A DNA stretch of 64,000 bases, from the NCBI GenBank assembly GCA_020429045.1, contig JAGQLS010000001.1:1-64000 (forward strand), read 5' to 3'. Each line of letters starts with the position of its first letter. Positions within the stretch are counted from its first letter, which is position 1. The notes beneath the pieces are model-generated. The model worked only from the letters and a program-made list of their open reading frames with translations. It was not told where the DNA came from and searched no databases. Below, piece after piece: positions 1-64,000 of the stretch. The translations under genes and the position numbers were made by a program. This DNA comes from Candidatus Woesebacteria bacterium. Its GTDB lineage: Bacteria; Patescibacteriota; Microgenomatia; UBA1406; GWC2-37-13.

Positions 1-603
1 ATTTATATCATCGTCCAAGCCCATACTTACACCGTCCACACGTATTGTACGGAATCCTTTTGCTTTCAAATTTGTAAACAAATCCTTAAATTCTCCTTTG
101 CGTTCGCGCACAACCGGTGAAAGGATGTGCGCAACATGTGGCTTTACCTTATTTTTTGCAGTAAATGCTTTTATTTGATCCAAAAGCGCACTTACTATTT
201 CGTCGGTTGACAGTTTGCGGATTTCGATGCCACAATTTGGGCAGTGGGGGTGACCGATACGCGCAAACAAGACACGCAAATAGTCGTATACTTCGGTGAT
301 GGTGCCGACGGTCGAGCGTGGGTTGTGCGAAGCAGTTTTTTGATCAATAGATATCGCTGGGGAAAGACCCTCGATATAATCTACATCGGGCTTGTCCATG
401 ATTCCTAAAAATTGCCTGGCATACGCAGAAAGCGATTCGACGTAGCGGCGCTGTCCTTCGGCGTAGATCGTGTCAAACGCAAGTGACGATTTTCCCGATC
501 CCGAAACGCCGGTAAAGACAACAAATTTGTTCTTGGGAATTTCTACATTTGTGCTTTTAAGGTTGTGTTCTCTTGCGCCTTTGACGGTTATGTGAGTAAG
601 CAT
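1..603 (-). CDS. uvrA: UvrA excinuclease ATPase subunit (5' part, runs off the window)
   Basis: This is the N-terminal ~201 residues of the damage-recognition ATPase of nucleotide excision repair, which loads UvrB on DNA. The frame is open from an ATG at 603 to the window edge. It reads [16 protein letters not shown], then a Walker A motif GVSGSGKSS at about residues 32-40, the UvrA signature region [19 protein letters not shown], and a CPNCG cysteine pair near residue 120 belonging to the first zinc module. It is truncated only by the window boundary. uvrB lies about 1.5 kb upstream on the same strand, with two unrelated hypotheticals between them, so the two repair genes are neighbours but not directly adjacent. 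The identification is secure. Confidence 0.96.
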
Positions 604-705
604 ATACGTTTCTGACGATATAAATTGGCAACCGATAGCCTTACATCATAACAGAAATGAAGAAAAAGGTCAACGAAGAATCCTCCGCTGCGAGTTGAAG
701 CTTGG

Positions 706-1407
706 TTAGCTTTCCAATAGATAGGGCAAAACTAATTCACATTGAGCTAAAGATCTGCTAAGACTAAGACTCATAACATCTTTGTTCATTTCTTGAGGAA
801 CAAATACACCATAAAACCAGCGAGTCGTTCTATCACTCCACGAAGATGTAAGGGGAATAATTGAGTCGAAATCCTTTACATTACCCATAATTTGAGCGTT
901 TTGTTTAAGTTGTCTTTTTAATCCTAATTTTCGTGGAAGTAAATCTGCTTCCCAGGCCATTCGAACAGAAAGTGCTTGCATAAGGGATTTTAGATGGGCG
1001 AAATCTTGATGTTCATCACCGCCAATTAGATAGTGGGAAGCTGGCTTGGTTTCAAATCCGTTAATAAGAGAATAATCATCATTCAAAATTGTATGTACAG
1101 CCAACCCAGCTTTAAATTTGTCCAGCCCAAAATCTAGGTTTTCGTTTGCAAGTCCGTAACTTCGTTGCATATAGGCAAAAGGGAGAAGCATAGGTTGTAA
1201 AAAAGTGGGATCATCGGAAAAAGCATTTGCATAAAGCGGCCGAGAGCAGTTTCTAAGAGCTGATAATGTATCTTGAAAGCGCGCAAACTCATCTTCAAAA
1301 GCTTTATGATCACTCCAAAGCATTTGTCTTAATCCAGTTTTGTCAGCTGGCAACCTTGTTACATTTATACTGTTTCTTGATAGGAAAAAGAATAACTCGG
1401 GTCGCAT
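706..1407 (-). CDS. Hypothetical protein, tandem paralogue A
   Basis: This 233-aa protein is not recognised as any named family. It has no signal peptide, membrane segment or catalytic motif that I can see. Residues from about 98 onward resemble the neighbouring 192-aa protein: an AGLA-x2-TI-x2-DD stretch, an R-x2-WE-x2-LL stretch, and near the C-terminus two tryptophans seven residues apart followed seven residues later by a proline. The genes are co-oriented with a 13-bp gap, so they probably form a two-gene unit. A wholly helical soluble protein is plausible but inferred. Nothing in the context beyond the flanking uvrA and uvrB suggests a role. Confidence 0.7.
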   Translation of the reverse strand: MRPELFFFLSRNSINVTRLPADKTGLRQMLWSDHKAFEDEFARFQDTLSALRNCSRPLYANAFSDDPTFLQPMLLPFAYMQRSYGLANENLDFGLDKFKAGLAVHTILNDDYSLINGFETKPASHYLIGGDEHQDFAHLKSLMQALSVRMAWEADLLPRKLGLKRQLKQNAQIMGNVKDFDSIIPLTSSWSDRTTRWFYGVFVPQEMNKDVMSLSLSRSLAQCELVLPYLLES

Positions 1408-1420
1408 AGTCTATTAAAAT

Positions 1421-1999
1421 TTATAGAAGAGAAGAATTATTCATGACTCTCCTCAAATCTCTAATTATTGGAGAAAAAAATCGATACTGTCTATATGCCC
1501 GTTCTAAACGTGAAGAAATATTTCGATAATTGATTGGCATAACAAGATAATTTTTCCATATATCATATATTTTGTCCCAATGAGCCACTATTGCATTAGT
1601 GTCGCTTGGTCGAACGTTGTCAAAACCTACAAGCATAGATAGCAATTCTTCAATCGTAAATGTCAAAATATTCTCCTCATCATAGTTTTGTAAAATTAAA
1701 AGCTCCCAGGTGAGTCGTGCTTCGAATTTTCTTCTTGCATGGGTTTCAGCAATAGAATGCTTAGTCCCATTTGGCATAGCGATAAGAGGATATAAACAAA
1801 AAACATTTCCATCATCTCCAACAATAGTATCCATAGCTAAACCAGCTAAAATTGGAGGAGAAGAACCATTGAAAAGCGTGGTTATTGCATTTTCATCGAG
1901 CATTGGTCTTGTAGTCCAATCAATGGCATGGCCGGGTAGACCATCTAACGCTTTCAAAACCTTAGGGTGCTTAGGTACTTCCATAATATTTATACACAT
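1421..1999 (-). CDS. Hypothetical protein, tandem paralogue B
   Basis: This 192-aa protein of unknown function shares spaced residues with the downstream 233-aa protein: LAGLAMDTIVGDD against KAGLAVHTILNDD, TWELLIL against AWEADLL, and HWDKIYDIWKNYLVMP against SWSDRTTRWFYGVFVP. In the last pair W, W and P sit at the same spacing. This suggests an old tandem duplication. The start is MCINIMEV; the internal ATG at residue 6 is equally possible. It lies 63 bp from the uvrB stop codon, on the same strand. Function cannot be inferred. Confidence 0.7.
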   Translation of the reverse strand: MCINIMEVPKHPKVLKALDGLPGHAIDWTTRPMLDENAITTLFNGSSPPILAGLAMDTIVGDDGNVFCLYPLIAMPNGTKHSIAETHARRKFEARLTWELLILQNYDEENILTFTIEELLSMLVGFDNVRPSDTNAIVAHWDKIYDIWKNYLVMPINYRNISSRLERAYRQYRFFSPIIRDLRRVMNNSSLL

Positions 2000-2062
2000 T
2001 GAATATGTATAAATTATATAACATATCTTATAATATGCAACCCGAGATTATAAATTGTTCAG

Positions 2063-4126
2063 TTATGAAGAAAGATGGCGGATTTTGTCACGGATGAGGA
2101 TAGCAGCTTCAAAATTCATATCTTCTGCACATTGCTTCATTTCCCTCCGGAGCGCTTTTATCATTTTCTTTTTATCATAGGCAGTCATGCTATTTTCATC
2201 TATATCATCGAGTTTCTCCAGCTGAAAGTCTTTACGAATTGCGTCAAACAGCAAATCGTCGCCTTCTGGCCTGTCGATAATTTTTTCACGGATTGGTTTG
2301 TAGATCGTTTTGGGAACAATACTGCGTTTCTTGTTGTAAACAGTTTGCTTCTTGCGCCGACGCTCAATCTCCTTTTTTGCATACGCAATCGAGCCAGTGA
2401 TCGTATCTGCATACATAATCACTTTTCCTCCAACATTGCGCGCGGCACGACCCATGGTTTGGATAAGCGCGGTTTTCGAACGCAAAAAGCCTTCTTTGTC
2501 GGCATCAAGTATGGCGACAAGCGTGACTTCGGGCAAATCGAGCCCTTCCCGAAGCAAATTGACACCGATAAGCACATCAAACTCTCCCTTCCTTAGATTA
2601 TCGAGTACGTCCGACCTCTCAAGCGTATGTACGTCAGAGTGCAAATAAGCTGCGCGGATTTCTTTATCTTTCAAATATTCAGTCAAATCTTCTGCAGTTT
2701 TTTTGGTAAGCGTTGTAACCAAAATTTTTTCATTTTTTTTGGCTCTCTTTTCGATTTCTTTCACAAGATCGGGAATTTCAGATTCAGCAGGGCGAATTTC
2801 GATTTCCGGATCAACGATTCCTGTTGGTCGGATGAGCTGTTCTACAACGCCTTTATGGGTTGAATCTTCCAGCGCCTTTTTCTTTGTTTTCAGAGCAATT
2901 TCCGATTCGGCTTGTTCAATTTCCCATTCATCCGGGGTTGCTGAGACATAAATCAGGTGAGGAGGAATGCGGTAAAACTCGTCGAATCTAAGAGGTCTAT
3001 TATCATATGAAGCGTTCATGCGAAAACCAAACTCAATGAGTGTTTTTTTGCGCGCATGATCGCCATTGTACATCCCGCGAATTTGTGGAACCGTCATATG
3101 CGACTCGTCGATAAACACGAGAAAATCGTCACCGTACGCAGTACGAAAATAATCGAGCAAACTATACGGTGGGTCGCCCGCTTTTCTGCCGTCGAAATAC
3201 CGCGAATAATTCTCGATGCCGTTGACATAGCCTACCTCTTTAAGCATTTCAAGATCGTAATTTACTTTTTGCAGAAGGCGTTGCGCTTCAAGATCTTTCC
3301 CCATTTTTTTCATCGCTTGGTATTCCTGTTCCAGATCATGTCGAATCTCACCCATCGCCCTCTCAAGCACCACAGGGTCGGTTAAGTAGAGCTTGGCTGG
3401 GTAAATAACCACCTGTTCTAGTCGTTCCTTATCAATCCGTTCGCCGGTCAATGGATCTATTTTATGCAATTCTCTAATTTTCCCATTTTCTTCTATGATT
3501 CGTATCGCATAATCTTCGTAGGAAAGGTGAATGTCCATATGATTGCCGCGCACACGAAATGTCCCTCTTTTAAAATCAAACTCGCTGCGTTCATACAGTA
3601 GCTGCGTAAATCTTCTGGAAAGTTGCTTCCAGTCAACACTATCGCCAAGATTCAAAAAGTGGGTGAATTTTTTATACTCTTCGGGTGAACCGATGTTGTA
3701 AATACACGAAACAGAAGCAACGACAATGACATCGTTCCTGCTGAGGATATTGGAGCTCGTTTGCATGCGTAATGTATCGATGAGTTCGTTGACGTCGGCT
3801 TCTTTTTCGATGTAGGTGTCGGTTGAGGGCATGTAGGCCTCGGGTTGGTAGTAATCGTAATACGAAACAAAGTAAGAAACGGCGTTTTCAGGGAAAAAGT
3901 CGCGAAATTCCTGGTATAACTGACCCGCGAGCGTTTTGTTGTGTGAAATGATGAGTGTAGGAAGTTGAAGATCTTGGATGACGTTGGCCATGGTAAAGGT
4001 TTTGCCCGACCCAGTCACACCAAGAAGTACTTGATTCTTGAGATTAGCTTGTATGCCTGTCTCAAGCTGTGCAATGGCCTGTGGTTGATCGCCTGTGGGA
4101 GAAAAGTTTGAAGTCAATTTAAACAT
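2063..4126 (-). CDS. uvrB: UvrB excinuclease helicase-like subunit
   Basis: UvrB receives damaged DNA from UvrA, verifies the lesion and recruits UvrC. The 687-aa protein is full length. Walker A GVTGSGKT is at residues 36-43, and the tyrosine-rich beta-hairpin that inserts between the strands (YYDYYQPEAYMP) is at about 89-100. The DESH-type Walker B and the helicase motifs (SATP, GINLLREGLD-like, QTMGRAARN) follow. The C-terminal ~36 residues form the UVR coiled-coil motif that binds UvrC/UvrA. The ATG lies next to an AT-rich intergenic repeat (4131-4200). uvrC is not in the window. Confidence 0.97.
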   Translation of the reverse strand: MFKLTSNFSPTGDQPQAIAQLETGIQANLKNQVLLGVTGSGKTFTMANVIQDLQLPTLIISHNKTLAGQLYQEFRDFFPENAVSYFVSYYDYYQPEAYMPSTDTYIEKEADVNELIDTLRMQTSSNILSRNDVIVVASVSCIYNIGSPEEYKKFTHFLNLGDSVDWKQLSRRFTQLLYERSEFDFKRGTFRVRGNHMDIHLSYEDYAIRIIEENGKIRELHKIDPLTGERIDKERLEQVVIYPAKLYLTDPVVLERAMGEIRHDLEQEYQAMKKMGKDLEAQRLLQKVNYDLEMLKEVGYVNGIENYSRYFDGRKAGDPPYSLLDYFRTAYGDDFLVFIDESHMTVPQIRGMYNGDHARKKTLIEFGFRMNASYDNRPLRFDEFYRIPPHLIYVSATPDEWEIEQAESEIALKTKKKALEDSTHKGVVEQLIRPTGIVDPEIEIRPAESEIPDLVKEIEKRAKKNEKILVTTLTKKTAEDLTEYLKDKEIRAAYLHSDVHTLERSDVLDNLRKGEFDVLIGVNLLREGLDLPEVTLVAILDADKEGFLRSKTALIQTMGRAARNVGGKVIMYADTITGSIAYAKKEIERRRKKQTVYNKKRSIVPKTIYKPIREKIIDRPEGDDLLFDAIRKDFQLEKLDDIDENSMTAYDKKKMIKALRREMKQCAEDMNFEAAILIRDKIRHLSS

Positions 4127-4130
4127 GTTG

Positions 4131-4200
4131 ATAGTATAAAGTCAAAAAGTCAGAAAGTCTATAAAGTAAGTTACAAGTTGTAAGTTATAAGATACAAGCT
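4131..4200. repeat. AT-rich mosaic intergenic repeat, copy A
   Basis: This stretch next to the uvrB start is built from short recurring words such as aaaaagtcagaaagtc, agttacaagttgtaag and ttataagatacaagct. The same vocabulary recurs at 10981-11242, 13851-14065, 16371-16455, 25457-25520, 29798-29844, 47772-47822 and 62567-62700. No reading frame or strong hairpin explains it. Confidence 0.55.
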
Positions 4201-4243
4201 CATCATACTAGCCTGTAGCATTGAAATGTAGTAAAATATACTC

Positions 4244-4918
4244 ATGCTCTACATCGTAGGTACCCCAATCGGCAATGCAAAGGACATTTCTTATCGGGCA
4301 GTTGCGAGCCTATTTTCTTCAGACCTTATTTTAGCCGAGGACACGCGGTCAGCTCGTGTACTTCTTGACAAAGCGAGGGAACTTTTCGATGTGCCAGAAC
4401 GATTTCAACCCAAAATTATTTCCTATAACAAAGTCAATGAATTTGAAAAAATTCCACAAGTGTTAGAGCTGCTCAAACAAGACAAAAAAATCTCCCTAAT
4501 TTCTGAGGCTGGCATGCCTACCATTTCCGATCCTGGGTTGTCGCTTATACAGACCGCTATCCGCGAGACACTCCCCTACACTGTTATTCCCGGCCCATCG
4601 GCAGTTTCTACCGCATTAGTTCACTCGGGTTTTAAGGCCAGACAGTGGATGTTTGTCGGTTTTTTACCAAAAAACACCAAACAATGTACTAAATTCGTGA
4701 AATCTCTTTTCGATGTTGAGAAAGCTATGAAGGGAGTGGTGTTTATCGCTTTTGAATCGCCTAAACGCATCAAAAAGACTATCGGATTGCTCGAAAAGCA
4801 TTTTTCGATCGTGGTTGGTCGTGAACTTACAAAACTTTATGAAGAAATCATGCGCGAAGACTTCGAATTTCTTAAACAAAAAGGCGAAATGACGATAGTT
4901 TTTAAACGAAAGAAATAG
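4244..4918 (+). CDS. rsmI: 16S rRNA (cytidine-2'-O-)methyltransferase RsmI, short form
   Basis: RsmI uses SAM to 2'-O-methylate a cytidine in the 16S rRNA decoding region. The protein starts MLYIVGTPIGNAKDIS, the tetrapyrrole-methylase-fold signature of this family. It has the AEDTRSA motif near residue 32, SEAGMPTISDPG near 90 and PGPSAVSTAL near 120. At 224 aa it is shorter than the usual ~270-290: it stops right after the methyltransferase core (EMTIVFKRKK) and lacks the C-terminal extension seen in many homologues. It is a lone plus-strand gene between leftward units. Confidence 0.93.
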   Translation: MLYIVGTPIGNAKDISYRAVASLFSSDLILAEDTRSARVLLDKARELFDVPERFQPKIISYNKVNEFEKIPQVLELLKQDKKISLISEAGMPTISDPGLSLIQTAIRETLPYTVIPGPSAVSTALVHSGFKARQWMFVGFLPKNTKQCTKFVKSLFDVEKAMKGVVFIAFESPKRIKKTIGLLEKHFSIVVGRELTKLYEEIMREDFEFLKQKGEMTIVFKRKK

Positions 4919-4930
4919 CGCTACATTTTA

Positions 4931-5707
4931 TTAAGATCCATAATACCCTCTCATATCTTCTGGGAGTAATGCTGCAATTTTAAACATCAAATCATCAACT
5001 TGATAGCCTCTTCCATCTTCGATTAGGAAAGGATCCCCGACAATACATTGTGGGTGTTGGAAAAGATTTGGTCCTCTACTTCCATTATCATTTACATATG
5101 TTATCCCGCAAGGGAGCACCACAATCGGGCTCCAATGCTTAATGAAGGATCTTACACCTTCTTCTGCTTTTTGCATGGTTCGATTCTTTGATCGCGTACC
5201 TTCCGGCAAAACAAGTGCTGTTTTATATTCTGTCTCTTTCCACTCTCTCACTTCTGTTATTAGTTGTCTTAGTAAACTCTTTGCTACTGACGGCGGGTAT
5301 TCTTTTCCAGTTATTTCAGAAACAGCTTCATTTACCATATAACTTTGCACGATCGGCTGTTCGTGATAACCGTATACATATTTTCCCAACTCGATCATTC
5401 CGTAATACAGTGGATTATTGCGCAAATTGTAATACCAATGCGAAACAGGCACAAAAAGATTTCTTTGTCCGTGCGGGTCAATAAGATGGCTATGAAGTCG
5501 CAAAAGAAAACCGGGATCAGGAAAAGAAATATGATTTGCAGCAAGAAGAAGTGCAATTTCAGGATGCTGCCCTAAATAATCACAAAGATCAACATCCCCG
5601 TCTGGTGTTTGAAGGTAAATAGAATCGATAGGTTGACCTTCTTTATCAACATATGTTAATGGTTGAACGACTTTAAGAAGAGGGTCAAAAAGTTTATATC
5701 GTTCCAC
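4931..5707 (-). CDS. PlsC-like acyltransferase family protein
   Basis: This 258-aa protein carries the two hallmark motifs of the glycerophosphate acyltransferase (LPLAT) superfamily. The catalytic NHISFPD (NH-x4-D, residues 58-64) and LPEGTRSKN (PEGTRS at 168-173) are separated by about 105 residues, as in PlsC. It may transfer an acyl group to lysophospholipid or another hydroxyl acceptor at the membrane surface; the acceptor cannot be told from sequence. No clear transmembrane helix is seen, which differs from classical PlsC. The flanks are rsmI (convergent) and a tRNA, so context does not help. Confidence 0.75.
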   Translation of the reverse strand: MERYKLFDPLLKVVQPLTYVDKEGQPIDSIYLQTPDGDVDLCDYLGQHPEIALLLAANHISFPDPGFLLRLHSHLIDPHGQRNLFVPVSHWYYNLRNNPLYYGMIELGKYVYGYHEQPIVQSYMVNEAVSEITGKEYPPSVAKSLLRQLITEVREWKETEYKTALVLPEGTRSKNRTMQKAEEGVRSFIKHWSPIVVLPCGITYVNDNGSRGPNLFQHPQCIVGDPFLIEDGRGYQVDDLMFKIAALLPEDMRGYYGS

Positions 5708-5848
5708 TTTGCTTATTATATCTTAAACCCTTGTAAAGAGAGTAAGGAAAGAAAAAAGAAGCTTGCTTATACTTGTATGGTTGCGAAAGTGGAGTGTATA
5801 CGTTCCCTTGATAAGGTAAGTTTTATAGTTTTAAAATGGTATAGAAAT

Positions 5849-5869
5849 GGGCGCAGCCAGCGCTGCCCC
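5849..5869 (-). terminator. Possible terminator hairpin after tRNA-Glu
   Basis: A GC-rich hairpin: GGG plus GCAGC pair with GCTGC plus CCC around a 4-nt loop, with one bulged base. It lies 24 nt downstream of tRNA-Glu on the minus strand and is followed by moderately T-rich sequence. The 5708-5892 gap holds nothing else recognisable. Confidence 0.35.
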
Positions 5870-5892
5870 TACCTCTGCAACAATATCCAAAA

Positions 5893-5968
5893 TGGTGACC
5901 CCAACGGGATTCGAACCCGTGTTACCAGGATGAAAGCCTAGCGTCCTTGGCCTCTAGACGATGGGGCC
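5893..5968 (-). tRNA. tRNA-Glu (anticodon TTC), CCA encoded
   Basis: A complete cloverleaf on the minus strand: acceptor GGCCCCA pairs with TGGGGTC, the anticodon loop is CTTTCAT (anticodon TTC), the T-arm is GGGTTCGAATCCC, and the 3' CCA is encoded in the DNA, unlike the other three tRNAs here. The length is 76 nt. The 3' end of the upstream GIY-YIG reading frame overlaps the tRNA 5' end by 15 nt. A second copy of the tRNA's first 12 nt and its leader lies 351 bp upstream (6308-6339). Confidence 0.95.
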
Positions 5969-6226
5969 GGCCAACAAATCAAAGTACATTCTCAACATCA
6001 ATTTTAGAGCTTTCTTACCTTTTGTTGTTTTAAAGTATTGCTCTCTTCTTTTTGCATCATATTTGTTGATATATGCTTCATAAAATATTAAACGAAATGG
6101 CCTCCTCCCTTTTGTTGATTTTACTTTACCTTCATTATGATATTTCAATCTATTATTTAAGTCGCCACTAAAACCAATGTATAAATTATAATCCTTGAGA
6201 CCATGCAAAATATAGACAAAAAACAT
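5954..6226 (-). CDS. Small GIY-YIG domain protein, inserted at tRNA-Glu
   Basis: A 90-aa single-domain GIY-YIG nuclease-fold protein. VYI is at 4-6, YIG at 16-18, the conserved Arg at 26 (NNRLKYHN) and the metal-binding Glu at 62 (AKRREQYFK). I choose the ATG at 6226 because the family begins MxxVYIL; an upstream in-frame ATG at 6247 would sit inside a hairpin. The last residues (LLAGPIV) are encoded by the tRNA-Glu 5' end, so the C-terminus looks improvised after insertion. It is flanked by near-identical 32-bp repeats (5957-5988, 6308-6339). Family members range from repair nucleases to homing-type enzymes; the specificity here is unknown. Confidence 0.85.
   Translation of the reverse strand: MFFVYILHGLKDYNLYIGFSGDLNNRLKYHNEGKVKSTKGRRPFRLIFYEAYINKYDAKRREQYFKTTKGKKALKLMLRMYFDLLAGPIV
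5957..5988 (-). repeat. 32-bp direct repeat, copy 1 (tRNA-Glu 5' end plus leader)
   Basis: Contains the first 12 nt of the real tRNA-Glu and 20 nt of its leader, including the TACTTT -10-like hexamer (plus-strand 5981-5986). It matches copy 2 at 30 of 32 positions. In this copy no good -35 lies at 17-bp spacing; the nearest TTGATG is only 9 bp away. Confidence 0.85.
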
Positions 6227-6244
6227 ACATGTATAATTTACTAC

Positions 6245-6271
6245 CATGAACCAAAATAAATTCGGTTCATG
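6245..6271. other. Hairpin 1 of the GIY-YIG unit
   Basis: An 8-bp perfect stem, catgaacc (6245-6252) with ggttcatg (6264-6271), and an 11-nt AT-rich loop. It lies just 5' of the GIY-YIG coding region on the minus strand and overlaps a possible upstream start codon, so it could hide or regulate initiation. Confidence 0.7.
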
Positions 6272-6277
6272 ACTAAT

Positions 6278-6306
6278 CCTGAACTGAACGTAAGTTCTAG
6301 TTCAGG
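6278..6306. other. Hairpin 2 of the GIY-YIG unit
   Basis: A 12-bp stem with one bulged t: cctgaact plus gaac pair with gttc plus agttcagg around a gtaa tetraloop. It directly abuts the second 32-bp direct repeat. The two stems are unrelated in sequence but sit in tandem, separated by 6 nt. Confidence 0.75.
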
Positions 6307-6307
6307 G

Positions 6308-6339
6308 GACGATGGGGCCGGTCAACGAATCAAAGTACA
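6308..6339 (-). repeat. 32-bp direct repeat, copy 2 (partial tRNA-Glu duplicate)
   Basis: Holds a second copy of the first 12 nt of tRNA-Glu and its leader, with two mismatches to copy 1. Unlike copy 1, it joins flanking DNA with a well-spaced promoter (6332-6360), so it looks like the original tRNA upstream region. Confidence 0.85.
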
Positions 6340-6360
6340 CATACCACGCTTGAAATTCAA
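6332..6360 (-). promoter_or_regulatory. Putative tRNA-Glu promoter, now upstream of the GIY-YIG unit
   Basis: On the minus strand TTGAAT (plus 6355-6360) and TACTTT (plus 6332-6337) are separated by 17 bp, and the duplicated tRNA 5' end lies about 12 nt further on. This is a normal sigma-70-type layout for a tRNA promoter. A transcript from here would carry 12 nt of tRNA, two hairpins, the GIY-YIG frame and then the full tRNA. Confidence 0.5.
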
Positions 6361-6434
6361 TTTTAGCAGAAAAGGATCAAAAAATCTATGCAGATCGCCG
6401 AATCAACTTAAAAAGCGCTTAATACTTCAGACCA

Positions 6435-6797
6435 TCAGGATGTGATACTTTCGAAATGTTTCAGTTCTTTCACCGATCTATCGCTATGTAACACAATCGA
6501 CACAACATCAAGACGGTGAAACTTCTCCAAAGACGAATGCTTTTTGATATACATAAGCATCGACCTATGTAAATGATTTATTTTTCGCCTGGTCATTTGC
6601 TCCCAGGGTTTACCCTTTTCATCTCCAATGCGCGTTTTTACTTCCACAAATACAATAGCGTTATCCTTCTCCGCAACAATATCAAGCTCGCCCCAGTGGT
6701 AGTATACATTTCTAGCGCGTATCGTATATCCATGTGAAAGAAGATAATCTGCGGCATATTGTTCCCCTAACGCTCCGATTGAACGGTTGTGTTTCAT
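6435..6797 (-). CDS. yraN: YraN/UPF0102 family nuclease-fold protein
   Basis: A 120-aa protein with the full UPF0102 signature: G-x-GE-x2-AA-x2-L at residues 9-19, then GELDIVAEKDNAIVFVEVKTR, which is the D-ExK core of a restriction-endonuclease-like fold. The family's role is poorly known; DNA repair or recombination is usually suspected. Its ATG overlaps the TGA of the upstream PspC gene (ATGA, 6794-6797), indicating translational coupling. Length is typical. Confidence 0.92.
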   Translation of the reverse strand: MKHNRSIGALGEQYAADYLLSHGYTIRARNVYYHWGELDIVAEKDNAIVFVEVKTRIGDEKGKPWEQMTRRKINHLHRSMLMYIKKHSSLEKFHRLDVVSIVLHSDRSVKELKHFESITS

Positions 6798-6988
6798 TGA
6801 TCTGGGTTTTCAGGAATGACCATCCACAAAATGAGGTAAATAAGAATAGTCGGATTGACGATTATCATCAATATGCGTACGAGCCAGGGGTCGGTATCGA
6901 AATATTCTGCGATACCACCACAAACCCCAGCAACAATACGATTAACCTTCGAACGATAGAGCTTATGAATTTTTTTGGAGCGAGACAT
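6794..6988 (-). CDS. Small PspC-domain membrane protein
   Basis: A 64-aa protein consisting almost entirely of one PspC domain: a basic N-terminus (MSRSKKIHKLYRSK), then NRIVAGVCGGIAEYFDTDP, then one hydrophobic helix (about residues 36-60) ending WMVIPENP. PspC domains occur in phage-shock/envelope-stress sensors, but this stand-alone form has no partner domain and its role is unknown. It sits between rplS (3 bp away) and yraN (4-bp overlap) in one operon. Confidence 0.9.
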   Translation of the reverse strand: MSRSKKIHKLYRSKVNRIVAGVCGGIAEYFDTDPWLVRILMIIVNPTILIYLILWMVIPENPDQ

Positions 6989-6991
6989 AGA

Positions 6992-7327
6992 TTATTTGGC
7001 ACGATACAATCGTTGTCGTGTTTTCTTTTGAGAAAGATCGCGGACAAAATAGGCGCGAGCTTTTGAAAAGCTGCTTTCTTTTGTGACAAGGATTTTGTCG
7101 ACAAATGGAGAATTGAGAGGGATGATGCGTTCCACACCAGTGCCGTCCTTTGCGATTTTTCTGACCGTAATCATACGAGTAGTATCCGACGCACCCTTAA
7201 CTTTGATAAGGATTCCTTTGAAACGCTGGATACGTTCTTTTTTATCGCCTTCCTTAAATTTGTAGTCAACGGCAATTTCGTCGCCTACATGGAGGACAGT
7301 ATCGTTGTATGAAACTGAATTTGCCAT
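6992..7327 (-). CDS. rplS: 50S ribosomal protein L19
   Basis: A 111-aa L19 with the expected core: VGDEIAVDYKFKEGDKKERIQRFKG, then TRMITVRKIAKDGTGVERIIPLNSPFVDKI, and a basic C-terminal tail ending KKTRQRLYRAK. L19 sits at the 30S-50S interface. The usual bacterial neighbours trmD and rimM are absent; instead pspC and yraN follow closely. Confidence 0.96.
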   Translation of the reverse strand: MANSVSYNDTVLHVGDEIAVDYKFKEGDKKERIQRFKGILIKVKGASDTTRMITVRKIAKDGTGVERIIPLNSPFVDKILVTKESSFSKARAYFVRDLSQKKTRQRLYRAK

Positions 7328-7378
7328 GAGATATTATAATCAGGAAGTCTATAAAATGCAAAGTGAAAACGATACGAA

Positions 7379-9031
7379 TCACCCTTTGCTGCAGGCTTCA
7401 ATAAATCCTAAAAATAGTGGGTGCGGGGAAAGAGGACGACTTTTGTACTCTGGATGTCCTTGTGTGCCCATATAAAACGGGTGGGTAGACTTGGGTAACT
7501 CGACGATTTCAACAAGACCTTCGACTACCGAACGAGCGCTTACAATCATTCCGTGTTTCTCGTACTCATGTAAATATTCATTATTGAATTCATACCTATG
7601 TCTATGGCGCTCAGAAGTGAGTCCTTGTGCGTCTAAAAGACCTCCATATCGCTTATACAACGCATAGGCTTGCGTGTTTTTTTTGACCATTGCCTCCCAT
7701 GAACCAAGACGCATCGTACCACCATAGGCTCTTCGCTCCATTAGTTCTTTTTGAGAAGGAATAAGGTGAATGACAGGATGCTTTGATTTATTGTCGTTTT
7801 CTGTTGTATTTGCGTCCTTCCATCCGATGACCGTTCGTGCAAATGCAATTGCTGCAAGCTGCATACCATAGCAAAGACCAAGATAGGGAATTTCCTGCTC
7901 CCTCGCGTAGTTTGCCGCTGCAATCATACCTTCGGCACCTCGGTGACCCCACCCAATGGGCACAATGATTCCATCAGGTGCGCCGATGATGCCTACACCT
8001 TTCTTCTCAACCTTCTCTGCGTCGATCCACTTCGTTTCCACGTTGACATTTTGATACCACGAGGCATGCTCTATGGCATCAAATAGTGCCGCATACGAAT
8101 CCTTAAGCTGATAATCGCCGGTTCCGAAATATTTCCCTACAATTGCTATTGTTATTTTTTTTGAACGTTTTGTATTAATTTTTTGAACAAGTTGCTTCCA
8201 CTCCTTCAAATCAGGCTCTTTGACGGGCAATTGCAGTTTTTCGAGTATTCGTTTGTGTAAATTTTGCTTGTGCAAGATGAGAGGAATTTCATAAATATTA
8301 TTGAGATCCGGATTGGAAATGATATCTTCCGGGTGCACGTTGCAAAACAAGGCAAAGCGATCTTTTCTTCGTTGGTCAAGCTCCCGCTCTGAGCGCGCAA
8401 CGATAAAATCGGGTTGGATACCCATAGAATTAAGCGTACGCACCGAAAGCTGGGTTGGCTTGGTTTTGGGCTCGCCCAGATGAGGAGGAGTTGGCACGTA
8501 GCTAACATGCACATGTACGACATCGCCAGGGTTTTGAAGTGTCAAGATCCGCGACGCTTCGTAGTAAAAAACGTTTTGATACTCCCCTGCTGTGCCGCCA
8601 AGCTCAATGACCACGATATTTGCTTTCTTTTCGTGAGCTAATATTTGAATTCTCCTCACAATTTCGTTTGTTATGTGTGGTATGGCTTCGACGTCTTCTC
8701 CTTGGTATTCGAATCTGCGCTCTTTGTCGATCACGTATTTATAAATTTTGCCGATGGTGACAAAATTGAGCGCACCCATATCTTGGTTTAGAAATTTTTC
8801 GTATGTGCCGATGTCCATGTCTGCTTCTGTGCCGTCTTCGCATAAAAATGGATCTCCGTGTTCGATTGGGTTTATAGTGCCGGCATCTATGTTGAGGTAG
8901 TTTTCAAATTTGAGTGGTGTGACGTTGTAGCCTGCTTGTTTGAGAAGAAGAGAGATGGAAGCGCTGGTTGCGCCCTTTCCGATACCAGAAATGACGCCTC
9001 CGGAAACAAAGATATATTTCAATCGTTGCAT
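7379..9031 (-). CDS. pyrG: CTP synthase
   Basis: Makes CTP from UTP, ATP and glutamine. The 550-aa protein has the N-terminal synthetase domain (P-loop-like SGGVISGIGKG at 10-20, then NYLNIDAGTINPIEHGDPF) and a C-terminal class I glutamine amidotransferase domain with catalytic Cys387 (LGLCYGM) and a GHPE motif near the end. The glycine-rich loop usually written PGGFG reads PIGWG here, while the following RGAEG is kept. pyrD lies upstream on the same strand, separated by a GNAT module. Confidence 0.97.
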   Translation of the reverse strand: MQRLKYIFVSGGVISGIGKGATSASISLLLKQAGYNVTPLKFENYLNIDAGTINPIEHGDPFLCEDGTEADMDIGTYEKFLNQDMGALNFVTIGKIYKYVIDKERRFEYQGEDVEAIPHITNEIVRRIQILAHEKKANIVVIELGGTAGEYQNVFYYEASRILTLQNPGDVVHVHVSYVPTPPHLGEPKTKPTQLSVRTLNSMGIQPDFIVARSERELDQRRKDRFALFCNVHPEDIISNPDLNNIYEIPLILHKQNLHKRILEKLQLPVKEPDLKEWKQLVQKINTKRSKKITIAIVGKYFGTGDYQLKDSYAALFDAIEHASWYQNVNVETKWIDAEKVEKKGVGIIGAPDGIIVPIGWGHRGAEGMIAAANYAREQEIPYLGLCYGMQLAAIAFARTVIGWKDANTTENDNKSKHPVIHLIPSQKELMERRAYGGTMRLGSWEAMVKKNTQAYALYKRYGGLLDAQGLTSERHRHRYEFNNEYLHEYEKHGMIVSARSVVEGLVEIVELPKSTHPFYMGTQGHPEYKSRPLSPHPLFLGFIEACSKG

Positions 9032-9073
9032 AATGTATTATGCACGAACTTCTTTCTTTTCGCAAGGAGAAAT

Positions 9074-9625
9074 TCATACAGAATCTTCAAACAAACTTGG
9101 ATGATTTTTTCTCAACGTTTTGGTGTACAAAATCATTGGAGAAAATTTCTTCTCATCCCGCTTATTCAAATAAGTAAAACCGTATTTTTCATAAAACGTA
9201 GTTGCATCATTTTTAGCATCAACGGTCAAACCTATAGCGCCTATTTTTTTAGAAATTTCGATAAAAATTGAGATAGCTTTTTTGAGCGTCGTTACTCCAT
9301 AATCTTTTTTTCGAAATCGCCTATCGACAACAAGTCTACCTATTTTAATAGTAGGAAGTTCGTTAAATGAAGGGTAACTATCCGCAGGTTCGTTAAGATC
9401 CTTTAATCGTAAAACAGAAGTTGAAAGACAAAGTAATGATATAAATGTCTCATTACCATCGATACCAATGTAATGCCTAGATAGATTCCTTTCCTCGTTT
9501 TGACTCATATTTTTTTTCACATATAAGTCAAGTGCATTGACTCCTGCCTGGAAATCATTATGACGAACAATATCTTTTTTATAATGAAAGAAGTTAAGAT
9601 TGTTGCTCACAGCTAATTTCGTCAA
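9074..9625 (-). CDS. TacT-like GNAT acetyltransferase, putative toxin
   Basis: This 183-aa protein follows the TacT/AtaT layout: an F-x-AGVNALDLYVKK stretch early (the FxCGxxxLDxyL motif), then SRHYIGID, PTIKIGRLVVDRRF, KIGAIGLTVDAKNDATTFYEKYGF. Such GNATs acetylate the amino acid on charged tRNA and arrest translation. The acetyl-CoA pyrophosphate loop is unusual: RFRKKDYG stands where relatives have two more glycines (RYQGQGLG-like), so activity may be weak or lost; the Tyr of FYEKYGF is kept. The start overlaps the upstream 60-aa frame by 32 bp, as in toxin-antitoxin pairs. Confidence 0.7.
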   Translation of the reverse strand: MTKLAVSNNLNFFHYKKDIVRHNDFQAGVNALDLYVKKNMSQNEERNLSRHYIGIDGNETFISLLCLSTSVLRLKDLNEPADSYPSFNELPTIKIGRLVVDRRFRKKDYGVTTLKKAISIFIEISKKIGAIGLTVDAKNDATTFYEKYGFTYLNKRDEKKFSPMILYTKTLRKNHPSLFEDSV

Positions 9626-9776
9626 GAATTCTATTAAGACTAACTGTACCTTTTGGTGGATTGTTTAACTTTTTGTACACTTGTTGCATTGATTTCTTAT
9701 CTATTCTTGTAGATAGATTATTTGTCTGAGCAGTGTATGAGTAAAATTTATTTTTTTGATTAAAGTTGGTTTTCAT
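9594..9776 (-). CDS. 60-aa protein upstream of the GNAT, putative antitoxin
   Basis: A small, lysine- and asparagine-rich protein (MKTNFNQKNKFYSYTAQTN at the start) ending with VSLNRILDEISCEQQS. It overlaps the GNAT start by 32 bp and is its only partner. Known TacT antitoxins are ribbon-helix-helix DUF1778 proteins of about 90 aa; I do not recognise that fold here. The antitoxin role is inferred only from position and size. An AT-rich palindromic stretch lies just upstream of the ATG (around 9778-9800). Confidence 0.5.
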   Translation of the reverse strand: MKTNFNQKNKFYSYTAQTNNLSTRIDKKSMQQVYKKLNNPPKGTVSLNRILDEISCEQQS

Positions 9777-9887
9777 AGTTATATCATAACATAATATACA
9801 TCATATTTTCAAAAAAAATGAATAAGAAGTATGTAGGGTTAATCCATGACTTTAGTTACCACAAGATCCTCAATGACTATGTAGATA

Positions 9888-10958
9888 TTATTGATCTTTC
9901 CAGATTTCTTGAGCTAAGTATGGGTGCCACATGGCACCGGTTGCGCTCATAACAACATCGGCACCGCGCTTTTTGTACTCATTGTAATCTTCTACAGTCG
10001 TTACGCCACCAACACCGACAATAGTAAATTCATAATTATTTTCTGTTCTAAGCTGTTGGAGACGTGAAACCATATCGAGACCTCCCCATTTTATGGGAGC
10101 ACCACAAACGCCAGATTTCAAACGCTTTTCTCCAGGTAAAGCTTGCGATCCGTCTTTATTGCGAACTGCCGAAGCAATGGTGTTTATCGTTGCAAATCCA
10201 TCTACAATGGGCGAAAGTTGTGAAATAAAATCAACTAATTGGTTTTGATCTTGAAAATAAGCAAGTTTGAGAACGAGCGGAGTGTCGCCAATTTCCTCTT
10301 TGACTTTTTGTGAGATGGTTTTTACAAGTTCTGTATCAAAACAGAGTAAGTTACTTTTGCCTTCGTTTGGACAGCTCAGGTTCATTTCTATTACTTTTGC
10401 ACCTGTTTCCTTCACAAGTCGTGCACCCAAAACATGGTCATCGATAAACGCCTGCTCACCTTCGCCCCTATTTGTACCCTGGAAACTTCCGACAAGGACT
10501 TGTCCTTTGCCAGCCTTTTGTACCGCTTTTTTCATGTCGGGCTGCCACCCGTCGGGGTCGAGCGACCCAACGCCAAACGAATTGGTGATGGCGATTGGTG
10601 AAGTGTACGCGTCTTTGCGATATAAACCTTGCGCTGCTTTTTCTAATGTCAAATCGCCATCTACATCGACAGGCACGATATTTGGCCAAGGATGGGTTTT
10701 ATGCGCTCTGGTGCGAACAGTTTTGTATACGCAAATATCAAACCCTTTGTGAAATGCGGCTGTGGTAAATGATTCGTTGGGGAGGGGGCCGGCAGGGATA
10801 CCGAAGGGAAGGTAAACGGGATTGCCAAAATATTCGTTTTCCGGTTCTCCTTCTTTTGTAAATACTTCTCCGTCTGCAAATGCACCGTAGGGTCCGTGGT
10901 TTAAATTTTCTTCGTAACTTACTTCTGGGTTATAAAAGGGGTCATACAGCTGCTGCAT
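9888..10958 (-). CDS. pyrD: Dihydroorotate dehydrogenase family protein (class 1-like)
   Basis: An FMN TIM-barrel dehydrogenase of 356 aa. The family marks are PVYLPFGIPAGPL near the N-terminus, AITNSFGVGS, EMNLSCPNEG (the Cys of NLSCPN is the class 1 catalytic base, where class 2 has Ser), a lysine in LKLAY, NTI, and the FMN phosphate loop GVGGVTT. The substrate is presumably dihydroorotate, but related enzymes act on dihydropyrimidines. The rest of the de novo pyrimidine pathway is not in the window apart from pyrG. The first ~50 residues (acidic, aromatic) are longer than in class 1A enzymes. Confidence 0.82.
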   Translation of the reverse strand: MQQLYDPFYNPEVSYEENLNHGPYGAFADGEVFTKEGEPENEYFGNPVYLPFGIPAGPLPNESFTTAAFHKGFDICVYKTVRTRAHKTHPWPNIVPVDVDGDLTLEKAAQGLYRKDAYTSPIAITNSFGVGSLDPDGWQPDMKKAVQKAGKGQVLVGSFQGTNRGEGEQAFIDDHVLGARLVKETGAKVIEMNLSCPNEGKSNLLCFDTELVKTISQKVKEEIGDTPLVLKLAYFQDQNQLVDFISQLSPIVDGFATINTIASAVRNKDGSQALPGEKRLKSGVCGAPIKWGGLDMVSRLQQLRTENNYEFTIVGVGGVTTVEDYNEYKKRGADVVMSATGAMWHPYLAQEIWKDQ

Positions 10959-10980
10959 ATATTAAAATGAATAGATAATA

Positions 10981-11242
10981 GTTAGTATAACGAAAAAAGG
11001 CAAAAGTAAAAAGTCAAAAGGCTAGATAATTAGTTGATTAGTTATTTGATGTTAGGAAAAAGTCAGTAAATCATGAAATCAATATATCAAGAAATCATTA
11101 AAGCAAAAAATCAATAAAACAATGAACAATACTTTTCCTTTTCACTCCTTTCGACTCCGCTTAAGGGACCGGTCTAGCTTGAAAATACGGTATCTTCGCC
11201 CACGTTATATCTTCTTGTTACCTGTTACTTGCTAGATGTAAG
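10981..11242. repeat. AT-rich mosaic intergenic repeat, copy B (long form)
   Basis: Fills the 266-bp gap between pyrD and topA. It shares four word blocks in the same order with copy C (13851-14065): aaggctagataattagtt, ttaggaaaaa..tcatgaaatca, gaaaatacggtatcttcg and gttacctgttacttg. The middle (about 11121-11180) is unrelated to copy C. The last residues and stop codon of topA lie inside this repeat. Confidence 0.7.
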
Positions 11243-13303
11243 TTTTCCCTTTATTTCAGCCTCTGATCCTTTGAGAAACCACTGGACATGTTTGCATTCC
11301 GGATAATTTTCACAGCCGAAAAACCGCTTGCCATTTTTACTGTACTTCACAACAAGTCGTGCGCCATCTTTGGGGCATTTGTAAGGACCATTCACAAAAG
11401 TATAATTTGGACGAATATATTTACATTTCGGGTAATTGCTGCAGGCATAAAACTTTCCAAATCTTCCGTATTTTGCAATCAGCGTGCCGCCACATTTTTT
11501 ACACACTTCACCCTCCAAAATATCTTCTTTTACTTCAATATGCGAGTTGTCCTTTTGCTGTTTTTCAAGCTCTTTTACAAATGGTTTATAAAAATTTTGG
11601 AGAAGTTCAAGCAGTTTTTTGTCGCCGTTTGCAATTTCGTCAAGTCCGTCTTCCATTTCGGCGGTAAATTGGAGATTAAAAAGATCGGGAAAACCATTGG
11701 CCAAATAGTCAGAAAGCGAAACACCAAGCGGTGCAGGTTTTAAGTAGCGACTCATGCGTTCGACATAATGTTTGTCAATAATGACAGAAATGATGGAAGC
11801 ATAGGTTGAAGGTCGACCAATACTTTTCTCCTCAAGAGTGCGGATGAGAGAGGCTTCGTTGTATCGAAAAGGTGGCCACGTTTTTTTCTCAACAGGCTCA
11901 AGCGATCGCAGAGTAACGGTTTCTCCTTTTTTAACCATTGGTTCGTGCGTGTGCGATTTTGCATATTCAGGCATGAGCACTTTCATAAAACCGTCAAACA
12001 ATACATGCTGAAATTCCGCTTGAAACGAGCTCTTTTTCTTTCCATTGATGACAACGCGAACATTTCTTACCTTTGCAGGCTGCATTTGTGTCGCCAAAGC
12101 GCGGTTGTAGATCAACTCATACACTTTCCTTTCATTGTCATTAAGTTTTTTCTTTTTTATTTCTTTGAGAGAACGCTCTGCCTTGGTAGGGCGAATCGCT
12201 TCGTGCGCTTCCTGGGCATTTTTAGATTTTGTTTTGTAGCCACGTGGTTTTTCAAGTGCGTATTCTTTCCCATATGTTGCTTCTATGTAATCCTTTGCAC
12301 TGAAAACGAACTTTGAGGAAAGGTTAAACGAATCGGTACGGTGATAGGTAATGAGACCTTTTTCGTACAATGATTGTGCAATCCTCATGGTAAGTTTGGA
12401 AGGAAAACGTAACCTGCGAAATGCATCCTGTTGCAAAAGCGATGTTGTGTATGGAGGTGGTGGAAATCGTTCTGCTTCTTCCTTTGAAACGTCATCTATC
12501 GAATATGAATCATCAGGAAGACTCTTGGTAAGCTCATCCTTTTTCTTTTCATCAATAGTTGTTTTGGTGTATTCGTATTCGCCATCAAAAAGCGGTATTT
12601 TATTTTTTATTTCAACCGATTCGTTATTGATGTGGGTAAGTTGAGCTTTGATCTCTTCGCTATTTTGAAACATGCCGACAATTTGAAAATATGTTTCCTG
12701 AATAAATTTTTCGATTTCCTTTTCGCGCTCAACGATCAAACGAAGCGCAACTGTCTGCACACGACCTGCAGAAAGCCAGTTTTTCCCCATTTTTTTCCAA
12801 AGAAGCGGAGAAACTTCGTATCCCACCACTCGATCAAGAATTCGTCTGGCTTGCTGAGCCTTTACCAAATCGGTTCGAATATCTTCAGGGTGTGCAAGCG
12901 CCTCTTCAAGAGCACGAGGAGTAATTTCATGAAAAATGATGCGTTTAAGTTTATCTTTGTGCTGAATAGTAAACTCCGGCCATTTCTCTTTGACGTGACC
13001 AAGAACATATGCAACATGGTAGGCTATCGCTTCTCCTTCGCGGTCAGGGTCGGTTGCAAGAAAAATATGATCATGCTCCTTAGCAAGTTGCCGCAGTTCC
13101 TTCACCATCTTGTCTTTTTTTGTTTGGATGTCGTAGGTCGGCTTAAAATCGTGCTCAAGATCAATGGAAATATTCTTTCGGGGAAGGTCGCGAAAATGAC
13201 CAACTGTTGCAAATACATAGTATTTGGTATCGAGTTTTTTAATTTTAAGAATGCGGTTGAAGGTGCGTGCTTTGGTCGGTGATTCTACAACAATAAGTGA
13301 CAT
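11225..13303 (-). CDS. topA: DNA topoisomerase I (type IA)
   Basis: Relaxes negative supercoils by transient single-strand cleavage. The 692-aa protein has an N-terminal Toprim domain (MSLIVVESPTKART, then ATDPDREGEAIAYH), the type IA core with the catalytic Tyr in GLITYHRTDS, GRPSTYASII, and two C-terminal four-cysteine zinc ribbons (CKKCGG..CSNYPKC and CPKDG..CENYPEC). One further ribbon found in many homologues is missing. The C-terminal LTSSK and the stop codon are encoded by the intergenic repeat downstream, suggesting that the repeat replaced the original end. Confidence 0.96.
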   Translation of the reverse strand: MSLIVVESPTKARTFNRILKIKKLDTKYYVFATVGHFRDLPRKNISIDLEHDFKPTYDIQTKKDKMVKELRQLAKEHDHIFLATDPDREGEAIAYHVAYVLGHVKEKWPEFTIQHKDKLKRIIFHEITPRALEEALAHPEDIRTDLVKAQQARRILDRVVGYEVSPLLWKKMGKNWLSAGRVQTVALRLIVEREKEIEKFIQETYFQIVGMFQNSEEIKAQLTHINNESVEIKNKIPLFDGEYEYTKTTIDEKKKDELTKSLPDDSYSIDDVSKEEAERFPPPPYTTSLLQQDAFRRLRFPSKLTMRIAQSLYEKGLITYHRTDSFNLSSKFVFSAKDYIEATYGKEYALEKPRGYKTKSKNAQEAHEAIRPTKAERSLKEIKKKKLNDNERKVYELIYNRALATQMQPAKVRNVRVVINGKKKSSFQAEFQHVLFDGFMKVLMPEYAKSHTHEPMVKKGETVTLRSLEPVEKKTWPPFRYNEASLIRTLEEKSIGRPSTYASIISVIIDKHYVERMSRYLKPAPLGVSLSDYLANGFPDLFNLQFTAEMEDGLDEIANGDKKLLELLQNFYKPFVKELEKQQKDNSHIEVKEDILEGEVCKKCGGTLIAKYGRFGKFYACSNYPKCKYIRPNYTFVNGPYKCPKDGARLVVKYSKNGKRFFGCENYPECKHVQWFLKGSEAEIKGKLTSSK

Positions 13304-13419
13304 GCGCTGTTTCTAATTTATAAAAATAATCGCTAATTTATGTACTTTAGATAATATAATTGTTCATAAAAAAATACAAGGCACTATAGCAATTAAAAAA
13401 GTATTATACATGATAGATG

Positions 13420-13842
13420 TTAGGAGGGTGCAGATGAAGGTCTTCTTCGACGATATTTTTGAAGAAGTTTCATATCGATAACCGATCGGTTAAGCAGAGA
13501 GGCTGCTTCGGTACGTTCGTGTTTGTCCTTTGTTTTTTCAAGTATTTGATGAGCGTCTTGGATCGCTTTTTTGGTTATTTCTTCGTCGATTTCATCTTGG
13601 TTATATGCGCGAGAAACCATGATTTGTATATGTCTGCCATCGGTTTCTGCGTATCCGCCGCCGACAGCAAGGTATTCTTCTTGTTTGTCTTTTTTCATCG
13701 TGATGACGCCTTCTTTGAGCAATGATATAAGGTGGGTGTGTCGGGGAAGCACGGTTATTTCTCCATTCACGGTAGGAAGTATGACGGAGTCGATCTCCTT
13801 TTCAATAACGATTTTCCGTGGTGTGATTACTTTGAGAAACAT
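13420..13842 (-). CDS. atpC: ATP synthase F1 epsilon subunit
   Basis: The 140-aa subunit binds gamma at the rotor foot and can inhibit hydrolysis. The N-terminal beta-sandwich reads MFLKVITPRKIVIEKEIDSVILPTVNGEITVLPRHTHLI and includes the family GEITVLPxHxxLI motif. A C-terminal helical hairpin with basic, Ala/Leu-rich sequence follows. It is the last gene of the atp operon, separated from atpD by the 229-bp gap that contains repeat copy C. Confidence 0.93.
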   Translation of the reverse strand: MFLKVITPRKIVIEKEIDSVILPTVNGEITVLPRHTHLISLLKEGVITMKKDKQEEYLAVGGGYAETDGRHIQIMVSRAYNQDEIDEEITKKAIQDAHQILEKTKDKHERTEAASLLNRSVIDMKLLQKYRRRRPSSAPS

Positions 13843-13850
13843 AAAAATTT

Positions 13851-14065
13851 AGTTAAAAAGTCATAAGGCTAGATAGTTAGTTGTTAGGGAAAAAATCATG
13901 AAATCATTAAAGCAAAAAATCATTAAAACACCGTCATTCCCCGCCGATTCGCCCTCCGATTCACCCGCCGATTCGGTGGGCAAGGTGGGCAGGCCTTCGA
14001 AAATATGGTATCTTCGGTTCACATTGCGCGTTTTAGTTGTTACCTGTTACTTGTTGGTTGTAAGC
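13851..14065. repeat. AT-rich mosaic intergenic repeat, copy C (long form with GC-rich core)
   Basis: Occupies the atpD-atpC gap inside the ATP synthase operon. Blocks shared with copy B are at about 13859-13884, 13883-13928, 13999-14016 and 14038-14063. Between them, 13929-13998 is a GC-rich segment with three gccgattc-like units, unlike anything else in the window. Confidence 0.7.
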
Positions 14066-14071
14066 TCTTTA

Positions 14072-15454
<1,383 letters not shown>

Positions 15455-15498
15455 TCAATTAGTAATAAAAATTGCATTATTTTTGCTTCATTCAAGCG

Positions 15499-16368
15499 TT
15501 ATACGCTTTCTACACTTTCTTTTGCTGTCACCATGTCGAGCAATTCATTTGTTATTTTTTCCTGTCTCAATCGGTTAGATAACAGTGTTAACCCATAAAT
15601 AAGATCTGATGCATTTTCTGTAGCGCTTTTCATAGCCATCATGCGTGCCGAATGTTCTACCGCCTCGCTACTTATAAGTGCGCCACGTATCGTTTGCTCA
15701 ACATAACTTTTCAATAATTCTTCGACGATATGTTTCGGATCAGGTTCAATGAGGTATTCTCGACCTACTTCTTCACCTTCATTGCTTGAAAAAACTTCTT
15801 TATACAAATGATCAAATGGTAACAGAGTTTTTTGTACAACATCTGATTTTAATGTTGAGATAAATTGGTGGTATACGATAGAAACCGTTGTGTATGTACC
15901 TGTTTGAAATTGTTCCAGTACATAATCAAAAAGGGCTGATGCTTGCAACACCGGTGACGCGCTAGAAAAATCTGCTTTTATATCTGTATCTTTAAGTGAA
16001 CCCATAAATTGCACTGCCTTATTTCCTACAACAACAAAATCTGTTTTACTCGCATCTATGCGCTTCAAAACATATCGAAATACCGATAAATTGAATGCAC
16101 CAGCAAGGCCCTTGTTTGACGATACAATGATCACGAGATCTCGCTGGGCAGCCGATGTATCGATTTGTAATAGTCCCGACATCTGATTATCAATACTGTG
16201 AGAAAGGCGGGCTATCATGGTGGAAAGTCCGTCGCGATAGGGTCTAGACTCGTATTCGCGCTGTTGTGCTTTTCTCATTTTGACAGCAGATACCATCTGC
16301 ATTGCTTTGGTAATTTTTTTTACGTTTTTGATTGATTTTATTTTTTTTCGTACGGTTCTGAGGTTCAT
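15499..16368 (-). CDS. atpG: ATP synthase F1 gamma subunit
   Basis: The 289-aa central stalk. The N-terminal coiled-coil strand reads RTVRKKIKSIKNVKKITKAMQMVSAVKMRKAQ, a Rossmann-like middle contains SSNKGLAGAFN, and the C-terminal helix includes EHSARMMAMKSATENASDLI and ITNELLDMVTAKES. All are diagnostic. It is preceded by a ~90-bp gap holding repeat copy D. Confidence 0.96.
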   Translation of the reverse strand: MNLRTVRKKIKSIKNVKKITKAMQMVSAVKMRKAQQREYESRPYRDGLSTMIARLSHSIDNQMSGLLQIDTSAAQRDLVIIVSSNKGLAGAFNLSVFRYVLKRIDASKTDFVVVGNKAVQFMGSLKDTDIKADFSSASPVLQASALFDYVLEQFQTGTYTTVSIVYHQFISTLKSDVVQKTLLPFDHLYKEVFSSNEGEEVGREYLIEPDPKHIVEELLKSYVEQTIRGALISSEAVEHSARMMAMKSATENASDLIYGLTLLSNRLRQEKITNELLDMVTAKESVESV

Positions 16369-16370
16369 GA

Positions 16371-16455
16371 TTTAGATATTAGTTATTAGATGTTAGGGAA
16401 AAAATCAAGAAAGCAATAAATCATAAAAATATAAAATCAATATATAAAAAACCCA
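16371..16455. repeat. AT-rich mosaic intergenic repeat, copy D
   Basis: Lies between atpA and atpG, next to the atpG start. It shares attagatgttagggaaaaa and aatcaagaaagcaataaatc words with copies B and C. No hairpin or coding frame is evident. Confidence 0.6.
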
Positions 16456-16461
16456 CAAGTT

Positions 16462-17982
16462 TTACGCTTTCTCTTCTTGCATCAGCTCTGCAACATTTTC
16501 TTTAACAATAGGTTCAAGCTTTTTTTCAAGCGCTTCGCTTACTTTTTTCTCTTTCTCAATTTCTACAAGCAATGCTTTTCCTCTTGTTTGCAAATCCTGC
16601 AAATAGTTTTGTTCAAATAGTGTGATTTTATCTATGGCAAGATCGTCCAAATATCCCTTTGTCGCAGCCCAAATGACTGCAACTTGGGTTGATAATGTAT
16701 ACGGATGATTTTGTTTTTGCTTTAAAATTTGTGTAACTTTTGCACCACGATTTAATAATTTTTTTGTTTCCTCATCAAGGTCAGACTCAAACTGTGAAAA
16801 TGCGCTGAGTTCACGATATTGTGCAAGGTCGAGCTTTAATTTTCCAGCAACCTGCTTCATCGCTTTTGTTTGAGCTGCAGATCCGACACGAGAAACCGAG
16901 CGACCAACATTTATCGCAGGTCGGATGCCGGCATTAAAAAGATCTGCTTCTAGGTAAATTTGGCCGTCTGTTATAGAAATAACATTGGTAGGAATATATG
17001 CTGAGACGTCATTTTCAAGAGTTTCGATAATCGGCAAACTGGTTATCGAACCGCCACCATTTTTGTCGTTAAGCCGTGCCGATCGTTCAAGAAGACGCGA
17101 ATGAAGGTAAAATACGTCTCCAGGGTATGCCTCACGACCTGCAGGACGACGTAACACAAGCGATATCTGACGATACGCCCATGCGTGCTTGGAAAGATCG
17201 TCATAGATAATAAGAACATCTTTCTCTTTATCCATAAAATATTCAGCCATGGCTGTTGCTGAATATGGAGCGATATACTGAAGCGTGACAGGATCAGAAG
17301 CCGAAGCTTTGACGACGATGGTGTAATCAATTGCATTATTTTTCTTGAGTAAATTCACTACAGAAGCAACTTTGGAATTCTTCTGACCAATGGCGCAGTA
17401 AATACAAATAACATCACCTTTGGTTTGATTTAAAATAGCATCAATAGCCAGTGTTGTCTTGCCTGTTCCTCTATCGCCGATGATCAGTTCGCGCTGTCCC
17501 CGACCAATAGGAATGAGGGCATCAATCGCCTTCGTGCCAGTTTGGAGCGGTACAGAGACCGATTGACGTTGTACAATGCCAGGTGCCGAACGCTCGATAA
17601 AATAGTATGTATCTGTTTTTATTGGTTGCAAGCCATCGACTGGTCGAACCAAAGGATCAATTACTCTTCCCAAAAGCTGGTCAGAAACAGGGATCGAAAG
17701 TGTTTTGCCTGTTGGTCGAACGAGTTGACCAGCAGTAATACCTAAATAATTACCAAGCACGATCGCGCCAACCGAATCTTCAAGCATATCGATAACCATC
17801 GCTTGTTCGTTATTCTCAAAAACGATAAGATCGCCATATCCGATTGATTGCAATCCTCTTATTGTTACTATGCCATCTTTTACTTCATCTACAACACCTA
17901 TTGTTTCTGGTGTAACCGGTGTTTTTTTGACAGAGGAAAGTTGTTTTTTAACGTTATCAACATATTGGTTAATTTGTTTCAT
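16462..17982 (-). CDS. atpA: ATP synthase F1 alpha subunit
   Basis: The non-catalytic nucleotide-binding subunit, 506 aa. The N-terminal helix that normally docks on delta is present (MKQINQYVDNVKKQL). The Walker A is GDRGTGKTT, with PYSATAMAEYF, the DVLIIYDDLSKHAWAYRQ region and the VGRSVSRVGSAAQ motif. The start overlaps the end of the short atpH by 14 bp. The retained N-terminal helix is notable because its usual partner, the N-terminal domain of delta, appears to be missing. Confidence 0.97.
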   Translation of the reverse strand: MKQINQYVDNVKKQLSSVKKTPVTPETIGVVDEVKDGIVTIRGLQSIGYGDLIVFENNEQAMVIDMLEDSVGAIVLGNYLGITAGQLVRPTGKTLSIPVSDQLLGRVIDPLVRPVDGLQPIKTDTYYFIERSAPGIVQRQSVSVPLQTGTKAIDALIPIGRGQRELIIGDRGTGKTTLAIDAILNQTKGDVICIYCAIGQKNSKVASVVNLLKKNNAIDYTIVVKASASDPVTLQYIAPYSATAMAEYFMDKEKDVLIIYDDLSKHAWAYRQISLVLRRPAGREAYPGDVFYLHSRLLERSARLNDKNGGGSITSLPIIETLENDVSAYIPTNVISITDGQIYLEADLFNAGIRPAINVGRSVSRVGSAAQTKAMKQVAGKLKLDLAQYRELSAFSQFESDLDEETKKLLNRGAKVTQILKQKQNHPYTLSTQVAVIWAATKGYLDDLAIDKITLFEQNYLQDLQTRGKALLVEIEKEKKVSEALEKKLEPIVKENVAELMQEEKA

Positions 17983-18202
17983 ACATCATGAGTTGCAATT
18001 TTTGTAATTCAGATTTGAGAGAAAGATCGATCATGGTTGACCGCGTTTTTATAATGATCCCGGCAATAATATTTTTATCAATAATTTGCTCTACTTCATA
18101 CTCACTAAGATTGGGGATGTGCTGCGTAATTCGTGAGATTTCGTCTTCCCCTAGGCGATATGTGGTGATTATGGTAACTTTTTGTTTGTGTGCACTATCC
18201 AT
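17969..18202 (-). CDS. atpH: ATP synthase delta subunit, C-terminal domain only
   Basis: A 77-aa protein in the atpH position between atpF and atpA. Its sequence matches only the C-terminal half of delta/OSCP: VTIITTYRLGEDEISRI, then the DKNIIAGIIIKTRSTMIDLSLKSELQKL stretch that corresponds to DPsLIGGivvrig..viDgSv. The usual ~105-residue N-terminal helical bundle that caps the alpha3beta3 crown is absent, and there is no room for it: atpF ends 9 bp upstream. Length is 77 aa against a usual ~175-180. The fold call rests on motif and position. Confidence 0.8.
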   Translation of the reverse strand: MDSAHKQKVTIITTYRLGEDEISRITQHIPNLSEYEVEQIIDKNIIAGIIIKTRSTMIDLSLKSELQKLQLMMYETN

Positions 18203-18211
18203 AAGAAATAA

Positions 18212-18718
18212 TTAATTTTCGAGTTTTGTTTTTTCGGGAATATATTTAATAAGGTTTTGAGTAACGGTTTTTTGTGCTTCAGGGCTTAACAAATCCTTGA
18301 GTGCGCTGCTTACAACGATCATGCTTAGGTCAACAATATGTTTTTTCATGTCAGCGTACATTTGTTTACGCTCCTGCTCAATTGAAGCTTTTGCTTCGTC
18401 AATAAGTTTTTGTGCCTCTATTTTTGCTTGAGCAATAAGTTCATCTTTGAGTTTTTGTGCCCGAGTGTTATTTTCCTTGACCGCTTTGTCAAAAGCTTGT
18501 TTTTTTTCTTTCTCAAGAGCAAGATCCTTTGCTTCGAGTTTTGCTTTCCTGTCTTTTAATTCCTCCGCAAGTTTCTCTCGTAATTCCTCTTCTTTCTTTT
18601 TGTTTTGCAAAAATTTTATAAGGGGTGTAGAAATAAACTTTTTAAAAATGAAAAAGAACAAAACAAAACTTACTGCTTGTGAAGCGATGAGCTTAATATC
18701 TATTCCAAGATTTTCCAT
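18212..18718 (-). CDS. atpF: ATP synthase Fo subunit b
   Basis: The 168-aa peripheral stalk: an N-terminal membrane helix (about residues 5-27, ASQAVSFVLFFFIFKKFI), then a long, highly charged coiled-coil rich in Lys, Glu and Ala, ending near KYIPEKTKLEN. Length is typical. It overlaps nothing and sits 8 bp from atpE and 9 bp from atpH. Confidence 0.94.
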   Translation of the reverse strand: MENLGIDIKLIASQAVSFVLFFFIFKKFISTPLIKFLQNKKKEEELREKLAEELKDRKAKLEAKDLALEKEKKQAFDKAVKENNTRAQKLKDELIAQAKIEAQKLIDEAKASIEQERKQMYADMKKHIVDLSMIVVSSALKDLLSPEAQKTVTQNLIKYIPEKTKLEN

Positions 18719-18726
18719 AACTGCGT

Positions 18727-18987
<261 letters not shown>

Positions 18988-18990
18988 TTA

Positions 18991-19932
18991 TTAATGATGT
19001 TTTGCAATGGCGTTGCCGATGAATACACCTGTCAACATAGTAAATACAAGCGCCTGTATAAGACCTACAAATATCTCAAGAAAAAACATAGGAGATGCGA
19101 TGAAAACAAGAAAAACTGGTAAAAGAAAAGGCAATATGGTAAGTAAAACTTCCCCAGCAAAAATATTGCCAAACAAACGGAACGAAAATGAGATAACGTG
19201 TGCAATTTCCTGCAGTATTTCTAATGGTCCAAGAAAGTACATCATGGGATCTTTGAGATTGATATATTTCTTAATATGATCTTTGGCGCCGAGATACTTG
19301 AAACCAAAATATTGGGTAAAAAGAACAGAAATAAGCGCAAGAGCAAGAGTGCTATTGAGGTCAGCTGTGCCGCCGCGAAGGAACGGAACCAATTCGTGGT
19401 GTCCTGATTCTTCCTCCATAGTGTCCGCGTGCATGTTTTCGGCTTCAGACTCTGCTTGCATGGTATCGTGTTCGTCTGTCATCTGGGTAGATTCGTCCAT
19501 CGTTTGTTCTTCGTTCATCATTTTCTCATCCGTCATGCTGTTGTCGTGCATGCCGTCTTGAGCTATCACAGAGGTTGTCATGGAAGGTGAACCGAAGTGA
19601 TAAGGTTTTACTAGCACGGAGCCAACACCCGGGACGAGTCCAGACCAGTTATTGAAAAGTATAAAAAAGAAAAACGCTCCCAAAAGCGGAAAGAAAACAG
19701 CTATTTTATCGTGCAGTAGCGAGACGAACATGTTGTAAATTTCCTCAAAAAAAGCATGGAGTCCATAAAAAAACAAGCTACGCTTTTTTAGCTGCATCTG
19801 ATTGTAATAGTAGCGTGCGAGGAAAAAAAACAGGATGAGGACGATAAAGCTTGTCAAAAGTGAATTCGTTATCTGAAATTGTCCAAAACTTAGGACGGGC
19901 TCAGCTTTTATGCTTATGTGTGGTTGTCCCAT
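18991..19932 (-). CDS. atpB: ATP synthase Fo subunit a with acidic Met/His-rich insert
   Basis: The stator channel subunit, 313 aa. The core is normal: PLLGAFFFFILFNNWSGLVPG, TADLNSTLALALISV, and the essential Arg in ISFSFRLFGNIFAGE. Between these, residues ~118-181 form a low-complexity insert with 10 Met, 5 His and 19 Asp/Glu and only one Lys, ending EEESGHHE. By the topology of known a subunits this loop should lie outside the membrane on the extracytoplasmic side. The start overlaps the upstream gene by 32 bp. Confidence 0.95.
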   Translation of the reverse strand: MGQPHISIKAEPVLSFGQFQITNSLLTSFIVLILFFFLARYYYNQMQLKKRSLFFYGLHAFFEEIYNMFVSLLHDKIAVFFPLLGAFFFFILFNNWSGLVPGVGSVLVKPYHFGSPSMTTSVIAQDGMHDNSMTDEKMMNEEQTMDESTQMTDEHDTMQAESEAENMHADTMEEESGHHELVPFLRGGTADLNSTLALALISVLFTQYFGFKYLGAKDHIKKYINLKDPMMYFLGPLEILQEIAHVISFSFRLFGNIFAGEVLLTILPFLLPVFLVFIASPMFFLEIFVGLIQALVFTMLTGVFIGNAIAKHH

Positions 19933-20203
19933 TCTTTGTAATTAAATATAAATTATAAAAGGAAAATACTAAGCCAATTATAATACCAATGAGCGTTGAG
20001 TTGCGAATGTTTCGTGTGTGTTCAAAATAAAAGCCAATATACGTCAAAATCAGTATTGGCGCTGCTGTGTTTACTATTTCAAAGGCTTTTGATACAGTGT
20101 ACAACGTGCTTGGTGTTTTCGCATCTTTCTGTGTTGTTTTTTTAGAAATCAATTCTCCTTTTTCGTCTATTGTATATATTTTCGCATTTTTTTTGATTAC
20201 CAC
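19901..20203 (-). CDS. AtpZ/AtpI-like small membrane protein
   Basis: A 100-aa protein leading the atp operon. A hydrophilic basic N-terminus of ~45 residues is followed by two membrane helices (about 47-65 and 71-91), the second with GIIIGLVFSFYNLYLI, typical of the AtpZ/AtpI (ATPase gene 1) family that helps c-ring assembly or Mg2+/Ca2+ handling. Its end overlaps atpB by 32 bp, supporting co-translation. Family assignment rests on position and the two-helix pattern. Confidence 0.7.
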   Translation of the reverse strand: MVIKKNAKIYTIDEKGELISKKTTQKDAKTPSTLYTVSKAFEIVNTAAPILILTYIGFYFEHTRNIRNSTLIGIIIGLVFSFYNLYLITKNGTTTHKHKS

Positions 20204-20244
20204 AAGATTGTATCAAAGCATAACTTTCTTTTCAAACATATCTG

Positions 20245-23200
20245 TTATGTATGTTTTCGTAAATCAAGGTTTACTACATTGTCGAGTAAAATCTTCCGCT
20301 CGCTATCTTTATAGCTCACCTTTCCTTTAAATAGGATAACATTATTTATAAGTAAAATGGAATCGAATTTTGCATGAACTTTAGGAAAAACAATAATTTC
20401 AATACTATCTCCACCGTCATTGACAGTCAAAAAACTCATATGATGATTATTCTTTTTCGTACTTACTATTTTTTTTGAAACAATTCTTCCGGCAAAGATA
20501 AAGCTTCTGTTATTGTCCTTTTCACTGATATCTGTAAATTCCTTGGTTACTTTTTTGTCAATAATCTTTTTGTGCTTTTTGAGGGGATCACTGTTTATGA
20601 GAAAACCAAACACTTCTTTTTCGTGTTCAACAAGCGTGGTGTTGTCAAACTCCGGCAGATGAGAAAACGTATCGACTCGTTCTTTATTGAAGTCCTGCGC
20701 TTGGAAAAGACCAAATTGTCCTTTATCTTGTTGTTCTTTAAGTGATGAAATTTGCCGCACGACATGAGGGTAATGTGTCAACAGCGTTGCTTGGTTGCCA
20801 AAGGCACCCAAAGTTCCCGACTTTATGAGGTTTTCTACGCATTTTTTGTTTACTTTGCGCAACTCGACGCGCATAAGAAAATCACTAAACGAGTTAAACG
20901 CTCCATCGGCTTTGCGAGTTTTGAGTATTGAACTTATCGCAGCTGAGCCAACATTTTTTACCGAAGAAAGTCCAAAGCGTATGGCGTTATCTTCGATGGT
21001 AAAATCTTCATCAGATGTATTGATATCTGGAGGAAGAATATCAATATTCATACGCTTGGCATCGTCGATGGCGCGGGACATCTTGACCTCGCGAAGCGGA
21101 CCAGACGTGCCGTGTAGTTCTGCAGTAAGCAGTGCAGTCATAAACTCAACAGGATAGTTTGCTTTCATATAGGCCGTCCAATAGGCAATCAAGCCGTACG
21201 AAGCCGAATGTGGTTTGTTAAATCCATAGGCAGCAAATTTTTCAATAAACCCGAAAATATCCTTTGCTAATTTTTTTGTGTAGCCATTTTTCAACATGCC
21301 GTTGGTAAATTTTTCTTTTCCTTCTTTCATCAATTTCTTTTTCTTTTTTCCGACCGCCATGCGCAACAAATCCGCCTCACTTTTGTCAAAGTCTGCAAGA
21401 GCCACCGCGATATCAATAATTTGTTCTTGATATACCAGAACGCCATAGGTCTCTTCCAGTACCGGCTTCAGATCAGGGTGAATATATTTGATGGTTTTTG
21501 AATTTTTTTTACCTTTAATAAATTCCGGGATAAGATCCATCGGACCAGGTCGGTACAGGGCTACCATAGCGTTTACGTCGGTGATTTTTGATGGCTGTAG
21601 ATCTTTGGCGAGGCGTCTCATACCTGCCGACTCAAGTTGAAAAACACCAATCGTTTTTCCAGAACAAATGAGATCGTAGGTTTTCTTGTCGTTTAAGGGT
21701 ATGTTGTGGAGATCAATTTTTGTTCCTTTCGTTTGTTTAACAAAATTTATAGCCTCTTCCAAGATGGAGAGGTTGCGCAGTCCAAGGATATCGACTTTCA
21801 CTAGTCCTACGGCCTTGTTCTCAGAAACTGCATTCAAGTCTATCGAATACATATCGTACTGAGTGATGATCCGGCCTTCTTTGTTGTCTTTTTGAATTGG
21901 CACATACTCAGTAATCGGTTTGTCGCTTATAACAACTGCCGCAGCATGAACGGAAAAATGTCGCGGAAGTCCCTCGAGCTTAACCGCGATGTCGACAACT
22001 TTTTTTGTCTCTTCTTCGTGGTCATAGGCGTATTTAAATGGTGCTTCTTCATCTAGTGTTTGTGAGAGAGAGCGGTGAAAGCCCTGTTTGGGTGGTGGAA
22101 TCATTTTTGCTATCCGGTCGCCTTGTGAGTAGGTATACCCTAAAGCACGGGCAACGTCGCGGATAGCCATACGCGATTCCATGGTACCAAAGGTTATGAC
22201 TTGCGCAACGTTTTCCTGGCCATACTTTTTTGAAATATAGTCGATCACTTCGTCGCGTCTTCGATCGGAAAAGTCAATATCGATGTCGGGTGGTGTAGGT
22301 CGAGCAGGGTTTAGAAATCGTTCAAAAGGCAGGTTGAAGTCGAGCGGATTGATGTCTGTAATGTTGAGGACATACGAAACAAGGGAACCTGCAGCCGAAC
22401 CGCGGCCCGGACCTACAGCGATTCCTTGTTTTTTAGACCAATTGACCATATCCTGCACAAAGAGAAAGTAGTTTGCATACCCTTTTTGATTGATGATGTC
22501 GAGTTCGTAATCGAGGCGATCGTTCACGGTTTTCTCGTCGTGCTCGGTTACGCGCCCCTTGCATTCGTAGGTCATTTTCCGTAGGAAATCCTCAGGAGTT
22601 GTATTTTTTGGAATATCGTATTTGGGCAAGATAAGCGAGCCGTGAGGAATTTCGAGGTCACATTGTTCTGCTATTTTGAGCGTATTTTCGATTGCTTCCG
22701 GATAGTCGTGGAAATCCCCTGCCATTTCTTTTGGAGACTTGAAATAGTAGTCGGGTACATCAATCATCGACATGGGTCGATCCTTCTCGAAAATCGCACG
22801 TTGGGTTTGGATGCACAAAAGGATTTCCTGTGCATAGGCATCATCTTTGTTTATGTAGTGCACATCGTTTGTTGCAATAAGTGGCAGTGCGTATTTCCTT
22901 GCTAGAGCTACAAGTTTTTTTACAAGTCCCTCGGATTCGTCGATTTGCGGGTGCCGCTGAAGTTCGATATAGAAATTTCCTTCAAAGAGCTCAAGATATT
23001 TTTTTAAGATTTCTTCTGCTTTTTCTTCTTCGTCCCTGAGGAGGTGTTGGGGAATTTCTCCTTGCATGCACCCAGACGTTACGATGAGTCCTTCTCGATA
23101 TTTTTCAAGCAGTTCCCAGTCGACACGCGGCTTGTAATAAAATCCGGTCAGGTTTGCTTCAGAGACAAGTTTCAACAGGTTTTGGTAGCCGGTCAGATTT

Positions 23201-23478
23201 TTGGCAAGAACCAAAAGGTGAAAGCGTTTTTTGTCGATTGCTGTGCTTCTGTCGTTTCTTGTGCGCGTTGCTTTGTAGAGTTCACACCCTATGATGGGTT
23301 TGATGCCTGCGTCCTTTGCCTTGATGTAAAATTTGAACGCACCATACAGCGCTCCGTGGTCGGTAAGTGCGACTGCAGGCATTTTGTATTTTTTTGCGGT
23401 TTCGATGAGATCTTCTATGCGGCACATACCATCAAGAAGTGAGTATGCTGAGTGTACGTGTAGGTGAACAAATGACAT
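20245..23478 (-). CDS. dnaE: DNA polymerase III alpha subunit
   Basis: The replicative polymerase, 1077 aa, of the DnaE1 type. The N-terminal PHP domain begins FVHLHVHSAYSLLDGMCRIEDL with an intact HVH metal motif. The polymerase palm carries PDIDIDFSDRRRDEVI and GRGSAAGSLVSYVL. Helix-hairpin-helix and tau-binding regions follow, and a C-terminal OB fold (FAGRIVSKK..SFLTVNDGGDSIEI) ends the protein. It is slightly shorter than E. coli DnaE (1160 aa). It sits between a nucleotidyltransferase gene and the atp operon, all co-oriented. Confidence 0.97.
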   Translation of the reverse strand: MSFVHLHVHSAYSLLDGMCRIEDLIETAKKYKMPAVALTDHGALYGAFKFYIKAKDAGIKPIIGCELYKATRTRNDRSTAIDKKRFHLLVLAKNLTGYQNLLKLVSEANLTGFYYKPRVDWELLEKYREGLIVTSGCMQGEIPQHLLRDEEEKAEEILKKYLELFEGNFYIELQRHPQIDESEGLVKKLVALARKYALPLIATNDVHYINKDDAYAQEILLCIQTQRAIFEKDRPMSMIDVPDYYFKSPKEMAGDFHDYPEAIENTLKIAEQCDLEIPHGSLILPKYDIPKNTTPEDFLRKMTYECKGRVTEHDEKTVNDRLDYELDIINQKGYANYFLFVQDMVNWSKKQGIAVGPGRGSAAGSLVSYVLNITDINPLDFNLPFERFLNPARPTPPDIDIDFSDRRRDEVIDYISKKYGQENVAQVITFGTMESRMAIRDVARALGYTYSQGDRIAKMIPPPKQGFHRSLSQTLDEEAPFKYAYDHEEETKKVVDIAVKLEGLPRHFSVHAAAVVISDKPITEYVPIQKDNKEGRIITQYDMYSIDLNAVSENKAVGLVKVDILGLRNLSILEEAINFVKQTKGTKIDLHNIPLNDKKTYDLICSGKTIGVFQLESAGMRRLAKDLQPSKITDVNAMVALYRPGPMDLIPEFIKGKKNSKTIKYIHPDLKPVLEETYGVLVYQEQIIDIAVALADFDKSEADLLRMAVGKKKKKLMKEGKEKFTNGMLKNGYTKKLAKDIFGFIEKFAAYGFNKPHSASYGLIAYWTAYMKANYPVEFMTALLTAELHGTSGPLREVKMSRAIDDAKRMNIDILPPDINTSDEDFTIEDNAIRFGLSSVKNVGSAAISSILKTRKADGAFNSFSDFLMRVELRKVNKKCVENLIKSGTLGAFGNQATLLTHYPHVVRQISSLKEQQDKGQFGLFQAQDFNKERVDTFSHLPEFDNTTLVEHEKEVFGFLINSDPLKKHKKIIDKKVTKEFTDISEKDNNRSFIFAGRIVSKKIVSTKKNNHHMSFLTVNDGGDSIEIIVFPKVHAKFDSILLINNVILFKGKVSYKDSERKILLDNVVNLDLRKHT

Positions 23479-23499
23479 GATTTAGATATAAAGTGACAG

Positions 23500-24102
23500 T
23501 TAACTCTCAACACCATACATTAATTCCAAAACTCTGTTGAGTTGTAGTTGTGTTAATTCCGGATCTTCTGTTTGGGAAATCAGATTTATTATAAATTCTT
23601 GGGCTGTACGGATTGCTTCTTCATTGCCAAAATTAATTCCAAAAGGTAAACAAAAAGGGAACACTTCTGTATTGAGAAAACCAAGGTTTGTTGCATTTCT
23701 AGATAGAGTTCTCCCTTGAAGTATGTTTGCATAATGATTTAATTCACTTATGTATGTATGGGGATCATTTGATAAGTTAAGCAAGATCAAACCACCTGAA
23801 TGTGTTTTACAAGGTTTTAAACTATATTTTCCAAAAAATGATGAAATTATATTGGAAGCTCTCCTTGAATTAAATAAAAGTAATTCTCCAGTATCAGTAT
23901 TTAGAACCTCTTTTGCTGCGATTATTCCATAATCTACATCGGAAGAAAATTTATATCTACCCGTGGCTTGCGACCCAAATAAAGTTATTGCATGAAAACC
24001 TGGACATGTTCTCGTAAGTTCATTAGAAGCATTGTGCATTACCCGTTGAACTACAGGATTGATTGTAAAATGATGAGCATCTATTTCTGCTAATGAGTCC
24101 AT
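23500..24102 (-). CDS. Nucleotidyltransferase-domain protein
   Basis: A 200-aa protein with a DNA-polymerase-beta-like nucleotidyltransferase motif: LFGSQATGRYKFSSDVDYGI, giving G43-S44, ten residues, then D55-x-D57. Domains of this kind occur in MNT antitoxins, aminoglycoside adenylyltransferases and tRNA enzymes. No HEPN-domain partner is adjacent, and the C-terminal ~130 residues match nothing I know. It lies 3 bp after the gatB stop and 21 bp before dnaE, so it is probably co-transcribed. The nucleotide acceptor is unknown. Confidence 0.75.
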   Translation of the reverse strand: MDSLAEIDAHHFTINPVVQRVMHNASNELTRTCPGFHAITLFGSQATGRYKFSSDVDYGIIAAKEVLNTDTGELLLFNSRRASNIISSFFGKYSLKPCKTHSGGLILLNLSNDPHTYISELNHYANILQGRTLSRNATNLGFLNTEVFPFCLPFGINFGNEEAIRTAQEFIINLISQTEDPELTQLQLNRVLELMYGVES

Positions 24103-24105
24103 AAA

Positions 24106-25455
24106 TTAATTATTTTTAAAGGATTTTTCAAGCTCAATTCTTACCATACTCGCATCGGCTTTGCCTTTCATTTCGCGCATGGCCTGACCAACCAGGAACA
24201 TGATGACACTTGTTTTGCCTTTTTTGTAATCAGATACTGCTTTTGCATTTCTTGCAAGCACGCGGTCGATTGTATCCTTCAACAATGTAATGTCAGTTTC
24301 CTTAGGCGTAAGGCTCTCGAGCAGCTTTTCTGCAAATTCCTTGGGGGATAGTTTTGTCGATATGCGTTTGTTGATAATCGCATGTGCAATCTTTTGGGCA
24401 AGTTCTTTACGTTTTTCTTTCGCACATTCATTAAGAACTGATTCAAAATATTCCGCAGTGTTTACTGTTCGTGTCAATTGAAATGCGTCGCTATCGCGTA
24501 GGCCATATGAAGAGATAAAGCGCGTCAATCTTGCCAATGGCAGTTCAGGAATATCGCGAGTGATTTTGTCAATTTGTCCTTTTGTATACACAAACGGAGG
24601 AATGTCAGGATCTGAAAAATAACGATAATCTTTTGCCTCTTCTTTTGAACGTTGTGCAAATGTTATTCCCTTGTCCTCATTGTAGCCGCGCGTTTCTTGC
24701 TTGGGCGTTTTTCCTTTTTCAAGGATTGCTGTTTGACGCCTGATCTCAAACTCTATAGCTTTTTTGGCGAAATTGAATGAGTTTATATTTTTCACCTCAA
24801 CTTTGTAATCGGGAAACACGCCGCGCTTGAGCGTAAGAGAAATATTTGGCTCCATGCGCATCGATCCTTCGTCAAGGTTTGCGTCTGAAACATCAAGATA
24901 CGTGATGATTGTGTAAAGTTCCTCTAGAAAAGCCTTTACTTCTTCGGCGCTTTCAAAATCAGGACCGGTGACTATTTCGACAAGCGGTACACCAGATCGA
25001 TTGAAATCAATAAGCGATGTGCTATTTTTATGTGATAATTTTCCTGTATCTTCTTCAAGATGTACGCGCTCTATTCGAAATTTTTTGACATGCGATTGTG
25101 GTGCCTCCTTATTTTTTGCTGGAAAAAATACTTCAACATGACCTTCGCCACAAATAGGTTTATCTAGCTGACTTATTTGATACCCTTTGGGAAGATCGGG
25201 ATAAAAATAGTGTTTCCGATCGAATTTAAAATGGGTATTGAGCTTGCAGTTGAGCGCTTTGCCTATTTTCATAGTCCATTCGATTGCTGTTTTGTTGGGG
25301 ACAGGCAAAGCTCCGGGCAATCCGAGACACACCGGACAGGTGTTGCTATTTGGTTTCATATGAAAATAGTCGGCCGAGCACTGACAAAACATTTTTGATT
25401 TTGTTTTGAGTTCGACATGGATTTCTAGTCCGATGATGGGTATGTATTGAGTCAT
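24106..25455 (-). CDS. gatB: Aspartyl/glutamyl-tRNA amidotransferase subunit B
   Basis: The kinase/tRNA-binding subunit that activates misacylated Glu-tRNA(Gln) or Asp-tRNA(Asn). The 449-aa protein has the diagnostic PIIGLEIHVELKTKSKMFCQC start, a CQC..CPVC zinc cluster, LPKGYQISQLDKPICG, HLEEDTGK, DFNRSGVPLVEIVTGPD and the C-terminal YqeY-like tail (DYKKGKTSVIMFLVGQAMREMKGKAD). It is somewhat short for the family. It is separated from gatCA by a methyltransferase gene in the same direction. Confidence 0.96.
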   Translation of the reverse strand: MTQYIPIIGLEIHVELKTKSKMFCQCSADYFHMKPNSNTCPVCLGLPGALPVPNKTAIEWTMKIGKALNCKLNTHFKFDRKHYFYPDLPKGYQISQLDKPICGEGHVEVFFPAKNKEAPQSHVKKFRIERVHLEEDTGKLSHKNSTSLIDFNRSGVPLVEIVTGPDFESAEEVKAFLEELYTIITYLDVSDANLDEGSMRMEPNISLTLKRGVFPDYKVEVKNINSFNFAKKAIEFEIRRQTAILEKGKTPKQETRGYNEDKGITFAQRSKEEAKDYRYFSDPDIPPFVYTKGQIDKITRDIPELPLARLTRFISSYGLRDSDAFQLTRTVNTAEYFESVLNECAKEKRKELAQKIAHAIINKRISTKLSPKEFAEKLLESLTPKETDITLLKDTIDRVLARNAKAVSDYKKGKTSVIMFLVGQAMREMKGKADASMVRIELEKSFKNN

Positions 25456-25456
25456 G

Positions 25457-25520
25457 ATTCAGTTGTTAGTTGTTAGATAATTAGGAAAAAGTTTAAAGTT
25501 CAAAAATAAAAACGAAAAAA
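25457..25520. repeat. AT-rich mosaic intergenic repeat, copy E
   Basis: Next to the gatB start: contains ttgttagttgttagataa and ttaggaaaaagtttaaag words also found in copies B, C and G. Confidence 0.55.
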
Positions 25521-26381
25521 TCAAAAAGCATCATGTTCATTTTCTGCATAAAAAATAGTATCCCAACTTGCCTGAGGGATGTTCATAAAATCTAAAAAAA
25601 CATCAAGTACGATAGTTGCTGCAAAAAGTAGTGGGTGATTGTCCAGAAAAGGTCCACCAAAGACTACAGCCCCTCTCAAGGAGAAAACTTTAGAAAAACC
25701 AACGTGCATTAATGCTTGTTTGAGTTCGTTATGACTAAAGATATATAAATGCTGTTCCTCCTCTGCGAGCTTGAAAGTTTCTTCTTTTTTGGTGAGATAT
25801 TTTGCTACGATTTCGTTATTTTTATTTGTAATATATTTTTTTAAAAAAAGAAATGGATACTTAATAAAGTTTTTGCTGTTTGGTGTAGAAAGAATGAGAA
25901 ATCCGCCCTTTTTTATGTGTTTTCTTATCTTCTTTAAAATCTCTTTGGGATTATGTACATGTTCAAGAACCTCTGAGCAAATGATGACATCATATTTCGA
26001 CGGGAGATTATCTGTTTCGATATTAAATGTTTTAAATGCAATATTCTTCAGACCCTTGTGCTGTGCGGCCTGTATTCCAAAGTCAACAAAGGGTTTTGAG
26101 ATGTCAAAGCCGGTAAATGATATTTTTGAAGCTTTGTTTGAAAATTCCTGCGCAAGACGGATAAGGGTTGCTCCATTGCCACATCCAATATCACAAACCG
26201 CAACTTTTCTTTCTCCGTTTGCACGTTCTTTCAATAACAATATTGCTTTATTTTCAATGAGTGTTTTTGTTTTTCTCCAAGAATATTCAATAGAGGGAGA
26301 TGCCATGTTTAATTGATTAAACAAAATGTTATATTCACCGTATTTTTTGTATAAATCGACAAAATCGGTAGTTTTTTTCAT
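25521..26381 (-). CDS. Class I SAM-dependent methyltransferase
   Basis: A 286-aa methyltransferase with motif I VAVCDIGCGNGATLI, an acidic residue after strand beta-2 (SFTGFDIS), YDVIICSEVLEHVHNP (motif II) and a post-motif loop GGFLILSTPNS. This is the UbiE/Methyltransf_11-12 pattern. The C-terminus has a hydrophobic stretch (LLFAATIVLDVFLDFMNI) common in envelope-glycan or lipid-linked methyltransferases. It interrupts the gatCAB genes, being 30 bp downstream of gatA. The substrate is unknown. Confidence 0.82.
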   Translation of the reverse strand: MKKTTDFVDLYKKYGEYNILFNQLNMASPSIEYSWRKTKTLIENKAILLLKERANGERKVAVCDIGCGNGATLIRLAQEFSNKASKISFTGFDISKPFVDFGIQAAQHKGLKNIAFKTFNIETDNLPSKYDVIICSEVLEHVHNPKEILKKIRKHIKKGGFLILSTPNSKNFIKYPFLFLKKYITNKNNEIVAKYLTKKEETFKLAEEEQHLYIFSHNELKQALMHVGFSKVFSLRGAVVFGGPFLDNHPLLFAATIVLDVFLDFMNIPQASWDTIFYAENEHDAF

Positions 26382-26411
26382 AAAGGTATAGTTTGTTTGC
26401 TTAAGATGATA

Positions 26412-27806
26412 TTAAACATAATTATTAATTCCTTTTTTGATCACATCCATAAAATTTGTTTCCTGTTCAAATTGGTAGGCCGCATTCAAAACCGTTTCTT
26501 CATCAAAAAAATTTCCCATGATCTGCATACCAACAGGCAGACCCTTCGTATCAAGTCCAACAGGGATACTTATAGCCGGTGTACCTGCAACAGATGCTGA
26601 TTCGTTTAATACATCCATGACTTCGCCGAAGAAAGGATATTTTTCAAATTCCCCGAGTTTAAACGCGGTTGTTGGCGTCGCTGGCGACATAAGTACATCT
26701 ACGTCTTTGAATACACGGCGCAAATCTTCGATAATGAGCGTTTTTATTTTTTGCGCTTTTTCATAATACGCATCATAAAAACCCTGGGAGAGGGTGAAAG
26801 CGCCTAGCATAATGCGTTTTTTTGCTTCTTTTGCAAAAGCTCTACGGTTTTTACCATAACGCACGCCATCGTAGCGGGCCAGATTTGACGAAACTTCTGC
26901 TCGTTGCAAAATGGTGTAGACAGAAATAGCGTACTTTGGATCGATCAACGACACCGATTTGAAGATGTGCCCCATCTTTTTGTACACTTCAAACGCTTCT
27001 TCGACTTTTTTGAGCATCGATGGTTCAATGTTTTGCATGTATTCTTTAGGTACACCAATGGTAAGCTTTCGTTTCTTTTTCATGCCTATTCGATAATCAT
27101 CTGGCCGTTTATAATCCGAGCATGTGGCGTCAAACAGGTCGTTACCTGCGATGATATTGAGAAGAAGAGCTGCATCTTCGACGGTTGTCGTTACTGGTCC
27201 TGGGCAATCAAAAGATGAACCCATAGCAATCACTCCGTAGCGAGAAACGCGACCATAGGTCGGCTTGAGACCAACGACACCACACCACGACGCAGGTTGT
27301 CGTATCGAACCTGCAGTTTCAGACCCGATGCCTGCAGGTGCAAGATATGCGCTTACAGAAGCCGTCGTCCCCCCCGATGAGCCGCCTGGTGCACGCTGTG
27401 TGTCCCAGGGGTTGCGTGTTGGGCCGTAATCTGATGTCTCGGTAGATGAACCGTGCGCCCATGCGTCCATGTTGTTTTTCCCCAAAATCGTAGCCCCCGC
27501 TTCCAACAAGCGCTTGGTTACGGTCGATTCGTATGGTGGTTCATATTTGTCAAGCAGCTTGGATGATGCAGTCGTTCGCACCCCGCGTGTTGAGAAATTG
27601 TCTTTGACACACAAAGGAATACCGTGCAGTATATTATTTTTTACCTTGCCTGCATGCGGTTTATCAAGAATAGTTACATACGCGTTCAAATCGTTTTGAT
27701 AGTGTTTTGAACGTTTGAGAAAAAAATCATACACATCAGCAGCGGATATTTTTTTATCGGATAAGGCCTGTACGATGCTGGTGAGTGAAGCGCCGAGTAA
27801 GTCCAT
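26412..27806 (-). CDS. gatA: Aspartyl/glutamyl-tRNA amidotransferase subunit A
   Basis: The glutaminase/amidase subunit that supplies ammonia to GatB. The 464-aa amidase has the catalytic triad in place: Lys in GIPLCVKDNFST, the Ser-cisSer pair around GGSSGGTTASVSA and GSETAGSIRQPASWCGVVGLKPTYGRVSRYG. It lies 2 bp after gatC. Both gatA and gatC point to indirect formation of Gln-tRNA and/or Asn-tRNA in this organism. Confidence 0.97.
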   Translation of the reverse strand: MDLLGASLTSIVQALSDKKISAADVYDFFLKRSKHYQNDLNAYVTILDKPHAGKVKNNILHGIPLCVKDNFSTRGVRTTASSKLLDKYEPPYESTVTKRLLEAGATILGKNNMDAWAHGSSTETSDYGPTRNPWDTQRAPGGSSGGTTASVSAYLAPAGIGSETAGSIRQPASWCGVVGLKPTYGRVSRYGVIAMGSSFDCPGPVTTTVEDAALLLNIIAGNDLFDATCSDYKRPDDYRIGMKKKRKLTIGVPKEYMQNIEPSMLKKVEEAFEVYKKMGHIFKSVSLIDPKYAISVYTILQRAEVSSNLARYDGVRYGKNRRAFAKEAKKRIMLGAFTLSQGFYDAYYEKAQKIKTLIIEDLRRVFKDVDVLMSPATPTTAFKLGEFEKYPFFGEVMDVLNESASVAGTPAISIPVGLDTKGLPVGMQIMGNFFDEETVLNAAYQFEQETNFMDVIKKGINNYV

Positions 27807-27808
27807 AA

Positions 27809-28114
27809 TTACGCAATGATTCTATTAACCGCAAAATAATCAGAAGACGTATGGTTTGCTCCTTTCAGTGCTTCTTGCTGGGTGAGCGTGCGAACTGATG
27901 GGGTGCCATCTTCAAATGTTACATTGGTTATTGCGGTTGAATGCGAAGTAGCCTGGACATTTTTAGTATTAAGTTCGTTAAGGTTGTCGATATAGTCAAT
28001 AGTCTCTCCAAGTTGCTTGGAATACAATGCCAGTTCATCATCACTTAGAGTAAGATTGGTGAGTTTTGCCAGGTGTTCTGCATTTTTTTTAGGAATAGAG
28101 GCTTTTTTTGACAT
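27809..28114 (-). CDS. gatC: Aspartyl/glutamyl-tRNA amidotransferase subunit C
   Basis: The 101-aa clamp that holds GatA and GatB together. It shows the family pattern: EHLAKLTNLTLSDDELALYSKQLGETIDYIDNLNELNT, then VQATSHSTAITNVTFEDGTP and a C-terminal YFAVNRII tail. Directly followed by gatA. Confidence 0.93.
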   Translation of the reverse strand: MSKKASIPKKNAEHLAKLTNLTLSDDELALYSKQLGETIDYIDNLNELNTKNVQATSHSTAITNVTFEDGTPSVRTLTQQEALKGANHTSSDYFAVNRIIA

Positions 28115-28156
28115 GCTGTCATTATAGCGAAAATCATCTCCAAGTCTAGGTCATTT

Positions 28157-28897
28157 TTATGCAGCATAGAAGATAGCAAGCGGTGTTTGTTCTCGACCTT
28201 GGCCCATAGGATTATCTTTCATACCACTTACAAAAAATAAGTCTGGTTTATCCGTGTCGTTGCCGAGAATGTTTACTCCTAAGTCGTTTGCGTCGGCAAT
28301 AACCGTACCGCCAAACTGAGTATGTATTTTTAACTTCTTTATCTCTTTGGAAATGTCGGCTGCAGCTTTTTGTGGATTTTTTGGAGCAAGTTTTGCCGAA
28401 ACATTGGAAGGGTACAATGAATATTCTGTTGGGCCATCGATTGCTGCTATTTCTCGCCCGACAATGTGGTAAAACAACCCACGTATACCCAGCGGCTTCG
28501 TCAGTACCGAAACCAGTGCAGCAAAAAGGATGCGGGGAAGCCCTACTTCGTTTATGGCAAGCTGCATAGTCCATTGGCTTCCTAGTCCTATGCCAAATGG
28601 TGTTTTCGATACAAATCGGGAAAGGGTTACCGCCCACCAACCAGCCTTGATGTCTTTGATGAAATACGATCGTCCTTGAGAAATGGCAACAATTTTTTCA
28701 GAAACCACCAAATACCACATTTTTTTTATATTTTTAATGTGTGCTGAGGCTTTTGCAACTTCAGAAGCTATTTTTTTTGGAAAGTCATCTCCTTTTTGGA
28801 AAAGTGAAGTTTTTATAAGAAGCCGCACATAAGTTGTTGTGTTGTGCTTGTATGTTTTTGAAGTGACCAATAGTGGTTGTTTTGATGTGTTTGTCAT
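28157..28897 (-). CDS. CofE-like (F420-0:gamma-glutamyl ligase family) protein
   Basis: A 246-aa protein resembling the F420-0:glutamate ligase fold: WYLVVSEKIVAISQGR corresponds to the ligase's VVaqKivSkaeGR motif, and later AIDGPTEYSLYP, IHTQFGGTVIADANDLGVNILG and DNPMGQGREQTPLAI match the metal/nucleotide-binding half. No other F420 biosynthesis gene is present in the window, so a different amide-ligase role is likely. It follows htpX by 3 bp in a lemA-htpX-cofE-like operon. The family call is moderate, and the substrate is unknown. Confidence 0.6.
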   Translation of the reverse strand: MTNTSKQPLLVTSKTYKHNTTTYVRLLIKTSLFQKGDDFPKKIASEVAKASAHIKNIKKMWYLVVSEKIVAISQGRSYFIKDIKAGWWAVTLSRFVSKTPFGIGLGSQWTMQLAINEVGLPRILFAALVSVLTKPLGIRGLFYHIVGREIAAIDGPTEYSLYPSNVSAKLAPKNPQKAAADISKEIKKLKIHTQFGGTVIADANDLGVNILGNDTDKPDLFFVSGMKDNPMGQGREQTPLAIFYAA

Positions 28898-28900
28898 CTG

Positions 28901-29797
28901 TTACATGCTGTTCAAAATTTCGATGCGCTTTTCAATTGGTGGGTGTGTACTAAACAGTGAGGCAAGCAAAGTGCGGGCATTTTTGCGTTTAAACGGGTTT
29001 GCGATAAAAAGATGAGCAGTCGATGTAGTTGCTGACCGCACAGCATATGGATACTGAGAAATTTTTATAAGCGCTCGTGACAGTCCGCTTGGGTTGCGCG
29101 TCAAAAGAGCACCCGAAGCATCGGCTAAATATTCGCGTTTGCGCGAAATGGCAAGTTGTATGAGTGAAGCGACAACAGGTGTTACACCTATGGCAAATAG
29201 GAAGATAAAAATAATAAATGGGTTACGATTTTCTTCTTTTCTTGATCCGCTCAACCCGCCCCACCAGATTGAACGCATGATAAGGTCGACTACAAGACTT
29301 ATACTTCCCACAAGCACAGCTGTCACGGTTGCAACGAGGATGTCGTAGTTTTTGATGTGGGAAAGTTCGTGTGCTATGACCCCTTCGAGTTCGGATCGCT
29401 CCATCATGTCGAGTAGTCCAGTTGTGGCGCATACAACGGCGTGCTCGGGGTCTCTACCTGTTGCAAAAGCGTTGGGTGATGGATCGTCAATGACATAAAT
29501 TTTGGGTGTGGGTACCCCGGAAGCGATAGACAAATTTTCTACAACGGTAAAAAAGTCGAAGTAATCTTCTTTTTTTGCTTCTTTTGCCTTGGTTGTTGCT
29601 AAAACGAGCTTGTCTGAGTAAAAATAGCTTCCCACTGAAGAAGCTATTGAGATGAGCAAGCCAAGCAAGAAATAGCCTATCCCATTATCGTATGCCAGAC
29701 CTAAGAGATAAAAGAATCCGCTGAATATGATAATGAAAAGCGTGAAAAGGATATATGTTTTTGTTCGATTGTTCTTGATTTGGTTATAGATTGACAT
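28901..29797 (-). CDS. htpX: HtpX-like M48 membrane metalloprotease
   Basis: A 298-aa zinc protease in the cytoplasmic membrane that degrades damaged membrane proteins. It has two N-terminal membrane helices (about 16-60), PKIYVIDDPSPNAFATGRDPEHAVV, the HExxH motif in GVIAHELSHIKNYD, two more central helices, and the third zinc ligand region REYLADASGALLTRNP. It is paired with upstream lemA, a common bacterial gene pair. Confidence 0.95.
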   Translation of the reverse strand: MSIYNQIKNNRTKTYILFTLFIIIFSGFFYLLGLAYDNGIGYFLLGLLISIASSVGSYFYSDKLVLATTKAKEAKKEDYFDFFTVVENLSIASGVPTPKIYVIDDPSPNAFATGRDPEHAVVCATTGLLDMMERSELEGVIAHELSHIKNYDILVATVTAVLVGSISLVVDLIMRSIWWGGLSGSRKEENRNPFIIFIFLFAIGVTPVVASLIQLAISRKREYLADASGALLTRNPSGLSRALIKISQYPYAVRSATTSTAHLFIANPFKRKNARTLLASLFSTHPPIEKRIEILNSM

Positions 29798-29844
29798 GAA
29801 ATAGTTAGAAAGTCACTGAATTATAAGTTATAAGTTTCAAGCTT
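29798..29844. repeat. AT-rich mosaic intergenic repeat, copy F (short)
   Basis: Between lemA and htpX: atagttagaaagtcactg and ttataagttataagtttc words match those in copies A and H. Confidence 0.45.
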
Positions 29845-30396
29845 TTACTCGAATTTTACCTCCACATTCTTACGTTCAGTAGCATCTTCGACCTGGAAAA
29901 ACTCAAACTTCGTAAACGAAAACATGTTTGCGATGATATTTGAAGGAAACACATCTACTTTCGTGTTGAAGTCGAGCACGTTAGAGTTATAAAACTGTCG
30001 TGAATAGGCGATTTTATCTTCGGTGTCTTCGAGCTGGCGCTGTAACGCTTCAAAATTGGTATTTGCTTTGAGCTCTGGATACGCTTCTGCAACGGCAAAA
30101 AGCGATTTGAGAGCACCGGTAAGCATATTGTCGGCAGCTGCTTTTTCTTGGATGTTACCAGCTTTTATAAGAGCTGTCCGAGCTTTTGTGACATTTTCAA
30201 ACACTTGTTTTTCGTGTTTTGCATATCCTTTCACTGTTTCGACAAGGTTAGGGATGAGATCAGCACGTCTCTTGAGCTGAACATCAATGCCGGACAATGC
30301 TTCGTTGATACGATTTTTCACAACGACAAATCCATTGTAGGTGCCGACAACATAGAGAATAACGAAAAAGACGATTCCAATTGCAACGATAATCAT
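29845..30396 (-). CDS. lemA: LemA family protein
   Basis: A 183-aa LemA protein: one N-terminal membrane helix (about 1-20), then [45 protein letters not shown], the hallmark helical core, and a C-terminal [24 protein letters not shown] segment. LemA proteins are membrane-anchored helical bundles often found with HtpX-type proteases; the biochemical role is unclear. It is first in the operon and divergent from the LysM gene 66 bp away. Confidence 0.95.
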
Positions 30397-30462
30397 AGGG
30401 TGTTAAAAAATGGTAATAGACTTATTCTAGCATATTTTTGCGTTTTACGATAGAATAGACGT

Positions 30463-30882
30463 ATGGAATTGCCAACGGTCAGTATGGAAGAACTGACGAA
30501 AAAAATCCGAGAAAATGTATATGCGTTTGCTACTGGTTTGGCGATTGTGTGTTTTATCTTTGGTTTTGTTGCAGGAAACGGCTATGGGAAAAGTTCTGTC
30601 TCGCAAGAAGTGGCGGACACACAATCATCGGGTGAGCAAGCGATGCAACAAAAAGATGAACTCGTGACCGAGGATGGTCAGATAAGCGCGACACAAACCG
30701 ACCAGGTGCAATACGCTGGCGACACCTATGTGATCCAAAAAGGAGACAGTCTATCGCTTATCGCACAACGGGTGTACGGCGATCTGAATGCGTGGGTCAT
30801 AATAGCCCAAGCAAACAATATCAAAAACCCAGATGATATTGAGGTTGGTAAGACAATTGTGATCCCCAAGTCTACGAAATAA
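30463..30882 (+). CDS. Membrane-anchored LysM-domain protein
   Basis: A 139-aa single-pass protein: a short cytoplasmic N-terminus, a membrane helix at about 20-40 (FATGLAIVCFIFGFVAG), a Gln/Ser/Asp-rich linker, and one C-terminal LysM domain (YVIQKGDSLSLIAQRVYGDLNAWVIIAQANN..PDDIEVGKTIVIP). It probably tethers to peptidoglycan outside the cell. tRNA-Gly starts 21 bp after its stop, so they may share a transcript. Confidence 0.9.
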   Translation: MELPTVSMEELTKKIRENVYAFATGLAIVCFIFGFVAGNGYGKSSVSQEVADTQSSGEQAMQQKDELVTEDGQISATQTDQVQYAGDTYVIQKGDSLSLIAQRVYGDLNAWVIIAQANNIKNPDDIEVGKTIVIPKSTK

Positions 30883-30903
30883 GTGGTGGCCCAAGTTTTT
30901 TAT

Positions 30904-30974
30904 GCGGGTATGGTTTAGTGGTAGAATGCGACCTTCCCAAGGTCGAGGTGGGGGTTCGATTCCCCCTACCCGCT
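30904..30974 (+). tRNA. tRNA-Gly (anticodon CCC)
   Basis: A 71-nt cloverleaf: acceptor GCGGGTA pairs with TACCCGC, the anticodon arm is CGACC-TTCCCAA-GGTCG, the T-arm is GGGGGTTCGATTCCCCC. The 3' CCA is not encoded. It directly follows the LysM gene. Confidence 0.95.
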
Positions 30975-31014
30975 CATTGATAATAATACATTTACGATTA
31001 ACATCACCTCTCCT

Positions 31015-31206
31015 TTAACACATAATACGTAGCTCTACCTTACCTTTTCTTTCAATTATCTCCATATCAATCAATTTTTGAAAATCGAGTATCCTGGTTG
31101 CCTTTGCTCTATCAGTCAATTTTGCGTAATCCTTATCCTTAATAAATCCATTATTGATTTTACGTATAAAAATAGTTTCTCTATATTTCCTCAATGAATC
31201 GAGCAC
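31015..31206 (-). CDS. Small winged-helix-like protein (63 aa)
   Basis: A lysine-rich 63-aa protein. The stretch IKDKDYAKLTDRAKATRILDFQKLIDMEIIERKGK resembles the winged-helix tail of Fic-family proteins (xxYaxLtxxSxxTAxRdLxxLvexGil), but no Fic catalytic domain is present. It could be a remnant or a stand-alone DNA-binding domain. The next gene upstream on the strand starts 11 bp away, so the two may be co-transcribed. Confidence 0.45.
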   Translation of the reverse strand: MLDSLRKYRETIFIRKINNGFIKDKDYAKLTDRAKATRILDFQKLIDMEIIERKGKVELRIMC

Positions 31207-31217
31207 TTCTCTGTGAT

Positions 31218-31766
31218 TTATGTAAGCGCCATACTTTCATATAAGCTTTGCAAGTACATATCGGCTTGATTAGTTACGCTTTCAAACGTGGGGTGTTTTG
31301 CGATATATGTACCGACACCAAAAATCTGATTGTATGACAATCTGTATTCTTCACCAATTTGCATTTGAGAGTATCTAAAAATTTCTTGTGGGAGTATCCC
31401 CCTAAACGCTTGTTGACACAAGTGCACTCTTTGTAAAGTTGCGTAAAATAACACACGATTTCTATTATAAAACCGCTTAAATATGCTCAAAATGGGTGAA
31501 GCTAAACTTGGGTCAACCTCATTCAATTTCATTTCCTGTTTTGGACTAAGTAACACTCCTTGTTCATATTCCTCCGGTGATGGGAGAAAACGTGCAAGCA
31601 AATCCGGATAGTTATACTCCTCGCGTGGCACGACGGAATTGTCGTTAATAAGCAGTGCTAAGCCGACCTCTGCAATTGAAAGATTGTGAAAAATTCTTCC
31701 TGCAAGAGGATGATGAGGAGGAAGAGGTAAATCACCAGTTCTTACTACCATTTCAACTGAAAACAT
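31218..31766 (-). CDS. Hypothetical protein (182 aa)
   Basis: Not recognised. A soluble-looking protein with a proline-rich start (TGDLPLPPHHPLAG), no signal peptide and no membrane helix. The segment SIAEVGLALLINDNSVVP faintly resembles AGLA-x2-TI-x2-DD in the two paralogues at 706-1999, but the other shared residues are absent, so I do not group them. It is divergent from the GH18 gene 76 bp away. Confidence 0.6.
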   Translation of the reverse strand: MFSVEMVVRTGDLPLPPHHPLAGRIFHNLSIAEVGLALLINDNSVVPREEYNYPDLLARFLPSPEEYEQGVLLSPKQEMKLNEVDPSLASPILSIFKRFYNRNRVLFYATLQRVHLCQQAFRGILPQEIFRYSQMQIGEEYRLSYNQIFGVGTYIAKHPTFESVTNQADMYLQSLYESMALT

Positions 31767-31842
31767 AGAGTAATATTATACATCTAATATGTATTTTTTA
31801 CCACATCGCACCTCTTATATACTTTTTTGATACTATTAATAT

Positions 31843-33096
31843 ATGAAGTTTGGGTTTAGGGAATATCACCACTCATTTAAACATGCCTTTTCCAAAACAA
31901 ACATTTTGTATCTCGCTCTCGTGGTCGCATTCCTTGCTCTTATTACCTCAACCACCTACATACTTTCACAACAATCATTCTCCTTTGGTACCAAGGCAGC
32001 GGAAAATACCAATCCATTGCCTGAGAGTTATTCTGCACCTTATGCCGCGCAAACCTCAGATCAAAAAAAAGTCATAATCGGCTTTCTTCCGTCGTGGAGC
32101 GTAGCACAGCATGCACCCGTACATAGCGAGTATCTTGATCAGCTCATCTATTTTGGGATCGGCATGAACGATCAGGGGTATTTGGCGAAGGTCAACGACC
32201 AAGGCATAGAAACCCTCAATTGGCATTACTTCACCTCCGACGAACTGAGAGGCACCATCGAACAAGCTCGCGGAAACACCAAAATCCTTGTTTCCATAAC
32301 CAATTTCGAAAATAGCAGTATAGACAAGCTAGTTTCAAGCGAAACTGCCACCCAAAATGCAGTAAAATCGCTCAAAAATCTGATCAAAGACTACAATCTC
32401 GACGGCATAAACTTCAATTTTGAATATGTAAGTGATGTAGACTACCCCACACACCAATACCTCAATCGCTTCCTAGAAACAGTCTCGTCTGAATTGCGCG
32501 CTGAATATCCATGGATTATTTTGTCGTTTGACGTCAATGCGACTGCGGTTTACAACGACAATGCCTACGACATGGTCAAAATCGGCGAAACCATGGATCA
32601 AGTCGTACTCATGGGCTACGATTACCGACAGCCAACAGCTGTCCAAGCAGGCTCTGTTTCCCCACTGTATGCACAAAGCGATGCGCCAAGCATAGACAAA
32701 AGCATACAGTCGATGATTGGTCGCGTTCCTGCTGAGAAAATTGTGCTTGCTGTGCCATTTTATGGCTACGAGTGGCAAACCTATTCAAAAGCACCAAATA
32801 GTTACATCGTACCGCAAACGGGCGCACTTGCTACCTACAAGCGTGTCCAATCGCTTATCGAACAACGTGACGACGAAGAACTTTACTTTGACGACGTTTC
32901 CAAAACGCCCTACCTTATCTACAACCAAAATGGGTTTATCAAACAAATTTATTATGAAGACGATCGCTCGCTTGCTGAAAAATGTGCGTATATTGCCAAC
33001 AATCATTTGGACGGGATTGGTGTCTGGGCACTTGGCTACGAAGGCGAATATCAGGAACCTTGGAAAGTACTTTATAAATCGTTAGGAAGGGAATAA
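31843..33096 (+). CDS. Membrane-anchored GH18-family protein with altered active-site motif
   Basis: A 417-aa protein with an N-terminal signal-anchor (about 20-42) and an extracellular glycoside hydrolase 18 TIM barrel similar to the YaaH/chitinase group (VIIGFLPSW, LIYFGIGM, KILVSITNF, VLMGYDYR, KIVLAVPFYGYEW, DGIGVWALGYEGE). The catalytic strand reads DGINFNFE (187-194): the proton-donor Glu194 is kept, but the DxDxE aspartates are both Asn. It may bind or slowly cleave a GlcNAc-containing polymer such as peptidoglycan. It is followed by tRNA-Thr. Confidence 0.85.
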   Translation: MKFGFREYHHSFKHAFSKTNILYLALVVAFLALITSTTYILSQQSFSFGTKAAENTNPLPESYSAPYAAQTSDQKKVIIGFLPSWSVAQHAPVHSEYLDQLIYFGIGMNDQGYLAKVNDQGIETLNWHYFTSDELRGTIEQARGNTKILVSITNFENSSIDKLVSSETATQNAVKSLKNLIKDYNLDGINFNFEYVSDVDYPTHQYLNRFLETVSSELRAEYPWIILSFDVNATAVYNDNAYDMVKIGETMDQVVLMGYDYRQPTAVQAGSVSPLYAQSDAPSIDKSIQSMIGRVPAEKIVLAVPFYGYEWQTYSKAPNSYIVPQTGALATYKRVQSLIEQRDDEELYFDDVSKTPYLIYNQNGFIKQIYYEDDRSLAEKCAYIANNHLDGIGVWALGYEGEYQEPWKVLYKSLGRE

Positions 33097-33166
33097 CGCT
33101 ATACAGTGGCAAAAAATGTCGCACTGGTGCAAAATAGTGTATACTACCAAGGATTGTACTAACCTA

Positions 33167-33238
33167 GCCGATGTAGCTCAATGGCAGAGCAATCCCTTCG
33201 TAAGGGAGAGGTTGGAGGTTCAACTCCTCTCATCGGCT
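33167..33238 (+). tRNA. tRNA-Thr (anticodon CGT)
   Basis: A 72-nt cloverleaf: acceptor GCCGATG pairs with CATCGGC, the anticodon loop is TTCGTAA (CGT), the T-arm is GGAGGTTCAACTCCTCT. CCA is not encoded. The anticodon stem has one non-Watson-Crick pair at the top. A coding start follows one base after the tRNA end. Confidence 0.92.
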
Positions 33239-33239
33239 C

Positions 33240-33950
33240 ATGAGTAGACTTACCAAACATCAAAAACAACAACAAAATAGAAAAAACATGCTGATGATTC
33301 TTTTTGGCTTGATCGTCATCGGCGTGATTGCATTTATTGGTCTCCCCGCGCTCATCCAATCAGCTCTTTTTGTCAAGGAAATACAAAATCCAAACAAGAA
33401 CGTACAAACCGACACTTCTCAAAATACCCTCATTGAACGCTTCGATGTCGATCCACCCGAAACGGCAACCAACGAAGCACGCATCATCGTCACGGGTATC
33501 GTTGAAAACTACAATAAAATAGATATTTACCTCAACGATGATAGAATTGATTATGTTTCAAACCCAAGCAAGCAATTTGAAATAGAAGTAGAAGGTTTGA
33601 AAAATGGCGAGAACGACATCTACTTTGTTGCAAAAAATACCAAAACAAACCAATCGAGCGAATCTGAACATTTTACTATCCGCTATAAATCTGGTGAACT
33701 AGAGCTCACCATTGATTCTCCTTCGGATGGGACTAAAACGAGCAAGCAGGATATCGATCTTTCGGGGTCAACCGATACCGATGCCAGCGTTTTTGTGAAC
33801 AATACTCCTATCGTTGTCGACTTTTCTGGTCGTTTTCGCTCATCACTGCACCTAAAAAATGGTGAAAATAGCTTTGAAGTGAAGGCGCGCGATACTGTGG
33901 GCAACGAAACAAGTCAAATCCTCAAAGTCGTGTACGAGCCCGATAACTGA
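33240..33950 (+). CDS. Membrane-anchored protein with two Ig-like domains
   Basis: A 236-aa single-pass surface protein. The first 16 residues are basic and Gln-rich, residues ~17-40 are a membrane helix (MLMILFGLIVIGVIAFIGLPAL), and two extracellular beta-domains of the glucodextranase-B/bacterial Ig type follow (each with a NGEN-x3-F/Y-x-V-x-A/K-A motif). The ATG lies one base after tRNA-Thr, so any Shine-Dalgarno would lie inside the tRNA. A later ATG (residue 17) would remove the basic flank and is less likely. The 3' end overlaps the convergent ligase gene by 29 bp. Confidence 0.8.
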   Translation: MSRLTKHQKQQQNRKNMLMILFGLIVIGVIAFIGLPALIQSALFVKEIQNPNKNVQTDTSQNTLIERFDVDPPETATNEARIIVTGIVENYNKIDIYLNDDRIDYVSNPSKQFEIEVEGLKNGENDIYFVAKNTKTNQSSESEHFTIRYKSGELELTIDSPSDGTKTSKQDIDLSGSTDTDASVFVNNTPIVVDFSGRFRSSLHLKNGENSFEVKARDTVGNETSQILKVVYEPDN

Positions 33951-35100
33951 ACGCTGCCGAGATGGGAAGAAGGGATAGTACGAGCGGGTGCAACAACACA
34001 TTATCAAAAATCGAAATAACGCTTAAGAATACGATAAGCGGCCAAACCTTCGGCACCATTACTGCGGTTTTCACAAGCGCCGAAAGAAACAATATCAATC
34101 CTATGATTCCTCCAGTCACCGCGACGATGACGAAGCTTGAGTGAAATGACCCCCCAGAATGCGAAGGATTAAACGGAACCACAGTAACGGCAGTTTCATA
34201 GTGCGTCTTCTCGGCGCGGATATGATTGTACCCGATGCCAGTAAACATATGATCGCGTGCAATCAGGTAGGCAAGCTTGTAGTCGGCAAAGCGCGATGCA
34301 ATAGACGTCGTGCGAAGTAAATTGGTGCTTTCCAGTGAGTTAGAAAGGAGGACAAGCACGATACCGCACATCATTATCACAAGAAGCAGCCACTGAAATG
34401 CCTTCGTCTGAAATGAAATAATGAGTACTATGACACCCAACGCTAAAAAACCTCCTCGAGAGTAAGTAAGGGTAATCATCATGGCGAGCAAAACAAGCGC
34501 AATCGTACACAATCCTTTGTACTTTCCGGCTTGATTGTGCGTATGCCACACTATATAGGCGATAAGAAAATATAGAGAAACTGTAATTGGTGGATCAAGA
34601 AACGCTCCAACCACGCGATTGATGTGTGGGTCCCACCCAAGATATGCGATGTTGCCGATGTTTGGATACAAACTAAACTGTAAAAACGAGGAAGCGATGA
34701 TAAGACCTATGGTTAGAGCTAAAATTTCCTTTATGTGTTTTAAACGATTGGTGGTGCAAAGATCGTACAAAACATACACAATAAATAATCCATAGAACAC
34801 AAAACGTGCAAAATATAACCCAGCGATGATATTTTCTCCGGCACTATAGCGAAACAACGAAACGAAGAGACTAAACAAAAGATATATAAAAAAGAGTATC
34901 CACGGGCGGGTCAAATCTTTGTGATTTATGAAAGGTTTCAATTTATGACGAATTACAAGAGAAATACATAACAAAAAAGATGCAATTTCGTACGGATAGG
35001 TATACACTGCTTCGTTGAAAAGGTGAATGCGGGCCAATTGTCCAACAATCAACGAAAGAAGAAAAATAAAATAGCCATAATTAACGAGACGACGTATCAT
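33922..35100 (-). CDS. O-antigen ligase/polymerase-like membrane protein
   Basis: A 392-aa polytopic protein with about 11 predicted membrane helices and the Wzy_C/O-antigen ligase pattern: TYSRGGFLALGVIVLII, then a large loop with ARDHMFTGIGYNHIRAEK and HSSFVIVAVTGGIIGLILF. These enzymes polymerise or ligate lipid-linked glycans at the outer face of the membrane. Its start overlaps the GT2 gene upstream by 20 bp, so the two probably act in one glycan pathway. The acceptor is unknown. Confidence 0.8.
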   Translation of the reverse strand: MIRRLVNYGYFIFLLSLIVGQLARIHLFNEAVYTYPYEIASFLLCISLVIRHKLKPFINHKDLTRPWILFFIYLLFSLFVSLFRYSAGENIIAGLYFARFVFYGLFIVYVLYDLCTTNRLKHIKEILALTIGLIIASSFLQFSLYPNIGNIAYLGWDPHINRVVGAFLDPPITVSLYFLIAYIVWHTHNQAGKYKGLCTIALVLLAMMITLTYSRGGFLALGVIVLIISFQTKAFQWLLLVIMMCGIVLVLLSNSLESTNLLRTTSIASRFADYKLAYLIARDHMFTGIGYNHIRAEKTHYETAVTVVPFNPSHSGGSFHSSFVIVAVTGGIIGLILFLSALVKTAVMVPKVWPLIVFLSVISIFDNVLLHPLVLSLLPISAAFSYRARTRL

Positions 35101-35848
35101 CGATCATAGTGTACTGATAAAGCTTTGCCCGCACAAGAAATGAATGAAAACTCATAATAAACGAATAGATAAATCCCTGCACACCTTCCACACACCCAAG
35201 AAGAAAAAAATAGGTATAGAAAAACTTTCCCAATGGGAAAAAAATAAGGTGAAATAACGAAGGTTGTATACCCTGTTTCATCAATTCTTTTGCTCGGATT
35301 GTGCTGTAGGTATTTACAGAAAGGAGAAAACCTTTGATTGAATCGTGTGCATGGTGGATAAGCGGATGCTCGAGTGTGCACGTGTTACGGTTCGTCGCAA
35401 AACATTCGTGAATAGTTCCCTCCCAGTGTCCAGTGTCTTTTTTCATAAGGCGAGCGAAGCCTTGGTGTGCAGCTTTATACAGTTCGCCAAGAGCTAATTT
35501 TTTACCCCAAAAAACATCTATGCGCTTTATCGCATACACGTCGCATGTTGGGTGTTGCAACACGCTCTGGATTTCATCACGAAGTTCTGGGGTAACACGC
35601 TCGTCTGCGTCGACGAAGAGCAACCAATCGGTTTTAACCATATTCATCGCCTTATTGCGCTGCGTTGCAAAATTGTCGTTGACGGGCGCATTGATAACCT
35701 CAGCGCTTTCTTTTCGCGCGAGAGCAGCTGTGTTGTCTGTAGAATTATCATCCAGAACCACCACACGATCGCAAAAGGAGAGCGATTGCAAACACGCCAC
35801 AATATTTTTTTCCTCATTTTTCGCAAGAACAACAGCAGTAAGGTTCAT
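35081..35848 (-). CDS. Family 2 glycosyltransferase (WaaE/KdtX-like)
   Basis: A 255-aa GT-A-fold glycosyltransferase. Near the N-terminus are LTAVVLAKNEEKNI, VVVLDDNSTDNT and the DXD-type motif DWLLFVDADERVTPEL, as in WaaE-type sugar transferases. The C-terminal ~80 residues contain hydrophobic segments (LFHLIFFPLGKFFYTYFFLLG) that likely anchor it to the membrane. It is 6 bp after the EamA-like gene and overlaps the ligase gene. Sugar donor unknown. Confidence 0.88.
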   Translation of the reverse strand: MNLTAVVLAKNEEKNIVACLQSLSFCDRVVVLDDNSTDNTAALARKESAEVINAPVNDNFATQRNKAMNMVKTDWLLFVDADERVTPELRDEIQSVLQHPTCDVYAIKRIDVFWGKKLALGELYKAAHQGFARLMKKDTGHWEGTIHECFATNRNTCTLEHPLIHHAHDSIKGFLLSVNTYSTIRAKELMKQGIQPSLFHLIFFPLGKFFYTYFFLLGCVEGVQGFIYSFIMSFHSFLVRAKLYQYTMIDDTSSR

Positions 35849-35854
35849 GGTGTG

Positions 35855-36277
35855 TTATCGTAAATTTGCGTAAATGATAAAGCTGAATCCAAAGAATAAA
35901 AAAAGAAATCCTATGGCTTGAACTTTTGAAATAGTTTCGTGAAAGAAAATATAACTGAGCGCAGCAGAAAAAAATATAGCACCACCAAAAACTATCGGAG
36001 CCACAATACCAATTTTGCTTGATGCATAACTCTTGTTTAAAAAAATTGTAAAAAGAGCAACAGCTATACCCGTTAATATTGAAAAAACTACTCCTTTAAT
36101 AGAATTTAATTTTGCTTCAGCCTTACTCCATGAAGCAATCAGTACTACAATAGGTAAAACTGCTGAAATAGCATTTGAAATTGCAGGAGCAAGCACAAAG
36201 GAGGTGTTTCTTGATGCGACAGTCCCGAGTAAAATAGCGCACGTGTAAAAAACAAGTGCCAATAAAATATTAAGCAT
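35855..36277 (-). CDS. EamA-like four-helix membrane transporter
   Basis: A 140-aa protein of four or five membrane helices with the half-size EamA/DMT arrangement (AISNAISAVLPIVVLIASW; GVVFSILTGIAVALFTIFLNKSYA; GGAIFFSAALSYIFFHETISKVQAIGF). Full DMT carriers are tandem duplications of this unit, so this one presumably works as a dimer, as in ArnE/F-type flippases. Its position before a GT2 and a ligase hints at a lipid-linked sugar, but that is inference. Confidence 0.75.
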   Translation of the reverse strand: MLNILLALVFYTCAILLGTVASRNTSFVLAPAISNAISAVLPIVVLIASWSKAEAKLNSIKGVVFSILTGIAVALFTIFLNKSYASSKIGIVAPIVFGGAIFFSAALSYIFFHETISKVQAIGFLFLFFGFSFIIYANLR

Positions 36278-36307
36278 ACTATTATTTATAATACGTAGTT
36301 TTTATTG

Positions 36308-36381
36308 TGCTCGTGCGTGGACTTGAACCACGGACCTTTCGAATGTGAATCGAACGCTCTAGCCAACTGAGCTACACGAGC
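36308..36381 (-). tRNA. tRNA-Val (anticodon CAC)
   Basis: A 74-nt minus-strand cloverleaf: acceptor GCTCGTG pairs with CACGAGC, the anticodon arm is TTCGA-TTCACAT-TCGAA, the T-arm is CGTGGTTCAAGTCCACG. CCA is not encoded. It lies between the EamA-like gene and divergent lepB. Confidence 0.95.
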
Positions 36382-36444
36382 TTGCAACACCCCATTATAC
36401 TTCATAACTTGTTATTCTTGGTAAGCTTGTTTACAATAAATTCT

Positions 36445-37059
36445 ATGCGATTTGTAAAATCGATCATCAATTTTGTGATGGAAATTCTCGAAACCGTCGT
36501 GTTCGTTGGGTCGATCTTTATTGTTATGTACCTCTTTGTTCTTCAGCCAAATCAGGTAAAAGGCGCCTCCATGGAGCCAAGTTTTCAAACCGGCAATTAC
36601 ATCTTCACGAGTAAAATGACGTATAAAATGCGCCAACCGGAACGCGGCGACGTGATCGTCTTTAAATCTCCCCAAAATCCGGATATCGAATTCATAAAAC
36701 GCATCGTTGGACTTCCTGGCGACACGGTTCTTGTCGAAAACCAGGAAGTCTATGTAAACGGCAACAAACTTGCAGAGCCTTACATTTCTGCCAAAACAAC
36801 CATTTTCTCAGGAGGTTTTCTTAAAGAAGGTGAAGAGATAATTGTGCCGGATGGATATTATTTTGTCATGGGCGACAACAGACCGCATTCATCTGATTCA
36901 CGTGAGTTTGGACCTATACCAAAAGAGTCGATCATTGGACAGGTCTTTTTCAGATACTTCCCAGTTCATGAGGCAGGAAAAATTCAAAATCCTGTTCCTG
37001 AGTCGCTTCGCACGCTTATAAACGATTACTCTCCGATTTACATCAGTCTAGAACAATAA
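36445..37059 (+). CDS. lepB: Signal peptidase I
   Basis: Cleaves signal peptides at the outer membrane face. From the ATG at 36445 the protein is 204 aa; an upstream TTG (36382) abutting the tRNA is unlikely. It has one membrane helix (about 15-33), the catalytic Ser42 in GASMEPSF, the general-base Lys85 in FIKRIVGLPGD, and box E GDNRPHSSDSREFGPI. It overlaps the convergent ParB-like gene by 17 bp. Confidence 0.95.
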   Translation: MRFVKSIINFVMEILETVVFVGSIFIVMYLFVLQPNQVKGASMEPSFQTGNYIFTSKMTYKMRQPERGDVIVFKSPQNPDIEFIKRIVGLPGDTVLVENQEVYVNGNKLAEPYISAKTTIFSGGFLKEGEEIIVPDGYYFVMGDNRPHSSDSREFGPIPKESIIGQVFFRYFPVHEAGKIQNPVPESLRTLINDYSPIYISLEQ

Positions 37060-37630
37060 GGTGCTCCTCTAGATCCGGTTCTTCGTAACCCTTAGAAAGG
37101 AGCTTGTCAATGATTTCTCTTATTTTTTTGGTCGTTACTACGCTATTTCCTTTCATCATAATCTGTATTTTTCCTTCAATACGCGTTTGTTTGAGCTTCA
37201 CATCGACATCAAACCTTTTTGATAGCAACTCAGCAAAGCGCTTAAGTTCATTAGGAGAGATACGAGTACTGTGTGAGTGCACATTGTACCGCGCGTTTCG
37301 GATATATTCCTCTGTTTCATAGGTTGAAAGTTTGTTTTCGAGAATCTGACTATATAAATCATGAATTATATTTTCATCGTTCAGGCGGGCAAGAAGCATC
37401 AGGTGTGTACCGCTGAGCTGTTTTGCGTAGTAACCGTCCATGACATATGCCGGCAAATCGAGAATAGGTAAAAGCTGGGAAAGATAAGAAGGTTTAAGGC
37501 CAACTTGATTGGCGATATCCTTGAGCTTGAGCTGTTTTTCACGATATAAATAATCAACGAGCTCTGCCTTTTTAAAAATATTTGAAGTAGATTTAAACTG
37601 CTCTATTGCAGACGATGTAGTGATCGGCAT
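37043..37630 (-). CDS. ParB-like HTH protein lacking the CTPase domain
   Basis: A 195-aa protein that matches only the middle of ParB/KorB: an HTH (LKLKDIANQVGLKPSYLSQLLPILDLPAYV, about residues 35-64), then KQLSGTHLMLLARLND and LSTYETEEYIRNAR. The N-terminal CTP-binding domain with the GxxRxxR patch is absent: the protein begins only ~20 residues before the helical region. The C-terminal ~75 residues are basic and alternating, possibly a dimerisation or second DNA-binding domain. It lies 7 bp after rpmA. A regulator rather than a partition protein is likely. Confidence 0.7.
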   Translation of the reverse strand: MPITTSSAIEQFKSTSNIFKKAELVDYLYREKQLKLKDIANQVGLKPSYLSQLLPILDLPAYVMDGYYAKQLSGTHLMLLARLNDENIIHDLYSQILENKLSTYETEEYIRNARYNVHSHSTRISPNELKRFAELLSKRFDVDVKLKQTRIEGKIQIMMKGNSVVTTKKIREIIDKLLSKGYEEPDLEEHLIVLD

Positions 37631-37637
37631 GCCTACA

Positions 37638-37883
37638 TTATACTATTTTCACGTACTGCTTGCCTTCACGCTGATAAAATTCAACTGTGCCTTCTTTGAG
37701 TGCAACGAGTGTATGATCGCGGGAAAGAAGAACGTTGTCGCCTGCGTGTACTTTAGTACCTCGCTGACGAATTATGATATTGCCAGCATGTGCGACTTGA
37801 CCACCATACAATTTTACGCCGAGGCGCTTGGATTTTGAATCACGGTTTCCTTTTACTGCTCGTTGAGCCTTGGTATGTGCCAT
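37638..37883 (-). CDS. rpmA: 50S ribosomal protein L27
   Basis: An 81-aa L27: [50 protein letters not shown] and an ending [15 protein letters not shown]. Its N-terminus lies near the peptidyl transferase centre. Located 3 bp after rplU, the usual L21-L27 pair. Confidence 0.97.
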
Positions 37884-37886
37884 AAA

Positions 37887-38198
37887 TTAGATAGATGTAA
37901 TTTGAATTCTACTTAGCTGTGCTCGAAATCCGGTTCGGCGACGATAGCGCACTTTTGCTTTAAATTTTTGTACGTAAATTTTGTCACCTTTGACGTGTTC
38001 AAGCACTTTTGCTTTTGCCTGTTCTTTAAGTGTTGGTGTGCCAATTTCGGCTTTTCCTATCTCTTCATCAAACGACAATAGTACTTCGAGTGGGAATTCT
38101 TCTCCTTCTTTGTGGTTGACCTTGTCTATGACAAGTTCGTCGCCTTTTTTGACGAGATATTGCTTTCCGCCAATGCGAACAACTACTTTCTTTTCCAT
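37887..38198 (-). CDS. rplU: 50S ribosomal protein L21
   Basis: A 103-aa L21: VVRIGGKQYLVKKGDELVIDKV, then the C-terminal KFKAKVRYRRRTGFRAQLSRIQITSI signature. Co-directional with rpmA. Confidence 0.97.
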   Translation of the reverse strand: MEKKVVVRIGGKQYLVKKGDELVIDKVNHKEGEEFPLEVLLSFDEEIGKAEIGTPTLKEQAKAKVLEHVKGDKIYVQKFKAKVRYRRRTGFRAQLSRIQITSI

Positions 38199-38260
38199 TT
38201 GATAATTATACAGAAAAAACTATGAATATCAATCCGTTCTCAATTACATCATGATACTGT

Positions 38261-39295
38261 TTAGATTGCAAGAGCCATACCCATGAGAAGCATCATGATA
38301 AACGTACCGCCGTACGAGATGAATGGCAGCGGAAGTCCGGCAACAGGCAACATGCCAAGGTTCATGCCAATATTTATGAAAACGTGTAAAAAAAAGAACA
38401 CAGAAAACCCCATGGTGTAAAAAAATTGAAATTGTCTGACCGGTTCCCGTTCGTTGCGCAGTTCGTATGCCCGATGCATAAAAAAAAGAAATAACGTTGA
38501 TAATAATGCGATAACCAATAATCCACCGATCAAACCAAACTGCTCAATAAGCGAAGCAAAAGCAAAATCCGTGTGTTTTTCAGGAAGAAATGAAAGTTTC
38601 GATTGCGTTCCGACACCGAGTCCTTTTCCTACAATTTTTCCTGAACCCACCGTAATAATCGACTGACGCATGTTATATGAAACTGATTCGTTGTGCTGCT
38701 CAGGGCTGATAAATGAAGTAATGCGATTTTTTTGGTATGGTTGTAAAACAAGCCAGAAAAGCGGTAATAATACAATCCCCACGACCACACCAGTAAAAAC
38801 ATGTTTTTTTGGTACCGAGGACATAAGAAGCATGACAAAATAGACTAGACCAAAAACAAGGGATGTACCCAAATCCGGCTGAAAAAAGATAAGAATAAGG
38901 CCGGGTATAACATATAACAACGACCGCACGAACAGAAATGGCGAACTTAAGATGTCTTTGTGCTTGGCAAACAATGAAGAAAAAAAGATGAGAAATGTAA
39001 CTTTAAATACTTCAGAGGTCTGCAGTTGATAAAATCCAAAATCGATCCACCGTTTTGCGCCATTAAATTCTGCTCCAACAATGTATGTCAAAAAAAGAAG
39101 TGTAAGTCCCAAAATATACAGTGTTGTTGCATTTTCGAAATAAAAGAGAGGCTTAATTGAACGAACAACAAAAAAAAGAATTGAACCCAACACAAATGCG
39201 ACGATCTGTTTCTGCAATAAATCTGGGCGCACACCAAACAAATTTATCAACCCAAAGATAAAAAGAAGTAATACCACTAAGGCATATTTGTACAT
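38261..39295 (-). CDS. rodA: RodA-like SEDS peptidoglycan glycosyltransferase
   Basis: A 344-aa SEDS protein with about nine or ten membrane helices. It has AKRWIDFGFYQLQTSEVFKVTFLIF, FQPDLGTSLVFG, GVGTQSKLSFLPEKHTDFAFASLIEQFGLIGG and the C-terminal GLPLPFISYGGTFIMM that marks FtsW/RodA/SpoVE. A second SEDS protein, the ftsW-like gene at 46668-47771, is in the division cluster, so this one is assigned to elongation by elimination. It is co-directional with ileS (6 bp upstream). Confidence 0.88.
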   Translation of the reverse strand: MYKYALVVLLLFIFGLINLFGVRPDLLQKQIVAFVLGSILFFVVRSIKPLFYFENATTLYILGLTLLFLTYIVGAEFNGAKRWIDFGFYQLQTSEVFKVTFLIFFSSLFAKHKDILSSPFLFVRSLLYVIPGLILIFFQPDLGTSLVFGLVYFVMLLMSSVPKKHVFTGVVVGIVLLPLFWLVLQPYQKNRITSFISPEQHNESVSYNMRQSIITVGSGKIVGKGLGVGTQSKLSFLPEKHTDFAFASLIEQFGLIGGLLVIALLSTLFLFFMHRAYELRNEREPVRQFQFFYTMGFSVFFFLHVFINIGMNLGMLPVAGLPLPFISYGGTFIMMLLMGMALAI

Positions 39296-39301
39296 GCTTC
39301 A

Positions 39302-42268
39302 TTATAGCTCAACCACCAAATCCCCACCATATGAAACCTTTTCTGCACGGGTTTGTGTTACTATTTCTTCTTCAAAAGGCATAAACTGCTCGGGAAGTAT
39401 CAGTTTGACGCTGTCTCCGATACGTGCCCCAAGCTTTTTTCTCTGCTGCTGAATCGATCGAATAAGTTCACGCAATTCGCCCTCAAGTTTGAGCTCGGGC
39501 GTTATATCGGTATCGTAGGAAACAGTAATTTCTTCTGAGGGTGCATCTGTGATTTGTATTTGTTTGACGTTGAGTTCGTCTTGCAACAAAGTAAGGTATT
39601 GATCGAGATTTTCTTTGACAACAAGAGATTGATTTTTTGATAGCGTAACAGTTGCCAGAGCAAGCGGTTGTCGCACCTTGATTTTGAGTTCCTTGCGAGC
39701 GCGATGACCAACTTCTGCCACAGCTCGGATAAGCTGCATGTCAGACAATAAATTATCATCTTCGACGCTTGCAATTTCTGGCCAGCTTGCAAGGTGCACA
39801 GAATCTTTATTAGTCAAATGAGTGTACATCTCCTCGGAAATAAATGGCAAAAATGGGGAAACCACGATCGCCAAATTGGTAAGAACATAATACATTGTTG
39901 AATAAAAATCACGCTTGTCGTCTGAATCTTGAGAGCTTGCACCGGTTCTGTTTCTGCTGCGGCGGATGTACCACGTCGAAAGATCGGTAACAAACGACTC
40001 TATAGCTTCTGTTGCAACGCGGGAATCAAATACCATAAGCGCCTCATATACACGATCAACTGTTGCGTTGAAATAGCTATAAATCCATTGATCAAGCACG
40101 TGTGAAAGATCATTTAGTTCAAGCGGCGCGGTGATTTGTACGTTGTCTATTGCTTGATACGAACGATAGTACTTAAAACTGTTCCACAGGAGAAGATAAA
40201 AGGAGCGCCGCACTTCCTTGGCCTTGTTGTAACCAAAGAGTAAGTTATCTCCCGGGTTTTGGCGTGCATACATCCACCGCATGACGTCGACACCGATGAT
40301 GTCTGCACCTTCGTTGAATTCTATGGCATTTCCCCAACTCTTGTGCATAGCGCGACCGTGCTCGTCAAAAAGTGTCGCAAACCCCAGTACGCGCTTGAAA
40401 GGGTTCTCGTCTTCAAGGACAGTAGACATAGCAATAAGTGCGTAAAACCAGTTTTTGAACTGTCCGGGAAATGACTCGGTAATAAAATCTGCAGGGAACC
40501 ATCGCGACCACTCTTCTCTACTTTGTGGATAGAGTGGAGAAGTATTGTCTGCAGAAATAGTTGAAAACGGTACAATTCCCGCATCGAGCCAGGGGTTGCC
40601 TACGTCAAGGATGCGTGAAATCGGCTTTTTACATTTTTTGCATGCTATCTTTACCTCATCGATATACGGTTTGTGTGGCGACTTGCCTTCGAGTTGGCTC
40701 CAACCTTCGACTGCCCGCTTTTGCAGTTCTTCTTTTGAACCAATAACGTCAAATGTACCACACGCATTGCATTCATAAATTGGCAACGCGAGGCCCCAAT
40801 AGCGATTTTTCTTGCTGATGAGCCAATCGTGCATATTCTTGAGCCAGTCAAGTTCACGATCAAGCCCAAACGAAGGCATCCATGTTATTTTTTTGGCAAC
40901 ATCAATCATGCGCTTGCGCAATGTACGTTTATCTTTTTTATCACGCATCGAGAGTTTGTCCATGGCGATATACCACTCGTCAGCCACCTTCCAGACCAGT
41001 TCAGCCTTGCACCGCCAGCATCCTGGGTAGCGATGTTTATATTTTTCGATGAGAAAAACGCAATCATCGCCTTCTTTATCCTTCTTTTCTAAATAGTCAA
41101 GAATAAGACGAGGGTTTTTCTTTGCATTTTGCCCAGTTAAAAACCCAAGTCCTTCGAGATAGTCGGCATTGTCTGCAATCACCGGAATCATGGGAAGGCC
41201 GTATTTTTTTCCTAATTTGTAGTCTTGGGTACCAGCGCTTACTGCTGTGTGCACCAATCCGGTTCCTTCGTCGGTTGTGATCGGCATGATGAGGTTGTCG
41301 GTCGCAATCACTGTATGAAATGTTTCTTTGTTTGCTTTTGCTGTCTTTTTAACGGCTGGGAGATCGTCAAACGGAGCAGTATATTGTAAACCAACAAGAT
41401 CTTCTCCCTTGACTGTTTTAATAATCTTCTCCTCTCCCCATGTAAAAACACGTTTAAACGTATCTTTTGCAACCCAAAATCTCTTTTTTTCACTTCCTTC
41501 AACCAAAATATAATCAAGTTTTTTATCTACGGCGACGGCAACATTGGCAGGAATCGTCCATGGGGTTGTTGTCCACACAAGAAGGAATTCTCTCTCTCGC
41601 CCGACAATGGGAAATTCAAGGTAAATCGATTCGTGCACGACCTCTTTATAATCCTCGGTAAGCATTTCGTGCTGAGAAATAGCGGTTTCACAGCGTGGAC
41701 ACCACGGTACAGATTCTTGACCCTTATAGAGCCATCCGTGTTCGTAACATTGTTTGAGAAAGTGCCAAATGGTATAGTTATTTTCATCGCTCATGGTGAA
41801 ATATGAGTTATCCCAGTCCATAAAATACCCTAAGCGCTTAGACTGGTCTGTTTGTATTTCAGAAAATTTTTTGACGCGATCTTTACAAAGCTGTACAAAC
41901 TTTGCCACCGATGCTTGTTTGTCACCAGGTATCAAATTTTCTATATCTTTTTTGTTTTTAAGTTTTAAATCCTTCTCTACTTCGACTTCTACCCATAAAC
42001 CCTGGCAATCAAAACCATTTTGAAATCGTTGTTTGTGCCCGAGAAGATTGTGAAATTTTTGCCACAAATCTTTATAGGTTCTCCCCCAGGCGTGGTGTAC
42101 TCCCATGGGGTTGTTTGCGGTTATTGGACCGTCAAGAAAGGAAAATGTTTCTTCCGCTTGTGCGTTTTTCTGGAGATACTTGGAAATAATGCCGCTTTCG
42201 TACCAATGCTGTAACCATTTTTTTTCCATTTCAACGAATTGTTCGTTAAGCGTGTTCGTTTGTTGCAT
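39302..42268 (-). CDS. ileS: Isoleucyl-tRNA synthetase (variant signature motifs)
   Basis: A 988-aa class I synthetase charging tRNA-Ile. The ATP-binding HIGH motif reads HHAWG (58-62) and the KMSKS loop reads MHKSWGN, variants I associate with a branch of IleRS seen in CPR and Chloroflexi-type bacteria. The editing (CP1) domain has TTPWTIPANVAVAV and TDEGTGLVHTA; CxxC pairs (CPRC; CNAC..CKKC) suggest bound zinc. The anticodon-binding domain and a C-terminal extension follow. It lies between ftsZ and the rodA-like gene. Confidence 0.92.
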   Translation of the reverse strand: MQQTNTLNEQFVEMEKKWLQHWYESGIISKYLQKNAQAEETFSFLDGPITANNPMGVHHAWGRTYKDLWQKFHNLLGHKQRFQNGFDCQGLWVEVEVEKDLKLKNKKDIENLIPGDKQASVAKFVQLCKDRVKKFSEIQTDQSKRLGYFMDWDNSYFTMSDENNYTIWHFLKQCYEHGWLYKGQESVPWCPRCETAISQHEMLTEDYKEVVHESIYLEFPIVGREREFLLVWTTTPWTIPANVAVAVDKKLDYILVEGSEKKRFWVAKDTFKRVFTWGEEKIIKTVKGEDLVGLQYTAPFDDLPAVKKTAKANKETFHTVIATDNLIMPITTDEGTGLVHTAVSAGTQDYKLGKKYGLPMIPVIADNADYLEGLGFLTGQNAKKNPRLILDYLEKKDKEGDDCVFLIEKYKHRYPGCWRCKAELVWKVADEWYIAMDKLSMRDKKDKRTLRKRMIDVAKKITWMPSFGLDRELDWLKNMHDWLISKKNRYWGLALPIYECNACGTFDVIGSKEELQKRAVEGWSQLEGKSPHKPYIDEVKIACKKCKKPISRILDVGNPWLDAGIVPFSTISADNTSPLYPQSREEWSRWFPADFITESFPGQFKNWFYALIAMSTVLEDENPFKRVLGFATLFDEHGRAMHKSWGNAIEFNEGADIIGVDVMRWMYARQNPGDNLLFGYNKAKEVRRSFYLLLWNSFKYYRSYQAIDNVQITAPLELNDLSHVLDQWIYSYFNATVDRVYEALMVFDSRVATEAIESFVTDLSTWYIRRSRNRTGASSQDSDDKRDFYSTMYYVLTNLAIVVSPFLPFISEEMYTHLTNKDSVHLASWPEIASVEDDNLLSDMQLIRAVAEVGHRARKELKIKVRQPLALATVTLSKNQSLVVKENLDQYLTLLQDELNVKQIQITDAPSEEITVSYDTDITPELKLEGELRELIRSIQQQRKKLGARIGDSVKLILPEQFMPFEEEIVTQTRAEKVSYGGDLVVEL

Positions 42269-42363
42269 AGATAAAAATAATTAATAACGAAAGCGTACGT
42301 TTGTTATTGTAACAAAAAAGAGTAGTATTGTCCTTAAGAAAACGCAATCATTAAAGAAGCGTC

Positions 42364-43524
42364 TTACTTTTTTCTCAAAAAAGCGGGGATGTCGAACTCT
42401 TCGAGGTCGTCTTTGGAAGTGGTACTTTTCACCGGTTCGATTTTCGGTTCTTTTCCCTCATCTTCTGGTGGGTAAAGCGACATATCATCTTCTTCTGCCT
42501 CGTCTTCCGAGGTTAAACTCATCAACTCATCATCTTGTGAAGGCCGGTGGAACTTAAAAAGTTTCATGCGGTCTTCGTCAAAGCGCGTTGCAATAACCGT
42601 TATCTTGAGTTGATCAACAAGCGATTCGTTTATCGCAGCTCCGAAGATGATGTTTGCATCCGGATCAACAGATTTTGAAATAAGTGTAGCTGCCTCATCA
42701 ATCTCAGACATCGTGAGGTCTGTGCCACCAACAATATTGAGTAAGATTCCCTTCGCCCCTTCGATGTTGGTATCCAAAAGCGGGGAAGAAATGGCTTGGC
42801 GAATAGCGGAAATAGCGCGCTTGTCGCCGCTGCCGGTGCCCATCCCCATGAGAGCGTTTCCGGAATTTTCCATGATTGACTTTACATCTGCAAAGTCGAC
42901 ATTGATAAGGCCGGGGAGGGTGATAAGTTCAGCTATCCCCTTTACGCCCTGATGCAAAACTGAGTCAATTTTCTTAAACGCCTCAAGAATCGAAGTTTTT
43001 TTGTCGATAATCTGCAGGACGCGCTGGTTTGGGATGACAATGAGTGTATCTACTTTTTCTTTCAATTGATCAATGCCCGATTCTGCTGAGCTGCGACGTG
43101 GTGCACCTTCAAAGTCAAATGGTTTTGTTACCACTGCAACGGTCAAAGCACCAGCCTCCTTGGCAACTTCTGCAACAATTGGCGAAGCACCAGTTCCTGT
43201 GCCTCCGCCTTCGCCGCAGGTGATGAAGATCATATCCGCAGACCCAAGTTCGTCTTTGAGTTTTGCACGAGATTCCTCAGCTGCCTGACGACCGATTTCT
43301 GGGTCCCCGCCTGAGCCTAGCCCTTTGGTCACCTGGTCTCCAATTTGCACTTTTATCTCTGCCTTGTGGTGAAGAAGAGCCTGAGCATCGGTATTTATAG
43401 CAACAAACTCGACGCCTTCGATACCCCCTTCTTCAATCATCGAAGAAATGGCGTTTCCGCCACCACCACCGACACCGACTACTTTTATTTTTGCAGGTTG
43501 ACCCGCACTGGGTTTTATAAGCAT
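42364..43524 (-). CDS. ftsZ: Cell division protein FtsZ
   Basis: The tubulin-like GTPase that forms the division ring. In the 386-aa protein GVGGGGGNAISSM starts the GTPase, the tubulin signature GGGTGTG is at 106-112 (followed by ASP instead of the more common AAP), and NVDFADVKSIMENSG is the T7 loop. A variable acidic linker follows, and the conserved C-terminal peptide EEFDIPAFLRKK ends the protein; this binds FtsA. Located 12 bp after ftsA. Confidence 0.97.
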   Translation of the reverse strand: MLIKPSAGQPAKIKVVGVGGGGGNAISSMIEEGGIEGVEFVAINTDAQALLHHKAEIKVQIGDQVTKGLGSGGDPEIGRQAAEESRAKLKDELGSADMIFITCGEGGGTGTGASPIVAEVAKEAGALTVAVVTKPFDFEGAPRRSSAESGIDQLKEKVDTLIVIPNQRVLQIIDKKTSILEAFKKIDSVLHQGVKGIAELITLPGLINVDFADVKSIMENSGNALMGMGTGSGDKRAISAIRQAISSPLLDTNIEGAKGILLNIVGGTDLTMSEIDEAATLISKSVDPDANIIFGAAINESLVDQLKITVIATRFDEDRMKLFKFHRPSQDDELMSLTSEDEAEEDDMSLYPPEDEGKEPKIEPVKSTTSKDDLEEFDIPAFLRKK

Positions 43525-43536
43525 AGATATGTTAAA

Positions 43537-44811
43537 TTATCCGGGTAAAAATTGTTTGAAAAATTTTTGAACATTGGACATTATATCAGCAAAGGAAACA
43601 TTTTTCAGAATCTGATTGAAATTTTTAAATGAAGTTGTGTCTTCTTGAGAAAGTGACGAACCATAATACATAAGTCCAAGAGTTGTGGAATATTGTGGGT
43701 GAGAAATCTCGTCAACCAAACCGGCTACGCGATCTGGCATACCTACGCGAATCGGCAGCCGCATGACGCGGCGACCCATATCGACTATGCCGATAGTCAA
43801 TGCTCCCCCGCCGGTAAGCACAATCCCCGACGGAATTTGTTTTTCATACCCACTTTTTGTTATCTCTTCTCGTAAATAACTGTAAATTTCCTCAAGGCGT
43901 GGCCCGATGATACCGTCGACCAGTTCATTGGTAGTGACATCTGGTAGTTTTTCAGGAATTCCCAGCTTGGCTGTGGTCAAAAAATCTTTTTCTTTATCTT
44001 TGATTGCTTTTTTAACTGCTTTTACGTTGCCGCTAAGATATAGTTTTATTTTTTCAGCAGAATCGAGAGAAACGCGTAAACCGACAGCGATATCGTTACT
44101 TATGTGACGTGCGCCAATTGGGATAGATGAAGAGTACGACAGAGCTTCTTCAATAAAAATCGCGATGTCTATCTTTCCACCTCCTATGTCTACTACCGCA
44201 ACGCCAAGATCACGCTCGGTGTCGGTAATGACAGATTCTGCAGAGGCTACCCCGGAAAAAACAAATCCGCTGTTTTTGATACCTAAATCGTTAAGTACCT
44301 TCTCAATATTTTTGAGTACCGTTGTTGAGGCAGTGATGATGTGTGTATCAACTTCCAGTCGCACCCCGCTCATACCCGTTGGGTTATTGATACCACCTTG
44401 ACCGTCGACACTATATTCACGGGGGACAACATCTATAACCTGCCTCGTGTTTGAGAGGGAGATTGCACGCGCAGCCTCAATCACGCGGCGCACGTCTTCG
44501 TCGACAACCTCAAACTGTGGATTGGCCACAGCTACGATTCCGTGAGAATTCATAGAAGAAATATGCGGCCCACCGACAGATACGTAAGCTTCTTTGATAC
44601 GATGCCCTGCCATACGTTCTGCTTTTTCGACACTTACCTCAAGACCAGAGATGACTTGATCTATGTCGACAATCATTCCTTTTTTTACCCCACGAGACGG
44701 CGTGGTATTAAATCCGATGATGCGCATCTCTCCATCGTCGTTTTGGAGGGCAACAATCGTTGCTATTTTGGTGCTTCCGATGTCTATACCGCAAACAATA
44801 TGTTCTGCCAT
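43537..44811 (-). CDS. ftsA: Cell division protein FtsA
   Basis: The actin-like membrane tether for FtsZ, 424 aa. It shows CGIDIGSTKIATIVA (phosphate 1), GVAVVDIGGGKIDIAIF (phosphate 2), the 1C subdomain, SGIVLTGGGALTIG (adenosine motif), and a C-terminal amphipathic helix (FADIMSNVQKFFKQFLPG) for membrane binding. It lies between ftsQ and ftsZ, in the classic order. Confidence 0.96.
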   Translation of the reverse strand: MAEHIVCGIDIGSTKIATIVALQNDDGEMRIIGFNTTPSRGVKKGMIVDIDQVISGLEVSVEKAERMAGHRIKEAYVSVGGPHISSMNSHGIVAVANPQFEVVDEDVRRVIEAARAISLSNTRQVIDVVPREYSVDGQGGINNPTGMSGVRLEVDTHIITASTTVLKNIEKVLNDLGIKNSGFVFSGVASAESVITDTERDLGVAVVDIGGGKIDIAIFIEEALSYSSSIPIGARHISNDIAVGLRVSLDSAEKIKLYLSGNVKAVKKAIKDKEKDFLTTAKLGIPEKLPDVTTNELVDGIIGPRLEEIYSYLREEITKSGYEKQIPSGIVLTGGGALTIGIVDMGRRVMRLPIRVGMPDRVAGLVDEISHPQYSTTLGLMYYGSSLSQEDTTSFKNFNQILKNVSFADIMSNVQKFFKQFLPG

Positions 44812-44863
44812 ATCAAATGTACGATTACTATATAAATAAATTGTATCAAGTTTTCTTGTTCAC

Positions 44864-45637
44864 CTACTTTGAGAATTTTACCACTGGTTTATTAAACCTC
44901 AAATCAATGGTTTCAAAATCTATTCCTTCTTTCTTGAGTTCTTTTACAACTTCTTCCAATTGAAAAAGCTGCGTGTCTCGCTCTTTTTCCGCGGAAAATA
45001 GAAACGTTTTATCGCTTGAAACTAATCCTATCATATTGAATCCTTTGATATCAATATTATTTATCGTATAACGTAGTGCGCGCATTCCTTCAAGAAAATA
45101 GATCGCATCAAGAATATCCTGTTGGGAAAGTGTTTGACCTACTCGATAGGCAGAATACGGTATCGTTTCGTAGTATGAAATAAGATGCTTGCCTGGTGTG
45201 TTGAGTGTTTTAGCGATTATTTTTCCTTTGCTATTGAGCACATAGTATCCTTGACTCACCGCAAGATATGCGCTTGGCTGTTCAAGCTGCACGAAAATAG
45301 TGATGGTACGTGGGTATGTTTTGCTTATGGTGAGGGAATGAATGTGTGGATTTGCGCGAAGGAGCATTGTGGTGACATCGTGTATGTCTAGCGTTGGTAA
45401 AAAAGAATTGTTTAGTTGCGACAAACCAGCGATCGTTGTTGCTTCTCCGCTTACTTCAATAGTCGACACGCTAAGATAGTTAAAAAGGGAGTAAAACCCA
45501 TACGCAACATTCACCGCAATCACTATGATAAAAAAAGCGGTGAGTAGTTTAGTTTTCGATTTCCTGAAGAATGTGCTGAATTGCCCGATCTGGTTTTTGA
45601 GTGAAAATCGCGGGAACCGCTTTAAAATGGTTTTCAT
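44864..45637 (-). CDS. ftsQ: FtsQ/DivIB-like division protein
   Basis: A 257-aa bitopic protein: a basic cytoplasmic N-terminus of ~30 residues, a membrane helix at about 32-53, then a POTRA domain (SVSTIEVSGEATTIAG..NPHIHSLTISKTYPRTITIFVQLEQPSAYL) and a beta domain. It scaffolds the divisome outside the membrane. Its ATG lies inside murG, with an 89-bp overlap; no later ATG, GTG or TTG precedes the helix, so the overlap seems real. Confidence 0.88.
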   Translation of the reverse strand: MKTILKRFPRFSLKNQIGQFSTFFRKSKTKLLTAFFIIVIAVNVAYGFYSLFNYLSVSTIEVSGEATTIAGLSQLNNSFLPTLDIHDVTTMLLRANPHIHSLTISKTYPRTITIFVQLEQPSAYLAVSQGYYVLNSKGKIIAKTLNTPGKHLISYYETIPYSAYRVGQTLSQQDILDAIYFLEGMRALRYTINNIDIKGFNMIGLVSSDKTFLFSAEKERDTQLFQLEEVVKELKKEGIDFETIDLRFNKPVVKFSK

Positions 45638-46661
45638 AGGTTTTCCTATTTTCCATCATTTCTGTAATCATTTCAAATAGCTCGTGTGAAGGTCGTTGCT
45701 GCTCAAACACTCTTCCTACTTTGTATTTTGCAAACAGAAGCGCATGTTTGCGCTGTTCATCGTGTGCCGACCACGGAAGCGGAATAAGAATCGCCGGCTT
45801 TCCAAGAACAAACCACTCAAATAGTGTGTTTGCCCCCGCTCTACTTACCACCATGTCGGCTTGAGTATACACGCTACCTATTTCTGCAGCAAAGAAATGC
45901 TCTTGCACGATATATCGTTTTTGCTGATCAGGAGGGAGGTTGTTTTTTGCCTTTTTAAGTCGTCCATAGTCGTTAAATTCACGAATATTTCCTGTTTGGT
46001 GAATGACGTTGAAGTGTTTGGTGAGTTCGGGCAAAAGTGTTTCGATGTCTTTGTTGATCGCATGCGACCCAAGCGATCCACCGGTCACATACAGCGTAGG
46101 ATGAGTGTTATGAAAATAACGTTTGTTTTGATGAGACTCGAAAATGGCTGACCGAACCGGATTGCCAGTAACAACAACCTTTTCATTAGGAAAAAATTGT
46201 CGCGATTCTTCAAATGAAACAAAAATTCGCTTCGCTCTTTTGCCGATAAAAATATTCGCTGATCCCGGGTGGATCGTTTGCTCGTGCGTGTACACAGGAA
46301 TGTGGAGAATCGATGCAGAAAATGCGATAGGTGCAGCGATGTATCCGCCGAATGACAAAACCGCATCCGGGCTTTTGGTGAAAAGAATAATAAAAGCATG
46401 GATGAAGCCTATAGGGATCCTGAGCATATCGACAAATATCTTCAAACTAACCAACCTCGTCATCCGCCCTGTGACAAGGTGAATGAATGGAACACCCATT
46501 CTTTTGATTTCTTGGTATTCGAAGCTCATTGATCGTTCCCGTGGGTTGTTGTATTTCCTTCCGACAAATAGAAGATGATAGGGAAGGGTATGTTTTTTGA
46601 TGTAGTCAATAACGGCAAGCGCAGGTGTCGGATGACCGCCAGTGATAAGGAGTGTTTTCAT
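45549..46661 (-). CDS. murG: MurG, undecaprenyl-PP-MurNAc-pentapeptide GlcNAc transferase
   Basis: Adds GlcNAc to lipid I, forming lipid II on the inner membrane face. The 370-aa GT-B enzyme has the N-terminal TGGHPTPALAVIDYI loop (the usual GGTGGH is shortened to ITGGH), DAVLSFGGYIAAPIAFSA, HEQTIHPGSAN, VTGGSLGSHAIN, and the C-terminal ADMVVSRAGANTLFEWFVLGKPAILIPLP. It lies between ftsW and ftsQ. Confidence 0.93.
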   Translation of the reverse strand: MKTLLITGGHPTPALAVIDYIKKHTLPYHLLFVGRKYNNPRERSMSFEYQEIKRMGVPFIHLVTGRMTRLVSLKIFVDMLRIPIGFIHAFIILFTKSPDAVLSFGGYIAAPIAFSASILHIPVYTHEQTIHPGSANIFIGKRAKRIFVSFEESRQFFPNEKVVVTGNPVRSAIFESHQNKRYFHNTHPTLYVTGGSLGSHAINKDIETLLPELTKHFNVIHQTGNIREFNDYGRLKKAKNNLPPDQQKRYIVQEHFFAAEIGSVYTQADMVVSRAGANTLFEWFVLGKPAILIPLPWSAHDEQRKHALLFAKYKVGRVFEQQRPSHELFEMITEMMENRKTYENHFKAVPAIFTQKPDRAIQHILQEIEN

Positions 46662-46667
46662 ATTTTT

Positions 46668-47771
46668 TTAAGCGTGTGCTTTGCGGGCAATGTTCATAGC
46701 AATACCTATGAGTATACACGATACCAACATGTGCGAACCGCCGTATGAGATAAAAGGTAAAGGAACGCCAGTGAGCGGCAGCAAACTCACCATGCCACCG
46801 AGATTGGTAAGAATCTGAAGCCCGAAAAAAACAAAAATCGCACCGATGAGTAATTTACCAAATCTATCAGATGTTTTTTGATAAATTGCGTAAAGATTGT
46901 AAAGGAGAAAGCCGTAAAGAAAAATAAGAAGTACGCCGCCGACAAACCCAAACTCTTCACCAACGATTGCAAAAATCGAATCGGTGTGCGCCTCTGGCAA
47001 AAAAAGGTACTTTTGCCTCGATGCACCAAATCCTTCTCCTAAAAAACCACCATTGGAAAGAGAGATGAGGATTTGATTGATATGATAGCCAACACCTTGT
47101 GGGTCTTTGGATGGGTCGAGAAATGCAGTAATGCGCTGCATGCGATACGGTGCTGCGATAATAAGGCCGATAAAACCTGCAACTGCTGTTGGCAACAATA
47201 CAAGCAGATATAAAATATTTTCTCCTGAAAAAAAATACATAATCACGCACAATCCAAAAACAATGATTGCCGTACCCATGTCGGGCTGTAAAAGGATAAG
47301 AAACATAAGAATGCCAACCAAGCTGATAAAGGGTAGGAAGCGACTTTTCTCCTTGTGTAAAAACCAGGAGCTAAGATACATGATGATGGCAAGTTTTGCA
47401 AATTCAGAAGGTTGAAGTGCAAAAAATCCAAGGTCGATCCACCTGCGAGCACCACCAATTTTTTGACCAATGGATGGAATGAGTACTGCGACAAGCAAGA
47501 CAAGTACGATACCAAAAAATGGAAAAGCGACGTAATATAGTTTTTTGTAATCAAAAAAGGCAAAAGCAAGCAGTACTGCAAATCCTATCACAAACCATCG
47601 TACTTGAAGGTTGAGAAAGTAAAAGCTGTTGTCAAAATTTTGTAGTGCGTTGACGGATGAGGCTTCAAATACGAACAAAAGCCCTACAAGGGAAAGTAAA
47701 AGCGTGGTGATGAATAGGCTCGTCATGTGTGGAAACGCTATTTTCCGTGTTGTTTTATTGTGTTTTTTCAT
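46668..47771 (-). CDS. ftsW: FtsW-like SEDS peptidoglycan glycosyltransferase
   Basis: Polymerises septal glycan from lipid II. A 367-aa protein with about ten membrane helices and ARRWIDLGFFALQPSEFAKLAIIMYLS, LQPDMGTAIIVFG, GASRQKYLFLPEAHTDSIFAIVGEEFGFVGG and GVPLPFISYGGSHMLVSC. Its place between murD and murG indicates the division SEDS. A mosaic repeat (copy G) lies next to its start. Confidence 0.93.
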   Translation of the reverse strand: MKKHNKTTRKIAFPHMTSLFITTLLLSLVGLLFVFEASSVNALQNFDNSFYFLNLQVRWFVIGFAVLLAFAFFDYKKLYYVAFPFFGIVLVLLVAVLIPSIGQKIGGARRWIDLGFFALQPSEFAKLAIIMYLSSWFLHKEKSRFLPFISLVGILMFLILLQPDMGTAIIVFGLCVIMYFFSGENILYLLVLLPTAVAGFIGLIIAAPYRMQRITAFLDPSKDPQGVGYHINQILISLSNGGFLGEGFGASRQKYLFLPEAHTDSIFAIVGEEFGFVGGVLLIFLYGFLLYNLYAIYQKTSDRFGKLLIGAIFVFFGLQILTNLGGMVSLLPLTGVPLPFISYGGSHMLVSCILIGIAMNIARKAHA

Positions 47772-47822
47772 GAAATGAGTCCATAAGTCATAAGGCTAGA
47801 TAATTAGTTGTTAGTTGTAAAT
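47772..47822. repeat. AT-rich mosaic intergenic repeat, copy G
   Basis: Next to the ftsW start: agtcataaggctagataa and ttagttgttagttgtaaa words match copies B and C. The last residues and stop of murD (47804) lie inside it. Confidence 0.6.
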
Positions 47823-49063
47823 TTTTCGTTGTTGGTTTTACTTCCCAGTCTCTTCACTTCTTCTGCAAACATATCTCCTTTTTCCTCAAAATTTTTCCAA
47901 ATCGAATAACTTGGCGAGGCAGTAGAAAGTAGGCAAATCGAACCCTGCGGCGTATGCTCGTAAGCAAAAGCAACCGCATCGTGCATCGAATCTGTTACCA
48001 ACATACGTGGATTATACCCTTCTTCTTTTTCAATGAGTTCTTTTATCTTCGTACCTGAGTCGGGAAACAACACAATAGCTCCGATTTCAAGAACGTGAAG
48101 TTCCTTCACTAGTGTTCTGAAGTCATACCCTCGATCCTCACCGCCAAGGAAAAGTGTGCCAACAAACTGCAATGTGTTGAGCGCTGCCATCGTCGACTCT
48201 GGTGTTGTCGAAATCGCGTCATCATAAAAATCGATGTCATGATAAGTACCGATAAATTCAAGCCTATGCGGCAGCGGCTGAAAAGTACCAAGGTGTGTCA
48301 TTGCCTGTTTAGCATCAATGCCTAAAATTTCACAAGCAGTAAGTGCAAGCCGAATATTGTGCAAATTATGCTCTCCTTTCAGTGGGGTAAGCTGCATGTC
48401 GACATCAAATTTCTTTTCGGGAATGCTTGTGGCTTGCGTTTCTTTGACCCATTGCATCAATTGAGTGAATTGAGGATTGAAAATATAGTAATCTTCTACG
48501 GCCTGATGAATAATGATGTGCTTTTTTGCCTCGTAATACTTCTCTACTGATCCATGAAAATTCATATGCTCGGGAAATAACGTCGTGACAACAGCAATGT
48601 GAGGTGAATACACACAATCCATGAGTTGATAGCTAGAAAGTTCCATAACAAATATGGTTTCAGGTGAATATGGTTTAAGAAGTTCTGACAAAGCCGGAGT
48701 GCCAATATTGCCGACGAGTCGTGCATCTTTGCCAGCGTGAGAAAGAAAATGATGAATCAGCGATGTTGATGTGCTTTTCCCCTTAGAACCAGTCACGCCG
48801 ATAATCATATTTTCACAATTGGCAAAAAAAATATTTGTAGCCGTAGTTGTTGGAATGGTCAGCTTGGACGGATGCACCGAAGGACTGCGAATCGCAATAT
48901 CAAACTCGTGTTGTGCGTCTAGATACTGCGGTCCATCTTTAGCATCGACAACGGCGATATTTGGATGAGAAAGGACAGACTCAAGATATGCTTTGGTTGT
49001 CTTTCCCTCTTTACCATATCCGACAATAAGTATTTTTTTTCCTTCAAGATCCGAATGTTTCAT
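47804..49063 (-). CDS. murD: UDP-N-acetylmuramoyl-L-alanine:glutamate ligase (MurD or MurD2 type)
   Basis: Adds glutamate to UDP-MurNAc-L-Ala. From the ATG at 49063 the protein is 419 aa; a start 28 codons earlier lies inside murL and gives a non-family N-terminus. It has KILIVGYGKEGKTTKAYL, the ATP loop IIGVTGSKGKSTST, VMELSSYQL, TTLFPEHMNFHGS and FYDDAISTTPES. Because it overlaps a murL gene by 20 bp, it may use L-Glu (MurD2-like) instead of D-Glu. The C-terminal KFTTNN is encoded by repeat copy G. Confidence 0.9.
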   Translation of the reverse strand: MKHSDLEGKKILIVGYGKEGKTTKAYLESVLSHPNIAVVDAKDGPQYLDAQHEFDIAIRSPSVHPSKLTIPTTTATNIFFANCENMIIGVTGSKGKSTSTSLIHHFLSHAGKDARLVGNIGTPALSELLKPYSPETIFVMELSSYQLMDCVYSPHIAVVTTLFPEHMNFHGSVEKYYEAKKHIIIHQAVEDYYIFNPQFTQLMQWVKETQATSIPEKKFDVDMQLTPLKGEHNLHNIRLALTACEILGIDAKQAMTHLGTFQPLPHRLEFIGTYHDIDFYDDAISTTPESTMAALNTLQFVGTLFLGGEDRGYDFRTLVKELHVLEIGAIVLFPDSGTKIKELIEKEEGYNPRMLVTDSMHDAVAFAYEHTPQGSICLLSTASPSYSIWKNFEEKGDMFAEEVKRLGSKTNNEKFTTNN

Positions 49064-50444
49064 AAATAATGTCTGAAAATAATGATGGCATATACGAATA
49101 GTCATCTGGGGTAAACAGTTCCTTTTCAAGAGTCTCTGGGCTATCAATTGTTGGCAATACTTCGTTTACAAAAAATTGCATAATCGGTGTTTCGTTATAT
49201 TCGCCTTTTTTATAACTATAATACAGCGCCAATTTCATCTCGTCCGGTAAGCCAACGCATTCGAAAGGTTTTGCTCCTTCGATACCCAATAATTCCTTAA
49301 AAAGCGACAATAATCGCTTTTCTTCAAAAAGATTTTTCTTAAAAATGCTCACTAACTCTTCTTTTGGAATAAACGGAGAAAAAATAGTAAAAATAAAAAC
49401 ACACTTTGGACACGATCCACACCAAATTTCATCGCTTTTGCTGAAAATAGTAAAATTTGTGTTGCAGCTTGTCGTGCAATGAAAATATTTTTTGAAATGC
49501 GAGAACATTTTTGCGATATACAGTTCAGAAAACGGACGAAGAAGTGAAAAGTACTGAACCTTTTTCGTTATGTAGTGTGCACAATAATCTTGAAACAACT
49601 TCTCAAATTCCTGGGACTTGCTCCACTGATGATTGATCTCTTCGCCAAAATATTCGACATTGCCGTAGTTTGCAGATCGCTCGTTTCCAACAGTGCAAAA
49701 AGGGATATCAAGAAGATACGCAACAAACGAAAGAACAACTGCAATAATTGCAGAAATAGGAATATGTCCATTGAATACATCTTTGCGACCGTTGAGCTCA
49801 AAAAGTTCCTTGTCCAACTTGCGTTCGATAATGATTGTGTCGATGTCCATAAGTTGGACAAGTTTCTTGGTGATCTCGTGTTCTCTGCCCGACTCAAGAA
49901 TGCACCCTTTGATAGCATAACCATGCTTTTTCAAAAGTTCATAGGCAACAACCGAATCCTTTCCTCCACCAATGCCGAGCAGTACTTCTTTTCTCTCTTG
50001 TTTGGTTCTTGAAGGCGATGGTTGCACAATGTTGTTTTGTGCAGTCTCGTCGTATGGGAAATCTACTAAATCACGATAATCAATATCGTTTTTGTAAAAA
50101 AATTCACCCAACCCTTTGGTATAGACCGTATTCCAAAACTCAGCTTGATCTTTGGTGAGGGTATAATCCTCAATTTCTATTTCCTTTGAACAAAATGTTT
50201 TCCAATAACTTATACCAAGAATAAGGTGCAATGTTTCGAGGTACGAATCAACGATATCAAAATCAAGATCAGCAGCATCATAGTCAAATTCCTTATCAAG
50301 GAGATCTGAGAGGTCGAGTGTCTCAACAAAATCAAACTTCTCGCCCTCGTGTATCAATCGATAACTAAATTTTGCCTGACACGTCGTGCTGTCAAATGAG
50401 TGAGAATCAAATACGAATATGCCATCTGAAGTACGCTTTGTCAT
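49044..50444 (-). CDS. murL: MurL-like UDP-MurNAc-L-Ala-L-Glu epimerase
   Basis: A 466-aa protein resembling MurL, which (characterised in Xanthomonas) inverts the L-Glu of UDP-MurNAc-L-Ala-L-Glu to D-Glu using ATP, removing the need for glutamate racemase. Seen here: a PP-loop-like GGGKDS (159-164), NGHIPISA (225-232), GNERSANYGN (253-262) and a cysteine cluster C342-C345-C348 (WCGSCPKC). Its end overlaps the murD start by 20 bp, matching the murD2-murL pairing. The assignment is from memory of the family's motifs plus context. Confidence 0.75.
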   Translation of the reverse strand: MTKRTSDGIFVFDSHSFDSTTCQAKFSYRLIHEGEKFDFVETLDLSDLLDKEFDYDAADLDFDIVDSYLETLHLILGISYWKTFCSKEIEIEDYTLTKDQAEFWNTVYTKGLGEFFYKNDIDYRDLVDFPYDETAQNNIVQPSPSRTKQERKEVLLGIGGGKDSVVAYELLKKHGYAIKGCILESGREHEITKKLVQLMDIDTIIIERKLDKELFELNGRKDVFNGHIPISAIIAVVLSFVAYLLDIPFCTVGNERSANYGNVEYFGEEINHQWSKSQEFEKLFQDYCAHYITKKVQYFSLLRPFSELYIAKMFSHFKKYFHCTTSCNTNFTIFSKSDEIWCGSCPKCVFIFTIFSPFIPKEELVSIFKKNLFEEKRLLSLFKELLGIEGAKPFECVGLPDEMKLALYYSYKKGEYNETPIMQFFVNEVLPTIDSPETLEKELFTPDDYSYMPSLFSDIIYETFGS

Positions 50445-50508
50445 ATTTCTATTATATAATGATTTATAGCGATATTTTTAGCGGAAAATATATACATTTA
50501 TAAAACAT

Positions 50509-50760
50509 ATGAGTATTAAAGTAGTAAAAATGTATGGCGCACAGTGGTGTCCCGATTGCCGAAGGTCTAAAGCATTTCTTGACGCGCATGGTGTTTCTTA
50601 TGAATATGTAGACCTGGAGAAAATTCCAGATGCTGCAGGAGAGGTTGAAAAAATAAATAACGGCTTGCAGCGTATTCCAACGATTGTCTTTAGTGATGAT
50701 AGTGTGCTGGTTGAACCAAGCGATGAAGAGCTTGCGCAAAAACTCGATATTGAAATATAG
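50509..50760 (+). CDS. Glutaredoxin-like protein (CPDC active site)
   Basis: An 83-aa thioredoxin-fold protein with an active-site CPDC (Cys14, Cys17) in MYGAQWCPDCRRSKAFL and the cis-Pro loop RIPTIVF. The later DDSVLVEPSDEEL matches the glutaredoxin/mycoredoxin group. It probably reduces disulfides or mixed disulfides in the cytoplasm. It is a single plus-strand gene between two leftward clusters. Confidence 0.88.
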   Translation: MSIKVVKMYGAQWCPDCRRSKAFLDAHGVSYEYVDLEKIPDAAGEVEKINNGLQRIPTIVFSDDSVLVEPSDEELAQKLDIEI

Positions 50761-50765
50761 CGAAA

Positions 50766-53171
50766 TTACTGGGCCAGGGCCTGGGTTTGAGGTGTGGGTG
50801 TCGGATTCGTTTGAGGTTTGATCACGGACCAATAACACCCCGTACTTATTTCTGTTCCTTTGAGAAAATATTCTTCCTTTTTGCCATAGCATGGTTTTTC
50901 AATAACTCCGTCTGGTGGTGTATAAAAAGGCGTGATATCTTCTTTGCGATTAAGCAAATAGGACATGACTCTGTTCCAAATGGGCGCTGCTCCTGTTATG
51001 CCCGAAGTAAGAACTGGATTCATTGGTGTGTTGTTATTATTTCCAACCCACACTGCCACCACATAGTCTGGATTATACCCAACGGTGATGTTGTCTTTTT
51101 TGTCGTTGCTTGTGCCGGTTTTGACCGCAACTTGATAGCCGGGAATCTCAAGGGCAGAGCGAGAGCCAAATGCTAAACGCCGCGCATCGTTGTCTGACAG
51201 GATGTCGCTTATGATAAACGCAATATTTTCATCAAGTACCCTTTTTCCATCGGTATTGAGATCGTCGATAAGGCGACCTCGACTATCTTCGATGCGCAGC
51301 ACAGCAGTTGGTTCACGGCGATAGCCTTGCGACGCAAACACCGAATAGGCTTGGGCAAGATCAACCAACGTGACCTCTGCGCCACCAAGGCCGACCGACA
51401 AACCATAGTATGATGGTTCTTGATTCCACGTGTCGATGCCAAGTTCATGCGCGTAGGTAACGAATGAGTCGACGCCAATACTGTTTAGGGTCTTGACTGC
51501 CGGCACGTTGTAAGAATTGGCCAAAGCATAGCGAAGTGGCACCTTGCCGTGAAAGCGCCCATCGTAATTCACGGGGATGTATGGCGTACTTCCGGCTACA
51601 CTAAACACCACGGGCGAATCATCAAGAAGCGTTGCCGCGGTATACCCTCTCTGCAGCGCGAGTGAATACAAAATAGGTTTGAGGCTGGAGCCTGGTTGTC
51701 GAAGGGCAGTTGTGACGTTATAGGCTCCGTCTGGTTGCGCAAAATAGTCTCGTGATCCAACCATGGCCAAAATTTCCCCTGTTTTGGCATCAAGTACCAC
51801 GATACCGCCATTGGTTACGTTGAGTCCATTCAATTTATCTAGTTCTTCGTTTAGTATTTCTTCTGCTTTTTGTTGTAAATCATAATCAAGCGTGGTGGTG
51901 ACATTAAAACCTCCTTCTTCTATTTTTCGAATGCCGTATTCCTGTTCCAATTGGTCGCGCGTGAACATGACAAAGTGTGGAGCGCGTATATCTGTTACTT
52001 GTGGAACCACAGACAGCTCCTCGTTTATTGCCTTGTCGTATTGTTTCTGAGAAATATAGCCGAGCACGCTCATGCGTTGGAGTACTTGGTTTCTGCGTTT
52101 TTTGGCAAGTGTCGGGTCTGCAAATGGTGAATAAATCGATGGTGCGCGTGGCAATCCGGCAAGCGTTGCCGCTTCGGTAAGTGTTAAATTTTTTGCATGT
52201 TTGCCGAAGTAGATTTTTGAGGCCTCCTCAATTCCATATGCAGACCCGCCGTAAGGCACTTGGTTGAGGTACATGCCCATAATTTGATCTTTTGTGTAAA
52301 TCTGTTCCGCCCAAAGAGCCAAAAAGGCTTCTTTTATCTTGCGTTCAATCGTACGGTCAGAGGTGAGAAGCGATGTTTTCACCAGTTGCTGTGTGATGGT
52401 CGAACCGCCCTGGAGCTCGTTGGTGGCAATGGTGTCTTTGAGTGCCCTGATAATACCACTAAATACCGAAATGCCTCTGTGATTATAGAAATTTTTGTCT
52501 TCGATCGCGATCGTCGCTTGTGCTACATACGGCGGTAAATCGACGAGATTTATTGCTGTCCGTTGTACATCACGATAGATTTCGTATAGTAATTTTCCAT
52601 TGCGATCGTAAAGATATGTTGACTGAGCAAAATTTACTTTGCCTATGTTGTATGGAGAGGGAATACTTTGAATAAAAATGTACGATTGATAAAGACCAAC
52701 GATAATAAGCGATGTGATAAAACCAACGACAAAGTAGCGAAAATAGATGCTTCCTAAAAACCGTATCATGCGAGCAATCACACGAGGGATTGATATAAGT
52801 ACGTCGACAATAAACAAACCGCTTGACCAGAGAAATCGAATAAATGAATCGAGAATGCGACGACATTCGTGGAGGATATCTTGTGCAATATTATTAAAAG
52901 AATGGAAAAGTCGTCCAAGAAACAAGAAACTTACCTGAAATATGTGTTGTATAGTTATCAGCACCTTTTTCTTTGGAATGGATTTTGGACTATGACTACG
53001 CCGAAGAGGTGTAAGCAGGTATTGAATAATCTTAAACGGAAAAAGGATGAGACCCTGAGCGCATTCACCTATAAAAATGACGGTGTTTACACACGAGGAG
53101 ATAATAAATAATAGTATATTTACAATAGATCGCAACCATACGGGGAGCGTAATAAGAGGCTTGGTAAGCAT
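50766..53171 (-). CDS. Class A penicillin-binding protein with long N-terminal extension
   Basis: A bifunctional peptidoglycan synthase, 801 aa. The GT51 domain has IAIEDKNFYNHRGISVFSG and GGSTITQQLVKTSLL; the transpeptidase has SSLK (RQPGSSLKPILY), SYN (LANSYNVPAVK) and KTG (AVKTGTSNDKKD). Before the normal membrane anchor (about 149-170) lies a ~145-residue extension with hydrophobic or amphipathic segments (around 15-55 and 75-90), unlike typical PBP1A. The Pro/Gln/Thr-rich C-terminus is short. It is co-directional with the upstream sortase gene (56 bp). Confidence 0.95.
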   Translation of the reverse strand: MLTKPLITLPVWLRSIVNILLFIISSCVNTVIFIGECAQGLILFPFKIIQYLLTPLRRSHSPKSIPKKKVLITIQHIFQVSFLFLGRLFHSFNNIAQDILHECRRILDSFIRFLWSSGLFIVDVLISIPRVIARMIRFLGSIYFRYFVVGFITSLIIVGLYQSYIFIQSIPSPYNIGKVNFAQSTYLYDRNGKLLYEIYRDVQRTAINLVDLPPYVAQATIAIEDKNFYNHRGISVFSGIIRALKDTIATNELQGGSTITQQLVKTSLLTSDRTIERKIKEAFLALWAEQIYTKDQIMGMYLNQVPYGGSAYGIEEASKIYFGKHAKNLTLTEAATLAGLPRAPSIYSPFADPTLAKKRRNQVLQRMSVLGYISQKQYDKAINEELSVVPQVTDIRAPHFVMFTRDQLEQEYGIRKIEEGGFNVTTTLDYDLQQKAEEILNEELDKLNGLNVTNGGIVVLDAKTGEILAMVGSRDYFAQPDGAYNVTTALRQPGSSLKPILYSLALQRGYTAATLLDDSPVVFSVAGSTPYIPVNYDGRFHGKVPLRYALANSYNVPAVKTLNSIGVDSFVTYAHELGIDTWNQEPSYYGLSVGLGGAEVTLVDLAQAYSVFASQGYRREPTAVLRIEDSRGRLIDDLNTDGKRVLDENIAFIISDILSDNDARRLAFGSRSALEIPGYQVAVKTGTSNDKKDNITVGYNPDYVVAVWVGNNNNTPMNPVLTSGITGAAPIWNRVMSYLLNRKEDITPFYTPPDGVIEKPCYGKKEEYFLKGTEISTGCYWSVIKPQTNPTPTPQTQALAQ

Positions 53172-53227
53172 ACCTTATTTTAACATGAACTATAGGTAAG
53201 GAAAAGAGGAAGAAGATGTAGTGAAAA

Positions 53228-53974
53228 CTACATTTTATTTTTAAGTTTTGCCTCTACAATCATACGCTCTTTGAAGGTTCCCGGCGGCACACAGGTCACA
53301 AGAGTCAGATAGGAAGCGTTAAACTTCTGTTCGAGCACCGATACCTCATCTGGTTTCACTATATACATATCAAATACTTCATATTCGTATGTTTTCCCTT
53401 CGCTCGATATGAATACAGAGTTCCCAACATCAAGTTGTGGAAGATAGGTGAATACTGTTTTGTAGTCAGACTTATTATAAAGCTGGGGTAACGTAGAGTG
53501 TCCGAATATTGCAACCTTTCCATACTGCCCGGGTTTTGACGTGGGTAAATAATGAATCAGGCTTTTTGACAAATCTTCCCCGCCTACTTTGACTGTCAAG
53601 TTTTCGAGGTTCAACTTTGGGATAGAAAGTGTATATTGGTCAAGATCGATTTTTTTATCAATAGTTAAACTTTTGACCGGAAACCATACATTTGCCTGGG
53701 TAAAGTCACGTAAATTGTTGGCATTGAAATCAAGCGATTGTTCGTCTGCGTAGACATACTCAGCAAGTTTGAGCGGTGATGCTTGTGTTGTCTGGACAAT
53801 CGGAGATTTAGTTGAACGTTTGAGAAATAATTGTGCATAAATTTCAAATGAGATAAGGGGATAATATGCCCACAACATGAGGCAAAGGCCGACAAACAAA
53901 ATTACATATGAAAAAAATTGCACAACTTTTTTGTGCTTTTGAGGAACATGTTTTTTATACACTTTGAGTGCCAT
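53228..53974 (-). CDS. Sortase family transpeptidase
   Basis: A 248-aa sortase: a basic N-terminus, a membrane helix at about 19-40, and a beta-barrel with the catalytic His159 (AIFGHSTLP), Cys228 (LTLVTCVPPGT) and Arg237 (KERMIV). The TLVTC context fits class D/E-type sortases. It lies 2 bp after the stop of the 681-aa membrane protein, so the two are likely coupled. No neighbour has a classical LPxTG-helix-basic tail. Confidence 0.88.
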   Translation of the reverse strand: MALKVYKKHVPQKHKKVVQFFSYVILFVGLCLMLWAYYPLISFEIYAQLFLKRSTKSPIVQTTQASPLKLAEYVYADEQSLDFNANNLRDFTQANVWFPVKSLTIDKKIDLDQYTLSIPKLNLENLTVKVGGEDLSKSLIHYLPTSKPGQYGKVAIFGHSTLPQLYNKSDYKTVFTYLPQLDVGNSVFISSEGKTYEYEVFDMYIVKPDEVSVLEQKFNASYLTLVTCVPPGTFKERMIVEAKLKNKM

Positions 53975-53976
53975 AA

Positions 53977-56022
53977 TTATTCGGGCTGAACTTCAACGGA
54001 GATGTTTTTCTGAAACAGTGGTGTAAACGATGAAAGAAATGGGATACCTGGTTTTGCATTTTTTATGGCAGCACTCACAACACCAAATCCACGCAATGTT
54101 TTTTCAAGTTGCGAAGTATTTTTAAACGATAGCTTGTTTTGAATCTGATCAGTTGCGGGTTCCTTGTATACTTTTCCTTTCATTTTGAGGGTAAGTGCGA
54201 TCTCGTTATCGTTTTTTTCCGCTTCTTCGACCACATACTTCATACTTTTGGTGTCGAGCTTTTTGTTGTCTTTGATCGTAGCCTGCATTTTTTTTGCTAT
54301 GGCAAGACGCAATAAGTCGTCGTTTAGCGTGTAGTACGATGTTTCAACGCCCGCATTGATCGAAACTTTGTTTGCTTTCTCTCCAACCTCTCCAGAGTAG
54401 GTGCTATCTTGGATCGTGACATCGGTTAGTTTTGTGAGAAGTATTTCGTTGTTTTTAGGCTCGATGTTTGAGACGGTTTGCGCTCCTTTGACTTTATCTT
54501 CAATAGAATTTTCGAGTTTGTTTATATCTGTCGTTGAAATTGTTTGTATCGTTTCTTTTGTTCCGCCAGATAACCCGCCGTCTACAATGGCGTAGTACAG
54601 TGAAGATTGGTATCCATCGATGGTGAGCTTTGCGCCATCTTCGAGATTGTAGTCTGGACCGATATCATCTGCGGTTATACTTCCCTGTTTTTTTCCTGAT
54701 GTTTTGACTCCTTCAAGCTCGCTGCTTGCCGATGCCACAGTAACATCTGCATCAAGAACAAAATTAAGATTATTATAGGAAAGAATCGTCCCTGACGAAA
54801 TTGTTTGTGCAGAATCGTTGAAATTATGGATAATGACGCTTCCCGTGGCTTTTTCTCCCACATCGCGTGAACCGGTTGTCGGCAACTCATTGCTTATTTG
54901 TTGCGTTTCGACATGTTCAACCGCCCCAAGCACTTCTTTATCGACTGTATCTTGCACTGGAACAGTTATATCGACCGTTTCTTCAATATTTTCAGAAGCC
55001 AAGGTAAGCTCAACCGTCGCAGTATGGAGAAAATATTCATAGCCAAAATACCCGCCAACAAGAAGTAACAATACGCCAGCGACAATACCAATTTGAGACT
55101 GAGCAAGATTCAACTGCGGCAAACCTGAAAACAACGACTTCATGGTTTCCAGCACACGACCCATTGACGGTATTTGAAAAGCAGATAAAGAGGAATTTTT
55201 TATTTGCGAAGGGGTGTACACATCCTCGTCGACCTTAAATCCAAACGCGATCGTGGTCTGCTCTTCGATGATTGCTGGTTCTAATTCTCCTTTTTCTTGT
55301 TTTTCCTCTTGCTGTGCGTGGATTTCTTTAAAAAAAGACTGAACAAGCAGTTGTTGCACTTGTTCGTCCTGGATTACTTCAAGTTTCGGATCGGTTTTGA
55401 TAATTTCAGAAAGATCTATTTCATTAAATTTTCGGCATATCGTCATTGCATCGATACCATACAAATAAATATGTGAAGGAAGCGATCCATTGTATTGTTC
55501 TAACACAGAAATAAGGCTATGCACGTTTGCTGGGTCCTGCTCTACACGTTTGCGAAATGCAACATTCGTGTCTTTGTATACATACACTTCGAATGCATCG
55601 CGTTCGAGTTCAATCACTATTGCGTTGGGGGTTTGTTTTTGTAGGAAAAATTGCTGAATCGCCTCTTGCACATCGATGTACCCAACTGGATTGAGGTCCA
55701 GCTCTTTTGACGTTGTTTTGAGAGCGCTATTAAATGGCTCGAGAATGCTTCGCTCAGCAGGATCAAGCATTGAGCTTGAAAGAAAGAAGATGGTTTTTTG
55801 AATTTGCACATCTGACAATGTCTCAAGGTCGGTAATCAAATTGTCGGTGTCCTGGAGTAGCGTGTCGATACCATTTGTCAGGGGAAGAGTATTGTGATTG
55901 ATGATCGTTGGTTCGTCTTGTGATACGTCGATGATTGATCCGGTGATGTGACTATAGGAAACCTGCAAGCCGAAGTAGTATTCTTTTTTAGATTTTTTAC
56001 CGAAGGGCAATGAAAATCCCAT
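53977..56022 (-). CDS. Single-pass protein: PilM-like cytoplasmic part and baseplate-J-like ectodomain
   Basis: A 681-aa protein with three parts. Residues ~11-235 look like a degenerate actin/PilM-type domain (YYFGLQVSYSHITGSIIDV; NAIVIELERDAFEVYVYKD; HIYLYGIDAM). After a charged linker comes one membrane helix (310-332), then a beta-rich ectodomain with the DVGEKATGSVIIHNF pattern of CPR baseplate-J-like surface proteins. An LPTTG pentapeptide sits at 380-384 inside the ectodomain. The first domain assignment is weaker than the last. It is followed 2 bp later by a sortase. Confidence 0.65.
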   Translation of the reverse strand: MGFSLPFGKKSKKEYYFGLQVSYSHITGSIIDVSQDEPTIINHNTLPLTNGIDTLLQDTDNLITDLETLSDVQIQKTIFFLSSSMLDPAERSILEPFNSALKTTSKELDLNPVGYIDVQEAIQQFFLQKQTPNAIVIELERDAFEVYVYKDTNVAFRKRVEQDPANVHSLISVLEQYNGSLPSHIYLYGIDAMTICRKFNEIDLSEIIKTDPKLEVIQDEQVQQLLVQSFFKEIHAQQEEKQEKGELEPAIIEEQTTIAFGFKVDEDVYTPSQIKNSSLSAFQIPSMGRVLETMKSLFSGLPQLNLAQSQIGIVAGVLLLLVGGYFGYEYFLHTATVELTLASENIEETVDITVPVQDTVDKEVLGAVEHVETQQISNELPTTGSRDVGEKATGSVIIHNFNDSAQTISSGTILSYNNLNFVLDADVTVASASSELEGVKTSGKKQGSITADDIGPDYNLEDGAKLTIDGYQSSLYYAIVDGGLSGGTKETIQTISTTDINKLENSIEDKVKGAQTVSNIEPKNNEILLTKLTDVTIQDSTYSGEVGEKANKVSINAGVETSYYTLNDDLLRLAIAKKMQATIKDNKKLDTKSMKYVVEEAEKNDNEIALTLKMKGKVYKEPATDQIQNKLSFKNTSQLEKTLRGFGVVSAAIKNAKPGIPFLSSFTPLFQKNISVEVQPE

Positions 56023-56074
56023 ACATTTATATTATCAAAAATTCGTGGGCGTATGCAATCAGATATGCACGCGA

Positions 56075-56794
56075 TTATCGTTTGAGAAATGAATCAAAAA
56101 AAGATACGATTCTATTGACGATACTTTGCATTACGCCAATCTTTTGTTCTTGTTGATTTACCTTTTCTTCAAGTTCTTCAGTTTTTGCTTTGAGCGCCTC
56201 TATGTCGTCGGTTGACGTTCCCCCTTTGTCTGTGTGCGCCGTGAGCGTTTCATCGGATGGTATTGACTCCTGTTGGGTCGGCAACGTAAGGTCTCCTGAA
56301 GAAGTGTCTGAAGGTTCAGTTGACGACGGTGGCGCTGTCGTTGGGAGAGGACTATGTATAGATTCGTCGATAACATCGGTGCTACTCGTGTCATACCAGG
56401 GCACAATGTGTATGGTCATTGTCGGTCCAACAATCCGTTCTCCATTGGCTTTCAAAATGGCTGAGACTATTAATTTTGTGGTGCCGGTTTTGTCTGCGCG
56501 ATAGGTCACTACACGATTGAGACACCCGTTGACACCACAATTATTGGGGTCTGCACTACCGGTAGAAGTAAGCGCCCCTTCTGTCACGATATGCTGATAC
56601 GTACGTACTAAATCATCGGAAACGGGACTGCCGTCGTCGTTGAAAAGCTGCAGAACGACATTAAACACTTTCCCTTGGCTAAGGGTAACATCTTGGATAT
56701 TGCTCGTCATGTAATACGCAGAAACAGATTGTGTTAAAAAAAGTGAAACAACAAAAAAGAATGCTGTTGGTAATATTCTTTTGAACGTGTTCAT
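56075..56794 (-). CDS. Secreted Ig-like/coiled-coil protein
   Basis: A 239-aa protein with a signal peptide (residues 1-26, ending SVSAYY), a beta-sandwich of about 110 residues (VTLSQGKVFNVVLQLFNDDGSPV..NCGVNGC), a long Ser/Thr/Pro-rich linker (about 145-190), and a C-terminal coiled coil (EALKAKTEELEEKVNQQEQKI) with an amphipathic tail. No sorting signal is seen. It lies 45 bp downstream of the solute-binding protein gene, in the same envelope cluster. Function unknown. Confidence 0.8.
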   Translation of the reverse strand: MNTFKRILPTAFFFVVSLFLTQSVSAYYMTSNIQDVTLSQGKVFNVVLQLFNDDGSPVSDDLVRTYQHIVTEGALTSTGSADPNNCGVNGCLNRVVTYRADKTGTTKLIVSAILKANGERIVGPTMTIHIVPWYDTSSTDVIDESIHSPLPTTAPPSSTEPSDTSSGDLTLPTQQESIPSDETLTAHTDKGGTSTDDIEALKAKTEELEEKVNQQEQKIGVMQSIVNRIVSFFDSFLKR

Positions 56795-56839
56795 AGATTT
56801 AGTATACCAAAATATTCACTTTTCTTAAGCTTTCTCACC

Positions 56840-58447
56840 TTACTGAGCAGCAGGAGAAGGGGTTTCTGCAGTCGGTGTAAATTTCTGCTTGGTTTGTTGA
56901 ATACCAGACTGCGCCGTACTCAAAGCGTTTGCATAATCCACTCCGTTTATTGTTTGGTTGATTGCATTTTTCAAATAGGTCACAATTTCGTCATTCAAAC
57001 CATTGTCAAAGGTCCTACCCACGACCGGAAACGACACATACTCATCGTTGCCTGCTTGAGTTACGACACTTTCAAGATACTGATTGTTTGTCAGCAAATC
57101 GGCCATATCAACTCGGGAAAATGCCGAACCAAATAGCCGCGTCTGAGACTGCGCGTCGTAGATTTTTTGCAACTCTTCTTTCTGCGATACAAATGCAAGA
57201 AATTTCCACGCTTCAAGTTGATGAGGGCTATACTTATTCACTCCTTCGACCCAGTAGCTTGCAAGAGAGATGCGATTGTCGTTCAACCCTTTGGGAAGGG
57301 GTGCTGTTTTGACCACAAGATCGGGATTTTGCGATTTTATGACAAGAACCTCCCACGAAGGTGCGATAATCATGGCAACGCGCCCCTGGGTGAATGCCGA
57401 GATGGAATTTGGCATATCTGCATCCCACAGTCCCTTTTCCGCAAACGATCGATAGAGCTCAAGAGCTTCTTTTGCACTGCTGTCATTGAGGTTATCGAGA
57501 TTTCCACCGTTTAGGAGAAGCAGTACGCCGTAAAGTTCTGAGAAATGCTCTACGTTTTCAGCTGTACCTATAGCGAGTCCTGCTGTTACCAATTTACCGC
57601 TTGCATCTTTCACGGTCAACTTGCTTGCAATAGTAAGTACATCGTCTTGGTTTCCTACCCACGTAGTCGGTGGCGACACTATGCCAGCTTGGTTCAGCAA
57701 CTCTTCGTTGTAAATGAGTATAAGTCCATCGACTGTAAACGGGATGCCATAATAATTTCCATCTATGCTCAGATCTTTTTGGTGAATGGGATAAAATGTG
57801 TTGTTAAACGTTTCATTGGACATAATTTCTTGTGGGAGTGGCGTCGCGACTTCTCCCATCTCAGGAAGCCATGTATTATGAAATGTGAAAATATCTGGGC
57901 CGTTTCCTGTTTTACTCCGCGCAATGAGTCGTTCTCGATATTGATCTTGCGAGACTTTTTCATAATTGATCGTAACGTTTGAATTTTTGGATTGATAATC
58001 TTGTATCACCGAATCATAAACCTCTTTTCCTTCCCATAGACCCCACCACGATATGGTCACTGCTTCATTTTTTGAAGAAGTTCCTCCACCACTTCCACCT
58101 AGGCGGTCTTTTAAAAAGAAAAAATAAAAGAGTCCAAAAATGATGAGAAAGAAAACAAGCCCGCCGATGATGAAGATCCACTTGTTGGTGTTTTGTTCAT
58201 ACACTGGCGGAAGATCAGAAAAATAATCAGGAGGAGGACCGCCGGTGATCCCCTCGGGAGATTGTACTTCGGGAGCTACTTCTTCGGGTTTTGTTGTTTG
58301 TGGTTGTTGTGCTTCCAGAGGTTGTTGCAACGGATCGGCTTGTTGAGATGGTTGCTCGGATGTTTGCTGTTCCGATGAAAAAATAGTTCCGGTTTCTTGT
58401 TGATTTTCGGCTTCTTGCATTTGTGGCTGGTTTTGATTATCATCCAT
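56840..58447 (-). CDS. Signal-anchored extracellular solute-binding protein (family 1)
   Basis: A 535-aa protein from the ATG at 58447; an in-frame start 16 codons earlier would run into the divergent vanW region. The first ~88 residues are Gln/Pro-rich and presumably cytoplasmic, a membrane helix spans about 89-112, and the rest is a family 1 substrate-binding domain (ISWWGLWEGKEVYDSVIQDYQ, PDIFTFHNTWLPEMG, YGIPFTVDGLILIYNEELL, GRVAMIIAPSWE). No permease or ATPase gene is nearby. Relatives bind sugars or oligosaccharides. Confidence 0.88.
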   Translation of the reverse strand: MDDNQNQPQMQEAENQQETGTIFSSEQQTSEQPSQQADPLQQPLEAQQPQTTKPEEVAPEVQSPEGITGGPPPDYFSDLPPVYEQNTNKWIFIIGGLVFFLIIFGLFYFFFLKDRLGGSGGGTSSKNEAVTISWWGLWEGKEVYDSVIQDYQSKNSNVTINYEKVSQDQYRERLIARSKTGNGPDIFTFHNTWLPEMGEVATPLPQEIMSNETFNNTFYPIHQKDLSIDGNYYGIPFTVDGLILIYNEELLNQAGIVSPPTTWVGNQDDVLTIASKLTVKDASGKLVTAGLAIGTAENVEHFSELYGVLLLLNGGNLDNLNDSSAKEALELYRSFAEKGLWDADMPNSISAFTQGRVAMIIAPSWEVLVIKSQNPDLVVKTAPLPKGLNDNRISLASYWVEGVNKYSPHQLEAWKFLAFVSQKEELQKIYDAQSQTRLFGSAFSRVDMADLLTNNQYLESVVTQAGNDEYVSFPVVGRTFDNGLNDEIVTYLKNAINQTINGVDYANALSTAQSGIQQTKQKFTPTAETPSPAAQ

Positions 58448-58466
58448 ATTGTTTATAATAACAAAA

Positions 58467-59969
58467 ATGACAGGCAAAACCATACAATCAGACACCGAGG
58501 TTCCCGAAAATACTCACAAAAGCTTCTTTGAACGTTTATTTTCGTTAATTAATGAAAATGTGCGGTTTGCCGACGTAGGGAAAAATGTGTTGAAAGCACT
58601 ATTTCTTTTGCTTGTTGCTCTGTGTATCTTTTCAATTGTGTTTCTTCTTGTCGAGGTTTCGTATTCGTACAAACATCAAACGACAATTTTTGACAATGTG
58701 TTTATCGACAATGCCAATGTAGAGGGTAAAACAAAAAATCAAGCTTTGCAGAGTATAACTGCGGCCCACGGGATTACACCGCAAAAAAATCTGTATATTG
58801 TGTACAACGATGAACAGATTGCAACATTCACGGCAGAACAACTTCAAATCAGGCGCAATACTGCAGAGATTGTCGATCGTGCCTATCTTATCGGGCGTTC
58901 GACAAATTTACCATCAATGTATCTTGAACAAATTGAGTCGATGCTGAAACTCCGCCGTTTTGATTTCTACACACAACTTACATACAACGAAGAGGTGGTG
59001 AGTGATTTTGTACAGGAAATCGCAGATTCCTATAAACGCCCACCGCAAAATGCCCTCTTTACTTTTGAAAATGGTCGAGTTACTTCGTTTAAAAAAGAAG
59101 TAATGGGTACCAGTATCGATCAAGATCAATTGCTCAAAGATATACATAGGTACATCGAGAATGTGGAGCAAGACGGGCCAGATATCACGATTACTGTTCA
59201 CCCCATAGAGATAGCACCCGAAGTGACACTTTCGAGTATCAACAATTTGGGAATTGAGGAGAGTATCGGTGTGGGCAAATCTGACTATAGCCATTCGATT
59301 GCTTCTCGTATTTACAACATAAAACTTGCGGCTTCCAAATTCGACGGAGTTATTGTTCCCCAAGGAGCTGAGTTTTCGTTTGACGATATTATCGGCGACA
59401 TTTCTGCAAATACCGGCTACCAGCAAGCATATGTTATTCAAAATGGCAGAACGGTGTTGGGCGATGGCGGAGGTGTTTGCCAGGTTTCTACTACCATGTT
59501 TAGGGCGGCGATCAATTCGGGGCTGAGGATAACAGAGCGCAATGCCCACGCTTATCGTGTTTCGTATTATGAAAATGATTCCGACCCAGGCTATGATGCG
59601 ACGATTTTTACCCCAACGGTTGATTTGCGGTTTGTCAACGATACGCCTGCTGCTATTTTGATCCAAGAAGAGATTGACGAAGTAAACCATTTGCTGTCGT
59701 TTGTGTTTTATGGAAAAAGTGATGGCAGAAAACCAGAGTTCTCCGATGTCGTTGTTTGGGATGTGGTTGCCCCACCTGAGCCTCTTTATCAAGACGACCC
59801 GAATTTACCAACTGGACAGGTGAAGCAAATAGACTACGCGGCATGGGGAAGCAAAGCGAGTTTTGATTACAAAGTTGTACGAGGTGGAGAGATTATTTTT
59901 GGACAGACATTTTTCTCTAATTATCGCCCATGGCAAGCAGTCTTTCTCCGCGGCACTGGACCGGTTTAA
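58467..59969 (+). CDS. VanW family protein with N-terminal membrane anchor
   Basis: A 500-aa protein, start at ATG 58467. A membrane helix at about 42-66 is followed by a YoaR-type peptidoglycan-binding-like domain and the VanW domain (SRIYNIKLAASKFDGVIVPQGAEFSFDDIIGDIS, LGDGGGVCQVSTTMFRAAINSGL, ERNAHAYRVSYYENDSDPGYDATIF). VanW domains occur with cell-wall enzymes; the catalytic role is unproven. A G5-like C-terminal region follows. Its start is 19 bp from the start of the divergent solute-binding protein gene. Confidence 0.92.
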   Translation: MTGKTIQSDTEVPENTHKSFFERLFSLINENVRFADVGKNVLKALFLLLVALCIFSIVFLLVEVSYSYKHQTTIFDNVFIDNANVEGKTKNQALQSITAAHGITPQKNLYIVYNDEQIATFTAEQLQIRRNTAEIVDRAYLIGRSTNLPSMYLEQIESMLKLRRFDFYTQLTYNEEVVSDFVQEIADSYKRPPQNALFTFENGRVTSFKKEVMGTSIDQDQLLKDIHRYIENVEQDGPDITITVHPIEIAPEVTLSSINNLGIEESIGVGKSDYSHSIASRIYNIKLAASKFDGVIVPQGAEFSFDDIIGDISANTGYQQAYVIQNGRTVLGDGGGVCQVSTTMFRAAINSGLRITERNAHAYRVSYYENDSDPGYDATIFTPTVDLRFVNDTPAAILIQEEIDEVNHLLSFVFYGKSDGRKPEFSDVVVWDVVAPPEPLYQDDPNLPTGQVKQIDYAAWGSKASFDYKVVRGGEIIFGQTFFSNYRPWQAVFLRGTGPV

Positions 59970-59979
59970 TGAGATTTTG

Positions 59980-60573
59980 TCAGCCTAGATGCTCTACTGA
60001 ATTGAAACAAACAACATTCACCTTTCGTCTTTTATCAAATTGATAGATGCACACGCTGGTGTTGTGCAATCGCTCGATAGTCTCTATTTCCTGAAAAGAT
60101 TTCCCCTCAATTGCTGCAATGACTCCCCGATTGAATAATCCGTGAGCTATGACTAGTACGGTATCGTCCATGTGTTTTGGAAATAATGACTGAAAAAAAT
60201 GCTCTGCTCGCGTACACATGTCTTGTAGTGGTTCACCAACCGTAGTGATTAAGTTTGTTGCATGCAATTTTTTTTGCAATTGCTTCACGTATTCAAACGA
60301 TTTGCCTTCGAGTTCGCCAAAGTGTCGTTCGCGCAGTTGCGGAGTGAAAACGATTTCAAGGTGTGGGTGGTGAACCTGTATTGCGCGGGCGGTATCTGCA
60401 GCGCGCTTGAGGTCGCTTGCGTAGATATGGTGTATATCCTCATCTTTGAGCCAATGACCAAGTTTGCGTGCCTGTTCCAATCCTCGCTGGTTTAACGAAG
60501 TGTTGGTCTGCCCTTGGATGATATGCTTGACGTTTTGATCTGTCTCCCCATGACGAGCAAGAATAAGCCTCAT
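59980..60573 (-). CDS. Histidine phosphatase (phosphoglycerate-mutase-like)
   Basis: A 197-aa branch-1 histidine phosphatase: the catalytic RHGE motif at 7-10 (LILARHGETDQN), the QGQTNTSLNQRGLEQA substrate loop, ASDLKRAADTA, RERHFGELEGKSFEYV and VLVIAHGLFNRG with the second His. Members are cobalamin-pathway, sugar- or nucleotide-phosphatases as well as mutases; the substrate is not clear. It is convergent with the VanW gene (10-bp gap). Confidence 0.9.
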   Translation of the reverse strand: MRLILARHGETDQNVKHIIQGQTNTSLNQRGLEQARKLGHWLKDEDIHHIYASDLKRAADTARAIQVHHPHLEIVFTPQLRERHFGELEGKSFEYVKQLQKKLHATNLITTVGEPLQDMCTRAEHFFQSLFPKHMDDTVLVIAHGLFNRGVIAAIEGKSFQEIETIERLHNTSVCIYQFDKRRKVNVVCFNSVEHLG

Positions 60574-60674
60574 ATGTTTATGATATCAAATAAATTCAAA
60601 AAAAAGCACAAATAAATGAAGGAAATATAGACTATTTATATTTTTTTGGGACGAGTCTTGAATTTTATTAAAAA

Positions 60675-61559
60675 TTAAAAGTCAAGAGGAGGAGGTTCTT
60701 CTAATTTTATTCTAACACCTTGAAAGACGTCAGAAATTTGAGCTTTAATATTGTACTTATCACCAAGTAGCTTTTTTGCATTATTTAAGTGAGTTGAGGA
60801 ATCGTTCGTATCGCTTGCTAATCGAATTTCTTCTTTTGCTTTAATAGATTGTGCAGTCGCAACTTCTCTTCTGTATTGAGCTTCTCGTATCAAAACAAGC
60901 GCTTGTTCGAGAGCTCGAAGAGCAGGTTCTGATCCTTCAGATGCAATTTGTATTAACGGTGCAAGTGGATTATCTTTATAAACAGACATGTAATTATCGG
61001 CCCTATATTTTGCAAGAGCGCGTATTGTTAGGAAGCGTACGTTTGGGAAGTTTAAAATATAATTTCCGTTTTTTCTAATAGATAAAAGTGCTAGCCAATC
61101 GTTTTCTATTGCTTGAGCATTTGTCATATTAAGCCGCAATCTCGCTGATTTATAAGCTTCTGTTAACTTTTGTATGTTTATCGGCAATGCTGTGGTTAAT
61201 GGGGCGTTTGCCTGTGGCAAAACCTCTTGAAAATTTGATGGCACATCTGTTGCAAAAGCCTCAATATTTTTCAAGACTTCCTCCATATGAAAAGTGGTTA
61301 ATCTTTCGTGGTCGTTTTCTCGCAAAACAAAAAACAATATTCTTTGTAATATATCTTGAATAGGAGCTTCGGAATAATCACGCTGTACAGAGCTCAAAAA
61401 TCCAACCAATGGAAAAAATGGGTCGTTTTCATCTAGCTCTTCTGACAACATACCACTAGCTGCCTGTTGTATCATTTCCACTATGCCATTTGCTGTGGGA
61501 AGCTCTATCTGTTCACTTTCTATGACTAAAGCGCTTGGTAAAATAGGTGGAAGTTCCAT
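60675..61559 (-). CDS. Hypothetical protein (294 aa)
   Basis: Not recognised. It is acidic in the first half (EELDENDPFFPLVGFL), largely helical, with a central conserved-looking FPNVRFLTIRALAKYRADNYMSVY and an Ala/Glu/Arg-rich probable helix (ALRALEQALVLIREAQYRREVATAQSIKAKEEIRL). It has no membrane helix or signal peptide. It lies 20 bp downstream of the frameshifted frame at 61580-61938, probably in one transcript. Confidence 0.65.
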   Translation of the reverse strand: MELPPILPSALVIESEQIELPTANGIVEMIQQAASGMLSEELDENDPFFPLVGFLSSVQRDYSEAPIQDILQRILFFVLRENDHERLTTFHMEEVLKNIEAFATDVPSNFQEVLPQANAPLTTALPINIQKLTEAYKSARLRLNMTNAQAIENDWLALLSIRKNGNYILNFPNVRFLTIRALAKYRADNYMSVYKDNPLAPLIQIASEGSEPALRALEQALVLIREAQYRREVATAQSIKAKEEIRLASDTNDSSTHLNNAKKLLGDKYNIKAQISDVFQGVRIKLEEPPPLDF

Positions 61560-61579
61560 ATATCTAAGTAAAATTCATA

Positions 61580-61938
61580 CTACACCGTCAATGTTCGTGT
61601 ATTTGAAAAATGATTTTCTATAAGTCCGCGAGCTAACCTGTATTCCATAGCGATTTCATAACCACCATCAATTTCTAATTCAGTTTCCTGACAGGCTGTG
61701 TCTTTACAAGTAGCCCACAGATGCTTAACAAATAGTTGATATGTTGTAGGATTTTCAAAAAAATTTTACTAGCTATTTCTAAAATGTTTCGATAAATTAT
61801 TGAGGAAGTCGGAAGAGCTGCTGCAAAGGCGTCTTTATTGTTAATAGTAATGCTTATGGCTAAAAAAAGTTCTTCTAAATAAAGATTTTCTGCCAATTCT
61901 AGTGCTCCATGACCATCAAAGCCAATTTTCATTTCCAT
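61580..61938 (-). pseudogene. Frameshifted hypothetical gene
   Basis: As written, the frame from 61938 stops at 61675 (87 aa). At a run of seven A on the plus strand (61757-61763), adding one base opens a second frame that runs cleanly to a stop at 61580-61582, giving a 119-aa protein ending SNTRTLTV. Both halves have normal codon use and no internal stop. It is therefore either a real frameshift mutation, a sequencing error in a homopolymer, or slippery-site recoding. The N-terminus is MEMKIGFDGHGALELAENLYLEEL when read across several words; the family is not recognised. Confidence 0.65.
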
Positions 61939-61957
61939 AGCTTTAATGAAATATTAG

Positions 61958-62566
61958 TTATCCTATTATATCCCATAGTCCTTTTCTACGCAAGCGATAC
62001 GAAGGGTTTTTAAGCTTGCGGTCGCCAATCTTTTGTGCAGGTACACCAGCCCACATTTCTCCAGAAGGGATATCTTTGGTCACTACAGCGCCAGCTGCGA
62101 CAACAGCGCCTTTATGGATAGTCACCCCGGGGAGGATGGTAACACGCGGTCCGATAAATACATACTCTTCTATAGTAACCGGCGCCATAACAGGCTTAAA
62201 ATCTGGATCGTGTATATCGTGTTGAGCGTTGTAAATCATCACACCTGTTGCAATATCGACATGGTCGCCGATTACAAGATCCGCTCGGCCGTCAAGTACT
62301 GCGTGCTCCCCTACAATCGTATCTTTGCCAATCGTTATGTTGGATGGTTCGTAAAATCGCGCACCCATGTTTATTGTGCTTGAGGAGTGGATGCGTACGC
62401 CGGAAAGACGATACAAGACCATACGTACTACGCTTAATGGAAAAAAACCCAGAATATACACTACATAGAGAAATAGTTCACGCATGATATCCTCAAATCT
62501 TCTCGTTCCTTTTTGAAAAATTTCCTCTGTTGAGAGTTTTTTTCCGGTTTTATCGGTGACGTTCAT
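61958..62566 (-). CDS. Hexapeptide-repeat O-acyltransferase
   Basis: A 202-aa left-handed beta-helix acyltransferase of the maltose/galactoside O-acetyltransferase type. An N-terminal hydrophobic segment (about 29-55, FLYVVYILGFFPLSVVRMVLYRL) is followed by imperfect hexapeptides (INMGARFYEPSNITIGKDTIVGEHAVLDGRADLVIGDHVDIATGVMI is the stretch, residues ~81-125) and by the catalytic His region NAQHDIHDPD. VFIGPRVTILPGVTIHKGAVVAAGAVV and WAGVPAQKIG complete the family pattern. It probably acetylates a surface sugar. Confidence 0.88.
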   Translation of the reverse strand: MNVTDKTGKKLSTEEIFQKGTRRFEDIMRELFLYVVYILGFFPLSVVRMVLYRLSGVRIHSSSTINMGARFYEPSNITIGKDTIVGEHAVLDGRADLVIGDHVDIATGVMIYNAQHDIHDPDFKPVMAPVTIEEYVFIGPRVTILPGVTIHKGAVVAAGAVVTKDIPSGEMWAGVPAQKIGDRKLKNPSYRLRRKGLWDIIG

Positions 62567-62700
62567 GGTTTATGAATTAAATAAGTAAAAATAGTTAGTT
62601 TTACATTATAAACGATAAGCTATAAGCTACAAGTTTTTCGTTTTTAGTTATTAGTTTTTGTTATTCTTTCTCTTTACTATTTTCTATTTACTCTTTGTCT
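62567..62700. repeat. AT-rich mosaic intergenic repeat, copy H
   Basis: Fills the gap between the hexapeptide acyltransferase and rnhB. It contains taagctataagctacaag, aaaatagttagttttac and ttagttattagtttttgt words found in copies A, D and F. The divergent promoter region of rnhB presumably lies in or just after it. Confidence 0.5.
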
Positions 62701-62766
62701 CCAGTTATGAGCTACGCATTACGCGTTATACGCTTATTATATCATCATAGTAAAATAGTGACTAAT

Positions 62767-63384
62767 ATGTTTGCCACCGCAAAAAATGAAAAGAAATACG
62801 CACCAAGCAAAGATATGCTTGTTTTTGGAATAGATGAAGTCGGCAGAGGACCTTTGGCTGGACCGATCACCGTCGCTGGTGTGATACTAGGGGGGAGTAT
62901 CAATTGGGAGCGGTACAACATTTCTGATTCCAAGCAGTGCACAAAAAAGAAAAGGGACACGTTGTCTCCAATTATTACCAAAAACGCCCAATTTTTCTCC
63001 ATTATGTGTGTATCTGTTGAGTACATAAACACATATGGCATCGTTGCAGCTTTCAAAAAAGGCATCGAACACGTTGTGAAAAAATTGTATTCAACGCTGG
63101 GAAACAAAAACATTGTCGTATTGATCGACGGCTCACCTATTCAATGTGCGCTTCCCTACACGTATCGTTGCGTCGTCAAAGGAGACGAGACGTGTATCTC
63201 GATAGCTGCAGCTTCTATCATCGCCAAAGTTCATCGAGATAAATATATGAAAAAAATACACGTAAGCTATCCTGGCTATCATTGGAACACGAATAAAGGG
63301 TACGGTACAAAAGCCCACAGAGAAGCAATAACATCGCTTGGCATAACACCCCATCATCGGGTACAATTTATCCACACACGATGA
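62767..63384 (+). CDS. rnhB: Ribonuclease HII
   Basis: Removes RNA from RNA-DNA hybrids and misincorporated ribonucleotides. From ATG 62767 the protein is 205 aa; an earlier TTG at 62695 would add a non-family, repeat-derived tail. The active site is intact: GIDEVGRGPLAGPITVAGV (DE), VVLIDGSPI (Asp), KGDETCISIAAASIIAKVHRDKYM (Asp) and YHWNTNKGYGTKAHREAI. Length is normal. Confidence 0.95.
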   Translation: MFATAKNEKKYAPSKDMLVFGIDEVGRGPLAGPITVAGVILGGSINWERYNISDSKQCTKKKRDTLSPIITKNAQFFSIMCVSVEYINTYGIVAAFKKGIEHVVKKLYSTLGNKNIVVLIDGSPIQCALPYTYRCVVKGDETCISIAAASIIAKVHRDKYMKKIHVSYPGYHWNTNKGYGTKAHREAITSLGITPHHRVQFIHTR

Positions 63385-63426
63385 CGCACAAGTGTAAGAT
63401 GTGAAAAATTTTCATCGTATTTTTTT

Positions 63427-64000
63427 ATGGCAACGAATCAGCAACCAGAAATGAAACAATCGCGGCTCGCTCGCGTTAAAGAACGAAACAAAAAAATAAA
63501 ACAGGTTTCGATTGCTCTGGGTTTACTTATCGTCATGATAGGCGGATTGTTTGTACTGCGCATGCTGGGATTTTATAAATCAATTCAAACCGAGGCGCAA
63601 ACAAACAAACCAAAAAAAGAAGACATCCATACGCACAATTTTCTCCTTTTGGGCTACGGTGGGGGCAATCACGCAGGGGCATTCTTAACCGACACCATCA
63701 TGCTCGCGCATGTCGATACGAAAAAGAAAAAAATTCTTCTTATTTCCATTCCACGTGATATCTGGGTCGAAGTGCCAACCAAAGACGACACTTTTCATAG
63801 CAAAATAAATGCCGTCTATCAAATGGGACTGTTTCCGGAAAATTATCCTGCTCTTGATCCAAAATTCCATAGCAATAGCAATCCCTCTGGCTATATCAAT
63901 TATGTTGTGAAAAATCTAGCCGGACTCGAGGTCGACGGCTATGTTGCAGTAGATTTTGAAGGATTTGTGCAAACCGTAGGCGAACTCGGCGGGATTGATG
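63427..64000 (+). CDS. LytR-CpsA-Psr (LCP) family protein, 5' part
   Basis: The frame runs from ATG 63427 to the window end (191 codons, no stop). A basic N-terminus precedes a membrane helix (about 27-47, SIALGLLIVMIGGLFVL). Then come NFLLLGYGGG, TDTIMLAHVDTKKKKILLISIPRDIWVEVP and KINAVYQMG, the LCP core with its conserved Arg (PRD). LCP enzymes transfer lipid-linked glycans onto peptidoglycan or proteins outside the membrane. It is truncated only by the window edge. Confidence 0.93.
   Translation, partial: MATNQQPEMKQSRLARVKERNKKIKQVSIALGLLIVMIGGLFVLRMLGFYKSIQTEAQTNKPKKEDIHTHNFLLLGYGGGNHAGAFLTDTIMLAHVDTKKKKILLISIPRDIWVEVPTKDDTFHSKINAVYQMGLFPENYPALDPKFHSNSNPSGYINYVVKNLAGLEVDGYVAVDFEGFVQTVGELGGID

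Follow-up and report, generated by a model that had tools for sequence, protein, structure and literature searches.

Layout and distribution of a minimal hairpin and GIY-YIG element at the 5' end of tRNA-Glu and of many other tRNA genes in Patescibacteria

Integrase islands which regenerate the tRNA gene they enter are well known, and free-standing GIY-YIG nucleases have also been known near the tRNA genes of phages. Among the islands collected in Islander the use of the 5' end is rare (the tDNA fragment is from the 5' end in 159 islands and from the 3' end in 3760), and candidates under 2 kb are excluded from that collection (PMC4383910). SegB of the phages T4/T6 is a GIY-YIG homing endonuclease which cleaves within tRNA genes and drives the tandem amplification of tRNA-segB, with the help of microhomology between the 5' end of the tRNA and the 3' end of segB and without isotype preference (PMC13096335). 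Additionally, a survey of rRNA genes in the CPR described sparse intron-less GIY-YIG insertions, which were placed outside homing, and tRNA was not mentioned there (PMC11270868). Another kind of small mobile DNA, REP/RAYT, depends on a tyrosine (Y1) transposase; it is extragenic and is not known to target tRNA genes.

The locus presented here was found in the window, by which we mean the whole stretch of 64,000 nucleotides that was analysed, and its parts are listed in Table 1. On the minus strand the promoter and the first 12 nt of tRNA-Glu are followed by two hairpins, a GIY-YIG ORF and an intact tRNA-Glu. The two direct repeats (5957-5988 and 6308-6339) are identical at 30 of 32 positions with a spacing of 351 bp, and each consists of 12 nt of the tRNA (5957-5968 and 6308-6319, respectively) and 20 nt of leader; according to our own arithmetic the chance expectation for such a pair less than 400 bp apart in 64 kb is about 6e-9. 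A preliminary description, made from sequence alone, had claimed a unit of about 351 bp with a GIY-YIG ORF and two hairpins between these repeats, the presence of tRNA nt 1-12 and the leader in both repeats, a well-spaced promoter that is kept at the distal copy and lost at the real tRNA, and a GIY-YIG frame ending within the tRNA. All of these claims held for this copy: TTGAAT, 17 bp and TACTTT stand upstream at the distal repeat, no -35-like hexamer was found 17 bp upstream of the proximal TACTTT, and the stop codon TAG of the ORF is nt 13-15 of tRNA-Glu. The long leader part, nevertheless, is atypical, since the duplication of 20 nt of leader is peculiar to the tRNA-Glu copy and other copies mostly include 0-3 nt. 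The left end of the foreign DNA also had to be refined: it is the hairpin within the truncated tRNA copy, not the edge of the repeat.

Table 1. Features of the element at tRNA-Glu and of its surroundings (positions in the window)
Feature	Position	Strand	Basis or remark
tRNA-Glu (TTC), intact, regenerated target	5893-5968	minus	ARAGORN; Rfam tRNA 58.5 bits
Proximal 32-bp repeat	5957-5988	minus	20-nt leader-like stretch and nt 1-12 of intact tRNA-Glu; doubles as 3' end of GIY-YIG frame
GIY-YIG nuclease ORF	5954-6226 (open from 6247)	minus	Pfam PF01541, E 7e-14; start by homologue alignment
Hairpin H2 (ATGAACC...GGTTCAT)	6246-6270	minus	sequence and fold
Hairpin H1 (CCTGAACT...AGTTCAGG)	6278-6306	minus	directly after nt 12 of truncated tRNA copy; sequence and fold
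Truncated upstream copy of tRNA-Glu, nt 1-12	6308-6319	minus	repeat alignment
Presumed ancestral tRNA-Glu leader and promoter (TTGAAT 6355-6360, TACTTT 6332-6337)	6320-6360	minus	now upstream of truncated copy; ancestral status based on sequence and on left-flank homology of empty versus occupied sites at other loci
yraN/UPF0102 gene, synteny anchor, outside element	6435-6797	minus	Pfam; synteny

The single GIY-YIG ORF is the whole coding content of the unit, in which no integrase could be recognized from the ORF list and Pfam. Its likely start is codon 8 (6226) and not 6247, since the homologues begin with MFF or MYY. In the alignment with homologues the Tyr, Arg, His and Glu columns are invariant. 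A profile search of solved structures placed the nuclease of the window nearest to UPF0213 (1ZG2, E 3.6e-20), with SLX1 at E about 1e-5; neither UPF0213/YhbQ nor SLX1 is known to act as a mobile element. Both hairpins are strong: the stretch that holds them, folded as a whole, has z = -4.1, and the fold of the part between the truncated copy and the ORF has z -7.5. A group I intron at tRNA-Glu was rejected on the basis of Rfam, since in the scan of 5600-6700 the tRNA was the sole significant match and no group I intron was detected.

In the genome from which the window comes, which totals 1.19 Mb in 58 contigs, seven GIY-YIG ORFs were counted. Five of them immediately precede the 5' end of a tRNA that is read in the same direction (Glu, His, Phe, Leu, Asn), and in each case a second copy of the 5' part of this very tRNA is present beyond the ORF, away from the tRNA. 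The tRNA-Asn case was identified by visual inspection, since ARAGORN misses this gene on account of an intron: besides the 5' GIY-YIG element it holds a group I intron (L006 1752-2002, contig C54; Rfam RF00028, 92.5 bits). Matches were obtained in 52 of 57 relatives, with 0-17 copies per genome. When the 105 ORFs of the own genome and these 57 relatives were examined, 46 ended at most 80 nt from the 5' end of a same-strand tRNA, as compared with an expectation of about 0.3% (four tRNAs per 64 kb, a 100-nt window, one strand), and another 28 were within 300 nt 3' of a tRNA. For 38 of the 46 a duplicate of the tRNA 5' part scored above all 20 shuffles; at 36 control tRNAs without a GIY-YIG neighbour the score of a 5' duplicate never exceeded 11. 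A chance repeat was rejected in view of these negative controls, the 30/32 match and the recurrence of the pattern at many loci. The isotypes used are Glu, His, Phe, Leu, Val, Asn, Lys, Ser, Gln, Cys, Asp, Gly, Tyr and Pro, the duplication varies from about 10 to 70 nt, and the unit measures approximately 300-400 bp with an ORF of about 80-100 codons. The ORF stops within the tRNA in 24 of the 46 cases, 12 of them at nt 8-10, that is at the common T8-A9-G10 (our own count). An exact TATAAT was present at most 30 nt upstream of the ATG in five of the 46 (0.5 expected); in four of these it stands 6 nt before the ATG, which suggests a leaderless promoter. With respect to its layout, the insertion at tRNA-Glu is one copy of an element family which occupies many tRNA genes across Patescibacteria, a group of bacteria of very small size that have for the most part not been cultured; that the family is mobile is inferred.

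Insertion at orthologous loci was demonstrated with the aid of conserved neighbours. yraN (UPF0102) precedes tRNA-Glu in many relatives; the site between them is empty in 13 and occupied on the 5' side in five others, while two further relatives have the ORF on the 3' side of the tRNA. The distance from yraN to tRNA-Glu at the empty sites is 52 in one relative and 687-896 in the twelve which have an intervening gene, versus 469 in the window, 484 in L119 and 1064-1131 in the four other occupied loci. Subtraction of the repeat-to-repeat unit (window 351, L119 389, L109 351, L116 331, L123 396; its length was not measured in L104, which is left out) gave 118, 95, 743, 733 and 735, respectively, close to the empty class. 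The empty sites that correspond to the window belong to other genera of its family. The second anchor, an exonuclease-like gene before tRNA-Asn, showed empty sites with distances of 56-177, occupied ones in the own genome, L234 and L244, and a 3'-side copy in L255. Within one genus the flanks of tRNA-Glu and tRNA-Phe were too rearranged, and only tRNA-Val gave a clean pair (occupied G036 versus empty G007), with 69% identity of the flanks over 1175 bp in a local alignment and 88% identity of the intact tRNAs. The flank alignment stops at nt 10 of tRNA-Val, adjoining the start of the hairpin, therefore the left junction is precise, lies inside the tRNA, and the old promoter has remained on the side of the truncated copy. 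It should be emphasized that empty alleles of the same site were shown between species; there are no data on polymorphism within a species. The preliminary description had pointed to two kinds of site which would bear on its proposal, tRNA-Glu loci lacking the unit and other tRNA genes with a 5' duplicate and a GIY-YIG ORF, and both were found. Its view of a minimal mobile element that targets the 5' end of a tRNA is supported, with the movement inferred from the distribution. Its remark that targeting of the 5' end is unusual also held against the island counts given above, to which we add that a related class on the 3' side of tRNA genes and beside tmRNA also exists.

The truncated tRNA copy is normally broken by one or two hairpins, mostly in the D-arm, although the anticodon loop (Ser: L035, L053), the T-loop (Ser: L086) and the acceptor stem (Gln: L058) are also used; past the hairpin there usually follows some more of the tRNA sequence, and then the ORF. 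The stretch from the copy to the ORF folded with a median z of -3.5 against shuffles, and 27 of 33 were below -2. The hairpin is conserved: CCYGCCYGC...GCRGGCRGG is common to a nuclease clade found at Asn, His, Lys, Gln, Met, Arg, Leu and Val, and TTTACCCG...CGGGTGA to the Val nuclease clade. Since the hairpin sequence is common within nuclease clades across tRNAs and phyla, the hairpin is to be counted as part of the element. Beside the occupied intact tRNA-Phe of L010/L214, on its downstream side, a complete tRNA-Phe-like pseudogene was noticed, which is interrupted by three hairpins with CCGANTCGG cores.

It remains possible that we see here a REP-like transposition of palindromes, where the GIY-YIG enzyme would mobilise single-stranded hairpins and place the hairpin and the ORF into the loops of structured-RNA genes without homing by double-strand breaks. 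In favour of this, hairpins are inserted at many positions with little or no loss of tRNA nucleotides, and hairpins without an ORF exist (the second tRNA-His copy in L003, L135 and L142, and the three-hairpin pseudo-tRNA-Phe beside L010). Furthermore, non-tRNA relatives (L132, L140, L161) hold the ORF inside the palindrome, and SLX1, a structure-specific nuclease, is among the nearest solved relatives. Against it, in the tRNA class a complete hairpin stands outside the ORF and the target is duplicated, and to our knowledge no GIY-YIG transposase of this type has been described. The elements resemble REP/RAYT in having short palindromes tied to an encoded DNA-processing enzyme (PMC2817692); the criterion of a Y1 transposase beside the palindromes is not met, the enzyme being GIY-YIG.

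The nuclease tree was built from 99 sequences and 82 columns and has many weak forks. The tRNA isotype requires 26 changes on it versus at least 36 in 300 shuffles, while the host family requires 15 changes versus a shuffled mean of 14.6, thus no host signal was detected on this tree. The nuclease clades follow the tRNA isotype and not the host, and those of Val, Phe and Asn are strongly supported. The Phe clade contains both 5'- and 3'-sided copies, so the side is not fixed by the nuclease. A single clade was marginally rejected for the six tRNA-Glu nucleases (p 0.037, the clade having been named after the tree was viewed) and was not rejected for the four of tRNA-Asn (p 0.24); these values suggest, without proving it, that one site was invaded several times independently.

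These data bear on the assumption that the GIY-YIG protein is a host gene, serving the cell in DNA repair or tRNA-related control from within tRNA operons, with the duplications being ordinary tandem ones. This could be supported by the nearest solved relatives, the UPF0213 proteins, which are not known as mobile, and by the fact that most of the ORFs are open. It is disfavoured by the patchy presence at orthologous tRNA loci, the variable copy number per genome, the agreement of the tree with tRNA isotype instead of host and the hairpin in the truncated copy, and we consider it very unlikely.

Stacking of the elements was also observed. Two different GIY-YIG ORFs are stacked at one tRNA-Gln (L065), and at a contig end (L045, G004 contig C2) there are 12 identical tandem units of 357 bp, each with a tRNA-Ser fragment, hairpins and a GIY-YIG ORF; a contribution of the assembly to this 12-unit array is not excluded. 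In the sister genome (L028, G034) the contig also stops at the site of the tRNA-Ser array. The intact tRNA of occupied loci shows no visible alteration, which together with the stacking indicates that immunity is seemingly not based on the tRNA sequence.

The likely explanation is a tRNA-directed GIY-YIG homing element, without transposase and intron, by which the target is restored; both the cleavage and the mobility are inferences. According to this model the isotype-specific nuclease would cut the 5' half of a tRNA gene which has no unit, and repair of the break would add the hairpin and the ORF. Regeneration of the target is shown: the 5' part of the tRNA is present twice after insertion, so that a working tRNA is kept immediately behind the unit. 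Co-transcription of nuclease and tRNA would start at the old tRNA promoter and, in some copies, also at the TATAAT 6 nt before the ATG; RNase P would then free the tRNA from this transcript. Where the stop codon lies within the tRNA, we propose that this cut may leave a non-stop mRNA and limit the output of the nuclease. The intact tRNA would remain a target, and this, we propose, may be why the elements stack. Cleavage of the cognate tRNA gene, insertion by break repair, co-transcription, release by RNase P and loss of the stop codon are all inferred. A referee may object that neither cleavage nor transfer has been observed, that the avoidance of self-cutting is unexplained, and that homing alone gives no account of how a 5' end is acquired from a new tRNA isotype. 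The need for the hairpin is not explained by homing either, and this point is addressed by palindrome transposition.

Compared with the described systems, the proposed homing element stands closest to phage SegB and the integrase islands, although the hairpin and the 5' reconstitution match neither. Like SegB and the free-standing GIY-YIG homing endonucleases (PMC13096335), it has an intron-less GIY-YIG protein adjoining tRNA genes. Unlike SegB, it resides in cellular genomes with an ORF of about 80-100 codons, restores the tRNA 5' end exactly, has a hairpin in the truncated copy, and its nuclease clades are tied to the tRNA isotype. Two criteria of a free-standing homing endonuclease element are fulfilled, namely empty alleles of the site (between species) and a phylogeny that goes with the target site and not with the host, whereas cutting of the allele without the unit is inferred. 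With the integrative islands (Islander, PMC4383910) it shares a split target regenerated by a carried fragment, and tandem arrays; it differs in the lack of a tyrosine integrase, the unit of about 300-400 bp and the 5' instead of the usual 3' fragment. Consequently, of the criteria of an integrase island, the tRNA fragment and regenerated tRNA flanking the unit are met, the integrase within the unit is not. The locus might also be the relic of a larger integrase island at tRNA-Glu, reduced to a tRNA fragment and a passenger GIY-YIG gene. Islands regenerate the tRNA likewise, 159 of 3919 of them by 5' fragments (PMC4383910), and on the viral contig L226 a GIY-YIG ORF and tRNA-Lys stand beside a serine-recombinase-like gene. 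This is very unlikely as well, since the minimal unit is uniform: a size of 300-400 bp recurs in dozens of copies without an integrase, and the hairpin is common to them. L226, where the ORF is just upstream of tRNA-Lys and the serine-recombinase-like gene follows on the opposite strand, was the single relative in the scan of viral contigs. A phage origin was rejected on account of this and because the PHROGs search gave no match for the GIY-YIG protein of the window.

No description of GIY-YIG elements at tRNA 5' ends was found in the literature searched, from which preprints and most subscription journals were outside, and GIY-YIG, candidate phyla radiation and tRNA did not occur together in it. 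We regard the family as a modified form of the free-standing homing elements, previously undescribed as far as this literature shows; that it is a class of its own is a serious possibility. The CPR rRNA insertions are similar in host group, GIY-YIG ORF, lack of a group I/II intron and position at the tips or bases of stem-loops (PMC11270868).

In the scan of named genomes the tRNA layout was present in Roizman-, Magasanik-, Falkow-, Kuenen-, Komeili-, Nomura-, Levy-, Gottesman-, Beckwith- and Collierbacteria and other Patescibacteria, and in none of 25 relatives from named phyla outside Patescibacteria. Relatives outside Patescibacteria, and some within, have related ORFs inside palindromes within protein genes. 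A bolder reading, which we find rather more doubtful than convincing, is that of a new class of minimal mobile DNA: a hairpin and a GIY-YIG nuclease without transposase, integrase or intron, which would be specialised for the loops of structured-RNA genes (tRNA 5' side, tRNA/tmRNA 3' side, rRNA) and, in certain protein genes, for conserved 5' motifs, with isotype-specific regeneration of the target by 5' duplication and an expression throttled by tRNA maturation, which would remove the stop. Independently of this bolder reading, the family would give a reason for the abundance of small GIY-YIG genes in Patescibacteria and would represent mobile elements that exploit the rarely used 5' side of tRNA genes. 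Its nucleases, each suited to one tRNA isotype, would form a natural collection of small enzymes, and the family would be relevant to the GIY-YIG insertions without intron which the survey of CPR rRNA genes left outside homing (PMC11270868).

Several non-tRNA cases were recorded separately. A separate nuclease group with hairpins of its own was seen in the vicinity of tmRNA genes, or behind tmRNA-like or tRNA 3' ends (L023, L027, L031, L049, L061, L068, L087, L094, L097). In L034 the GIY-YIG ORF stands between the inverted repeats CCCCATCCATC/GATGGATGGGG in apparent 23S rRNA sequence, resembling the 23S rRNA insertion type of the CPR survey (PMC11270868). In L132, L140 and L177 a NAD-dependent epimerase-like gene is interrupted in its 5' end, after GGAGF, by a palindrome with a related ORF inside, and the 5' end of this gene is duplicated downstream, as at tRNAs. 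Similar inverted-repeat elements are apparently located in genes of four-helix-bundle (23S IVS protein-like) proteins (L162, L180, L182, L184, L201, L203) of Bacteroidota (one cultured), Thermodesulfobacteriota and others. In L161 and L163 (Yanofskybacteria) the ORF, with the terminal inverted repeats CACCCCGTTAGAG/CTCTAACGGGGT, is situated in the GFTLIE motif of pilin-like genes and apparently reads into the pilin frame.
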